DNA from: Chondrosia reniformis
Taxonomy: Eukaryota; Porifera; Demospongiae; Chondrillida; Chondrillidae
Length of the DNA stretch: 64,000 nt
Assembly: GCA_947172415.1 (NCBI GenBank)
Contig: OX359194.1
Span: forward strand, 1,240,001-1,304,000
Direction: 5' to 3'
Shown: in pieces, positions 1 through 64,000 of the stretch
How positions within the stretch are numbered: position 1 is the first letter of the stretch
How the letters are laid out: every line of letters starts with the position of its first letter
Notes under the pieces: generated by a model
What the model saw: only the letters and a program-made list of their open reading frames with translations
Told to the model about the DNA's origin: nothing
The model's database searches: none
Position numbers and translations under genes: made by a program

Positions 1-405
1 GACCATTGGTTAAGTAAATACAGTGTTTGTATATACTTAGGTGGTAAATAAATAATATATAATAATTAAAAAATGGCCGTGTAAACACTATATATGTATA
101 TGACATCTTCGACTCCATATATATTGCCTGCTGGAAACCAATAAGCACGTTGCATTGTAGATTATATAGTACACTTGGACTAGCCAGCTCTTAATCCTAT
201 AAGTGAGTTTAAACTGCCTACCTATAATATATATACGTATATATATATATATGCCAGATCGATTGATTATGAGCCGTTTAGGTATACATTTAATATTAAA
301 TTTTCCAAGAGTTTCTATGTAATTATAATATCTTTCACATTTATTTTTTCAAATAACTTGTTTACCTTGCCATTGGTTTATGTAGGATTTTAACGTTGTG
401 GAATA
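1..405. other. 5' flank of the phosphatase gene, no gene seen
   Basis: AT-rich sequence with many short TA runs. I see no reading frame, RNA gene or repeat unit here. It should contain the promoter and 5' UTR of the gene that starts at 406, but no clear TATA box or initiator could be assigned because TATA-like strings are everywhere. Confidence 0.4.
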
Positions 406-3400
406 ATGGCCTCGAGGAAGTGCCTGACAGCATTTCTTTACCGAGCCTTTGTGATGTATGTATACCTAACAGGTAACTAGCTATAGGCCTATATAATATC
501 TTATTCACCGATCTATGTAGGAGTTATAATTAATTACATATATACACACTAGTTGTTTTTACTACACCCTCCTCAATTATATGTTTTTGATGGTATGTCA
601 TGCAGTTTCTGTGCAACTATGTTTAAGCAGTGTGTGCATATATATATATAATACATATGGCAGACAAGTGCTGTTGTCATTGCAGTTTGGAATGTTGATG
701 ATCCGCTACTGTTAGTAGATAATTTCATATTTGTTAATGTTGATTATACATTAACAATAGATAACATATAGAATGCTTGACTACAGTGCAGATAACTACC
801 TCACAATCAACTACCATTGTTGTTGGAACCAAACTGGTACCATCATTGTAACACCTACCATTGGTCAATCAGTAGAACTGCAATGTGCTAAAGGAATAGT
901 GCAGATCATTAGATTATATAGACGTATATATATAATCTATGCTTACGTAGATCTATGTACGTATATACGTATAATCATCTAGTCTCTCCTCTTATCGCGC
1001 TTTCAGAATTGTAACTGTTTTGTGGATATTGTTACTATATATTTTATACATGTCATTTACTACTGCTATTTATTATACATACCTTTATTGAATGTTCAGC
1101 TCTGTTAAATTGCATGAATGAATTATATTTCTTACAGTTCAGGTAACAAAATCTCAACCAAATACTATTATAGTAGCAACCACTCCTGTTCGAACTACTA
1201 CCATCACTGTAACACCTACCATTGGTCAATCAGTAGAACTGCAGTGTAGTGGGAGTGGTGTAGGTAAACGATGGTACACTACAGGAAGTGAAGTAACACC
1301 TACTCCAAATAAAATAACTACATCTACTGGAACTATTAGGATATTGGCTTTCTCTTCATTTGCTCCAAGTCATGCTGGAACATACACTTGTTTGGCATCT
1401 TCTAGGGGTGATACTCAGACAAAGACAACCTACCCTGTGGTACTTGGTGAGTTTTTTGCTTAAAAGAAGTAGAAAATTTATTATGTATATATTATTGCAT
1501 AATATGTACAATTTTTACTTATGCAATTTGAACTTTTTGGATCATTTTTGTATAAAAAACGATATATAATATATATGGCATGTTTGTATTAGAGTATACT
1601 TCCCTGGTTAAACCTGCAAAAATATTTAAAAGGATGTCTGTACAGTTAATGTGGTTGGGTAATACATCATGTCTATACGTTTATATATTGAACTATTTGT
1701 ATTTTAAATATATATACATAGGCAGTTATTGGGATATCTCTATGATAATAGTTTGTATTTGAGATTTTACTGTCTCCTGTGTGAAAGCATGCAGTGCCAT
1801 CTTCTTACATTTTTAAATCTAATCATTAATTCTCTGCATAGAGTATATATAGCCTCTTGTGAAATAAATAGGTAGGTCTACTTACTATACTTTTTACAGT
1901 GAATGATATCTTACTGTAATTCTGTAGTTAATCCATCAGCTATCAACACCTTAACAGTTGGAAGGACTGATGGTCCAATTACTACTATCACTATAACACC
2001 TACCCTCAGTCAACCTGTACAGTTGGAATGTGAAAGGATGGGTGTACCTAAGGATTGGTTCACTGGTGATCCTAGGAGCAAAGTTGAATCAACTGAAGGA
2101 GAGATTTCTACTTCAGGAGGAAACTATAGGACACTACTTATCTCATCATTCAAACCAATTCATGCTACAACATACAACTGTATAGTGGATCACAAGACCA
2201 ATATGTCTACAGTATATCCAGTTGTCTTAGGTATATATAATCACATATTGCTGTAATAAGTGGTATTAGGAAGGACTGGTATATATGAGGGAGCACACAT
2301 ATTAACACAAACTAGATCTATTAAAACATTGAATATCATATCTTTTACCTAGTATATGAAGTTATTCAGTTTATAAATATAATAGTATCACTTACCCTAC
2401 TACCTTTCCAATTTATTTTCACAGAAACTCCCCCTCCTCCAAATGCTATAACTTCACCATCTCAAGTACAAAGTGTCATGTTAACTGGAAGTGGAACATC
2501 CTTGAATGTTTCATGGACTGTAGTAACTGGAACTGCAATAGGCTATGTAGTTAGATATTCAACTGATAGAGGTACTGAAACAGATCCACTATCTGATGCT
2601 ATGAAGAGATCAGGAATTACAGCTACATCAACTACACTGACTGGACTTCAATCAGGTACCACCTACTATGTTTGGGTAGCAGCTGAAATCCTTGGTGCTG
2701 GAGTTCAAGGACCTTATAGCATGAGAATGATGATTAAAGGTAATCTGATCTTTAAATCATGCAAAGTAAATTAAATAGTGTTTTATACCTCATGATTTTA
2801 CATAAATAAAACTGGTATTTGAATCTGGCCACATATACTCCTAAAGGTAATGGCAACAAACAAAGGTCACAGGTCACAGGTCACAGGTCACAGATCACAT
2901 GAATTGATTGGTGATATAAATAGTAGGCAAATTCAAGCTATGCAGGTTGCATATATATGAATTGCCTTTTTAAACTTTCCCTCTCTTGATCATGACAGTG
3001 TACTTTTTTTCATATTTAACAGTTGATATCATGTTTTAAATTTATCAATAAACTATCCAATTTTCTTAAATCCTTATTATTTACTAATAGCTTATTAGGA
3101 TTATATATGTATTTAATTGTTCATACTTATAATATGGAAGGATGAACATGAAAAATCTAAGATACCATTTTCCTACATGCTATATGCCTATTCTGTAAAA
3201 AGAGCTTATAGGGGAACTAAACCTGAAGAGAGCTTTAGATGAAGTTACAGGAGTCTTTTCTTCCTTCTTTTCCCTTCTTTCCTTCTTTTTCCCTTCTTTC
3301 ATCTTCTTCTCCACTGGGTCAGACAGCCGTTTCTGGGAATTCCACCCTTCATCAGTGATCCTGGGAGTCTTTGTCTTTTTCTTTATCTTGATCTTCTGTG

Positions 3401-6361
3401 AATTCTTGGTATGCATGTTTTGATAATTTAAAAGAGGATTTATGGAGCAAGGATTACAAGAAGTGCATGTGTCTGGATATATACAATTTGACTACATACG
3501 AATATACATGTAGTAGTTATACCGCAATCAAGTGTGATGCATAAGTGATATCTGCCCAAGACCAAAGGTTGAGGGCGGATATCACTTAGCTTGGTATAAG
3601 TAATTATCACTATGATTTGAATCAATTGTAAAGGTGATGATAAGGTATTGTAAGGTGATGATAAGTAAGCATGAGTAGAAAAAGGGAATTAATTGCAATG
3701 AGCCGTGCAAAGGCTAGGATGATAAGCAAAAATATTCACTGGAAAATATTATGCCAAACCAGCCAAGAGACCGAAGTCTAATCTTGGCTGGGGGACCGAA
3801 GTCCTATTAAAAATGGCAACCAGTGATCACCTCCAGTCATCTGAGATAGAAAATATTTTTTCCAAAAAACCACAGACAGCCAATGAAGAACAGCGAAGAT
3901 GTAGGCTGCAGTCTAAGCGAGACTGAGCATTCACAATGAAAAAGGGAGTTAATTGCAATGAGCTGTGCAAAGGCTAGGATGATAAGCAAAAATCATTGAA
4001 GTGTACCACACTGATGAGCCCAAATGAGGGCGAAACAGCTGTCTGTGGTTCTTTGGTGAAAATGTTTTCCATCTCGGATGACTGGGAGGCAATCACTGGT
4101 TGCCATTTTTAATAGGACTTCAGTCCCCAGCCAAGATTAGACTTCGGTCACTTGGCTGGTTTGGCATACTATTTTCCAGTGAATATTTTTGCTTATCAAA
4201 CATGAGTAGGCCTACTGGTGATATAACATTTATCATGTGAAATATAAGGTTTATAACACCCCAGATATCACCCGGTTGCCCTGGTAACGTGATATATATG
4301 TATATATAGTTCTTCCTCAAGTCCAAGATGTCACTGTTACAAAAGGTGTATCAGATGGATCTCCAAGTTTGACAGTTTCATGGACTGCAGTATCTGGATC
4401 TGAAATAACCTACACTGTGAGATATTCAACAAGTAGTGGTACTGAAACAGAACCACCAGCTGGAGCATCGACAGTGTCAGGAATCACTGGTACATCAACT
4501 ACACTGAGTGAACTTACACAAGGTACAGTGTACTACATTTGGGTAGCAGCTGTTTCATCAGGTGGACAAGGACCTTATAGTACAAGAGTGTCAGAGACTA
4601 CATTTGAAGGTAGCTGCGATCTGCAGGATATATATTTACATAATATGTTCAGTTAAAATTAATCTTAATACGTACATTATGCTTCAAAAATAGATACGTG
4701 TGTATTATAAAATCTATTTTTCTATTTTAGTATTTATATACTTAATTTAGTCCTGTGTACTCTCAATAGCCTCATGATATCTCCTCCATTTGGATAATGT
4801 ATGTAGTTCCAAATAAGGTATCATTGACTGCCAATCAAGTAACTAGGAAAGTCACTTCAAACAAACCATCACTGAGAGTAACTTGGAATGCTCCATCAAG
4901 TGATCGTACCATCACAAATTATAAGATACAGTACAGGAGAGGAACTAGTGGTAGTTGGATGGAGAGGACCTCAAATGGTAACACAACAATGGTTACTATA
5001 GAAAGTCTCCAACTTGGGACAAAGTATCAAGTGAGAGTGACAGCTGTGTCTGATTTAGGAGATGGAGCATGGAGTAATATTGTCAGCAATACAACATTTA
5101 ATGGTATATATATATACAACTAAATAAACATCCGTAAACATACTTTCAAATCTTTTTTATGTGAAGTGATCATAAAAAAACTATTTGTATTATAAGAATA
5201 TATTTGTATAATTTTTGTCTGTACGTAGTTCCAAATATGGTATCATTGACTACCAATCAAGTAACTAGGACAGTCACTTCAAACAATCCATCACTTCAAG
5301 TAACTTGGAGTGCTCCATCAAGTGATCGTACCATCACAAGTTATAAGATACAGTACAGGAGTGGAACTAGTGGTAATTGGATGGAGAGGACCTCAAATGG
5401 TAACACAACAATGGTTACTATAGAGAGTCTCCAACTTGGGACAAAGTATCAAGTACAAGTGAGAGCTGTGTCTGATTTAGGAGATGGAGCATGGAGTAAT
5501 ACTGTTAGCAGGACAACTTTTAATGGTATAGCTACGTATATGACTACGTATATAAAAACATGAACATACGTATAACAAATTTGAAGTGACCATGAAAAAC
5601 CATTGTTATTTAATATTTTTGTCTCTACGTAGTTCCAAATAAGGTAGCCTTGACTACCAATCAAGTAACTAGGACAGTCACTTCAAACAAACCATCACTG
5701 GGTGTAACTTGGAGTGCTCCATCAAGTAATCGTCCCATCACTAGTTATAAGATAGGGTACAGGAGTGGAACTAGTGGTAGTTGGATGGAGAGGACCTCAA
5801 ATGGTAACGCAACAATGGTTACTATAGAAAGTCTCCAACTTGGGACAAAGTATCAAGTGAGAGTGACAGCTGTGTCTGATTTAGGAGATGGAGCATGGAG
5901 TAATATTGTCAGCAATACAACATTTAATGGTATATATATATACAACTAAAATAAACATCCGTAAACATACTTTCAAATCTTTTTTATGTGGAGTGATCAT
6001 AAAAAAACTATTTGTATTATAAGAATATATTTGTATAATTTTTGTCTGTACGTAGTTCCAAATATGGTATCATTGACTACCAATCAAGTAACTAGGACAG
6101 TCACTTCAAACAAACCATCACTTCAAGTAACTTGGAGTGCTCCATTAAGTGATCATACCATCACTAGTTATAAGATAGGGTACAGGAGAGGAACTAGTGG
6201 TAATTGGATGAAGAGGACCTCAAATGGTAACACAACAATGGTTGCTATAGAGAATCTCCAACTTGGGACAATGTATCAAGTGAGAGTGAGAGCTGTGTCT
6301 GATTTAGGAGATGGAACATGGAGTGATATTGTCAGCAAAACAGCATTTAATGGTATATATA

Positions 6362-6443
<82 letters not shown>

Positions 6444-9400
6444 GTGCCCATGCATACAACAGATAAATGTATAAGATGCAAACCAGAGGTGGTTAAGGGG
6501 CACAGGGCTATACCTGGACACATATAAACCATCACCACTTAAGGCTACAAGGCCGTCCGCCCAGGTACATAGCCCGACTGCCTGGGTGCATTAAGCCATC
6601 GCCACTTAAGGCTACCAGGCCGCACTTCCCAGACAGTCACATACACAAGCACCGAGTTCGGAGGTGGTGCATTATATTATAGTTCAGGTGAAATAAAGGA
6701 TGAAGGATGATTTACAGAGTGGGATTATGTGGGTAATGTAGATAATATTGATATATGTATACAATAAAGGTAATAAAAGAAAGCAAATAAGGTATCCAGG
6801 AGATATATGAAATATGAAATATATACAGGGGAGGGAGCCATGGGGTTATTATCTGACGTAGTTTTGTCTTTTCCACATTTTTAGTATTAAAAACCCGATT
6901 TTAGTACTCCTGCAAGCCTCAGTCAATGCCACTATCCGTTTTACACTATCTAGTTTACTATCAAATTCAGCAACCCTCTCTCTTAACTCCTCAAGCAAAC
7001 TACTTCTTTCATCACTGATCATTTCACACCTAAGAATGAAGTGGCTACTGTCTTCTACTTCCTGTGATTCACAGTGCTGACAAAGACGCTCACTCCTCTC
7101 TATTCTAGACCATCTACCCTCCTCTACTCTCAGTCTGGCTGTGCCTCCTCTTATCTTAGTAATAAGACTTCTAACTTCTCTATTTCTAATATCAGTACTA
7201 TAACTAGGTTCCTCAATACAACTAGGTTCCTATATACAACTAAATAAACATACGTAAACATTCTTTAAATCTTTTTTATGTAAATACATTTGAAGTGATC
7301 ATAAAAAACTATTTGTATTATAAGAATAATTTTTGTCTGTACATAGTTCCAAATAAGGTATCATTGACTGCCAATCAAGTAACTAGGACAGTCACTTCAA
7401 ACAATCCATCACTTCAAGTAACTTGGAGTGCTCCATCAAGTGATCGTCCCATCACTAGTTATAAGATAGGGTACAGGAGTGGAACTAGTGGTAGTTGGAT
7501 GGGGAGGACCTTAAATGGTAATACAAGAATGGTTACTGTAGAGAATATCCAACTTGGGACACTGTATCAAGTAAGAGTGAGAGCTGTGTCTGATTTGGGA
7601 AATGGAGCATGGAGTGATGTTGTCAGCAAAACAACATTTAATGGTATATATATATATATACAGCTAAATAAACATACGTAAACATTTTTTTTAAATTAAT
7701 CTTTTTTATGTAAATTCATTTGAAGTGATCATAAAAAACTATTTGTATTATAAGAATATAATTTTTGTCTGTACGTAGTTCCAAATAAGGTATCATTGAC
7801 TACCAATCAAGTAACTAGGACAGTCACTTTAAACAAACCATCACTGGGTGTAACTTGGAGTGCACCATCAAGTAATCGTCCCATCACAAGTTATAAGATA
7901 CAGTACAGGAGAGGAACTAGTGGTATTTGGATGGAGAGGACCTCAAATGGTAACACAAGAATGGTTACTTTAGTGAATCTCCAACTTGGGACTATGTATC
8001 AAGTGAGAGTGAGAGTTGTGTCTGATTTGGGAGATGGAGCATGGAGTAATGTTGTCAACAAAACAACATTTAATGGTAAAGCTATACACACCATTTTTGG
8101 TAAAAATATCTGAAGCAATCTTGCATGATTATGAATTCTGAAATCTTTTTTTTCCTATCTATTAAATTGAATGTGTGTACTATAGGTACATATATAGAGT
8201 ACCTCTTTTACAGTTCCAGGTGCTCCCACTAACCTCATAATATCTCCTCCATCTGGATCATGTGACCGACTGATGGTTACTTGGACAGCACCTACTAACA
8301 CTGGAGGACTACCAGTCAAGTATAGAGTGTATAGAAGTAGTGATAAGATACATTCAAATAGAGCTACTACTTCTACTACATGGAGTGGTCTAACAACTAA
8401 CACACAGTACACAGTGAGAGTAGTAGCTTTCAATGACTTGGGAGATGGAGGAGAAGTGACAGGAACAGGAAGAACTAGACCACAAAGTTAATATATATTT
8501 ATTATTAAAAGGATTGATATTTACATAAATACGTAATTACAGTAGCTATTAGGAATAAATTTACTGTGTGGAGGTATATACGTAGGTTGTAAATTGTTTA
8601 ATTGAATGCTTATACTATGTATTTATTTGGCATTTGTATATACATATATGAATATATGAATAGAGAAAACTGTTATATATATAATGTTTCTATCAACTAT
8701 TACCTTATGTATATAGCTCCTTCAATATCTTCACTGTCAGCCAGTTCCTCAACACAACTCATTATCACACTCACTGCACCAGATAGATCATATTCTCTTA
8801 CTTACAAGTGTACTATATCTACAACTGTGAGTGGTCTGCCTCCAAAGACTGTAACTGATACAGTGTTACAGTATACAGTGGATGGTTTAAGTCCTTATGT
8901 TACTTACACTGTTGAATGTACATCTTTAAATGGAGAAGATTCTTGTGATTCTAGCATGGACACTATAAGAATGCTTTCTGATGGTGAGTCGTGAGTTTTT
9001 AGGCATATATATTCAAATACTCTTATAGTATACCTATACATATGTATTAAGAATCGATTAAAAAATACATGTCATATTTACTCAGTTCCAAGTGGTCCAC
9101 CACTCAATGTTATGGCTGACACTTCATCTACTTCAACTACTCTAAGATGGGACCCACCAACTGAAAGAGACAGAAATGGAGAAATTACAGGATATGTAGT
9201 AAAGTACAAACTCACTACTTCTACCAGCTACATTAATGAACTGGTTCTTCAAGGTTCAGAGAACAGTTTCACTATAACTGATCTAATGGAAGGTAATGAA
9301 TACACACTATCTATTGGTGCTATGACTGTCAATGGAACAGGACCAAATGCTACTATTGTCATCACTACTGTACCTACTGGTAAGAGGTTTGAAGGAGTAG

Positions 9401-12400
9401 GCATGTGTCACTGAATATGAAGTTTTAATAAGTTATATTTTAATCATTTTTTATAGTTGAAAGTCTCAGAGTATCAAATGTAACAACCAATACAATCAAC
9501 ATAACTTGGGATGCTCCTCTTGATGGTTACACTGTGGATGAACCTTATGCAGAAGCTACTGATTCATCTACTGAAGGAGTACCAGTTAGAACACCTGTCA
9601 GAGCTGGCACCTTAACATGGCATAAGTTTAGTAGCTGTGACTCATTCAGAGAGTACAAAGTGTTTGTTAGACTTGTAAGTGCTGGAGGAGACAAGAGTAG
9701 TAATAGAACAATTACAGTAAGAACACTTGGGAAAGGTACATCCTACTGTATATTCACAACACTTTGTTTTTAACATCAATTATGCTAATATCAATGTTTA
9801 GCTCCAACTGGTATGCCTGCATTTGCAAGCTCAGTTGCAGAAAAGAGATCAATATTCATTGGATGGAGTGCACCAGATTTATGGAAGAGAAATGGAATCA
9901 TCACTCACTACATCATTGAATGGGAAGAGACTGGAAACTTGACAACTCTTAACTACTCAGTACCTAATCCAACATTCAATACTACAAATAGACTGAGTTA
10001 TAACTTTACAGGAATGAGACCATTTACTACATACAATTTTAGAATAGCAGCAGTCAACATCAATGGAACTGGACCATTTAGCAACAACACTAAGATAGGA
10101 ACAGATGAAGATGGTAAAAATAAGCACAATGTCCTAAGTGTGGAACAAACTCTAGTTCATGTCTGTTTATTTACCAATGTAATTCAGTACCTGGTGCTGT
10201 TGAATACCTCATTATTCAATCAAAAGCTGAAAGTAAAGTGGTGTTTCAATGGATTCCACCTGCCAGTCCAAATGGAATAATATTACAATACCACATTTCA
10301 TATGGCACACTCAACAGCAACGTAACCTTTAATACCACAGTAGGGTCTAATACAGGAACCTTTCATGTCATGGCTCTAAGTAAGTATATGCTCATAGCTA
10401 ACTATACACATACAGTATATACGTACATACGTAAATGCACATACATACATTATATATATATATGTACGTATGTACGTATAGGTCCTGGTGTACCTTATGT
10501 TATAAGTATTTCTGCTAAGACAGTTGCTGGTAAAGGCAAGAAAAGAGAGATGATATTTTTTTTGAAAGAATTATGTACGTATATACGTAAGCTTTAAATT
10601 TAGTAACTTGTGTTATATGTAAATATGCGTATATACAGTACAAGTTACAATATACTAAGGTAATCTAATATAATATAATTATTTAATATCTATACATATA
10701 AGCCAGCTGGATGCCAGTTTATATACATATATTGCATATCCATTGTCTACATGTAGCTCCCATTAATATCCATTATATATGGATGGCATTGCCCATATTC
10801 TATTGCATTGCCATTGTGTACATGTCTGTATAGCTCCCAATACTTCTGTCAATGAAGAATCCATAGAGACTACTTGGTTTGGTAACTCTTTGATAATCAG
10901 TTGGGAACCATTAACTCTACATGAAGCAAGAGGATTTCCAGTGTACTATATATACCTCAATGATAGTAGTGGACCTGTTAAGAGAGAAATAGAACCAACA
11001 GCTAACACTACAGAATCAAGTATAGTGATTAATGGATTGGACTCATCTCAGACATACATGCTAGCTATTGGAGTTGCTACTGGTGGTGGGAATTTAACAG
11101 GTCCAGTCGGTGAATCAGGTAAATCTTAGTGTATGCATGCCACTGGTTTTTCCCATTAGTTAAAATATTATGATTGAGTAATCACCTAGTATATAGTGAT
11201 TTATATGGGTTGGATCCAATGAAAATCATACATAGTAGCTGTAGATATAGTTATATCATATATAATTACTGGAGACTGAAGAGTTCCTGAAAGTGACATG
11301 CATATGTAGCTATTATATAATTTGTTTCTTCACCAATATTTCCATATTATGCAGTTACTATGCAGGGTTTAGCTACCGATGATGTTGATGAGGTGAATAT
11401 CATTCCAACAATAATTAGTCTAATTGTAGTACTATTAGTGATTGGTGGTTTGACAGTAGTCATAATAATTGGAGTAAAGTAAGTATACATACCAACAATA
11501 CTGTACATGAATGTTTGGTCAAAACTAAACATTCCATGGCCAATATATACACTATGTTAAGTATAACTGCTTTGGAAATTAAATGTAAAAACAAAAACAT
11601 TATAATGTTGTTTGACATATACATTAGAATAAAAAGAAAAAGTGGAAAATCTGAAAGATTTTGGATTAAAATTAAGAAGAAAAATGAATCCTCCATAGAA
11701 ATGTCAGATCTTCACCAGGTTTATGAAGCTGGTAATGTCATCTATATATGGGTGGCATGCAGAATAATATCCTTATATACGAGCTGTTGTATTTTTGTTT
11801 ATATTTATGTACATACATGTACGTTCGTATGCACTCATTTTTTAGAGAGTGTACATTGTACATTCCGTACTTATATATATTTGTTACTTGGTTTATAGTC
11901 AGATTTAGTGTGTATATATTAATGAAGCTCAGTTAAGTGTGTACATATGTGTAATGTTCAATATATAATGCAAAACATGCTTAATATATACAGTAGTATA
12001 TATAATAATTAGAATGCATTTTTTTAATTATATATAGGAACTTTGGAACCAATTCCTATTGAACACTTTACTAATCATGTCAGATATATGCACTTGGATG
12101 GTGATAGTAGATTTGAAACAGAATATGACATAATCAAAGAGAAGGATCCGAAAGGAAATGATGATATAGCAAGAGAACACACCAGCAAGAATAGATATGT
12201 CAACATATTTACTTGTAAGTATATATGTATTCTATAATAGTAACACATGGCAAGATTGGCTTATCTTTGAGATGGTTCAGTCACTGAAAAAGACCCCCAG
12301 GGCCGAACCATTCTATTCTAAAGAAACAGACTGGGTCTTTAGATGGTCAAAGAAGACGTTTGGCATGAGTATATATGTAGAAGAAATTCCTATCATCTAA

Positions 12401-15400
12401 AGATTTGCTTATTTCTTTATTATAAATTTACTTGTTACTTAACTTTAAAATTATTTATTCTGTTTTATTACGTGTAGACAATCATTCCAGAGTGAAGTTA
12501 TCAATACCAGATAAAGATAATGATGATTACATCAATGCCTCTTATATACATGTACGTGTATGTACATACAGTATATTATTTACAATATGTATATACAAAC
12601 AGCAACCTATATATTTAAGTTATATTGGATGCATCTATGATTAAATACGTATGTATTGTTACACAGTAAGATAATGTACAAATTTGTTGTATGTATTATG
12701 AAACTGTTTAACTCGTAATGTTAATTAAATCGTTCAGTATATATACATATATACGTACATAAATACATGTAATTAGATAAAGAAGTTATCTTTTGTAGGG
12801 TTATGATAGGGAAGATGCCTACATTGCTTCACAGGGTCAGTCTTCATTAGATATTATATTGGATGTAATATGTAGTAAATAATATAATAAGCCTTTCATT
12901 TCCAGGTCCAACTCAAAACACTATTGCTGACTTCCTTCAGATGTTACTGGATCACAGATCTCCCATAGTGGTTATGTTAACATTACATGTTGAAAAGACC
13001 AAGGTATATATGTATATTATTTAAATTCAAACTTGAGTCAGTGAATTTCCAAAAGTATCCTTACTAATTATTTTATTAATTCTTACCTAATTACTTAACT
13101 CTTAGACCAAATGTGAGAAGTACTGGGCTGCTAATGATGGTGATGTTTTTGAACCAGGAAGAAACCTTCAAGTGATGGTCATCTCATGTATTCAGTTCAG
13201 TGACTACGAACTGAGAGAAATTACCATTACTGTAAGTAAAATTGGATAGCAAATTCATACAAACTAAATATCAATGCCTACAATAGCAATGTAATATATA
13301 TACCTGCCTGTATATCTAAATTATCAGTAAATAGTGATAATTAATGTTTGATGGGGATGTAATTCTAGCTGTTATACATATTTTTTATCTGGATCTACGT
13401 ATGTATATATATACACGTATGTACATATATGTATATGTATATTTAGACTTTGAACTCATCTGTGAGACCACACACTTTCAAGCACTTCCTCTACACCTCC
13501 TGGCCTGATCATGGAGTACCTCAACATCCTTCTGCCATGATCAAGTTTGTACAACAAGTTAGGAAAGTGTACAACAACAGCTCAGCACCAATGATTGTAC
13601 ACTGCAGGTACGTAAGTATAGTACTTACTGTATAATTAGGCAACTAAAATAGTATAGTGTATAAATAGAGCTTATTAAGTTGATTATTATTTTGCTTCAC
13701 TTTAGTGCTGGAGTTGGTCGGACTGGTACATTTATCGCTATTGATGCCATGATGCAGAGATTGAAGAATGTTGCTAACTTGAATATTAATGAGTTTGTTA
13801 TAAAAATGAGAGCAAGAAGAACCTTCATGGTTCAGAACCAGGTAGATATATATATATGTGCACAACATGTATTACATAACATATGTACGTATAATATGTA
13901 TATATATACGTACATATGGACGTCGGATAAAATCCATACAAATATTATACAATTAATTACATATGTGCTATTAATATCCTATATCCACTTCTTAAGTTAT
14001 TCTCGAATCAATTTATTAGTTGAATATTTTTAATAAACCTTCCTGTTTTATCTGAGTGCAGGATCAGTATTCCTTCCTTCACGATGCTCTCAATGATTAC
14101 ATATCCTCTGGTGATACTGCTATAGTAGCTCATGAGTTAATGAGATTCATAGTGAGAAATAATGAACTGGATGGAGAATCAAAGAAAACGGGATTTCAAG
14201 AACAGTTTCAAGTTAGACTTTATATGTTAACTATAAGCATAGCAACAAAATGTATTATGTATGTACGTACGTATATAATATGTTAATATATAATATTAAT
14301 ATATGCCTCATTATTTTACTACATATTATACAGCTCCTTGGTGCAATGTCCAAGACAGTATCAGCTACTGACAAATCCAATGCTGCCAAATCAATGATCT
14401 CAAAGAAGAACAGATACAAGGACAGATTTCCATGTGAGTGGTGTACGTATGTGGTTTAGCCTTATAAAGCATGCATCTGTATATATAGGTTTACTGTTTA
14501 TATCAATCTGTTTAGATACCAACAAACATATCAGGGTCTCAGGAAAGTCATCCACTAATGCTGCTGACTATATCAATGCTTCATTTTGTAGTGTAAGTAT
14601 TGTGTATTATCTAAATCATATATATCCAGACCTTGTGCATGCCTTCATGTTCCTAATTTTTTATCTACAAGGAAGTACAGGGTGATGGAAAATATTATCA
14701 ATAAAAATGTAAGAATCGTCAAAGTGTGGATAGTGGGGACAGGAGGTCCTATCGCAGAGCCTGTGCCTTTAACTATTAATCAGATAATGATTATTATGTA
14801 TATATATATTACTAAGCATTATATAACAATCCTATGTTTTTTATAACACAGAGCTATTCAAGACAAAAGGCTTTCATTGCTGCTCAAGCTCCTCTTCCTT
14901 CAACAAAGGAAGATTTCTGGACCGTCATTAATCAGCTAAGGATAAGAACTGTCGTAATGCTCTGCGGAGTCACTGAAAAGATTGATGTGAGATAATATTC
15001 CATATACTGATATGTACTGGATTTTATAATATCTACACTTTGTTGCTGGGGCAACCAAGACAAATTATATTCCACAACTGGTCATGGTGTATATATAGTT
15101 ATATATACAAACGATATCCTGCTGATAACTCAGTAAATGCCTATAGGCTTTTGTTATCCCGCGAAACTGCAAGAAAAGCCTAGGGACAGAGTGTGTACAG
15201 TTATATAATGTCATTTGCGGTGTTTCGATTATACACGCTCTCAGGTCTCGTGCATGTATACCTCAAAATGACATTGTATAACTATTACATATATATATTT
15301 GCATATGAATGTTATCTTAAGCAAAGTGTCATCAATATGTACAAACTTTTAACAAGGCCATATACATACATATATATATACACATACGTATCTGTATATA

Positions 15401-16202
15401 TTCTCGCACATATCTGTATCCTCCTAAATGTGTTCTGTATAGCCACCCTGTGTTCAGTTCTGGCCCGACGAAAGGACAAGGACTGCCCAATTTGGTGACA
15501 TTGAAGTGACCTACATGATTGATAATTCTAAGAACTGTGATGGATATGTCCGTTATAACTTTCAAGTGCAAGACATAAAAATGGTGAATTTCTTGTATCA
15601 ACAAAAATTAGTCCCATATTCTATGTGTAGTCTTTGATAACATTGTGTAAATGTGTGTGTAGCCTAGTCCGTTGGAGGTGGAACTGTACTACTTTGATCA
15701 ATGGAACCCATCAGAAGCTCCTCCAATGACATCTCTGTTGAGATTGATGGGAGATGTTGAAAGCATTAACAAGAAAAAAACTAAACCAACTGTTGTTATG
15801 TGCGAGTAAGTGATTTTCTTACTTATATACAAGAGTTTTGTTTAGAACCACCAAAATCATGATTATATCACATTTAATCAATGATTATTACAGAAAGTTT
15901 TACATAATATTTTGCAGTGATGGTATGGGTCGTACTGGTGTGTTTATTACTGCTATGTCTGAGATTGAGAGAGTCAAATTAGAAGGAGAAATTGACATAT
16001 TTCAGACTGTCAAAGCCATTAGAGTACAAAGACCCAACATGGTCTCCACTGTGGTGAGTTACAATTAATGGTTCTACAATCATGTGTATATACAAGTACT
16101 ATATGTCCCTTCCAATCACAGGATCAGTACAAGTTGTGTCATGAGATTCTTCAAGCTTACTTGGATTCATTTGATACTTATGCCAACTTTAAGGGAGTTT
16201 AA
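406..16202 (+). CDS. Receptor-type protein tyrosine phosphatase (2 Ig, 15 FN3, TM, two PTP domains), 36 exons, 2356 aa
   Basis: Exons: 406-472, 1138-1446, 1928-2230, 2425-2739, 4310-4609, 4807-5103, 5229-5525, 5633-5929, 6056-6352, 7347-7643, 7779-8075, 8214-8486, 8717-8983, 9086-9379, 9457-9735, 9802-10113, 10188-10379, 10482-10574, 10834-11118, 11355-11478, 11628-11731, 12038-12214, 12478-12551, 12799-12835, 12906-13003, 13106-13231, 13447-13607, 13706-13841, 14062-14211, 14334-14433, 14516-14592, 14852-14986, 15443-15583, 15663-15805, 15918-16053, 16122-16202. Domains: signal peptide 1-22; Ig 23-226, each with C..W..C; fifteen FN3-like domains 227-1690, mostly one phase 1-1 exon each; TM about 1706-1730; basic juxtamembrane part; D1 from 1767 with KNRY, WPDHGVP and HCSAGVGRTG (Cys1990); D2 from about 2087. 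D2 keeps Cys2284 but reads CDDGMGRTG and has WNP where the WPD loop should be, so it is probably inactive. The family removes phosphate from tyrosines at the plasma membrane. The exon sum (7071 nt) keeps frame throughout. Least certain: exon 1 and the end of exon 10482-10574. Confidence 0.9.
781..905 (+). pseudogene. Degenerate half copy of the Ig exon inside intron 1
   Basis: This stretch closely matches the first half of the real Ig exon at 1138-1446, including the run that encodes VTPTIGQSVELQC. It then diverges into TA-rich intron sequence before the Trp and second Cys of the fold. No frame gives a complete domain, and no donor in the right phase follows. It is best read as a truncated duplicate of the Ig exon, not an alternative exon. 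Confidence 0.6.
2864..2900 (+). repeat. Short tandem repeat of AGGTCAC
   Basis: Four full copies of the 7-mer AGGTCAC followed by a variant copy. Read as protein-binding sites, each pair is AGGTCA spaced by one base, the direct-repeat-1 arrangement known for RXR/HNF4-type nuclear receptors. It sits in intron 4 of the phosphatase gene. A plain microsatellite is an equally good explanation. Confidence 0.6.
3140..3420 (-). mobile_element. Dispersed repeat with a hammerhead-like end
   Basis: Positions 3148-3235 are nearly repeated at 25575-25680 in an intron of the PH adaptor, so this is an interspersed family. The minus strand carries an imperfect hammerhead motif at 3318-3361 (listed separately). 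A lysine-rich frame across it on the minus strand does not resemble a known protein. The mobile class is not resolved. Confidence 0.5.
3318..3361 (-). ncRNA. Hammerhead ribozyme-like motif 2 (type I, imperfect)
   Basis: On the minus strand: CUGAUGA at 3355-3349; stem II built on GGG/CCC, with an A-A mismatch next to the core; GAA at 3333-3331; then ACGG/CUGU at 3330-3323 as a loopless four-pair stem III; C17 at 3322 as the predicted cleavage site. Stem I pairs 3356-3358 with 3321-3319, then has one mismatch, then two more pairs. All core nucleotides of the family consensus are present, but the stems are weaker than in motif 1. It is antisense to the phosphatase transcript. Confidence 0.55.
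3679..4209. mobile_element. Nested long-inverted-repeat element carrying a hammerhead ribozyme
   Basis: Inverted arms of about 160 bp at 3721-3880 and 4038-4197 start with GATAAGCAAAAATATTC and are about 90 percent alike by eye. The insertion is bounded by near-identical 12-mers AAGCATGAGTAG (3667-3678) and AAACATGAGTAG (4198-4209). This string occurs once in the empty copy near 49786, so it is a likely target-site duplication. A 45-50 bp segment also occurs as a direct repeat (3679-3730 and 3939-3991). No coding capacity is seen. The ribozyme suggests a non-autonomous retroelement related to Penelope-like elements or retrozymes; that class call is inference. Confidence 0.65.
4005..4049 (+). 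ncRNA. Hammerhead ribozyme, type I, intact core
   Basis: Stem I ACCACA (4005-4010) pairs perfectly with UGUGGU (4044-4049). The core has CUGAUGA (4011-4017), stem II GCCC/GGGC (4018-4021 with 4028-4031, loop AAAUGA), GAA (4032-4034), and stem III ACAG/CUGU (4035-4042). C17 is 4043, so cleavage is predicted between 4043 and 4044. Every invariant position of the consensus is present. Stem III is a palindrome with no loop, the form known to work best as a dimer. It lies in intron 4 of the phosphatase gene in the sense direction, so it would be present in that pre-mRNA. Confidence 0.85.
4745..4800 (+). pseudogene. Remnant of an FN3 exon start in front of the FN3 array
   Basis: The string around CTCATGATATCTCCTCCAT (4771-4789) and its flank match the beginning of the real FN3 exon at 8214-8486, which has CTCATAATATCTCCTCCAT. 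Only the first part of that exon is present, immediately before the acceptor of the exon at 4807. It marks a breakpoint left by exon duplication or loss in the array. Confidence 0.55.
6360..6441. repeat. (ATT)n microsatellite, LINE tail
   Basis: An almost perfect ATT/TTA run of about 82 bp starting right after the donor of the exon that ends at 6352. It is read as the 3' tail of the minus-strand LINE fragment that follows. The long leucine, isoleucine or asparagine frames across it are artefacts. Confidence 0.85.
6360..7230 (-). mobile_element. 5'-truncated non-LTR retrotransposon (LINE) with (TAA)n tail
   Basis: The minus strand is open from about 7228 to the TAA at 6849-6851. It encodes a C-terminal segment with a CCHC knuckle (CQHC, then H-x4-C, around 7060-7110) followed by a charged helix, as in the C-termini of many LINE ORF2 proteins. 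On the plus strand the element ends in about 27 TTA units (6360-6441), which is a TAA-repeat 3' tail on the element strand as in I-clade LINEs. Positions 6442-6848 would be its 3' UTR. It splits an intron of the FN3 array: flanking intron sequence matches the uninterrupted sister introns. Clade assignment is inference. Confidence 0.75.
12240..12400 (+). repeat. Dispersed repeat fragment in the first PTP intron
   Basis: Contains a string like AAGACCCCCAGGGCCGAACC and a GGGTCTTTAGATGGTC segment. Related sequence occurs near 25360-25460 and, more distantly, near 23690-23720. It appears to be an interspersed family with no coding signal, in the intron between the exons at 12038 and 12478. Confidence 0.4.
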
Positions 16203-16249
16203 AGTGTGTGCATGATCAACAAAGATCATAATTGAACAAGATTGTTTTC

Positions 16250-17270
16250 TCATATAACTAATAGTGTGAACCAAGTGTTGCTGTGTGTGAACTCTTTGTG
16301 TGATTCTGTTTTCTTTCTTTTTTCTGATTTTAATCATTAACAATTTGATTCTACAATATTATATGTATAATATTAATATGTTTGCTATATAATCCAATAT
16401 ACTGACATGTACTATATACAATATCACACAAAATAGTACAATAACAATGTAATTCTGATTGAACATGATGCTTCCGGACCTCCTTCCCAATGAGACTGAT
16501 GATCCCTCGCTCTCGGAATCCGTGTTTTCAGTTGTCACCATAGTTCCTCCAAGCTTTGACATCCTTGCTTTCTTCTCAGTTTCTTCAATTCGATTTTTGG
16601 AAGTGAATTCCTTAGCTTTTCATCTTGAGATGTAACAGACTTTTCCATTTCTGATTCTATGTATATATACATATATAATTTGATGTCCTGGTTCCTATTG
16701 TTTCAGATTTCTTAACAATTTCATCTTCCAGCTTTTCATTTGGCAAGCTTGTGTCACTACTTTCCTTGTCTTCCGTATCCACACTGCCTTCCATACTGTC
16801 CTTGTGAATTGTCTTGTATCCTGGCTCGTCTTCCTCATCTTTTGCAGTTACTTTAACTGTTTTGTAACCCTTTTCACCTTCTTACGTATGCTTGCTGACA
16901 CAAAGATTGGTGGCAGAGCTGGTCCCTGTCAAGTCATCAAACTGCATTTCAGTCTCTAAAGATGTTCCTTGGTCAATGCCCTGGCCATCCTCTGGAGCAT
17001 ACTCTTTAGTTGAATCAGTTTCAGAATCTGTTTCACTAGCTTCTCTGTGTACTTCTTTGATAGGAGCTGTAGTAGTCACATGCGTCAGGTCTTCCGGACA
17101 TGCAGTCATACCAATATATCCACCGGTGGATAACGGGATACTAGAGAGATCCATAGCGTCTCTTGGTAGTTCATACAGTTCATCAGCATCACATTGAGCC
17201 TTTACTTCCTCTCCTGAGGATGAGGAAGGAAGGTTTTACATAAATATAACATAGTATTCAAATTTACAAA
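16250..17270 (-). pseudogene. Broken duplicate of the last exon of the PH adaptor gene
   Basis: The minus strand repeats the start and middle of the terminal exon at 24176-25176, plus part of its upstream intron. Its near end repeats the sequence downstream of that gene: 16265-16380 is close to 23978-24090. The copy has a stop in the codon after KHT, where the intact gene has Glu. It also has a roughly 240 bp deletion that removes the C-terminal coiled coil, and a TA-rich insertion near 16660. It cannot make the normal C-terminus. Confidence 0.85.
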
Positions 17271-17529
17271 GATTTATATAGTCACTCTAAATTCGCAACT
17301 CCAATTTCAACGAATTTGGCCTATGTAGCTAGTGGTCTTGACTGAAATTTCAGTAAAAGGTGGTTTCTTAAGGACTAATGGATTTTTTATTTAGAGATTA
17401 AAAGCCAATTGCAGCTGCTAAGAAGTTTTCAATCAATCAATCAATTACCCTTATGCCTGGTGTGGCACGTAGGGCCATACATAACAGAAAGCAGACACAG
17501 TCAGACAGTCACAAAAGTTCAATTCATGA

Positions 17530-17910
17530 TCAGTTAGTCATGCATATCTTCCTCCACAAATTGCGGTCTTGTGCAACTTCTTGTACTGATCTTCTCTGTC
17601 TTATTCCCTGTGGAAGGCGTAGCACTCTGTCTCTTACTATAGCTCCAACCTCTTTAACCCAAAATGAGCGTGGGTGGCCTCTCTTTTTTGAGCTCCCTGG
17701 TGGACTTGGTTGGTTGAGGTTGACATCAAAAGTGGCCATTCATAGGGGGTCACTGTTCTCCAGTCTCAGTATGTGGCCGTAGAGCACTAGTTGACGTTGT
17801 GGATCACCAACACATAATCCGTGCCTCTTCATCTGCCAAGTCACCATCCTCAATTTACCACTGGTAGCTAGTCCCTCCACGTTCCAATAACCAATCTTCA
17901 TCTCTCCATC
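17530..17910 (-). mobile_element. Internally deleted LINE remnant
   Basis: On the minus strand, 17901 starts a frame reading MKIGYWNV, which resembles the start of an apurinic-type endonuclease domain of non-LTR elements. It runs in frame into a QLVLYGHILRLEN segment typical of the C-terminal region of such elements. A frame change follows, then the last part with VRDR and a terminal DRNLWRKIC-like motif, ending at 17530. The reverse transcriptase in between is missing. This is a non-autonomous or dead copy. Confidence 0.6.
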
Positions 17911-18240
17911 AACGCATTTCTGTTCTGTACGGTTAGCTGTCTTAGGGCTAACAAACGTCGTCTCCGTCGTTTGGCACTTTGAGGTAGAGGGTCACCAGTC
18001 CCCCACCATCCTGCTTGATCGGAGTCGACACTTCAACCGCTTGCCTTCTCACCGTCTTTCCTTGAAGGATTCTGGGCGTCTGGCTGTAGTGGCAGGTGAG
18101 CGCTGTCCCCATCTCGAATTTGGTGTCCGCACAGGCTAAGAAGTTTTGGTAGACAAAATATGAAGAGAAATTTTGCCTATATAAAGAAAAACATTAAAAA
18201 TCAACAATCTTCTGTGATGAGGTGTATATTTGAAAATTAA

Positions 18241-19545
18241 AGGGACTCCCCAGGAATTTGGTAACAAAGGCTTAATCTCAAGCACTCAGCATAACATGGG
18301 GCTACTCTAAAGCTTACAATTCCCCATTCCTTGACCATCTGCAATTAAAGGATTTGGCTCAACAATTGGATAACAGGATGCCAGAGGAAATTTCTTCCAC
18401 AGCCTGACTGCAGCTTACAACTCTGGGAACAAGTTCCCTTCCCTTGTTCACCTTAGCTGCAATTAATTGAGGGATGTGTCACTGCCTTCTCTCATGGATT
18501 CAGACTTAAGGCATTCAGTCATAATCCACAGTTGTTGGCTTCACACAAATACCAAATGTGTGAATCAACAGTTCCTCTCATAGAGGTTAGAATTACCATT
18601 GCAACAAACCTTCAGTAGGGTAAAATTAACCTGTCTCACTATGGTCTAAACCCATCTCACATTCCCTATATATCAGCAGGTGAACAACACAAAATTGGCA
18701 AATTCTGCTTCACAGTGATAGGAAAAGCCAACATCAAAGTATCAAAAAAACAATGTCGCTATATTCTCATTGAGCTCACCTTAGGACACCTTAGGACACC
18801 TTAGGACACCTTGGGACACCTTTGGACACCTTGGGACACCTTTGGACACCTTTGGACACCTTGGGACACCTTGGGACACCTTGGGACACCTTGGGACACC
18901 TTGGGACACCTTGGGACACCTTAGGACACCTTCGTTTTGTTTAACAGATGTGCTGCCCCAGCCCCCCATCTGACAATGTCTTCAACCTCTTATCAGCCCA
19001 ACAAGGGGTCTTAATGCTAGATGTTGGGCCATGAGGCCCACAAATTTGAATATTTGCTACTACCACCAAGATCTGCAACTTCTTCAAAGACCTTAGCTTT
19101 TCAGTTCATCCCACATTGCCAGTTCTGCTTACCTAAAATGTCAATTTCTCAGGCTCCCTCTCCGGAATCAAACCCTAATTCTCCATCACCCATTACAACT
19201 ATAGTGGGCAAATACCCTACCATCAAAAGTTGATTGGGCACAAACTTGAATGAACCATCGCCGGCACCAGGGCCCTGCAATTCAAGCAGTTATCATAAAT
19301 CACCAGCCAAAGCTCTGTATCTAATAAATACATCCCTCCAAAGAGTTGGGACTTTCTGCATGTATTAGCTCTAGAATTGCCACAGTCATCCAAGTAGTGG
19401 TCATGATCAAATAAACTATAACTGATTTAATGAGCCATTCTCAGTTTCACATTAAGAAGCATTCATACATAGACTGCATGGCTTCTTAGTAAGCTCTTTG
19501 AGACAAGCATATGACTACTGGCAGGATCAACCATTCAGGTAACGG
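18241..19545 (-). pseudogene. Rearranged 18S/28S rRNA pseudogene, left arm of palindrome
   Basis: The minus strand begins at about 19541 with the conserved start of 18S rRNA (CCTGAATGGTTGATCCTGCC on that strand) and follows 18S for about 400 nt to about 19140. It then switches to internal 28S pieces (19030-19135, including the segment GCAGATCTTGGTGGTAGTAG). After a 10-bp tandem repeat it continues with the 3' end of 28S (18765 down to 18241). Many C-to-T-like changes and internal deletions show it is not functional rRNA. Confidence 0.8.
18779..18932. repeat. 10-bp tandem repeat (GGACACCTTN)
   Basis: About 15 copies of GGACACCTTA/G/T in a row, placed between two fragments of the 28S-like pseudogene. 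The minus-strand open frame here (repeats of VSQGVPRCPK) is a by-product of the repeat. Confidence 0.9.
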
Positions 19546-22500
19546 CTTTGGAACCCACAATGTCTGCTCTTTGCAGATCAAAATTCCCTCAGCTTAAGGA
19601 GGACAACCTCCTCTACTCTCCCCTCCTCCACTAGATCACTAGATTGAGGTGGTGGCTTTGTTATATAGGCTTTTAAGCCCCTCCATATATGGAATCTTTC
19701 TCAACCTTCCACCAATCATATCCAGTCACAGTGACTCATAGAGCATTCACTCAGGAGTGACATTCAAACACTCCATTTATCATATTCCTCACACTTCCCA
19801 CTCCTGGAAGCCAATTAACCAACCCTTTTCTTTTACTTGCAAAGAAATCCAAGCCAAGATTGCCCAGGCATATCAATCTTTATTTCTAGTTCCTTTGACA
19901 CAGCACTGACATTGGAAAATGCCACCTTAAATCCTAAACAAATGACTCTCAATATTCTGTCAGTAGGTCAGTTGTATTTAGGACAGTAAGGCAACTCATT
20001 GTCTGGGCCTTATAATCATTTTGCTTGATCTGAGTCTGTCAAACTTCAGATAACTGCAATTGCGCAATCATTGCACCACAAGCCAATGACTTTTCTGATT
20101 CAAAATCGCCATTCATTCATGGAACTCTCTCATTCAATCCTTAATCGTAACAAGAGACCAAAAAATCCCAGTCATTTACTGGTATTCAAACGATCTCTTG
20201 GCCAAAACCTCTCAAATGAGAACTACTTAAATCCCATTAGATCTCAAATGTCATTTCAATGCACCACAAGCCATGCACTTATGAAGGTTATCACAACTGA
20301 ACCTCTATTGGAAACAAGCTTTATACCTCACTCATGCAGCCCTATAAGGCTTACGTGATATCTGCAAATTCAAGTACTAATTGTCTCAATCCGATGGACA
20401 GACATAATATCGACATTTCCAATGGGAAAATGCTTAAGCCGGAACTTTCATCCGAACTTTCGGTCAATCGAAACTCGTACAGACAATCTTACCAAGCGTC
20501 CGGGATTCAACAGTAGCTTGGTCAAAGTCTTCGAGTTACGAGCTATGGAATTTGCGTGCAATCTGCTGGAGCATTCATACGGTGACAACTGCTCTACACT
20601 GGACAATCTCGAATCGTAAATTTGGCCCGTATAATTTCGCTCACCATGCTTCCCCTTATAGTAGGCAAGAACACAGTGGCGCGCAAGGGGATGTCAAGAA
20701 GTCGCAAAAAGTTTCAAATGCATCTCGATATATTTTGACCAACTAAGCCTTTACCAGCTATTACTTCCATTCAAAATGAAGCCAATTTCACACCTTAAGG
20801 AGATCAAAGTTTCATTGTTTTATTTATATGTACGCTAAGGTTACTGAGTAATTATCACACTTATAGACACATCGAAAATATTTCGAAAATTTGGGGGTCA
20901 CTCTCAAATTCTTTTTATCCGACTGGCTGGGATGACAGGGAAAGATAATGCCAGCTTGACTTCGATCAACAATTAGTCACTCCAAATTCATAACCTTCCT
21001 TTAACCAAATGAGGCCGAGTTGCTCTGATCAACAATTAGTCACTCCAAATTCATAACCTGACTTTTACCAAACGAGGCCGAGTTCCGGATGTATAGTCGA
21101 AAATGCTTCGATCCATCAACTGGGTCACTCCAAATTTCCATGTCGACTTTTACCGGATATAGAATATAGGTGACCCCTAAATTTTAGTCGACAAGCTCAT
21201 CCGGAGAAGGCCGAATGACTAATTTTAGGTTGACTACAGAAGGGGAACTCTTTCGTAGCAGTCATTCGAGAAATACCGGATAAAAAAATTGAGAGTGACC
21301 CCCAAATTTCTGAAATTTTTTCGATGTGTTATATTAATAAGGTGTTAATTACTTAATAATCACAAAACTTTTAAAGTAATTGAAAATTGAACCTCGTTAG
21401 TTATGAAATTAGCTTCAATTTTGAAAGGCAATTGTAGCTGGTAAAGGGATAGTTGGTCAAAATATATATATCGAGATGCAGTTGAGTCTTTTTGCGTCTT
21501 CTTGTCATCCCCTTGCGCGCCACTGTGTTCTTGCCTACTATAAAGGGGAGCATGGTGAGCGAAATGCTACGTGCCAAATTTACGATTCGAGAAAGTCCGG
21601 TGTAGGGCAGTTGCCTCGCATGAATGCTCCTAAGCCTTATGAGGGTAATTCGAGAATTGCCGCGAGTAGTAATACCGAAGTGACTATAATCTGGCACCTT
21701 AATCAAAGGAATGCCATTGCAGATTCCACGCAAATTCCACAGCTCATGGCTAAAGGTTTTGACCAAGATACAGTTGAGTCCCGGACCCTAGGCAAGCTTG
21801 TGCATGAGCATCGAGTCACCGAAAGTTAGATGAAAGTTCCTTGAACTTTTTTGCTTTTGGAAATGCCGATATTACGATTGTCCATCGGAGCGAGATCAAT
21901 TGAGAGTAATTACAGATTTCACGCAGGCTTTAATTGATCGAAGGGGAATGAGCCAATACACGATGGAATCTAAAAACCCCTGGGAATTAGGTGGTTGTTA
22001 CGGTTGGTCTCAGGATTGACCGGAATCGTACTCTCGAATTGTTTCCCATTGCATGAGATTCAGATGCGATAGCCTTCTGTAGCTACGGCTTGTGGTGCAT
22101 TGAAGTCACATTAGAGATTTCACGGAATGTGTATTTCCGTGAAGAGGCCTAGGCTTTTGTCAAGCAGATCGCTTGAATACCAGTGAATGACTGGAATTTT
22201 TTGGTCTAAAGTTGTGATTGTATATGGATCGAGTGAGAGTTTCGAGATTCAACCGAACCAATGGCAATTGTGAAGCAGAAAAGTTATTGGCTTGTGGTGC
22301 AATGATTGCAATTGCAGTTCTCCAAAGTTTCACACCGTCGTGCGACAGATCCGATAAAACAAAATGATTAAAACCCAGACAATGAGTCGCCTTACTGTCC
22401 TAAATGAGACTGAACTACTTGACAGTGTGTAGAAGAGTCATTTGTTTAGGATTTAAGGGGGCATTTTCCAAATGTCAGTACTGCGTGAAAGAACCAGGAA

Positions 22501-22829
22501 ATAACGGTTAATATGCCTGGCCCCTTCTTGCCAAGTAAACGAAAAGGGTTTGATAATTGGCTTCCGGAGTGGGAAGAGCGAGGAGTGATGAATGGAGTGT
22601 TCGAACACTCCTGAGTGAATGCTTGAGGGCTACTTGTCAAGAGTAGACTATGAGTGTGATTGGATGTGAATAAGCGGATGAAGGTTGAGAAAGATTTGGC
22701 GATATTAGAAGCTGAGCAAAGCCAAGCCACCTCCATCTAGTGGAGGAGGCAAGAGTAGAGGAGGTTGTCCTCCTTAAGCCGAGGGAATTTCGATCTGCAA
22801 AAGAGCAGACGTCGATGATTCCAAACCAG
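19546..22829. repeat. Large imperfect palindrome of rDNA upstream (spacer-like) sequence
   Basis: The sequence running up to the left-arm 18S start (20830 to 19546, minus strand) is repeated in reverse orientation as the sequence running up to the right-arm 18S start (21430-22829, plus strand). For example, 20672-20700 is the reverse complement of 21500-21530, around CCTTGCGCGCCACTGTGTTC. Closer to the centre, 20874-20920 pairs with 21280-21326. Since it precedes 18S starts on both arms, it probably derives from the rDNA spacer and external transcribed spacer; that origin is inference. Confidence 0.75.
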
Positions 22830-23210
22830 TTACCTGGTTGATCCTGCCAGTAGTCATATGCTTGTCTCAAAGATTAAGCCATGCATGTCTACGTATGAAC
22901 GCTTCTTATACTGTGAAACTGCTGGATTATGACTGATCGCCTCTAGGTCAGAATCCACGCCAGAAGGCAACGACACATCCCTCGACGAATTGCAGGCGAA
23001 CAAGGATAGGAACTTGTTCCCAGAGTCGCAAGCTGCAGTCGGGCCGTGGAAGGAAAAATTCCACTGGCCTCCTAGCTGCTCCGATCCAACTGGGTGATTT
23101 GTCGAGCCAAATCCTTTGCAGACGAGGAACGGGGTATTGTAAGCTTTAGAGTAGCCCCACGATATATGATGCGCTGAAATTAAGCCTTCCGTTCTCGAGA
23201 TTGGTAGCAA
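22830..23210 (+). pseudogene. 18S start fused to 28S end, right arm of palindrome
   Basis: Starts with TACCTGGTTGATCCTGCCAG, the hallmark of the 18S rRNA 5' end, and follows 18S for about 80 nt. It then jumps into the 3' end of 28S (from about GGATTATGACTG, 22924) and continues for about 290 nt. The joint removes almost the whole rRNA transcription unit. Bases are closer to a normal rRNA than in the left arm, so the two arms have decayed to different degrees. Confidence 0.8.
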
Positions 23211-23965
23211 TTTGAAGGGAACAGTAGTTCCTTTAGGTTTCCAAAAATATACGCCTCAACATTGAAGATTGTATTTTATTCATATCTTTCATGCCATCTA
23301 GATTTAATCTCTACATAAAATTCATCCCTTAGTCCTTCTCAAAACCAAACTTTCCTGAAGTCAAATGGGCGTCATTTGAAAAGGAGAACATTCATTTTCT
23401 TCTTTATGAATTAGTTCAGACATAAACAACAATGTCTTCCTTTGTAAATGAGAAGGTAGCGTTCTGATTTTGGGGTAACTAAATTTCAGTCTAGATCTCT
23501 AGGCCTATAGTTAAAAATGGAGTTGCGAATTTGGTATGTCTAAATGTCAGTTGTGACTTCTCGACCTAATTCAGTGAATGTCATGCAGATTGTGAAATTA
23601 GAGTGACTCGTTGTTGATCGAGGCTACTCGACCTCATTCGGTAAAAGTCGGGTTATGAATTTGGAGTGACTAGTGGCAGAAAGAAGAGTCGAAAAAACTG
23701 CGTCTCTAGACGCTCCCAAAGTCGAAAGATGAACCTTTACAAAGATAAGTTCGACGCAGTTAGAAGAAATCCTTATTCCATTATAATTATTGGAGTGACT
23801 AATTGTTGATCGAAGCATCACGAATGACTGATACGAAGAGTTCCCCTTCTGTATTCAACATGAAATTTTAGTCATTCGGCCTTCTCCGGATGAGCTTGTC
23901 GACTAAAATTTAGGGGTCACCTATATATCTCGTAGCCACTGAATGGGTTGTGAATTTTGAGTGAC
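23211..23965. repeat. Satellite-like flank of the rDNA palindrome
   Basis: Contains repeated short blocks around GGAGTGACT and CGGTAAAAGTCGGGTTATG that recur in inverted form at 20960-21150. In addition, 23845-23930 is the reverse complement of 21150-21250. No gene is seen. Together with 20870-21330 this forms the less conserved part of the inverted structure. Confidence 0.6.
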
Positions 23966-24175
23966 TAAATGTGTACAGAGTGTGCACCAAGTGTTGCTGT
24001 GTGTGAACACTTTGTTTGATTCCTCTCTGCATGCTTTTGTTTTCTTTTTTTATTTTAATCATTAACAATTCTACAACTTTATATGTATATGTTTGCAAAT
24101 CCAATATACTGACACTATAATAATACACTATCACACAAAATAGTACACAGTAACGATGCAATTCTGTAAAACATA

Positions 24176-27100
24176 TCACTGGTCTGCCTGTAGTTGTGAT
24201 TGTATTGCATTCCTCTCTCTTCTAAATTCACGTCTTTCCCATTCAAACTGTCGCTTTGCTTCGGCAAGCTTTCTCCTTTCCACCTCCAAGTAGGCCTTTT
24301 CCCTCTCAACCTTCTGCCTTTCTTCATTCAATTGCTGCTGTACTTGTTCAAGCTCAAATCTAGTAAGGGGTTTCCCCAGCTTCAGATGAACGTTAACGGC
24401 ACTTGGATTGTCCCCTCCAAGCTGGGATTGTCTTTCCCTGAACATGATGCTTCCAGATCTCCTTCCCAATGAGACTGGTGATCCCTCAGTCTCGGAGTCT
24501 GTGTTTTCAGTCGTCACCATAGTTCCTCCAAGCTTTACCATCCTTGCTTTCTTTTCAGTTTCTTCAATTCGACTTTTAATTGTCATGGAAGTGAATTCCC
24601 TTTCATCTTGAGGCTTTTCCAATTCTGCTTCTATGTATACTTTGATGTCCTGGTTTCCTATTGCTTCAGATTTCTTAACAATTTCATCTTCCAGCTTTTC
24701 ATTTGGCAAGCTTGTGTCACTACTTTCCTTGTCTTCCGTATCCACACTGCCCTCCATACTGTCCTTGTGAATTGTCTTGTATCCTGGCTCGTCTTCCTCA
24801 TCTTTTGCAGTTACTTTAACTGTTTTGTAACCCTTTTCACCTTCTTCCGTATGCTTGCTGACACAAAGATTGGCGGCAGAGCTGGTCCCTGTCAAGTCAT
24901 CAAACTGCATTTCAGTCTCTAAAGATGTTCCTTGGTCAATGCCCTGGCCATCCTCTGGAGCATACTCTTTAGTTGAATCAGTTTCAGAATCTGTTTCACT
25001 AGCTTCTCTGTGTACTTCTTTGATAGGAGCTGGTGTAGTCACATGCGTCAGGTCTTCCGGACATGCAGTCATACCAATATATCCACCGGTGGATAACGGG
25101 ATACTAGAGAGATCCATAGTGTCTCTTGGTAGTTCATACAGTTCATCAGTATCACATTGAGCCTTTACTTCCTCTCCTGATGAGGAAGGAAAGTGTTACA
25201 TAAATATAACATAGTATTCAAATTTACAAAGACTACTTGCTTGTACTAATTAAGGTAATGGTACATAAGAGGAGACCCCCATCTTAATGAATGATTCAAG
25301 TGTATAAGTAATATATACAATATGAGTATAATAGAATAAGGATTTCTTTAGTCAGTGAAGAAGATCTGAAGAAGACCCTCGGGGTTGAAACATCTGAAGA
25401 GAGACTACAAAACTGAGTCTTTACACGCTCTAAAGTTGAAAGATGATCCTTTCAAAAGACAAAATAAGTGCTGAGTTAGATTTTATATATAGTCAATGCT
25501 GCTTTCGATTACAGCAACAATATAGAGATCAAGAGATGACTCACATAGCCACTGAGCAGTAAAAACTACTATTGTGCATGAAAAATCTAAGATACCATTT
25601 TCCTACATGCTATGCCTATTCTGTAAAAGAGCCTATAGGGGAACTAAACCTGAAGAGAGCTTTGGATGAGGATACAGGAGCATATTAGATACGTACTTAT
25701 ACATACACAATGGGCAGTGAAAAAATGTCTTCCACGGTGTGAATGTCTAATTTTACCATCTTTTGGTGAATCATTATTCTTTGGTTGGTCTATTCCTTCC
25801 ACATCAACATAGGTCTCATCAGAAGTGATCACCTACGTACAGTCAGAAATGAAGTTGAGGAAATGGTGTGCTTACCACATGTGCCATGTCAGTTTAGTAA
25901 GAGTTACATAACATACGTACATAGTACTACTGTATGTTACTTATGAGGTCATTTACTGCATATGAAGTACATATACAGGACATATACGTATATACAGGAT
26001 CTGATGTGACAAATCACTTTAAAGACAATGGCTAGTCTGTAGAGCAATAGTTGTGCAATGTGAAGGTCTGATTTCATCAGATTATCGTAAGACATACCTC
26101 AGTGTGCACTGCTGCAGTGTGACAAACTGCAGAGTTTTCATACGCATGTAAAATAGGACTTCTAGATTTACTACGTGGAGCTGGAATGGGCGGTTTGACC
26201 TCTAGACTGCTCTCCAATGAATTATTTGCGTTTTGAGCTTCAGAAGTAGAATCTACCGGATCATTCTGTATGTTGTGGTCAAAGACAGAAAAGAGTACAA
26301 CAAACAGTAAACAACTTGATGTATTGATGTAAGTAAAATATTGCATGTGTTGTTGAGCTACATAGTAGTGATAATGAAACCACAACTACTTTATTACTTC
26401 TGTTGCAGTTATTTAATACCATTTAATACATCAACCCAACTAAAAGACTTGAAAATGCAACATGACTACCTCAATAGCAGCATAGAAAGCCTCACTGTCA
26501 TCTTCTGGTTCAAAGTCTTCCGGAGGAGTCTGTTTGGAAAAGACAATAATTCAGTACATATGTATACATGTGTTAAACGCATTATATCAGATAATTATCC
26601 TAAACCACTATGTCACTACATGAGAGTAGCTGGTGTACGTACTAAAGGTTATATGACTGGCAGTCAATGACCATCAACTGTACTCATGGCCTAGATCTGC
26701 TGGTTTAGTATAAAAATCCAGTTTCGCCAAAAATATGTTTTTTTTTGTTAATTGTAAAGAAGATTTGGCCCAAATGAGATTAGACAACATACACATCATC
26801 CTGGGACCTATACAGTGCATACTCGCCAACCTGTACTATAGGTTCAGCTTCTGAGATTTCCTTTGGAGGGAGAGGAGGCAGTTGTGCAAGACTGCGACGT
26901 TGTTTCCCATCTTCACCAGAGACTGAGGTGGTGGAGAGTTCCATAGCTGATAGAGGTCTCTTTGCTGAACCAATGGATTCGTACATTGCTGAAAATGAAT
27001 CCTGTCCAACTGATTCTTCAAACCTTTTGATGTTGGCTTGAAGTGGTGTTGGAGGTAGAGGAATACTCTTCCTATTGCTATCATTAATGTTAAAAGCTAT

Positions 27101-29738
27101 GAATACAATTAGAATTCCATAATCATTAAATATTCAGGAATTGTTAAAAGCTAGAAATTGTAGCACAAGGATGAGAACACTTGGTGGTGGTGGTGGTGGA
27201 AGAAGGCGGGGCAGGAGGGGCTTCATCCACTCCCACTCTGAAGAGCTGGGGGCTTAGCCCCTCATTCTGGAGCTTAGACCAGGCCCCCACTAATGAAAAC
27301 TGGAGCCACCTCTCACCCCTCCCCCCTCCCCACGTTTTAGGAGCTGTATGTGATATATGAAAACTATCTGGTGCATATGTATTATGTAAGCATACAGTAT
27401 TCCTAATCCACAGCTGAGTATACATACATACCATAAGTGAATGTTATATTATATTATTATGATACGTATATTCATTATAGCCATTGAAGAACTACAGTTG
27501 CTGATTCTCATGGAAGTATCAAATCATGTTAATATATAATTAACTATAGAACACTTAAAAATTATTGGAAGTTGATCCATCTTTGGACCTTCCTTAATGT
27601 AGACAGTTTACTACACTCACCATCACTGGGGCTCACTGATTTGCTGCTCCTCTGGTCTGAGGCAGCTCCTTGCTCTATGTGTAGCTCCTGATTGTCACAC
27701 TCTATATAGAGCTCATCCGTGCCACTACCACTATTCTGAGGGACACTCGGTGGGAGGGGACTAGTAGTTCCTGATCTATCCGACTCCAAGTTGGCATTCA
27801 GTGATGCGTATACTCCTATTAAGGGAAGATAAGGTTGAGGAAATTGTCAGGAAACTATCAACAAGATCACATGTACAGTCAGTTTGTTGATAGCATATAT
27901 GTTCAGTGGACTATCCACAGATCTCACTTAGTTTAGTTCATTATTGTACAGTGGAAACAACTGACGGTTTGATAGCAGTGGAAAAAACCTTGTTCATGAA
28001 ATACCTCATAACAAAATATGGACCTTTTACTGAGGATAGATGTACGTAGGATGTAGGAAAATGGTAGTTCATGTTCAATACAAATTGAGAGTAGGTGTTG
28101 TGAGTGACCTTTGACCTTTACAGTTGATAAAGAGACCCCAAGTAGGACTACATGGAAACACTTCCCAGACCCCCACGTGTTCATATTAACTGTGTGTCAG
28201 AACTATTACCTTCAGTCATCATGGACTCTGAAAATTCTGACATGTTTGCTGAAATACTAGAGACGTCACTCTCCTCACTCTGCTTCTATACACGAAAAGA
28301 CAATCTGCACTCACAAACATCTTTTATCCTTTCAAAAGATACCATACATCATTACAGTGTTTCTTTCAGAGTATTTAGCAAGGGGGGGATGATGATAATT
28401 GTAATGAAGGCGGAGGGGGGCAAACATATTTAGTGAATTAATTACCTACTTAGCAAATTGCCCCCCTCCGCCCCCCTGATAGAAACCCTGATCAATTACC
28501 TACTTAGCCAAATGTCAATAATTTCAGAGTATACATAAATACAAGTACACCATTTGCACAACTAATAAAAAGATCATTTATGTACGTTGTTTACTGATTT
28601 CAAAGCTATATCATTCACTATTAAAGACAATACCTTGTTGACTAGTTTCTTCTTTATTGCGCTTCCCTGCGGATCATCTGCTATTTTCAGTTTCAACTTT
28701 CTGATCTTCTCAACCTTTGAGAGATGTTCCTTCCAGTGATCAGCTTCCTGAAGCGTCTCAGCAAACAAGTAGTAAGTCCTCTCGGCTGTTTTTATGATGA
28801 TGGTGCACGGGAGAGCTGCAGTCTTTGGCCAGTTACAGTCGCCAGCATTCCCCGTTCTGAAGGTGAAGCACTCGTCAGTCAGTGGTATGACTCCGAGAGG
28901 AGGTTTCATGGCACTCTTATAGTAGTAGATGCAGTGGTCCTTTCGAAGGACCATGAACCTCTTTTTCCAACTCTTCACATTTCCACCAACTTTGTGCAGT
29001 GATCCACTATGCAATATCTACGAATATACAGTATACGAGATGGAGTGACAAACTGTTGTACTATACATGTTTAGAGGCGTACTGTAGATATTTTTGCTAA
29101 TTTTTATACAAACTATCTCTGGTATGGACATTACAGCATCCTGCTCCTGTATCAGTTGATATACATTCTGAAAACTAATTCTTTACTCAATATGGATTTG
29201 TAAAGTATGTATTTATAAATAATATTGAATAGGCAACCGTATGAAGGAAAATACCTATGTGTATACATATAAATTATTCATAATATATATTTTCTTTAAA
29301 CACATATTCAATCCTCAAGGAGAGTAGAATAAGGTACTACAAAAACTGTATAGTGATACCTAGACTGTGGGAAATTGTGCTTTCACTAATCCAGTGAAGC
29401 ATCACGACTGTCTCTGAAAATGCATCAAAACAGTTTGTTATGATTCCATGCACAACCTCTCACCTATACAGTATATCCACTAGCACAAGTGAAGTGTACT
29501 ATACGTACATTGTAAGTGAAACAGCAGGAGTACTAGGAAACTGCTAAATCATTTAAAGGTTACTGATGCCTAATTTCTTGGGCAAATCACAGTCTCACAG
29601 TAGTTACTTGGGGTTGCCAGGGTTACACTATCACACTATCCAATAAGAACAGACAAAACAATAGCAACTCACTCCGTCATCTGTCTGCTCATTCAAGCCA
29701 TTAGAAGAAGTTCCCTTAACAGCCAACTGGTTAGACAT
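24176..29738 (-). CDS. PH-domain docking adaptor with tyrosine motifs and C-terminal coiled coil, 9 exons, 775 aa
   Basis: Exons in transcript order: 29738-29673, 29017-28634, 28285-28210, 27815-27621, 27096-26795, 26529-26470, 26265-26098, 25832-25757, 25176-24176 (2328 nt, in frame). A PH domain fills residues about 24-125 (GSLHKVGG, KSWKKRF, DHWKEHL). The middle is low complexity with a PPIPAPR SH3-ligand-like motif and many tyrosine sites: YVDV, YEN, YAAI, YESI, YASL, YIEC, LYELP and YIGM, the last fitting the YxxM consensus for PI3-kinase p85. The last ~75 residues form a charged coiled coil. PH proteins of this build recruit SH2 partners at membranes (as in Dok/Gab/IRS families), but no specific orthology is claimed. 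It converges on the phosphatase gene. The donor at 26795 (GTGTAT) is weak, so that junction is the least certain. Confidence 0.82.
27155..27345. repeat. GC-rich intronic block with GGT run
   Basis: An unusually GC-rich patch for this genome, with a (GGT)n run near 27184 and a C-rich run near 27315. It lies in the intron between the exons at 27096 and 27621. No splice-compatible frame links it to the neighbouring exons, so it is probably an inserted repeat. Confidence 0.35.
28355..28491. mobile_element. hAT-like MITE in an adaptor intron
   Basis: Ends with imperfect inverted repeats: CAGTGTTTCTTTCAG on the left and, reversed, CAGGGTTTCTATCAG on the right. Inside these lie inverted G-rich and C-rich blocks (GGCGGAGGGGGGCAA against its complement). 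Flanks CATCATTA and ATCAATTA could be an eroded 8-bp target duplication. The length (~135 bp) and CAGGGTTTC-type ends suggest a hAT-derived element; this is inference. Confidence 0.5.
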
Positions 29739-32700
29739 CCTTCCAGCTATCTTTGATGTGATGAAAGAGTTCCTTGTGTTATATATAGGCTCACCTCTGT
29801 CCTCTAACGTGACATAACAACAGCAGAGGTGAAAGACACTTACGATACTGAGTGTAAAACTAACAGTAACGCAAAGCTTATAGCAACAGACTCAGCAATG
29901 TACCCATCTCATCACGTGTACATACACGGAACACATGAATAACTAATTGATTATTAAACCACAAGTCTTATGTACAAAATATAGCGGAGGAGGTTATAAT
30001 AAAGTACACATGCAGAAGTGTGCAGGAAGACCGAGGTACTATATCCATATACGGCACAGGTAACAGGCCCTCAACTGTATAGACTGTATTCAAAGGTTTC
30101 AACCATTTCCCTGAATATGCAGTCATAGATCACGACCTTTAAAAAGGTCAGGAATGAAGTAAGCTGTCAAATGGTTATATCATACACTTTCTCAACAAAT
30201 GATCATTATATTATAAAAAAATCTATGCATAAAGTTGAATGTACATTTTCACCTCAAATATTAATGCTATATTTCACTTCTGCAAAATCTAAAATTTCAA
30301 ACAAACAGAAGGATTAATCTAAACCGTGGGAGACAGATAGTAATGTCTTCATAACATATCCTACATGTAAATAAGCACACTAAACAGTGAATAGCAGGTA
30401 TATATTCAATCTCTTTACTTAAAATAATCAAATAAACTCTTTTAGCTTGCTGAAGAAGAGTTTAAGCTAATCCTTGGTTATACTCTTTCAACTTATAAAT
30501 ATACGTAGATATTAACAGTAGCACGGAAGGTAGAAATGCAGAGGTATAGTCAAATGTTCAAAACATTAGTAGGCACTGATACATGACTGACTGACTTATA
30601 GGATTATCTTTCCGGTTCATTTTCCCAAACCTACTGTAGCTAAATACGTAATAGTACACTCAGAGTACAGTATTACAGTTTAAGGGAATATATATACGTA
30701 TATACCACCTAATTGAAGTATATACATATGATGTATGGGGGAACCTACAAAATTAATAGTGAAAATCATTTGAAATGGTTGGTTAACAGATCATAGGATG
30801 TAGACAGACCCTAATTGACTACATTATAAAAACAGTGACTAATACTATTAAATTTATAACAATAAATTGAAACTACAGAAAATCATCACCAATAATAAAT
30901 ATAGGAACATATATACATAGCTCATAACTTTATTAACTGTATATAAAGGGCTTTGTATTTAACTGTGTGCAGAATAATACTATAACTATGACAATGAAAT
31001 ACATAACCATAGCAATGGCTAGGATGGCAGAAATGTTTAAGGAAAATTAGTAGCTATTATATAACATTACCATTTGGATAAACAGTATTAGCATAATTCA
31101 CTGAAAGTGAATAACTTGTTCAATACATTAAATCACTATGTAAAAGACCAAATAATGTAGTCTCTGTATACTGTCAATTTCACTTGTGTTATTATCTCAA
31201 AGCTGTGCAAGATCAAAATATAGTAATCATTTACTGCATCAAACCCAACAAGATATATACTCACATCCCCACAAGTGCAGTGTAGCTAGCTACGTTATAC
31301 TTTGTAGCAGGCATTAACTGACTCGTAGATTGAAGTTATAACATACTCCTTATGGATGGTCGATTACTGCCCTAACTAAACCACAGAATATCTTCCTATG
31401 TAAATGTATATATGACAATAGAAAATACAGAGGTATACTCATACTTTTGATAGGCTAGGAACGAACTTAATACACCTTTCGCGGTATTTCCTGGAAAAAC
31501 AAGCCTTGAATTATACTCCTATATTTGGTATAATCCCTTTGTCATCATAATTGAAGGTAAGTTCATGAGCCTATGGTTGAATAGCGTAGAAGGTTTAAAT
31601 ACGAAAGACAATAGCAGAGACAATTAAGGTCATAGCCATACAGATCATTTTTCTTAGACTAGTAATTGTTTTCAATGAAGGAAAGTCATATTATTCTATA
31701 TTTAAAATTCAAGTTCCTTTGAAATGATGCCTTTTCATTCTATTTTGCATATGCGAATACTCTTTAGTTTCACCCTCTTATCTTTTGCCTTTAAAATGCA
31801 CAATAAGGACAGTTTTGTTTTTTTGGTCACAGAATAAGAGTAAGCTTTAAAAACAGAGTTGTTTTGCTGTTTAACAAATAATAAAAGTAAAAGAAAAATA
31901 TTATTGCAAAGATTACATAAATATACAAATAATGGGGTCAAAATGCAAGCGAACATATAGGCCTACATAAACTATATACGTTCGTATATCACTTACACTT
32001 CATACCAAGGGACAAACTTGACATGTTCTCACTGTGCTAATGGAAGTAGCTATAAACTCTGATACTCATCAAATACATCCAGATAAATCTAGCAGTTTCG
32101 GGACCATTAATGTCTATATACACAGCACATATTGGTGCACTGAAACCGAAGGGGTTAATTAATCTTCGCCGAATTCTCTTTCATTGAAAGTTAGAATTAT
32201 ATACGAATATGGATAGGTATGAATGCATGCACATTGATCGTACATTGAATGACAATTTCAAAGATGATGCCCATTACCTAACCTAACACAAGAAATTAAA
32301 TACCCGTCTTACGCTAGTGATACACCGTACATTTGGCACAGTAGAGGCTTATTTACGATTTACGATCCGCTTTGCTGGGCTGGTACTGCTCCATGGAAGC
32401 CATAGAGGAGAGTTATTTAGCTACGTAAGTCAGGAAGTGTGTTCGCAGTGACCATGATTTATTGAAGACTCACTTACGCTAAGTCGTCGTCTCACCTTTA
32501 GTTTGTTCAGGAAATGATATAACAAGCTGTATTGGTGAACTGTTATTTGATCATAAAATCTACTGACTGCACCTTTTGTAAGGGAAGTCGGTCATGTTTA
32601 CAGTCACGTGACCAGTAAACCTAATTTAATGTCCGATCGCGTCTCAACAATATTATGTTGAAAGCTAGTATAATGAAAATATAAATTTTACAATACTCAT

Positions 32701-32823
32701 TGAAACTACATATACTTTATATACTACATACATGTATGAACAAAGAATAAAAATTCAATTTATTAAATTCACTTCTGCAATTGGATGGTTCTGTAGGCCA
32801 ACGATGGAAAAGCTATTAATTCT
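29739..32823. other. Long AT-rich region between the two PH genes
   Basis: No protein-coding frame with splice support is seen. The far end (32380-32620) is less AT-rich and holds a CACGTGAC motif (about 32605) and, on the minus strand, a good splice donor GTAAGTGAG at about 32477. This could be the promoter and a non-coding first exon of the PH adaptor gene, whose start codon is at 29738. That is inference from signals only. Confidence 0.35.
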
Positions 32824-35800
32824 TTAATTGTGGTTTTCAGGGCTAATCTTTGTATTAGTATTGGATGGTTCTGTATCAGATTCAGAACTCTCTGCGGATT
32901 CCAGGTTCCACTTCTCAGTTTTTCCTTCTCCTTCTCCAAACTCCATATCTCCCAAATCATTATCTTCATCGTCATCATCGTCATCATCATCATCATCCTA
33001 AACACAACAAACATATGAACAAATTCAGCGAATGGAAGATTACACAATATACAGGTTTTCCTTTAGAAAATATCATGGGGGGACAATATATGACATAGAA
33101 AATATTCAGGGGCAATCTAGTTTAACATTTACTTTGATTATCATCATCAGTGGACTCTGGATTTTCCCCGCCCACTCATGTTCCCTGAGGAGGGCAATGA
33201 GCTATTGAGTGGTACCGCAAGTATATGTAACAGGAACCAAAGTCTCCCCTTAGCCACTCAAAAAGAGAGTTGAACCATAGAGAGCTGTTTTATCCTTATT
33301 AGGACTCATCAGCATGGCATACAATGAAAGTCTGATTATATTAGAATACCTGAATGCAATTAAGCTATAATCTCACACTTTGAAATCTTTTAGTCCTCTG
33401 TCGGTTGACCTGTTGTTTTCCCACCTTGTTCTTCATAGCTCTACTTGTTGTGGGACTGTCCTCCTCGCCTTGTGTACTCTTGTAACGCTTCTTGAAATCT
33501 TGTTTTGTTTTTACAACTTTCAAGTGTTCCTTCCACTGTTTCACGTCATCTTGGCTCTCTGCCCATAAATAGAATACCCGGCCATCTGTGTTAATAACAA
33601 CAGTCCTCTCCATTCCCACTCCTTTAGGCCAATTGCAGTCCTCCACTTTACCAACTCTGTAACTAAACGTTTCACCTAAATGTTGGTAGATATTGATAAT
33701 AAGCAGGATCCAGTAACAACAGGTGTAGTAGTTATGGTCTTAGATACACCTCTCTGTACATGCTCACCTATCAGAGGTACTACCTTTGGATACCAACCTA
33801 TCTGTACATACTCACCTATCAGAGGTACTACCCTTTGGAAACCAGCCTATCTATACATGCTCACCTATCAGAGGTACTACCCTTTGATACCAGCCTATCT
33901 ATACATGCTCACCTATCAGAGGTACTACCCTTTGGATACCAACCTATCTGTACATGCTCACCTATCAGAGGTACTACCCTTTGGATACCAGCCTATCTAT
34001 ACATGCTCACCTATCAGAGGTACTACCCTTTGGATACCAACCTATCTGTACATGCTCACCTATCAGAGGTACTACCCTTTGGATACCAACCTATCTATAC
34101 ATACTCACCTATCAGAGGTACTACCCTTTGGATACCAACCTATCTATACATGCTCACCTATCAGAGGTACTACCCTTTGGATACCAACCTATCTGTACAT
34201 GCTCACCTATCAGAGGTACTACCCTTTGGATACCAGCCTATCTATACATGCTCACCTATCAGAGGTACTACCTTTGGATACCAGCCTATCTATACATGCT
34301 CACCTATCAGAGGTACTACCTTTGGATACCAGCCTATCTGTACATGCTCACCTATCAGAGGTACTACCCTTTGGATACCAGCCTATCTATACATGCTCAC
34401 CTATCAGAGGTACTACCTTTGGATACCAGCCTATCTATACATGCTCACCTATCAGAGGTACTACCTTTGGATACCAGCCTATCTATACATGCTCACCTAT
34501 CAGAGGTACTACCCTTTGGATACCAACCTATCTATACATGCTCACCTATCAGAGGTACTACCTTTGGATACCAGCCTATCTGTACATGCTCACCTATCAG
34601 AGGTACTACCTTTGGATACCAGCCTATCTATACATGCTCACCTATCAGAGGTACTACCTTTGGATACCAGCCTATCTATACATGCTCACCTATCAGAGGT
34701 ACTACCTTTGGATACCAACCTATCTGTACATGCTCACCTATCAGAGGTACTACCCTTTGATACCAGCCTATCTGTACATGCTCACCTATCAGAGGTACTA
34801 CCCTTTGATACCAGCCTATCTATACATGCTCACCTATCAGAGGTACTACCTTTGGATACCAGCCTATCTATACATGCTCACCTATCAGAGGTACTACCTT
34901 TGGATACCAGCCTATCTATACATGCTCACCTATCAGAGGTACTACCCTTTGATACCAGCCTATCTATACATGCTCACCTATCAGAGGTACTACCCTTTGA
35001 TACCAGCCTATCTATACATGCTCACCTATCAGAGGTACTACCTTTGGATACCAGCCTATCTATACATGCTCACCTATCAGAGGTACTACCCTTTGGATAC
35101 CAGCCTATCTGTACATGCTCACCTATCAGAGGTACTACCTTTGGATACCAGCCTATCTATACATGCTCACCTATCAGAGGTACTACCTTTGGATACCAGC
35201 CTATCTATACATGCTCACCTATCAGAGGTACTACCCTTTGATACCAGCCTATCTATACATGCTCACCTATCAGAGGTATTACCCCTTTATGTTGTTTTTT
35301 GATGTCCTTGTAGTAATAGATAATATTGTCTCTCCTTAGAATCATCATCCTCTTCCTCCAAGTCTTGTGCCTCTGACCGACCTTCCACAGAAATCCCGTA
35401 TGAATCACCTGCCAGCAACATGAGAACAAATTACTCTATATTACATATGCAATTAATGACACGTGCAATGTTGCGACATACTATTGAGAAATTACAGTTC
35501 CCACGGAAACACATTATTTCCATATTCGATACTACAAATATTTTATGAAGTCAAAAGCTATGATAATTGTGCATACTGCCCAGAGGAAATGGCTTGACCT
35601 ATTACAAGGTGCTCGAATGCAATACAGGAAGTGAAGACATTCTATAGATACTATAAATACCAACCCTATCTACATACACTATTAATGGACTAAGTCCAAA
35701 CTATAACATATTTGGTAAGTGGTACACTTAGTGTATTTAATATCTTTGCTCATTTAAATGTATGTAGATAATGAAAATATCTTTTGGTATATCTAGTCTA

Positions 35801-36843
35801 AACAGAAGATAATTATCATCACAAAGACTTCCACTGTACACACAGTAACAATAGGCTGCTACCACACCGCCTTTTAGTGGCCCCCATTAACAATAGGCTG
35901 CTACCACACCCCCTTTTAGTGGCCCCCATTAACAATAGGCTGCTACCACACCCCCTTTTAGTGGCCCCCATTAACAATAGGCTGCTACCACACCCCCTTT
36001 TAGTGGCCCCCATTAACAATAGGCTGCTACCACACCCCCTTTTAGTGGCCCCCATTAACAATAGGCTGCTACCACACCCCCTTTTAGTGGCCCCCATTAA
36101 CAATAGGCTGCTACCACACCCCCTTTTAGTGGCCCCCAATAACAATAGGCTGCTACCACACCCCCTTTTAGTGGCCCCCAATAACAATAGGCTGCTACCA
36201 CACTCCCTTTTAGTGGCCCCCATTAACAATAGGCTGCTACCGCACCCCCTTTTAGTGGCCCCCAATAACAATAGGCTGCTACCACACCCCCTTTTAGTGG
36301 CCCCCATTAACAATAGGCTGCTACCACACCCCCTTTTAGTGGCCCCCAATAACAATAGGCTGCTACCACACCCCCTTTTAGTGGCCCCCAATAACAATAG
36401 GCTGCTACCACACCCCCTTTTAGTGGCCCCCAATAACAATAGGTTGCTACTACACCCCCTTTTAGTGGCCCCCAATAACAATAGGCTGCTACTACACCCT
36501 ATAACACGCCCCCTTATGTAGAGGTCATAGTGGGTGGGCTAGCCAAGTATTTAATAAATTAACATGTCAGAAGGTACTATCAGCAGAAAAAGGACAGAAT
36601 GGCTATCATGGCTTTCCTGTAGACCTAAATATAGCATACCTGGTATTCAACAAGTACATAATGTATTGGGTATAAATTCCTTAGCAAAACAATTTAACAT
36701 ACATCTCTTTCAAAAAGATAACTCTACATTCAAACAATACATTTGAGATCAAAGATGCATATTGACTCAATACAAAGAACACACTGAAAGCTACTGAAGA
36801 ACACCTCCGACAGACAACTAACCTCCTCCTTATTAGCAGCCAT
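32824..36843 (-). CDS. Small PH-domain protein with acidic tail, 4 exons, 195 aa
   Basis: Exons in transcript order: 36843-36823, 35408-35267, 33675-33425, 32997-32824; total 588 nt, in frame, stop TAA. The protein starts MAANKEE, then a PH domain (residues about 8-115: HTGFLWKVGQ, KTWRKRM, VIPLIGETF, DCNWPK, QWKEHLK). After a short basic linker come nine Asp in a row and a Glu/Ser-rich acidic end. The PH exons and their phases match those of the neighbouring adaptor gene, including the shared DCNWPK and WKEHL strings, so the two are tandem paralogues. This one lacks the tyrosine-rich body and coiled coil. The family binds phosphoinositides or proteins at membranes; the ligand is unknown. Both large introns contain minisatellites. 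Confidence 0.82.
33274..33318 (-). ncRNA. Hammerhead ribozyme-like motif 3 (decayed)
   Basis: On the minus strand: stem I GCCAUG (33318-33313) pairs with UAUGGU (33279-33274), with two G-U pairs. CUGAUGA is at 33312-33306, stem II GUCC/GGAU at 33305-33302 with 33295-33292, and then AAAAC where GAAAC is expected. Stem III ACAG faces CUCU, and C17 is at 33280. The G12-to-A change and the stem III mismatch should abolish or cripple cleavage. It lies in intron 3 of the small PH gene in the sense direction. Confidence 0.6.
33738..35280. repeat. 48-49 bp minisatellite built from an exon-donor junction
   Basis: About 32 tandem copies with unit variants of 48 or 49 bp that differ mainly in a CCTTT/CCCTTT and GAT/GGAT run. 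On the minus strand each unit contains CTCTGATAG followed by GTGAGC. This is the same sequence as the true end of the PH exon at 35267 and its splice donor, so the array is made of repeated 5' splice sites filling the intron downstream of the real one. The three long plus-strand frames (up to 540 codons) come from the repeat. Confidence 0.92.
35846..36500. repeat. 42-bp minisatellite in intron 1 of the small PH gene
   Basis: About 15 copies of a 42-bp unit containing GGCTGCTACCACACCCCC and TTTTAGTGGCCCCC, with a recurrent ATTAAC/AATAAC variant. The unit is a multiple of three, so frames stay open on both strands (14-residue repeats), but there is no other sign of coding. Confidence 0.92.
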
Positions 36844-37643
36844 CTTTAATCCTTCTACTCTTTGCTGAACTCAAGCAATCCTCAAACCTGAACTGCATGT
36901 AATAAAAATAAGTTACTAACACAAATTAGCTTTCCATTTTGAATTAAATTTCACATCTCAGCAGTTAAAATTTAATCTGTATGTCATAAAAATAAATCTT
37001 AACCTCAGTCCTTTCAGCAAGTACAAATACCCCTACAGCAGATCATTGGAGACACTAGCATACCATATACCAGTAACCTAATAACCGCAACTCTCTCTGG
37101 GTAACATCTAATTAGAATTCAGAAGCTAATTAAATTACCCTATCTCTGGGACAATGCCACTGGAATACAGAATGATATTTTACAGTTAATTACACAAGAA
37201 ATTGATCTAATGGATTAAGGAGTTTAGAGCTATATGGGAGGTTAATAATATTAGACGTATAATAAGTAGTTAATTCAACCTAATACATATGTCTCCGTTT
37301 AATAATCTGAGAGACAGGCACATCTAGTAAAATTTCAAAATTATAATATGGACAGGTATAAGATATCTTATCATGTACACTATACAGAATCAATGCACAC
37401 AATCCCAGATTAAAATATATTAATAATTATGAAGCTACTATAGAGTTGAAATGTAGATCTTACTAACATGCAAACATTGGCCGGAGAAAATCGACATTTT
37501 TAACTTATTATTAAGCATTAGCCTCACACTGATGTTAAAAAATATCTTTAGGAAAATGCTGCTTTTGATTATTCATAAAATTCCCAAGAAAGAAGGGCCT
37601 TTTATTTACTTCTTAACTTTACTGTAATATACAGAACGGCTTA

Positions 37644-37919
37644 ATGCATAGCTTCATGGCAGAAGACAAGTGCAATTCAGTTAAGGAACACGTGAAGAAG
37701 GAAGAGCAACGAAATTTGAAACAGAAAATGACTTGTATACACGTTAAATTAACTAATATTGAAAGCATTCATAGACTAAAAGACTTAATACTTGACTTCA
37801 CAAATGCTCAAGATAACAGCCTGTACGATTGCTGGAACATAATAAAAAAAGAATCGCAACACACCCACCCTATAGTCACTAGAGGGCTCAAAAGGATATC
37901 GAAAACGACTTTAGACTAA
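37644..37919 (+). CDS. Hypothetical 91-residue ORF, doubtful
   Basis: An open frame of 91 codons starting MHSFMAEDKC, with lysine- and histidine-rich composition and no recognised domain, signal peptide or membrane segment. It lies between the divergently arranged small PH gene and the first Ig/FN3 receptor. Base composition is richer than the surrounding intergenic DNA. It could be a small gene, a relic of a mobile element or chance. Confidence 0.2.
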   Translation: MHSFMAEDKCNSVKEHVKKEEQRNLKQKMTCIHVKLTNIESIHRLKDLILDFTNAQDNSLYDCWNIIKKESQHTHPIVTRGLKRISKTTLD

Positions 37920-37939
37920 TCTTCTTCGCCTCAAAACAC

Positions 37940-38110
37940 CATCTAATTCCGGTCATATAATACACTTTACCTAAAGTCACTAACCAGAGAGGGAGTAACT
38001 CTGTCGTACAGCCAGGTCCACTATCTCAGAGAAAATGACTTTGCTTCCGGAGACGTCCTTATACCACGTGACGTGAGTGGATAAACTTTGAACCCTTAGA
38101 AGTTGCGTAA
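37940..38110. promoter_or_regulatory. Possible promoter region of the small PH gene
   Basis: A short less AT-rich block with a CACGTGACGTGAG string (about 38066-38078). On the minus strand there are donor-like sites GTTAGT and GTAAAG (about 37970-37990). It could hold the promoter and an untranslated first exon for the gene whose ATG is at 36843. Support is motif-level only. Confidence 0.3.
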
Positions 38111-38340
38111 CACCTGGTTAAAGAGAACAAATTGAAATTAATTATTAAGCATTGAGTACATAATGAAATGTAAACTGATTCTTAAATATACGTGAATGTA
38201 AATGAAAGTCTTGCATGACTTGTGTACACTCAAAAACTAGTAGTAAATGTACCAGTAATATTATTATTTCATTAATTACTCATTCAGAGGAGAATATTCT
38301 GTAGCTACACAGCTATATGTTCAGAAGTACAGTTTTGAGC

Positions 38341-41242
38341 ATGAAAGTAGAAATTCTCTTTATTTTTCTCTTTGTTCAACTTCAAGTCACCCTTACCACA
38401 GGTATATAGCTATAACTACTTAGTGCATTAGGACTAGTTATACCTGTATATATATAACAAATGTGTTTGAACTCGAGTTCACTGAAATATTATGTGTTCA
38501 ATATAGGAAGAGTACAAGTGACTATCGGAAGAGAGGATGACCCTACTGAGATTACAATCACACCTACTCTTTCGGAAGAAATGAGATTGCTTTGCTCCAG
38601 AAGTGGACTAGTACTCTCTAAGACCTGGTCATCATCTGGAAGTAAGATAACTAATAGTGATATAGTTACAGGTGATCAGGCTGTGCAAACACTTACTATT
38701 TCAACAATTAAACCAACCCACACCGGAATATACAGTTGTGGAGTTACAATGTCCAGTGTCACCATCCATTATTCAGTTGATCTTAAGTTAAGACCAGGTA
38801 AGTGATTAATTAAATCATTGACAAGACAATTTGACAATTTGACAATTTAAGTGATTAAATCTCAAAGACAACTTATATTTAAAATATTTATATGAGCACA
38901 TATACAGTGACTGTCTTAGTATATTACAGATATATCCATTGTCATGCATATATATATACATATACGTATATAGCTAGACATGTATTGGTATATACATATA
39001 GCATGTCACTTTTTGCATGACATAAATATACAGTCTCATATTTTCATGATATTATTATATTACTGTACGCATTTCAAATTATGCAGACTGTTTGTGTTTA
39101 TGTCACCTGAACATATATAGTTTATTTAGATACTGAAAACTATATGTATATACATTTGTCTTTATTATAATTCTTGATATACCTGCCTATGGACATATAC
39201 ACCATTATAGAAATTGAAAATATAACTCATTTGCCATCTCAAATTCAAAACACAAAAGCAACTGTTGGATTCATTGAGGGGTCCCCATGCATATGTGTTT
39301 CATGGGATATGGTTGAAGATAACAGACATATTATGACCTATGTCATAAGCCATTCCACAAAACCAGGAACTGTAACCGTACCACCAGAAGGAGCTGAGAG
39401 GATAACTCTGACAGGAGCTAATGTCACCTCTACAGTCATAACTAACTTGCTTCCTGGGAGAACTTACTATCTGTGGGTATCTGCAACCATTTCTGCAGTA
39501 GAGGGACAACATTCAAAAAGATTCAATATAACCACTTTAGAAAGTATGAACATGTATATGTAACAGCACAGACATATCTACGTATACATGTACATATATA
39601 TTCTGCTTGTTTAATTATAAGGCTATGAACTATCATCCAATTACATTTTGCAGTGAAAAAATCATTTTGAGTAGACTTATAATTACGTAGTAATTATAAT
39701 AATTAACACATTAAAACAACCTCAATTCTCCCTAACAGAATAACTAGGCTATACGTATATACGTATAAGGCTAGATTGGTCACGTGCACTCTATGTGCAA
39801 CCATAATGGGGAATCTATAACCCCTATATATAGAATCAATATACAAGATGGATGAATAGCTATCTTTCTGTATGCAGTATTAAATTGAGATGGAATACAT
39901 GTGTATCTATAGAGTACATTCATAATATAATAATGCTATAACTGTCAATCAGTGAATTGTATTATTTTAATATTAATTCAAGCTATATACGTAGTTAAAT
40001 AAACTACGTACGTATATATGTCAGCTGATGTTATATTAATTTTATTGAAATAAATAAATCATGCAGTATATCTTTCCAAATTTATTGTTAATATACAGAT
40101 GAATCATCATCTGAGATATTCTGCAGCATGCGCAATCTCACTAAAGTTTCAAGGAACCAACCAGCAGCAACTGTTATTATTACTTATTTCTCTGGAGGAT
40201 TCTCAGCAGGAGTAACACTCTGTGGATTATGTATTTGCATAGGATTCATTAAATTTGTCTGTACAAGAAAAAAACATGTACCTCATTCCAATAATGGTAA
40301 CCATACGAGTGGTACTGACAATCAGTTGACAGAGTAAGAATGTAATTAATTGTCTGCCTTGAAATGCATTGGAATACGTAGCTACATGCATTAAATAGGT
40401 ATTTTAACAACTTGTATAATGTATAATTCTTCATTTATATTTTAGTTGTACCTCAGGCTCCAATCAGCATGCATTAGAACCAATAGCTCATCAACATGAC
40501 CAGAAGGATAATAGCATGCATGATGAAAGATTAAGCTGCTATACTGAAATGTTCTCCGGCGAAGATTTGGAAGAATTGACTAGGTCTGTGTGTCGTCGGC
40601 AAAATCAAAATATTGAAGAAACTGATGCACTACATCCGGTTCAAGATTGCAAAAGTGTTGATTTAAATGGTTTTCATGAAGTGAAGGAAAATAGCTGGTA
40701 AGCCTATATATATGGATCTTTGTATGTAATTATGTGTTATATTATGTATATAATTTATGCAGTGCATATGCATGTCCTAAATGTAAGTTTTTATTTAGTA
40801 ATTGGGTGTTTTATATAGCCAGGGGATGAATATTTCAAGAGATAATTTAGAGAGAATAAAAAGAGCCTCTAGCGATAGAAGTCTTCATAGCTATACTGAT
40901 TTAGATACCCAACAGTTGGCAGACACCGTCTACGTACAGCACATTTATCAAAACTCAAAAAATGATTCCAAAAACTTGCAACATCAGGTGGATAAGCATG
41001 TGTGTGATCATGATTCTGAGGCAAAGAAACAAATAACAAAAGAGGATGACCCTATTGATCAGGATCTCCTGAAACATTATGAATACAGGTATTGATGGTT
41101 AATTGTATACACATAAAGCATTAATAATTACTGTCTATATTTGCATAATAAAATCTTCTGTATACACACTTATGCTTGTTGTGTATATAGTGCCGATTAC
41201 ATGAATATTGGAGCTTTGAGAATCAAAAATCTGCAATCATAG
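38341..41242 (+). CDS. Ig-FN3 transmembrane receptor with tyrosine-rich tail, 7 exons, 497 aa
   Basis: Exons: 38341-38401, 38507-38797, 39211-39543, 40099-40333, 40446-40697, 40819-41088, 41191-41242 (1494 nt, in frame). Signal peptide 1-20; one Ig domain (21-117) opening GREDDPTEITITPTL, with LLCSRSG, a Trp and YSCGV; one FN3-like domain (118-228) with N-x-S/T sites; TM around 255-282 rich in Gly/Cys; cytoplasmic tail of about 210 residues. Tail tyrosines include SCYTEM, HSYTDLD, VYVQH and DYMNIG; the last fits the YxN consensus for Grb2-type SH2 domains. No enzyme domain is present. The Ig domain is closely similar to that of the next receptor and recognisably related to those of the phosphatase. 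Extracellular ligand is unknown. Confidence 0.85.
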
Positions 41243-41859
41243 GGACATGTACGTACGGCTCATTTACACAATTTATGTACTTTGTAAATTTATGTTTATG
41301 TCTATAGTTGGCATGAACTTAATATCATTATACAATATTATGTATTGTGCATGGACATGCATCTGCATGAATCATAGACACATTAATAGCTTGTTTATAT
41401 GATGAGTTGCAGTTCTAAATTATAATTATTAAATATTCTTACACTTAATTAATGCATGGCAAATATATATGTACAGTGTCACCTGGATAATCCGCCCCCT
41501 CTTTAATCCATAATATATACAGTATGTACATATGTACACTATGATGGATGTCTATATGTATAGAATTTCTAGTAGTATAATTGTATTATATATATATATA
41601 TCTCCTCATGTTTCAGCACTAAATGAATACATTCACACAGAACATTCTGGATGATTTTAAAGTACATGTCATGCATGTCATACATATAAGTAGACAATAT
41701 GTACATTAACACTAGCAATTTCAACACTTCATTTCCAGATGCACAAAATATGAAATAGGTGAATGAAAACAGAGATTGATAAAACAGTCACAGAATTTAT
41801 ATACAAGGAGGATTACAATTAATATTGGGAGATAAAAATGATACATTTGATCAATGAAT

Positions 41860-42045
41860 TTACCATACATTAGTTATATGAGAATTATCCAGTTGGAGAG
41901 AGCTAAATTTAGAAGGGGTTTCCCCTGAGCAACCATAACTCGAGACAACAAATCCAACTGCATCAATACTTCTCGGGGAAGTAAACATTTCTGAAGCTAA
42001 TTTATGCATCAGCGGGTGATACTCCATAGAAGAAGAACAAGTCAA
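41860..42045 (-). CDS. Hypothetical 61-residue ORF, doubtful
   Basis: Open frame MTCSSSMEYHPL to NVW, preceded on the minus strand by a GC-richer leader that has a short upstream frame (MADKELTGRRKDSFY, from about 42215). Its position beside the island at 42300 would fit a small gene transcribed leftward from a shared promoter. I do not recognise the product; chance is possible. Confidence 0.3.
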   Translation of the reverse strand: MTCSSSMEYHPLMHKLASEMFTSPRSIDAVGFVVSSYGCSGETPSKFSSLQLDNSHITNVW

Positions 42046-42239
42046 AAATCTCTCGTTTTACTAACGTTTAACTGCTGGCTAGCGTGAGATAAAAGCTTCG
42101 GAGAGATTCGACAGATGAAACTTCTATCATCACAAATTTGTAAAGTTCTTAAATTCATCAGGGGTTGCGATAAAAGCTGTCCTTGCGTCTCCCAGTTAGC
42201 TCTTTGTCAGCCATTTTGTATCTATTGCGAAAGTGGCCT

Positions 42240-42345
42240 AGTCAACTATAATTAAGGCTGACGTCATATAAACACGTGACTGTGATTTCCTAATTTGGAG
42301 TTTGCGCGGGAAAAATGGAATGCAGCCATATAAAAGATGGCGAGG
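42240..42345. promoter_or_regulatory. Candidate two-way promoter
   Basis: Contains CACGTGAC (42273-42280), TTTGCGCGGGAAAA (42301-42314, an E2F-like site) and TATAAAAG (42329-42336) within about 70 bp. To the right lies a GC-rich island without a long ORF; to the left lies a small minus-strand ORF. The site set is what one expects of a promoter, but no transcript evidence can be seen here. Confidence 0.4.
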
Positions 42346-43015
42346 TGTGAAAATTTTCAGTTTTACCCCCAGTGGCTTACTTGACGCGTGAGATTGCTAA
42401 AGTTTCTGTGCCTGACGGTGGTCTTTCCTTATCCCGAGTAGTCCTGTTCGGAGCACTAGACAAGTAGACCCAGGATTCCCCTCGGCTCCGACAGCGAGCT
42501 GAGAATGCGGCCTGGTGTCACGTTGGATATGCAATCTGATCAGGAACTCAGTGGGAGGGTTGGTGCTTGGGATTGGTCCTCACTAGCTCTGGCTTCGGCT
42601 AGGGTCTGACGGCACGGAGATTGAGGTGATCACGTAACTATGTAAATTGAAGTCGGTTGTCGACACCTGATTTGGGCAGTTGTTTCGCCAGTCCCCACTT
42701 CAAGGACGTCATCCGATCCTGAGGAGTTAAAGGTGTGGCAACACACTGATTCTCATCGGGGCAGTTTGCGGTTCGGGAGGGTCGGACTTGGCATAGGCTG
42801 AAAGTGAGGCTAACGCTGATCGATTCCTATGTCATGGCTAGTAACTCCATGAGTGCAGATTACTGCGCAGTTACAGCTTCTGTTACACAATAGTTAGTGT
42901 CAACGCTGTGGGGTGGGGCACGATGTACTTTCACCTCCTCGTGGTGTGCCCTGGGGCAACTCTACTTGAGTTGTGCTGAGAGAAGTACATGACCAGTTTC
43001 AAGATCTACATTTCT
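42346..43015 (+). other. GC-rich island, possible non-coding RNA or untranslated exon
   Basis: About 670 bp with roughly balanced base composition in the middle of an AT-rich intergenic region. Stops occur in all frames. There is no TTTT from about 42366 to about 43060, unusual here. Self-complementary pieces are visible, such as GCAACTC/GAGTTGTGC (42956-42977) and GGGGCACGATG against CGTGGTGTGCCC. I could not match it to RNase P, RNase MRP, SRP, 7SK or telomerase RNA from memory. A lncRNA, a structured RNA, a 5' UTR exon or a mobile-element 5' end are all open. Confidence 0.4.
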
Positions 43016-44111
43016 CAAGTTAAGTCACTTATGAAACATCTAATTGTATCAATATATTTAATGTATTTTTATTCTGTAGGATTTGGAGGAGCTGTTGTGT
43101 CTCAAACTATTTTGTGAAATGTTGATTGTGTATATGCAGCATGAATTTGTTCATTTGACAGTGTCAATTAAGTTACTGTGTAACATGCTCTTGTGAACAC
43201 ATTCAGTCAGTTCACTAATATTTAATCTTTTATGATCATGTATACATTGGAAGTCTGCATGATGATCATGAGTTGCACACTGCTGATTTAATAAAAAGGT
43301 ACTAGCATGTATTAACCATAATTATCTCATAGTCTTAGCACAGGTATTGTGCAATTAACCACATAAATATATAACATTTTATCTTGCAGAGATTATTATA
43401 ATATCATATAGAATAACTTTAACCTATAAACTGTTAACTTTAATAAATTCCATAAAAGAGTAATATATTCCTTAATTGAACTTTAGTCATATAGCCTAAC
43501 ATTTGTGCCTCTCCATATAGACACTCATATGAGAAACACTTAGGCTGAATATTATATATGTGAATTTGCCAATTGTGATCAGTTGTGATTACTGTGCTTA
43601 AAATTTCACTTAATTTCACTTAATATTACATATACAGTGCATTTCTTAATGCATGTAAACTTTTACTTTTGGATGACACTTGGGCCCAAGTTTAATATCT
43701 CTCAATTTGCTAAATTTCCATCCTGATGGATAACATAGTGTAATGTGAGGGGTATACAGGGAAAGTCTATCTACGGATAGATCTCACTTTTACATAACAC
43801 GTGCATAGAAAATAAACCTAACAAAGAAAATGTAACTAGTAATATTTCACTTGCAATTGCAATCATGCGTGATGATGCATTCAATATTGTAAACTATGTA
43901 TATTTTAATTTCACAACACTGCACATGGATACTCTATATTATACGTATATACAGAATTGAAATTAAAAATTAAACACACTTAAATATTATCAGTATCGAT
44001 TCTATATACGTATATATATGAGTAAAAATATTATTTATACAGACTGATATTTATTTAGATATTTTTGGTTTCTGAGGCTGGAGTGAAGAAACGTTGACAT
44101 AACAATATATA

Positions 44112-47100
44112 ATGTCGCCATTTTCTGTAATCTTCTTTATTGTCTGTGTTTTTGGTGAGTAATAACTAATTTGTATGAGTAATACTTGATATTATCGTAT
44201 ATTCATAACGCAGCTTTTAGTGTATCTAAAGTATCAAGTCAAACTCTTGAGATAACCCTTGGAAGAGAAGGGGATCCAACTGAGATATCCATAGCTCCTA
44301 CCATTTCAGGAGAAGTGAGACTTCTGTGTTCCAGGGCAGCATCCTCAAAAGCTTGGTCAACTTCGGGCAGTGAGATAAGTACCAATGGACTAATTCAGAC
44401 CACCCCTGGTTCTGTGAAGACACTTGTAATCTCTACATTTCAGACAGCTCTTCAAGGAGCATACAGTTGTGGAGTTAGAAGTCTTTTTGATCTCCCTCCA
44501 ACTACCTACTACACTGTTAATATCAGTGAGTCTTGTACGTAAATAAAATAATTTAACTCATAGTCTCCTATGTTCTTACTTAATATTCCATATTAATTTT
44601 TCCTCTTGTAAAAACAAAATGTTTAGAGCAGTGCATAGCTGGTCTAAGACAATAATATTATCATGATTTAATTCTATTTTAACATGTTGAATCATATGTC
44701 ACAATAGTATATACATGTCATGCACAGTTTTCATGAATATATGTGTTATATTAATTAGATAATTTTTGTATATAATACATTTAACAAATATTTCTGTCAT
44801 CATTGAATTATTCACAGCATCATTCTTACCACAAGCCACTACAATAAGCATGTTACCAGGTCAGGTTGAAGGAGTTACAATCAGTGGCCTTACTGAGAAT
44901 ACTAGTGGATATAACTACAATATATCCTGGAGTGAATTGGCTTTTGAAGTGGTTTATGCTATAAAATTCTCTACAGAGCTAGACTTTGGTACAGAAATGG
45001 AGCCTTCCCCAACAGCCCAAAGTATTAATGTGTTTAGACCCCCTCATATTATTACCTTATCTACACAGCACACATGTGTTTGGATTGTCGCTAGCAATGG
45101 ACAGGTGCAGGGAAAACATTCATCAAGGAAATGTTCCTTTGAAGGTACTATTATATGTACATGTACGTAATAATAGACCAAAATATATAGTGAATCAGAC
45201 CTGATCATGACAATAGAGAAAATAAATATACTAAAAACACAAAAACTTAGCTTAATTCGCTTATATGTACGTATAATATAAAGTATGAAACTTTAGTAAA
45301 AAATATTTTTAAACTTCCTACAAAACTTTTGCATATATATTTTGTAAATACCAACTACACTGAAAGAAGTTTCTAAGTATTTTCTTTTCTACATTCTCAT
45401 TGTAAAAATTGTTTATCAGAAAATGAAAGTGACTTATTGTATATACGTATAATGCTTGTTTTTAAGAATTTTGAAAGTTATAAATTGTGCTATTTTGGGA
45501 GTCAAACAGCACACCAAATAGATTTTATAGTGAATGATATACTGTTGTAAAATGAAAAATTTGACATTTGGGCACTTTATGGCACACAAATTCAATAAAA
45601 TTTAATGCATTTCAAACTTTTCTAATGCTTTCTATATACGTATATACATATACTTGTAAATTATAGTTTCATATCAAGTCCAAGGTGTCACTGTTACAAG
45701 AGGTGTATCAGATGGATCTCCATCTTTGACAGTTTCATGGACTGCAGTATCTGGATCTGGAATAACCTACACTGTGAGGTATTCAACAAGTAGTGATACT
45801 ACAACATCTGGAGCATCAACAGTGTCAGGAGTCACTGGTACATCAACTACACTGAGTGGACTTACACAAGGTACAATGTACTACATTTGGGTAGCAGCAG
45901 TTTCATCAGATAGTGGACAAGGACCTTACAGTACAAGAATCTTAAATACAACCTATAAAGGTACACGTATAAATAATATGTATAAAAGTGTTAAGCACTA
46001 CATTTTATTAATAATTATTATGTAATTTGCTCTACTCTGCTCTTATCACTAATTTAAGTATGTAAACTAGACATGCAATGAGCTAGTAATAATTATGAAT
46101 TCTAATGTATTCCAATATCCAGCAAGTGATGCTTCAGCTCCTACTAATGTAACAGCAAGTCCACTATCAGGACAAGTTGGTATTAGAGTATCTTGGACTG
46201 CACCAACTATAACAGGTCTACCCATCACTGGATACTCAATACAGTATAAGATAAGAGGAATGTCAGATAGTACATATGTGAGAGTGACAGTTGGAGCTGG
46301 TACAACTCAAAGAGATATAACTGGTTTACAGAATAGCACTCAATATCGTATCAGAGTTGCTACAAGAACTGGTTTAGGAACAGGACAATACTGTTGTGAT
46401 AACCCAAACCAAGTGTTTGTTACTACTAGTGAGTGATGTATACATGGTAATTAAAAATATTTTGCATGATATCATATGCTTAACTACCAAATGGCCTGCA
46501 TTATATAAGATATATATACGCAATCCAACTGAAGTTGAAGTATACAGGGAACAAGACAATACTGTTGTGGTATTGGTAAACAGGTTTTTGTTACTACACG
46601 TGAGTACATATATATTATTTCATGTATAATAATATATGGATATATGTAATGAGATTTATTACATTATGTGTACGTATATTAATACAAATAATACCAGAGG
46701 CCAAATTGTAAGTGCATGTATAATACATATATATACTTCACTATAGTCCCTGATGAGGTAGGAATGGTGAATCTCACTAGAGGTGCAGAAAATGGTTTCC
46801 CAACCTTGCTAATCTCATGGAATGCAGTTCCCTCAGGAGGAGGAGCACTTATAACCTACACTGTGAGGTATTCAATAAGTAGTGGTACTACAACAGAACC
46901 ACCATCTGGAGCATCTAATAAGACAGGAATCATTGGTACTTCAACTATACTGAATGGACTTGAACAAGGTACAATGTACTACATTTGGGTAGCAGCTGTT
47001 TCATCAGATGGACAAGGACCTTACAGTACAAGAGTGTCAGAGACTACATATGAAGGCAAATTTGTTTTTTTTAGTTACTCTTTCAATAATTAAGCTACAT

Positions 47101-50100
47101 ATATTTCTATACATACATTTTGTATAAGGTATATTATATATTTCATGGTTTATATATATAATGGATGTACATACATACATTAATATTACTGAATGTCGCC
47201 TTGCTCTATCATAGTAAGTGATGCTTCAGCTCCTACTAATGTAACAGCAAGTCCACTATCAGGACAAGTTGGTATTAGAGTATCTTGGACTGCACCAACT
47301 CTTCCAACAGGTCTACCCCTCACTGGATACTCAATACAGTATAAGATAAGAAACACTCCAGATAGTACACATGTGACAGCAGAAGTAGGAAGTGATGAAA
47401 GTGCTGTTAACATTTCAGTGAATATTCAGCTAGGAGAGGAATACAGCGTTATTGTTGCTACCAAAACAACTTTGGGAGTTGGACCTTATTGCTGCAGAAA
47501 TTATAATGATTCAGAAGTCTTTGTTAGGACAAGTTAGCAAACTTTGTAAATATAATAGTCATTATGATGTAAGGTAATGTAGTATATATTTCCTTATACA
47601 GTATGTAGTGATATGTATATGTCCAAATTAATCTTCAATCAAGGTACAAGATTACTAATTTATATATTAATTTATACGTATATGTACATTTTTCACTTCC
47701 AGCAACGCCACAGGTCATTGGAGTGACAGTTACAAGAGGTGTATCTACTGGTTCACCAAATCTAACTATATCATGGACTGCAGTAACTAGTAATGAATTG
47801 GAAGTAACCTACACTCTGTGGTACATCAATAATTCTGCATCAGATTATAATGCACCCCCATCTAGTGCTAACAGCTATAATACAGGCAATAATAATTCAA
47901 TAACACTTATAGGACTTGGACAAAATGAATCTTATTCTTTTTGGGTAGCAGCTGCTTCATCAGATGGACAAGGATCTTACAGTTCAACTGCGTCACAGAC
48001 TACATTTGCAGGTTTGTTATGTTTTCTGTGTCTCAACCCAAAGTATATATATACGTATGTACATGTTTAATTCTCATCAAATTAAATGCAAATATGAATA
48101 ATAAATTTCCACAAAATGTAATATTATGTATATTTCAGCACTTTTTTTCAAAATACAATAGGAGGATCGATTATATAAATGACAGCTATATATAATACAT
48201 AGCTATATACGTATATATATACCAAGCAAAATGCATATATATTATATATACGTATATATAAATGGTAAAAATATTTATTTATTCTATATACTGTAGCAAG
48301 TGATGCTTCAGCTCCTACTAATGTAATGGCAAGTCCACTATCAGGACAAGTTGGAATTAGAGTATCTTGGACTGCACCAACTCTTCCAACAGGTCTACCC
48401 ATCACTGGATACTCAATACAGTATAAGATAAGAAATACTCCAGATAGTACATATGTGACAGCAGAAGTAGGAAGTGATGAAAGTGCTGTTAACATTTCAG
48501 TGAATATTCAGCTAGGAGAGGAATACAGTGTTATTGTTGCTACCAAAACAACTTTGGGAGTTGGACCTTATTGCTGCAGAAATTATTTTGAAGTCTTTGT
48601 TAGATCAAGTTAGCATATACTTTGTATTATATAGACATTATTATAATTATTAATTATGATCATTAATCAATTTTTCAATTGCCCATTTACATATATATAA
48701 ATGTTTAAATAGGTACTAAACATATACTATTAAATTAAATTTTCATTTCCATCCAGCAACTCCACAGATCAAAGGAGTGAAAGTTACAAGAGGTATATCT
48801 ACTGGTTCACCAAATCTAACAATTTCATGGATGGCAGTAGTGGACATTGAATTAGACTACACCGTGTACTACATCAATAATTCTGCATCAGATTTTAATG
48901 TACCCCCAACTGGCGCTACAAGCTATAATGTAGGCAATAATATTTCATTAACACTCACAGGATTGGGACAGAATGTAACCTATTCCATTTGGGTAGCAGC
49001 TATGTATTTAAATATTACCGGTCCATATAGTGCAAAGGCAATAGCAACCACATACTCAGGTAAGTTTTGTTATATGACAATAATGTGATATATATATGTA
49101 TAAAACAACCTATAGTATACAAAATACACGTACATGCAAGTATGTAGTCAATTCAATATATAATATAAACAATTGTTTCACTGTAATTCTGAACATTACA
49201 TTGGACATACGTAAGTTATATACATTATACAATATTCATATAATGTACCTATCTCATTGTCTTTGCAGAAACGGATATTCTCTCTCCAAACAATGTAACT
49301 GCATCAGCTACAACAAAAGATTATAAACTAGCAATAAATATATCTTGGATTGCCCCAAAGTTACCAGATGGTTTTGCTATAACAGGGTATATTATAAAAT
49401 ACAAGGAATTTGGAAGTGCAGATGAATATTTCATAAGTGTTACTGCTGAGGCTAATGCAAGTTATATCATTATTATACCAGGCATGTTACTAGGACCAAA
49501 ATATCAAATCAAGGTTGCCACCAAAACGGTGTTAGGAATTGGAAAGGATTGCTGCAATTATCCACCAGTTATTGTAACAAGGTTCCATGGTATGATTACC
49601 TCTGAATAATATAATGTATGTAGTAGATATATATACCAGGCTCAAGTGTGATGCATAAGTGATATCTGCCTGAGACCAAAGGTCGAGGGCAGATATATAT
49701 CACTTATGTATCACACTAGAGTGTGGTATAATTAATATATTTCGCGTATGACTTGGATCAATTGTAAGGTGATGATAAGTAAACATGAGTAGGCCTACTG
49801 GTGATATATATAACATTTATCACTAGTTTAGGTGTGAAATATAAGGTTAACAACACCCCAGATATCACCCGGTTGTCCTGGTAACGTGATATATATTATA
49901 TAATATTACAGTGTAAGTTACAATAATCAAATTTCTAATACATATATATATATCTCTCACCATACATTAACTGTGTATAGCAATAATTTAAAGTACATTA
50001 AATACTGTAACTGTGCCAAATGAAGAGATATGAATCTAAAACTCTATCTAAGTATTCACAGAGATGTATTAAAGGCATCCAATGAATTTTGCAAATTTTA

Positions 50101-53100
50101 ATACCTACTCAAATTTGCCCTATCTCTCACCATACATTAAGCCAAAAATTGGATTAAGCACCAAGAGGCCTATAGGAACTGCAAGATGTCATTTCAAGTC
50201 ACCTTGATTGCATTTTTCAATAGTACAAGGCTTGCCGGTGCTTAAGCCAAAAATTGGATTAAGCACGTGCACCAAGAGGCCTATAGGACTGCAAGGTGTC
50301 ATTTCAAGTCACATTGATTGCATTTTTCAATAGTACAAGGCTTGCCGGTGCCAAAAATTGGATTAAGACCGGTGCTTAAGCCAAAAATTGGATTAAGCAC
50401 CAGAAGTCCCATAGGAGCTGCACGATGTCATTTCAAGTCACCTCGATTGCATTTTCCAATAATACAAGGGTTGCCGGTGCTTAAGCCAAAAATTGGATTA
50501 AAGTTAAAAATGGCTATAGTTTTAATGTAGCCGCATAAAATATCTCTCACCATACATTAACTGTGTATAGCAGTAATTTAAAATACATTAAGGTAGTAGG
50601 TATGGCTAAAAGCTTCCTTTAGGGTACATTACTTCTGGGTTTGTAACTCACAAACCATACAACGAACCATCCTGATTATTGCAGGAGTGATTGTCAAGTA
50701 AATTTCTTATAATTTGGTGTAAATATATAATTGATTGACACTTCTGTTATTGCAATAATGTAATTTAAAATCAAAAAATATCTCCTCAGAAAAACTCAAG
50801 TACCTTCAGGAAAACTCTATCTAGTTATGCCATTAATGGCTGGGAAAGACCAAACTAGGCATATATAATCTACAAACATGTGTGCACAATCCTATGGGAG
50901 GCCACCTCCATTTTCTCTTTCATGGCCAAGTTATTTACTTTTCATATAAAAGTTGCGAAAGTTGTGATAACTTGTCTGCGCGTGCGATTTTCTAAGTGGC
51001 CTCCCATCATTTTTAGCGCATTTCCATGTGCATTCCGATGAACCAAGCCGCGTTTGATTCGTTAGTAACGTTACAGACTAGATAGCTCAGCAACACCTTG
51101 ATCTCAGACAGTACAATGCCAGAGCAGGCGTATCTCAAACTTCAACAGTTAACCTCTCGCTAGCATCTGAATGTTTGGGAATACCTGCGCTAGCAGTAGT
51201 TGTTAGGTAATAGCGCCCATCAATTAATCAGTTATTACACTTGAAATTTCGCACAGATTAAATGTCTTTTTGTTTCTCCTATAATTCTTGCAAACTAGTC
51301 GTGACCAGCATAAAACTTTGTGAATGTGAATGAGACCCATAACCAAACATCTGCACCAAAAATCGTGCAAGTATGATTTGATCACTTTAACCATACCTAC
51401 TACCTTAAGTACATGTAACTTTGCCAAATGAAGAGATACGAATCTGAAACTCTATCTCAGTATTCACAGATATGTATGAAAGTTTTACATTGAGTTTTGC
51501 GATTTTTGATATCTACTCAAATTTGCCCTATCTCTCACCACATATTCACTTCTATAGCAGTAATAAAAAGTACATGAAGTGCTGTAATTCTTCCCAATGA
51601 AGAGATATGAATCTAACACTCTATCTCATTATACACAGAGATATATGAAATGTTTTCAATGAGTTTTGCAAACCTACTCAAATTTGCCCTATCTCTCACC
51701 ATACATTAGCTAACCCTAATTGCGTAATACTATAAATGGCCGACCTTGAGTGGAATTCGGTACTTCTTATATTTCTGAAAATTAGAACTCTTTGAAAGAT
51801 TTCTTATACACATGGATATGCACTGTGTAGTACTTGATTGTTGTTGAAGCAGTATTTATCCACATATATTATATGGATGTCGTTAAAGTGAAATTTTGCC
51901 GATCGACGGCCAACGAAACTCCAAAGAAAAAAAGTTGGACCATACCGAACGCTACCATCCACGACGCTCAGAGGCCGGGATCGGTGGTAACGCTCTGCCG
52001 AGTTGAGCTTTGGGTGTCACTTGCGTGAGAAGAACCAGTTCTTCTCGATATGGCCGACTCATATGAATCCTTAAAGATATCAGATGCCAATCCCACATTA
52101 CATGGAACCCCCCCGAAATCCGGATTATTGGTGAGCACGTCTCTATGGCACCAACCGATTAGGAGACAGCTTCAGAGTCTAAGCGCTACCAACCTCTATG
52201 GGAACCGCTACCACCATAGAGATGTGTCCAGGTAGGCCTACTTTATAAGGTTTTGCGCTTCTATTTAAACAACAAAATTTCAAAAGGAAACGATTGTGGT
52301 TGGCGCTATTCCATACTTAAGAATAGGGTATTTGCGAGAAAAATGTAGTCAAATTATATCAAGTTAATTCGGGATCAGTGCATCGTTCCAAGCCATTTTA
52401 AAGGTATATCCAGTATTTGTGGTTCATCTAGAAACTGGGAAAAATGGATAGAATCCTGTAAGTGTCTTGATTGGCGGAGGACAACTACTTCTGGTCCCAC
52501 GTAGAAACGATTTTAGCGAGAGGTGTTCCGATATGAACGTAAACAGCCACACTCAATCTCAATTGCTGTAATAGTATAATGGCTACCTGCCTCTATATAA
52601 AGACCTTCTGATAGCTGCGTTCTGGACTGTCCCTGCGTGTTTCTAGTTGGCCCATTCATGTCAAATCATTTTAACTTGGTATGCCGATAATTGCCATAAT
52701 AGTATCGCACGATATAAATGCTAAAGGTCGTATAGTAGAAATTTAATGTACATTATAGTGCTGTAACTCTTCCAAATGAAGAGATATGAATCTAACACTC
52801 TATCTCATTATTCACAGAGATATATGAAATGGTTTCAATGAGTTTTGCAAATTTTAATACCTACTCAAATTTGCCCTATCTCTCACCATACATTAACTGT
52901 GTATAGCAGTAATAAAAAGTACATTAAGTGCTTTAACTCTTCCAAATGAAGAGATATGAATCTGAAACTCTATCTCAGTATTCACAGAGATGTATGAAAG
53001 GCATCCAATGAGTTTTGCAAATTTTGATATCTACTCAAATTTGCCCTATCTCTCACCATACATTAACTGTGTATAGCAGTAATTTAAAGTACATTAAGTA

Positions 53101-55281
53101 CTGTAACTCTGCCAAATGAAGAGATATGAATCTGAAACTCTATCTCAGTATTCACAGAGATGTATGAAAGGCATCCAATGAGTTTTGCAAATTTTGATAT
53201 CTACTCAAATTTGCCCTATATCTCATCACACATTCACTTCGTATAGCAGTAATTTAAAGTACATGAAGTGCTGTAATTCTTTCCAATGAAGAGATATGAT
53301 TCTAACACTCTACCTCATTATTCACAGAGATATATGAAATGGTTTCAATGAGTTTTGCAAATTTTAATACCTACTCAAATTTGCCCTATCTCTCACCATA
53401 CATTAAGCCAAAAATTGGATTAAGCACCAAGAGGCCTATAGGAACTGCAAGATGTCATTTCAAGTCACCTTGATTGCATTTTTCAATAGTACAAGGCTTG
53501 CCGGTGCTTAAGCCAAAAATTGGATTAAGCACCAAGAGACCTATAGGACTGCAAGGTGTCATTTCAAGTCACCTCGATTGCATTTTCCAATAGAACAAGG
53601 CTTGCCGGTGCTTAAGCCAAAAATTGGATTAAGCACCAGAAGTCCCATAGGAGCTGCACGATGTCATTTCAAGTCACCTCGATTGCATTTTCCAATAATA
53701 CAAGGGTTGCCTTAAGCCAAAAATTGGATTAAAGTTAAAAATGGCTGTAGTTTTAATGTAGCCGCATAAAAAGTATAATAGATATGAAATTAAATATGCA
53801 ACATTGTTTATAATAATATGTATAATATTATGCAATATATGTACATATATATATGTAGTGTCTTTAATATGCTTGTAAATTTAAATAGATATATCCGATA
53901 GTATACATCCGCCAGTAAATATCAGTGCTTCAGTTGTTGGCCAATCTGGTGTCAGAGTATCATGGTCAGCACCAACTACTTCTACTGGCCCGACTGTCAC
54001 TGGATATAAAGTGTTATATGAGGCAGAGGATGAAGAACCTCACCACATTCATGTAAATGAGCTCGAGAACAAAGTGGATATATTTGATTTAAAACCTTAC
54101 AAATTGTACTTTATAAGAGTAGCCACAGAAATAGACTTTCTGACAAGTCTTTATTGCTGTACAGGAAATGCATCTATTACCATAGAAACAGATGCATCAT
54201 TCATTTCTAGTAAGTATTGTGTGTGCATATATATACGTATCACTTCATATCATATATAATACTGAGTCTGGTTATTTTTGTATACAGTATATGTGTACAT
54301 TTAATATATAAATGTACATGTATATACAGTATATGTATGTGTACATTAAGTTTTCATATATAAAGGTTTAATCATTTTATGTGTTTATACAACAGATCAG
54401 GAAAGCAGTATGATCAATATTGGCTATGTTGGAATCTTTTGTGGTGGATTGGTTACAGGCTGTGTGCTTATGAATATCATTATTTTGTTGATTGTTGTGG
54501 GAAGAATATTGCACAACAAAAGGAAAAAGGCCAACGGCAAAGCTGAAGATTGCCTTACTGAAAATCCATATGATGTGTAAGTGTTTACAAGTTAATGTAA
54601 CTGTCTCTTTAATTATCAACACAATCTGGTATAAAATCTTAAAATCTTACATAAAAGCTATTCATAATTTAGGTCATTTTCAGCTAGCGCTGTTTCTTGT
54701 AGAAGTGTACAAATTTGTACCCTTTCAATATAAAACTGTATACACTTGTACAAGAAACAGCTGCAAATTCTGAATAGCTCCTATTTAAGATTTTAAGGTT
54801 TTATACCAGATTGTGTTTATCACATAATAAATCTTTAAGGAATTATATAGTATGTGTACGTATATACGTATATTATGTATATTATACGTACATTATAAGT
54901 ACACATATAAACACATGTACAGTACTACTATTGCAACACAAAAAGAGCCGTCAGGTGATCCAGCTGACAGACAATACACAAAACTAAAAATGCAAGAGCT
55001 GGTAGATGATTCTTACATGAAGCTCAACAGGCAACCACAAGACCTGGAGCAACTTAATGAATGTGCCAGAGATGAGCTTGAGTGAGCACATGAATAATCT
55101 AACACACCATATTCTTACATGCTATGGGCAACCAAACCATACCTATATATTTAGTTCTTTTTCCTTCAGTCCAACGTATGTGAATGCAGCTGCTATACTC
55201 GAGAACACAATGAGAGAAGATTGTGTGCAGCGAGAAGAGCAACTATACACTAACACTGCAGCTGGATGCAAATCTGATTAA
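44112..55281 (+). CDS. Ig-FN3 transmembrane receptor (1 Ig, 10 FN3) with NPXY/YxN tail, 15 exons, 1308 aa
   Basis: Exons: 44112-44154, 44214-44525, 44818-45144, 45667-45960, 46123-46428, 46747-47055, 47215-47532, 47703-48011, 48297-48608, 48757-49059, 49269-49589, 53889-54209, 54396-54576, 54923-55081, 55170-55281 (3927 nt, in frame). Signal peptide 1-14; Ig domain opening GREGDPTEISIAPTI; ten FN3-like domains. From exon 4 two FN3 types alternate: A (TRGVSxGSP..WTAV..YYIWVAA) and B (SDASAPTNV..CC near the end). TM lies in exon 54396-54576, followed by basic residues and NPYDV, an NPXY motif for PTB domains. The short tail has QYTKL, SYMKL, TYVNA and LYTN. No catalytic domain. The intron after 47055 starts with GC instead of GT. 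The intron 49590-53888 is filled with repeats. Confidence 0.87.
46549..46612 (+). pseudogene. Remnant of the end of a B-type FN3 exon
   Basis: The stretch ACAAGACAATACTGTTGTGG and on to TTTTTGTTACTAC matches the last ~55 bp of the real exon ending at 46428, including sequence past its donor. The front of the exon is absent. It is a left-over of exon duplication in the intron before the exon at 46747. Confidence 0.55.
49643..49900. mobile_element. Uninterrupted copy of the intron-4 MITE
   Basis: Collinear with 3529-3678 plus 4198-4305. It has the same fold-back start (GTGATATCTGCC with its complement), the CATGAGTAGGCCTACTGG middle and the ATATCACCCGGTTG end. It serves as the empty-site reference that dates the nested insertion at 3679-4209 as younger. 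Confidence 0.7.
50592..51404. mobile_element. piggyBac-like MITE inserted at TTAA
   Basis: Terminal inverted repeats GGTAGTAGGTATGG (50592-50605) and its reverse complement (51391-51404), each flanked by TTAA (50588-50591 and 51405-51408). Other copies of the host satellite show the empty site as ACATTAAGTAC. TTAA target duplication is the signature of piggyBac-type transposition. At 813 bp with no transposase frame it would be non-autonomous. Confidence 0.7.
51706..52740. mobile_element. Unclassified ~1 kb insertion in the satellite, with an exon-like piece
   Basis: Interrupts a type A repeat unit and is less AT-rich than its surroundings. It holds a 61-codon open frame (52050-52235, MADSYESLKISDANP) that ends near a good donor (CAG then GTAGGC, about 52231), and a shorter frame at 51834-52028. 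It could be a mobile element with its own 5' exon or a captured gene fragment. No terminal repeats were found. Confidence 0.4.
53889..55281 (+). other. Last FN3, TM and tail exons of the long receptor beyond the repeat-filled intron
   Basis: Listed to make clear that the receptor resumes after 4.3 kb of intron: FN3 exon 53889-54209 (ends TCT A, phase 1), TM exon 54396-54576, tail exons 54923-55081 and 55170-55281. Phases 1, 2, 2 join correctly to the upstream exon ending at 49589. Confidence 0.8.
54619..54817. mobile_element. Fold-back MITE between TM and tail exons
   Basis: Inverted arms beginning ACACAATCTGGTATAAAA on the left and its complement on the right. They continue through CTTAAAATCTTA and AGCTATTCA, then GTTTCTTGTA, with a central spacer of about 40 bp. 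The hairpin would be about 80 bp per arm. No coding sequence. Confidence 0.65.
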
Positions 55282-56130
55282 ATCAAAATTAATATGCAAT
55301 GAGAAGGTCTTGAATTACAACTTACAATTGGCTATATACGTACGTATACTCAACATATTATAAGGATTATGCAGATAATACATATATAATCAGCTGCAAA
55401 AACATAATATGTACTTACTTGCAATGTGTACATGCTTTAGTTAATTGTGTGTGATATTTAATAAGTCTTTATTCAAAATGATTAATTGGCCAGTGGAAAT
55501 TATAGATTATATCATGTTGTTATCACATGATCATCACATGATCGTCACACTAATCGATCCTCATATAAAATGGTGTGAACATCAAAATGCTACAGCATGC
55601 ATGGAAGAGTGTAAAACACATTAGTTATCGATCTTTATAAGATGTCTGTCTAGTGAGGTAATTCAGAATATCCTCTTGAATGTGTCTAGTAGTCCCAGAA
55701 GTAACCAGTACTGCACTCTACAATAATAACGAATAACGATTTTATATATATGTTGCTAAAGATGTATACATGATGTAAGATGGATGGTTATGACAAATAT
55801 AGTCACTCATGATATATGTCTGATTGGTATATACATGTGGGGATTACAGTATTGCCACAGAATGCAGTTACTGGTATGGTACCTGAGATGGAAATATAGA
55901 GAATGTTGAAGAACTGTATCTACTACATCTACCAAGTGTCACAGAAGAGATGCCAGAATCTAAATGGATGAGAATGGAACTTTTATAGGGTATTTGTTAC
56001 ATCAGATTTTATATAGTAATGATTCACTTGAATAATCATATTAATCATTGTCTCTTCTAAGTTGTACATAGAACTTGGAGCTGAGATTGTTATAACAATG
56101 TCGTAATATTATGCACCAACTAGGTACGTA
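55282..56130. other. 3' flank of the long receptor, no gene seen
   Basis: AT-rich sequence with a short repeat of ATCACATGATC near 55525-55545. I see no supported coding region or RNA gene. Confidence 0.4.
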
Positions 56131-56220
56131 GTCTCGCGTAGCCCAGACCGCTATCTCGCCGACCGTGTGACGTCATAATATAAATATGGAGGCGAGATAG
56201 CGGTCTGGGCTACGCGAGAC
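56131..56220. mobile_element. 90-bp MITE with 30-bp perfect inverted repeats
   Basis: GTCTCGCGTAGCCCAGACCG and ten more bases (56131-56160) are matched perfectly by the reverse complement at 56191-56220, leaving a 30-bp loop. TA lies on both sides, the target-site pattern of Tc1/mariner-type elements. The perfect match argues for recent insertion or strong selection on the hairpin. Confidence 0.75.
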
Positions 56221-56222
56221 TA

Positions 56223-56420
56223 CTAGGTACGTACACAGAATATACATATATACATGTACTTTTTAATATCAAAATGGCTAAAATTACTTTCTTTTAAACC
56301 TCTTCTACACTCTTTAGTACTTCTGACAATATTTCTTAGCGATCCTCCTCGAAGAACTCGAACAATGTGACTCATCCTTAGACCTATATAGCTCTGCAAA
56401 GATAAGCGATCTATGGTCAA
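56223..56420 (-). CDS. Hypothetical 65-residue ORF cut by the MITE
   Basis: Frame starting MTIDRLSLQSYIGLRMSH, rich in Arg/Ser at first and so similar in composition to a targeting peptide. It ends at the MITE border, and a CACGTGAC motif lies about 20 bp upstream of its ATG (about 56442). No recognised domain. It may be a small gene truncated by the insertion or a chance frame. Confidence 0.25.
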   Translation of the reverse strand: MTIDRLSLQSYIGLRMSHIVRVLRGGSLRNIVRSTKECRRGLKESNFSHFDIKKYMYICIFCVRT

Positions 56421-57871
56421 GTAGTAGACATCACGGCAATATCACGTGACAATCCAGTAGAATTTACAGTAAACGAGGACCATCGAATTCGTATACTTCT
56501 TATAAATATACAAATGCTCCTAGAGATGGATGCAGAAATAAACTCACCAGCTATTTATTGCGCAATAAATATCACGTGATTTACTTAATATTACCATAAT
56601 AGTTAAAAGAAACTTAGACTATAATTAAAATGTTATTAACAATCATCTAAGGTACAAGAGGTTCTTATAAGATAATCAAATATTCCTTTCTGTACAGCAG
56701 CACCACCACAATAGTTAGGTATCTTCAGGGTCATACTCACTGACTACAAGGAACAATGAAATGTCACATAACAAACAGTTATTGCAAAATGCAAGAATCA
56801 GGTCCATATAGGTTTAAGTAGTCACACTCCCTTCCCACAGATAAGGCACTGATAAGGAGACACATACGAATGTGGTCCTAGCTATACACATTGAAATTCA
56901 CATGAATAAACTTGTGCATGATTGATTGAGGATACCAGAGATGGGGCAACCAGTTCCTCCATGAGAAATAAAAATGGCTGCCTATCAAACTTTAGGAGAG
57001 GTCACTTATACATATTTACACACAGAGATCGGAATAGCTACTACAACTCTATTACATCATCAATGTACAACTGAGCTACAGGCTATGTTGCTATGTTACC
57101 AAGTGGTAGCCTGTGATTGGAGGCAATGTACCCTCATCTATAACATACGTGGTGTACTACACTGAATGCCTCGTAGTGTACGAAGATGGCCGACCTCAAC
57201 AGTAGATGAGCTTCTGAAAGACAGTGAAGCAACAGTTTTCCTATTCTGACTCAAACTATATCGACCTGCATTGGAGAAATACGTAGTCGTTGTACAGACA
57301 TGTATGAATATTGCTGCTCACCAATGTATTACAGATGCATCAATGTATTACAGATGCATCTATAAATAGCAGACATGAATCTACACAATTATATATACAT
57401 TGATAATACAAATATTATATACCAATTAGCCAGAGCCCTTCTTGATGTCTACAATGTACTTATGTTTTCTAGTCGTTTACTATATACGTATCACTCTTCA
57501 CTTTAATGAGGGTACTTTACTGTTATAGCTACGTACTGACTGATATTCCTTCCGACATGTTTACCTTTAAGAAATGAACTACCGGTTCTTACGGACTGTG
57601 TCCTTATTCCACTTCTAACCCACTGCACCACTTGACAGAAATGACGCATGCTGAAACTTGATTGCGCAATTTCGTACCTTGTGGTTGATACCAGTATACA
57701 GTATTACTAGACTTGGTGGAACATACGTGAATTTGCCCAATAAGATAGATACGCACAATTTCGCTTCTCGTGTCCACAATGTACATATGATTCAAAAAAT
57801 AATACAAATAATACAAATAATAGTACATATATATAAAAATTGAGGCGATGCATGTTCAAAAAGTTGACTGT
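56421..57871. other. Intergenic region before the kinase-Kelch gene
   Basis: Has CACGTGA motifs at about 56442 and 56572 and a 19-bp tandem duplication near 57325-57362 (CAATGTATTACAGATGCAT). A 63-codon plus-strand frame at 56974-57165 has no recognisable features. Nothing else is supported. Confidence 0.35.
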
Positions 57872-59872
57872 CTATGAACATATAGCTACTTCCTCTAGAG
57901 TGTTATGAGTGTTATAAGGTGTATTTCTTGAAATATCATTATACCACTCTTTGACGCCCCCCAGAATAAGTAGTGACTGATTAGTAACACAAATCACAGA
58001 TGACTGCAAACGAGCAAATTTACATTGACCAACTGATTTCCACTTCTGGCCTTTCAAAATGCAGATGTCCTTAGTGGGATAAATCGGTAACATGCAACCC
58101 CCAATTGCAATTGGAATTGCACATTTTGAAGGAAATGAAGCTTTCATTGGTGCATCACTTATAGATGTCCATTTGGCACTCATATTTGCTGATGGACTTG
58201 GAGTAATAAACCTTCGAAGTTCTTCTTCTTGCATCTTCCATAGAAACCCTTTTGACTCATAAAGATAGATCTCATCTTTACAAATAAAAAGTTGAATAAA
58301 CCACATTGCCTTTGGAAGATTCACTTGATGCACCATAAACCACTGTTTACCTAGACAATCTAGAATCTCAATGCTTGAGGACAATTTCTCATTGAACCCT
58401 TTGCCACCAGCAACAATTAATATATCATCCAAGGAGAGGACACCAGGTCTTAGACGGCTCTCATTCATATGGGGAAAAAGCTCTTTCCATCCTTCATCAG
58501 TTAGGGTTATTAGCTTGTTGCAAATGCGCCCACTGTCAGATAAATCTTGTCCACCGATCAGTGTGAGTTGCTGGTTAACTGCGGCAGCTTGGCACCAAAT
58601 CTGTTGGGGTCCTTCTTCCTCTGACCACTCTTTGCTTTTAAGGTTATAAATTAAAATTTGTGCAACATCTTTTCTATTTAAAGGACTACTATAGCCGCAT
58701 ATGTAAATATTGTCTCCAAGCTTTACAGCAGAGGCATGGAAAAAAGCCTTTGGCATTTCAGTGCACATAGTAGACTGGATCCTGTTTCCATCATCTAATA
58801 AGTCACTGGCAAAATCCTGTAAAAATATAAGTCAAAACATTTTGACAGCAATATACAGCAAGAAAATCAAAGATATATATATTTATATATTTGCACATGA
58901 TTAACTACAGTATACACTTACCTCTGTAGTGGAAGTGAGACAACTGCGAACAAATTGTGCAGTATGGGGATTTCCCTCCTCCAGTTTTTGAAGAATTTCA
59001 CGCAGGCTCTGAATGTCTGGTCTATCGCACTCATCCTTCAAACACTTTAAAATCATTGGTTTCAGGGGATGTTCATTGGGAACTTTCTCTAGATCACCTT
59101 TCCTCCTGATTACTTCTGGAATAGTACCAATTCTTGTTTGGTCCTGGCAAATTGTGCATGACTGTGATGCAATCATGATCATGATTAAACCAAAGGAAAA
59201 CACATCACTTTTTCTGCTAAAGTTTGGCTGCTCTGTCAATGCCTCAGGTGGCATGAAAAAATTACAGCCCGGGGCATGAGTTGTCATATAGACTCCTGAG
59301 AATAAGCGCCACTTTGCTCTTCCAAAATCGCTTATCTTGACCCGAGAAGTATCTTCGGACAAAAGGACATTCTTGGGATAGAGATCGCGATGCAGAATCG
59401 GATGCGGCTGCATGTTATGCAAGTATTCTAAGCCAGAGGCAATCTGAAAACAAATATTTATCTGTTTATCGAGTGATATGTTGTTTTTATTTCTGTTCAA
59501 GTATTGTAGCAAGTCCTGATCCATCAATTCCAAAACTAAACGGAAACCGTCATCATGATGGCCTGAAATTTCTGTATATAGTTTAACAATGTTGGGGTGA
59601 TCGGCCTTACTCAGTACCCGTAATTCATTAATCATCTTATCTGAAGCGTCCTTTTCGTGGGATGACAATCTAATACGTTTTACTGCTACCCTTCTCACAC
59701 CATGGTCACCAGTCCATGTTGCCTTGTAAACAGTGCCATCCGCACCACTTCCAATTTCCTCTTCCAATTTAATGTCATCTGAGGTAGGTTTTATAGTGTC
59801 TTTTTTAGATTTCTTAGAAAAATGTAGATCTGAGTTCTCTAAACAGTTTTCCTTGATAGGTATTCGCTTCAT
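57872..59872 (-). CDS. Protein kinase fused to Kelch-type repeats, 2 exons, 631 aa
   Basis: Exons 59872-58922 and 58816-57872 (951 + 945 nt), a phase 0 junction with donor GTAAGT. Kinase domain residues about 36-300: GSGADG glycine loop, VAVKRI lysine, HRDLYPKN catalytic loop, DFGRAK, and PPEAL in place of APE. All catalytic residues are present, so it should be active, probably on Ser/Thr; the sequence looks most like tyrosine-kinase-like (TKL) kinases. The second exon encodes about five or six Kelch-like repeats (YICGY, LTLIGGQD, ILIVAGGKG, LLILGGVKE), expected to form a beta-propeller for protein binding. One exon per module suggests a simple fusion. No signal peptide or TM, so probably cytoplasmic. 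The start at 59872 is the first ATG before the kinase. Confidence 0.88.
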
Positions 59873-61675
59873 TTTTCCGCGCCTTTGTGGTTTGTTTTAT
59901 TATGGATTACCATACATAGTATATACAATTATGCAGTTAAGTAAAACCCCATATATTGTATAGACACTACCCAGTAATAGTATAATTTATATCATATGTG
60001 TGTACATAATTTCATTATACAAGACTAACATTACAAGTCGCATACATGAAATATAAACAAACCATTTTAAAACTTAATTTGTCAATGCACAGTGTATACA
60101 ATGTCATCTATATACATACTACATATATCAATGTACTACCATATGTACACTTTTAAATTGTTTATAATATGTAGTTAAAAACAATCCATTGACTAATTCC
60201 GAGCTGATGCTACTAAATAATATGATACAGCAGTGTATATACAAATATGGGCTTATTTTAAGTGCAATAATTTCATGCACATATAGCATTCATATTTTTC
60301 AATGATATTTAATTATTAATAGACCTGTACAGTGAAATTGAGCTATTTTTTCTAACATTTTACTAGTTTTTATCCAACAGCCACTGCTGAGACTTAAGAT
60401 AATTAAAGTTCAAAGATTGTACAAGTTTACAAATATTAAAAACTAATCATCTAGAGGACTTCCAAGTTGAAACCATCGTCCAGGTTGAAACAGAGGCACA
60501 TACAGATTGGTATAGCTAGAGCATAGATCATACACACTTAGAATATTAATTAACTGTTACTTTTGCAATAATTAGCTTATTGAACATGTGGTAACAATAT
60601 AAGTAACAGCAAGCAAACACACACACAATCATAATGTTCTATCTATCATTTAGCAATCCCCAAGTCAAGCGTTCCAAAAGTTGATATTCTAGCTGAATAG
60701 CTGGTTTATTGAGTGGCATAATTGGATAAAGCAAAGTGGTAGACCTACCCTGTATGGAATAGGAAGAACTAGAATAGCAGCCGAATACAATTACATGTAT
60801 ATATATCAAGAACAAGGGAAAACACATCAAATGAGGCAGTGCAGATGAGGGGAACTAGTGTTGTCTATATAGGGGCATTACATAATAGTTATACCATAGA
60901 TTAACTACTACATCATTTCCAGTCCCGATGTAGTGGTTAGTCTATGGTTATACACTCTGTCTCTAGGATTTTCAGTGTTTACTGAGTTATCGGTGGGATA
61001 TCGCACTGTATAACTATAAAAAGAGGCCAAAGTGTCTCTTATTATAGTTATAATATATTATAATTTGCCTCGGTTGCCCTAGCAATGGAGAGTATAGTAT
61101 ATTATCTATATATCATATCTATATACATTGATACATGTAGATATATTCTATTTGCAGTACACTATTCTTATTACTAGAATAATAAGTATAGTACATGTAC
61201 TACTGTTCAGGCAGGCAGGCAAAGACACAGGTATATTTACCAATCTTGTAATGTGTCTGCTGAATGTCTTCTTTGATACACCTCTTTGTAAACCAGATAA
61301 CACGTTTAGGCGACCTAGAAAGAATAAGTATAGGCAACGAATAAAATTAATTCAATATTATTTCTTAAGTTCATTTCTCTAAGCTCTTTCTTTAAGAAGA
61401 AAGCAACAAATTTTAGAGATAAAGCCAAATTGTCTACCACGCTAAGAATATCCTCACTTTCGTTAACTCTTGAAGATGTTCTGAGTGCTCTAGATAAAAC
61501 TGACTGAGCGGACGAAATGCAAGAGAATCTGGATCTCATTTGCCCGAGAGTGTTGAGGGGAATACCCTTTTAGGCCTTGGCACTATCGTGAAGTTAAGAG
61601 TGTAGTGACCCTCTGCTGTGTACAAGCTGATATCAACTGCTACAGAAAGTTAGTTTAATGCCAATTTATCATCCT
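59873..61675. other. Intergenic region with fold-back repeats
   Basis: Mostly AT-rich with no supported gene. It holds a fold-back at 60888-60953 (listed separately) and another imperfect one around 61010-61055. A 74-codon minus-strand frame (61315-61539, MRSRFSCISSAQSV) lies in a less AT-rich patch and could be part of a small gene, but nothing in it is recognisable. Confidence 0.35.
60888..60953. repeat. Short fold-back element
   Basis: Arms of about 27 bp: ATACCATAGATTAACTACTA (from 60891) and, reversed, the matching GATGTAGTGGTTAGTCTATG (from 60928), separated by about 12 bp. Compensating T/C and A/G differences keep most pairs. Probably a tiny MITE. Confidence 0.55.
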
Positions 61676-62620
61676 CTGTATATAGTATCCCATCTCCTCT
61701 GTATATAGTATCCCATCTCCTCTGTATATAGTATCCCATCTCCTCTGTATATAGTATCCCATCTCCTCTGTATATAGTATCCCATCTCCTCTGTACATAA
61801 TAGCCCACCTCCTCCGTATAATTATAGTATCCCATCTCCTCTGTATATAGTATCCCATCTCCTCTGTATATAGTATCCCATCTCCTCTGTATATAGTATC
61901 CCATCTCCTCTGTATATAGTATCCCATCTCCTCTGTATATAGTATCCCATCTCCTCTGTATATAGTATCCCATCTCCTCTGTATATAGTAGCCCATCTCC
62001 TCAGTATATAGTAGCCCATCTCCTCTGTATATAGTATCCTATCTCCTCTGTATATAGTATCCCATCTCCTCTGTATATAGTAGCCCATCTCCTCTGTATA
62101 TAGTAGCCCATCTCCTCTGTATATAGTATCCCATCTCCTCTGTATATAGTAGCCCATCTCCTCTGTATATAGTAGCCCATCTCTCCTGTATATAGTAGCC
62201 CATCTCCTCTGTATATAGTATCCCATCTCCTCTGTATATAGTAGCCCATCTCCTCTGTATATAGTAGCCCATCTCCTCTGTATATAGTAGCCCATCTCCT
62301 CTGTATATAGTGTCCCATCTCCTCTGTATATAGTAGCCCATCTCCTCTGTATATAGTAGCCCATCTCCTCTGTATATAGTAGCCCATCTCCTCTGTATAT
62401 AGTATCCCATCTCCTCTGTATATAGTAGCCCATCTCCTCTGTATATAGTAGCCCATCTCCTCTGTATATAGTAGCCCATCTCCTCTGTGTATATAGTAGC
62501 CCATCTCCTCTGTATATAGTAGCCCATCTCCTCTGTATATAGTAGCCCATCTCCTCTGTATATAGTAGCCCATCTCCTCTGTATATAGTAGCCCATCTCC
62601 TCTGTATATAGTAGCCCAGC
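61676..62620. repeat. 23-bp minisatellite, about 41 copies
   Basis: Unit TCTCCTCTGTATATAGTATC plus CCA, with a frequent T-to-G change that gives GTAGCCCA instead of GTATCCCA. The two variants are not random: the left third is almost all TATCCCA and the right two thirds mostly TAGCCCA. Overlapping minus-strand frames (GYYIQRRW and similar) are artefacts. Confidence 0.93.
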
Positions 62621-62791
62621 TCTTTACAGATTTACGTATACATTTCAAATACAATTTCAAATAGATTAATGTGCTAATCAGTTGCGTTTCTATTACATTT
62701 GAGCATATACACTAAAGTAATCACAAGTTCAACTAAACAAGTTATAGCTACTGTGTAACATTCTGTGAGCTAGATTTCTGTGTTGTTCCAA

Positions 62792-63685
62792 TCACTTGGT
62801 GCACACTACACAAGACAGTTCCATTACTCCATTATAAGGTCCACACAATCCAGTTGCACAATCTGCCTCTGTGTGATAGAATAAGACTCCATTTGTATCA
62901 GTAGAGCTGCCATCAATACTTTCTGGATCACGATCAACACAAGTATACATTGTACGACCTTTGTGATTATAGTATCCAGCCATGAGCCATCCGTAGTACT
63001 CTGTAGTCCATCCATGTGGACATATGTATGTTCCTGGTATCATGAGGTGCTTTGAACGAGTAGACACTTCACAAACTGCACATGGTACATCATGTTGATA
63101 TAAACTAAGAGTTCCAGCTCCTTGACCAGCATTATGTGTCTCATATTCAGAACCATAAACTGGTGAATAGTTGTTATCAGCTGATCCTGTTCCAGGTTGA
63201 TAAGCTGGTTCTGTAGTGAGGCAGATGTAGTTAGCTCCTCCTCCTGTATTCTGATAATCAGCTCCTCCTACAATGCCTTCATAGACCAGTGTAGTTCCAC
63301 TAATCTGTGGACATGTTTTCCTCCCCCACCTGACATAGGTAACTCCTCCTCCATTCCTACCAGGTGGACCAGTTGGACCAACTGGACCAGATGGTCCCAC
63401 TACTCCCTTAAGACCAGGTGGTCCATCTCTTCCAGGTAGGCCATCGCGACCATCACGACCGTCTCTTCCATGACATCCACAGTTAGTGGAAGTGTCAGTA
63501 TCAGATTGTCTAGTGATGCGAGGTGATCTTGATGTTCCAATGGCCCTAGAATCTGTAGTGTAGAAGTTGAATTAGTAGTTAGCTAGTGGATATATAAGAG
63601 ATGATAACTATTAGTTTTGTTTACCTGCTCCATTGCTACACAATATGAGGAGACTACAAAGGAGAAGAAGAAAGTAACTGTTCAT
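62792..63685 (-). CDS. Short-chain collagen C4-like secreted protein, 2 exons, 273 aa
   Basis: Exons 63685-63625 and 63552-62792 (822 nt, stop TGA). Signal peptide 1-20 (MNSYFLLLLCSLLILC). Then a Ser/Thr-rich part, NCGC, and about 13 Gly-X-Y triplets (GRDGRDGRDGLPGRDG onward). The C-terminal domain of about 170 residues has TYVRWGRKTCP, GGGANYICL and eight or more cysteines. This layout is that of the short-chain collagens described from freshwater sponges (C4) and found widely in sponges and cnidarians. It would be secreted to the extracellular matrix. The next feature downstream of its stop is the 23-bp minisatellite. Confidence 0.88.
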
Positions 63686-64000
63686 TACTGGTTCAGTTGG
63701 AGATTTAATTGATATTTAGGAAGCAGTTGAAATGTGAATAGGTTTGCAAAGATTTCCTCACTTTTATACTGTCTGCTGACGTGTGCTGTAGTTTTTAATT
63801 CGCCAGTAGTATCATGGTAATTCATATAAATTATAGTCTCTTTAGTAAATAATTCATGCTAGTATTATGTTTATTAATCTCCATACAAGATACAGTTAGA
63901 CAAAGGAAGTAATATTCTACTAATACAAGTATAGATTTGACTTCAATTGCAGTAGTAAGAATCTGGGTGTGTTATAGCTTGTATATATCATAATAGTTTA
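63686..64000. other. 5' flank of the collagen gene
   Basis: AT-rich. CTTTTATAC at 63761-63769, read on the minus strand as GTATAAAAG, is a good TATA box candidate about 75 bp before the ATG at 63685. Nothing else is seen up to the window edge. Confidence 0.4.

What the first reader, a model, noticed from the sequence alone, without database searches (positions are those of the whole stretch)
4005..4049. Intact type I hammerhead ribozyme inside a phosphatase intron, sense strand
All invariant core positions are present, stem I is perfect over six pairs, stem II is a clean four-pair stem, and stem III is the palindrome ACAGCUGU with no loop. The motif lies in intron 4 of the receptor phosphatase on the transcribed strand, so the pre-mRNA carries it. 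Known hammerheads with loopless stem III act mainly as dimers; the element around it has long inverted arms and could place copies together in one RNA. It might cut the intron or only be the processing signal of a small retroelement.
Basis: partly seen in the sequence, partly recalled or inferred. Interest (0 to 1): 0.82.

Follow-up and report, generated by a model that had tools for sequence, protein, structure and literature searches.

The report
Sponge ribozyme retroelement with Penelope-style ends
A small self-cleaving-RNA parasite in a sponge genome carries insertion scars like those of Penelope retrotransposons, which points to the enzyme that probably copies it; the copy in this intron is itself probably silent.

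Summary
The motif is real: Rfam type I hammerhead, 34.6 bits (gathering score 34), at 4005-4049, on the sense strand of an intron of an Ig/fn3 receptor tyrosine phosphatase. The genome matches the sponge Chondrosia reniformis. It is one copy of an animal-type retrozyme: unit 363 nt (family A); a second family, B, has 354 nt. 188 such cores exist genome-wide, reversed control 0. The element spans 3679-4200.

46 of 66 classified insertions are head-to-head, both outer ends being RNA 3' ends. Where both ends lie at two fixed unit positions about 45 (A) or 56 (B) nt apart, one is short and one tailed: 25 of 25 A, 11 of 12 B, 4 of 4 extra A pairs. Inner junctions vary; 31 of 36 have 9-14 bp target duplications. 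Resident Penelope-like elements obey the same rule, 7 of 7, with a 37-nt tail. A Penelope enzyme is known to start at two adjacent RNA sites and extend both target strands (PMC11167929). Inference: Penelope machinery inserts these retrozymes, probably priming both strands on one circular RNA.

In the pre-mRNA the inverted left arm is predicted to sequester the cleavage site, so intron cutting is unlikely.

The parts
3670..3678 (.). left target-site duplication CATGAGTAG (11 of 12 identical over 3667-3678 / 4198-4209)
3679..3880 (-). left arm, antisense cDNA, unit positions 196 down to 1, then 363 to 358; starts at the tailed (T) end
   Evidence: (L001 1280-1481; window = L001 + 2399), 91% to the unit
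3881..3891 (.). 11-nt stretch not matching the unit, between two antisense pieces
3892..3991 (-). second antisense piece, unit 245 to 144 (jump of about 113 nt on the template)
   Evidence: 92%
3992..4198 (+). right arm, sense, unit 312 to 363 then 1 to 155; ends at the short (S) end
   Evidence: 93%
4005..4049 (+). type I hammerhead ribozyme motif
   Evidence: RF00163 34.6 bits
4043..4044 (+). expected cleavage site (after C at 4043)
   Evidence: position in the Rfam alignment; not shown experimentally
3994..4001 (+). 5' strand of an outer stem I, pairs with 4051-4058
4051..4058 (+). 3' strand of the outer stem I
3868..3880 (-). antisense of the cleavage site and of the 3' strand of stem I; predicted to pair with 4038-4050 in the pre-mRNA
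4201..4209 (.). right target-site duplication CATGAGTAG
2740..4309 (+). host intron between two fn3 exons (GT..AG, inferred)
   Evidence: frames, fn3 domains, splice letters

Best explanation
The motif is the processing ribozyme of a non-autonomous animal retrozyme, here an older copy fixed in a phosphatase intron. Shown by sequence: a unit of about 363 nt read from cleavage site to cleavage site, copied head-to-tail through more than two units in one arm, dispersed, with target duplications, inserted mostly as two opposed arms whose outer ends are both RNA 3' ends at two fixed adjacent positions, one short and one tailed, with an inner junction that differs from insertion to insertion. Inferred: multimeric transcripts cut themselves with the hammerhead; the monomer is closed into a circle by a host ligase (known for other animal retrozymes, PMC7229834); a Penelope-like protein, acting as a dimer, cuts both target strands and each target 3' end primes a cDNA on the same RNA circle, one at the upstream start site (S) and one at the site about 45-56 nt downstream (T); each reverse transcriptase runs round the circle for a variable distance and the two cDNAs are joined in the middle. 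The window copy has probably lost ribozyme function in its pre-mRNA because its antisense arm pairs with the cleavage site.
For: Hammerhead. Unit and tandem passes: (363/364 and 354 nt), arms of 750 nt (L047), 746 nt (L057) and 804 nt (L028), four-copy arrays spaced 359-362 nt. Two fixed ends, one of each kind: 25 of 25 A and 11 of 12 B insertions with both ends at those sites; 4 of 4 further A pairs (L109, L110; C5:6536779/6536925 and C4:8660916/8661071 in the table). Variable inner junction: 35 distinct of 36, which argues against copying of a fixed foldback element. Target duplications of 9 bp or more in 31 of 36, against 2.1% of flank pairs dealt anew. Same template: arms of one insertion differ by 2.5% (A) and 3.4% (B), against 6.1% and 7.1% between insertions; by insertion 24 of 26 A, p 1e-5. 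Penelope-like elements of the same genome: RT plus GIY-YIG in one ORF, and the same short/tailed rule in 7 of 7. Shared target: 11 of 36 S/T retrozyme insertions lie in or beside CTAGTTGTATGT-like sequence (at most 1 mismatch), 0 of 2000 random places in this window; Penelope copies flanked by the same repeats. [quoted passage not shown] tail on one of the inverted repeats (PMC3846280, passages).
Against: No RNA, circle or protein was tested. One T/T insertion (L011, B). 9 of 46 head-to-head insertions have an end at neither site, and 20 of 66 insertions show one orientation only. S and T were defined after seeing the data, with a tolerance of 10 nt; only 4 pairs are held out. In B the arms test by insertion is not significant (8 of 11, p 0.23). 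Same-template similarity also fits two sister RNAs from one locus. In the anole enzyme work the start sites did not differ between strands and hammerhead cleavage was not needed for insertion in vitro (PMC11167929). No sequence similarity between the retrozyme ends and the Penelope ends was found, and the Penelope tail hairpin is no better than shuffles (z -0.30; A -2.44, B -4.84). Nearest-neighbour folding of 3991-4066 prefers a CUG/CAG pairing in the core by 6.4 kcal/mol over the hammerhead core (the model ignores the core's non-canonical contacts).
Confidence: 0.77

Rival explanations
1. A foldback or MITE-like DNA transposon that merely contains a hammerhead: long inverted arms are its terminal repeats and a transposase moves it.
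For: Inverted arms and target duplications; two non-identical ends always paired could be left and right termini recognised by a transposase.
Against: The inner junction differs in 35 of 36 insertions and the arms have different lengths, some longer than two units; single-orientation and head-to-tail copies exist. A cut-and-paste element would keep its inside.
Confidence: 0.05
2. A retrozyme moved by another reverse transcriptase (a LINE); inversion by twin priming on two independent RNAs and chance choice of end.
For: Twin priming is known for L1 (recalled, not from a call). Target duplications of 9-14 bp also fit LINEs.
Against: L1-type twin priming puts one end inside the RNA, whereas here both outer ends are the same pair of sites; independent priming would give S/S and T/T as often as S/T, but 36 of 37 and 4 of 4 are S/T. 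LINE ends as a control were not examined here.
Confidence: 0.12
3. A functional intronic hammerhead that cuts the phosphatase pre-mRNA and regulates it.
For: Sense strand, core letters intact although the copy is 91-93% identical to the unit. Family A differs less from its majority base inside the 45 nt (0.7%) than outside (4.0%), but the search was seeded with the hammerhead, so this is biased.
Against: In folded pre-mRNA stretches 4038-4050 pairs with 3868-3880; stem I and stem III pairs have probability 0.0, and forcing the hammerhead costs 21.6 kcal/mol. It is one of 188 dispersed cores; no sign of selection on this copy was tested.
Confidence: 0.06

Closest known systems
Animal non-LTR retrozymes (Cervera and de la Pena 2020, PMC7229834; parts 1-4 of 6 read)
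   Same: Canonical type I hammerhead, unit within 170-400 nt, GC below 50%, tandem copies, no long ORF, target duplications over 4 bp.
   Different: Copies here are mostly head-to-head with two fixed adjacent 3' ends, one short and one tailed; the main text of that paper has no 'inverted', 'head-to-head', 'twin', 'sponge' or 'porifera' (supplement not seen). It names Penelope-like elements as a strong candidate mover without such end evidence in the parts I read.
Penelope-like elements with tail (Frangieh 2024, PMC11167929, parts 1-2 of 4 read; Arkhipova 2013, PMC3846280, passages)
   Same: Inverted 3' repeats, a tail on one of them, both-strand priming, target duplications of about 8-12 bp, AT-rich targets, hammerhead upstream of the start sites.
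   Different: Those encode RT and GIY-YIG and carry minimal hammerheads; the retrozyme is a non-coding unit with a full hammerhead and tails of about 45 and 56 nt instead of 31-40.
Newt and axolotl satellite hammerheads (described in PMC7229834)
   Same: Type I, palindromic tetraloop in a weak stem III.
   Different: Stem III here has two pairs; dimer dependence is not shown here; the arrays there are head-to-tail as described.
Plant LTR retrozymes (PMC4918200, listing and abstract start only)
   Same: Hammerhead, circular RNA idea, non-autonomous.
   Different: Type III hammerhead, LTRs, 4-bp target duplications (as stated in PMC7229834).

Membership tests
Type I hammerhead ribozyme (RF00163) | Covariance score at or above the gathering score | tested here: met
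   34.6 against 34 bits
Type I hammerhead ribozyme (RF00163) | Compensatory changes in the stems across relatives | tested here: met
   3 of 12 pairs changed on both sides, 97.8% of cells paired (15 sequences of my choice)
Type I hammerhead ribozyme (RF00163) | Self-cleavage | not testable with these tools
   needs RNA
Animal non-LTR retrozyme | Repeat unit of about 170-400 nt between successive hammerhead cleavage sites | tested here: met
   363/364 nt (A), 354 nt (B); arrays spaced 359-362 nt
Animal non-LTR retrozyme | Non-coding, GC below 50% | tested here: met
   GC 0.452 for both units; longest ATG ORF 52 and 40 aa
Animal non-LTR retrozyme | Target duplications longer than 4 bp | tested here: met
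   31 of 36 S/T insertions 9-14 bp; window copy 9 bp
Animal non-LTR retrozyme | Expressed as linear and circular RNA | not testable with these tools
   no RNA data on hand
Animal non-LTR retrozyme | No LTR, primer binding site or polypurine tract | not tested
   no dedicated search was made
Penelope-like element (as a member) | RT and GIY-YIG ORF in the element | tested here: not met
   units hold no ORF over 52 aa; the element is at most a passenger
Penelope-type insertion (works like) | Two adjacent 3' end sites, tail on one inverted end only | tested here: met
   36 of 37 in A+B, 4 of 4 extra, Penelope copies of the same genome 7 of 7
Penelope-type insertion (works like) | cDNA start by a Penelope protein at those sites | not testable with these tools
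   needs protein and RNA

The most novel reading that the evidence does not exclude
Animal retrozymes are circular-RNA passengers of Penelope-like elements, and a dimeric Penelope RNP copies a single RNA circle twice at once: one cDNA from the upstream site primed by one target strand and one from the downstream site primed by the other, which yields the obligatory short-plus-tailed head-to-head insertion. The same rule in Penelope elements themselves would make it their general integration mechanism.
Probability: 0.5. Interest if true: 0.75.

Novelty: new variant of a known kind. Interest (0 to 1): 0.62.

Why it matters
Which enzyme moves animal retrozymes is open: PMC7229834 says LINEs or Penelope-like elements 'among others', with Penelope a strong candidate. 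The paired short and tailed ends are a sequence signature of the Penelope start sites, found here in two retrozyme families that share little beyond the hammerhead, and in the Penelope elements of the same genome. That turns the question into a direct test in any retrozyme-bearing genome and in vitro. It also suggests how circular RNA becomes DNA in an animal genome, and that both target strands are primed on one RNA. For the window itself the message is sober: one old intronic copy, probably unable to cut its host transcript.

Tried and rejected
Rejected: a conserved intronic regulator (188 dispersed cores; fold); a foldback DNA transposon (variable inner junctions); chance. Dimer-only action: not required by the letters, untested. 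A conservation argument (hammerhead 0.7% against 4.0% elsewhere in A; 2.4% against 4.1% in B) is reported but not relied on, because searches were seeded with the hammerhead and only the best candidates were scored (40 of 906, 73 of 11921).

Led nowhere or weak: Rfam on five Penelope loci gave no hammerhead, so their hammerhead label rests on a letter pattern found in 10 of 20 GIY-YIG loci and on the literature. The hammerhead look-alike at about 3316-3349 on the minus strand found no ribozyme family in Rfam. L077 and L078 (10 kb around two other hammerheads) showed no RT or GIY-YIG ORF by eye among ORFs of 140 aa or more (no domain search made). One search printed an over-long list and was cut; one search printed nothing because of my faulty filter and was redone; alignment A1 had shifted coordinates and was replaced by A2.

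Rows dropped before counts: overlapping duplicate loci L023, L029, L031, L032, L038 (B), and also L037. L064 holds two copies with the same junction, and L036/L037 have mirrored target duplications and look like one event, so the 36 S/T insertions are about 34 events. L087 (Penelope, head-to-head) was not counted because one end could not be classified.

Not in print: head-to-head or tailed retrozymes were not found in searches (listings) nor by term search in PMC7229834; the 2014 paper on hammerheads in Penelope elements (PMC4209133) is not held, and supplements were not seen.

Full report
What was claimed and what is there. The hammerhead at 4005-4049 is confirmed: RF00163, full length, 34.6 bits against a gathering score of 34, E 6.9e-5, 2.7e-6 in a short stretch. 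It was the only ribozyme family reported for the window at gathering scores. The stems vary by compensation between families: A-U/G-C at the end of stem I, C-G/U-A within stem I, C-G/U-A in stem II.

Where it lies. Exons on the same strand carry Ig domains (1122-1460), fn3 (2325-2771, 4288-4653, 4770-5120, 9789-10277) and Y_phosphatase (13665-14030, 15814-16065, weak at 12426-12641). The motif sits between two fn3 exons, in a stretch bounded by GT at 2740 and AG at 4308. The genome has 117,379,552 bases in 15 contigs; 13 of the 14 large contigs I saw agree to two decimals with the chromosomes of Chondrosia reniformis odChoReni1.1 and the fourth is 8.954 against 8.96 Mb (passages of PMC12181767), so the organism is taken to be this sponge, chromosome 6.

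What the element is. Two copies with successive hammerheads give the unit from cleavage site to cleavage site: 363 nt (L057), 364 nt (L047); a second family, alike to A by blastn mainly over about 50 nt round the hammerhead and weakly over a short hairpin stretch, has 354 nt (L022). GC is 0.452 for both, and there is no ORF over 52 aa. A 33-letter core pattern has 188 exact matches genome-wide, 0 reversed (the list is cut at 100 places); among the listed places are two arrays of four cores spaced 359-362 nt. By size, GC, tandem copies, hammerhead type and target duplications this is an animal non-LTR retrozyme as defined in PMC7229834.

How it is inserted. I placed 40 family A and 26 family B insertions on unit coordinates (the loci were the best-scored of larger sets). 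29 and 17 are head-to-head with both outer ends at RNA 3' ends. In A the ends cluster at unit 155 (S) and 196-203 (T), in B at about 140 and 196. With a tolerance of 10 nt, both ends are at these sites in 25 A and 12 B insertions: 25 of 25 A and 11 of 12 B have one S and one T; the exception is T/T (L011). No S/S was seen. Nine more have one end elsewhere (L049, L050, L065, L069; L009, L018, L025, L027, L028). Four further A pairs not used to set the rule also obey it: L109, L110, C5:6536779/6536925 and C4:8660916/8661071. Under independent choice of end, 40 of 41 has p 4e-11 (the events are not all independent, see dropped rows).

The inner junction, where antisense turns to sense, has 35 distinct positions in 36 S/T insertions, and the target duplications are 9-14 bp in 31 of 36, against 2.1% at 9 or more when flanks are dealt anew. 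Arms exceed two units (750, 746, 804 nt), so the template was circular or multimeric. Arms of one insertion resemble each other more than arms of other insertions: 2.5% against 6.1% (A), 3.4% against 7.1% (B), close in A to the 2.25% between successive passes of one arm. By insertion this holds for 24 of 26 A (p 1e-5) and 8 of 11 B (p 0.23). I read this as one RNA, or RNAs of one source locus, serving both target strands.

The Penelope link. GIY-YIG hits occur at 38 places (150 of 382 candidates scored). One ORF (L090) has RVT_1 and GIY-YIG together, the Penelope arrangement. Copies of this family end either at ...CCAAAGAT (S) or 37 nt further at ...TTCTATTA (T). Of eight head-to-head copies seen, seven have both ends classifiable and all seven are S plus T: L003, L047, L088, L092, L103, L104, L106; L087 is not classifiable (read by eye). 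L106 carries GIY-YIG reading frames in both opposed arms. L103 shows an 11-bp target duplication by eye. Penelope copies and part of the retrozymes lie in the same CTAGTTGTATGT-like repeats: 11 of 36 S/T retrozyme insertions within about 50 nt, 0 of 2000 random places in this window. In all three the hammerhead lies upstream of S and T.

Why this points to a mechanism. [quoted passage not shown] it also reports no strand difference in start site and no need for hammerhead cleavage in vitro. PMC3846280 (passages) describes a 31-bp tail optionally present on one of the inverted repeats. The retrozymes meet this pattern though they share no detected end sequence with the Penelope elements. Tails of A and B fold into one hairpin (z -2.44, -4.84), the Penelope tail weakly (z -0.30). 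The step from signature to enzyme, and from similar arms to one circle, is inference.

The window copy. 3679-3880 antisense (unit 196 to 358), an 11-nt filler, 3892-3991 antisense (245 to 144), 3992-4198 sense (312 to 155): T end left, S end right, target duplication CATGAGTAG. It is 91-93% identical to the unit, so it is older than copies at 98-99%. In the folded RNA of 3667-4210 the cleavage site and the 3' strand of stem I pair with 3868-3880; stem II still forms (0.998-1.0), stem I and III do not (0.0), and forcing the ribozyme costs 21.6 kcal/mol; the longer stretch 3200-4308 gives the same partners. Alone, 3991-4066 forms stem I, outer stem I and stem II, but the model prefers a CUG/CAG core pairing by 6.4 kcal/mol over the hammerhead core. 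Unit A folded as a circle leaves stems I and II formed. So the ribozyme belongs to the life cycle of the element, not, as far as prediction goes, to the gene.

Stem III. ACAGCUGU can be four pairs between two molecules or two pairs with an AGCU loop within one. PMC7229834 describes two pairs plus tetraloop as like invertebrate hammerheads. Monomer activity is thus possible, dimer activity too; neither was tested.

Verdict. Observation confirmed; interpretation partly supported; a new member of the retrozymes with a Penelope-type insertion pattern that I did not find described (searches; listings only).

Noticed in passing
window about 3316-3349 (-), inside a dispersed repeat of roughly 3188-3425: A 34-letter hammerhead look-alike (CUGAUGA, GAAAC, GUC, with a mismatch closing stem II) has 878 exact genome-wide matches (425 + 453), reversed control 0, in a repeat of a few hundred bases, also seen in L026, L046, L047, L079, L081, L095, L096. 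Rfam finds no ribozyme there; a lysine-rich frame is open across it in the window.
   Followed up: partly
window 18253-19484 (-): Fragments of eukaryotic SSU rRNA (model 46-434) and LSU rRNA (2389-3399) with short GGTGTCC-type repeats between them, probably pseudogene pieces.
   Followed up: no
L090, L094, L104, L106 flanks: Penelope-like copies sit in long arrays of TACTAGTTGTATG-like repeats, possibly a preferred home shared with retrozymes.
   Followed up: partly
L106 331-1281 (-) and 1265-2203 (+): One Penelope copy carries GIY-YIG reading frames in both opposed arms, a long palindrome.
   Followed up: no
G000:C1:1914656, C1:5148733, C2:2666690 and others: A third core variant (loop CTAAAGA) suggests at least one more retrozyme family.
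   Followed up: no
L046 left flank, L047 left flank: Retrozymes inserted right at the end of the 878-copy repeat, near TTTTTACAGAATA.
   Followed up: no
window 6276-6590: Long trinucleotide run giving a poly-asparagine/poly-leucine frame next to an fn3 exon.
   Followed up: no
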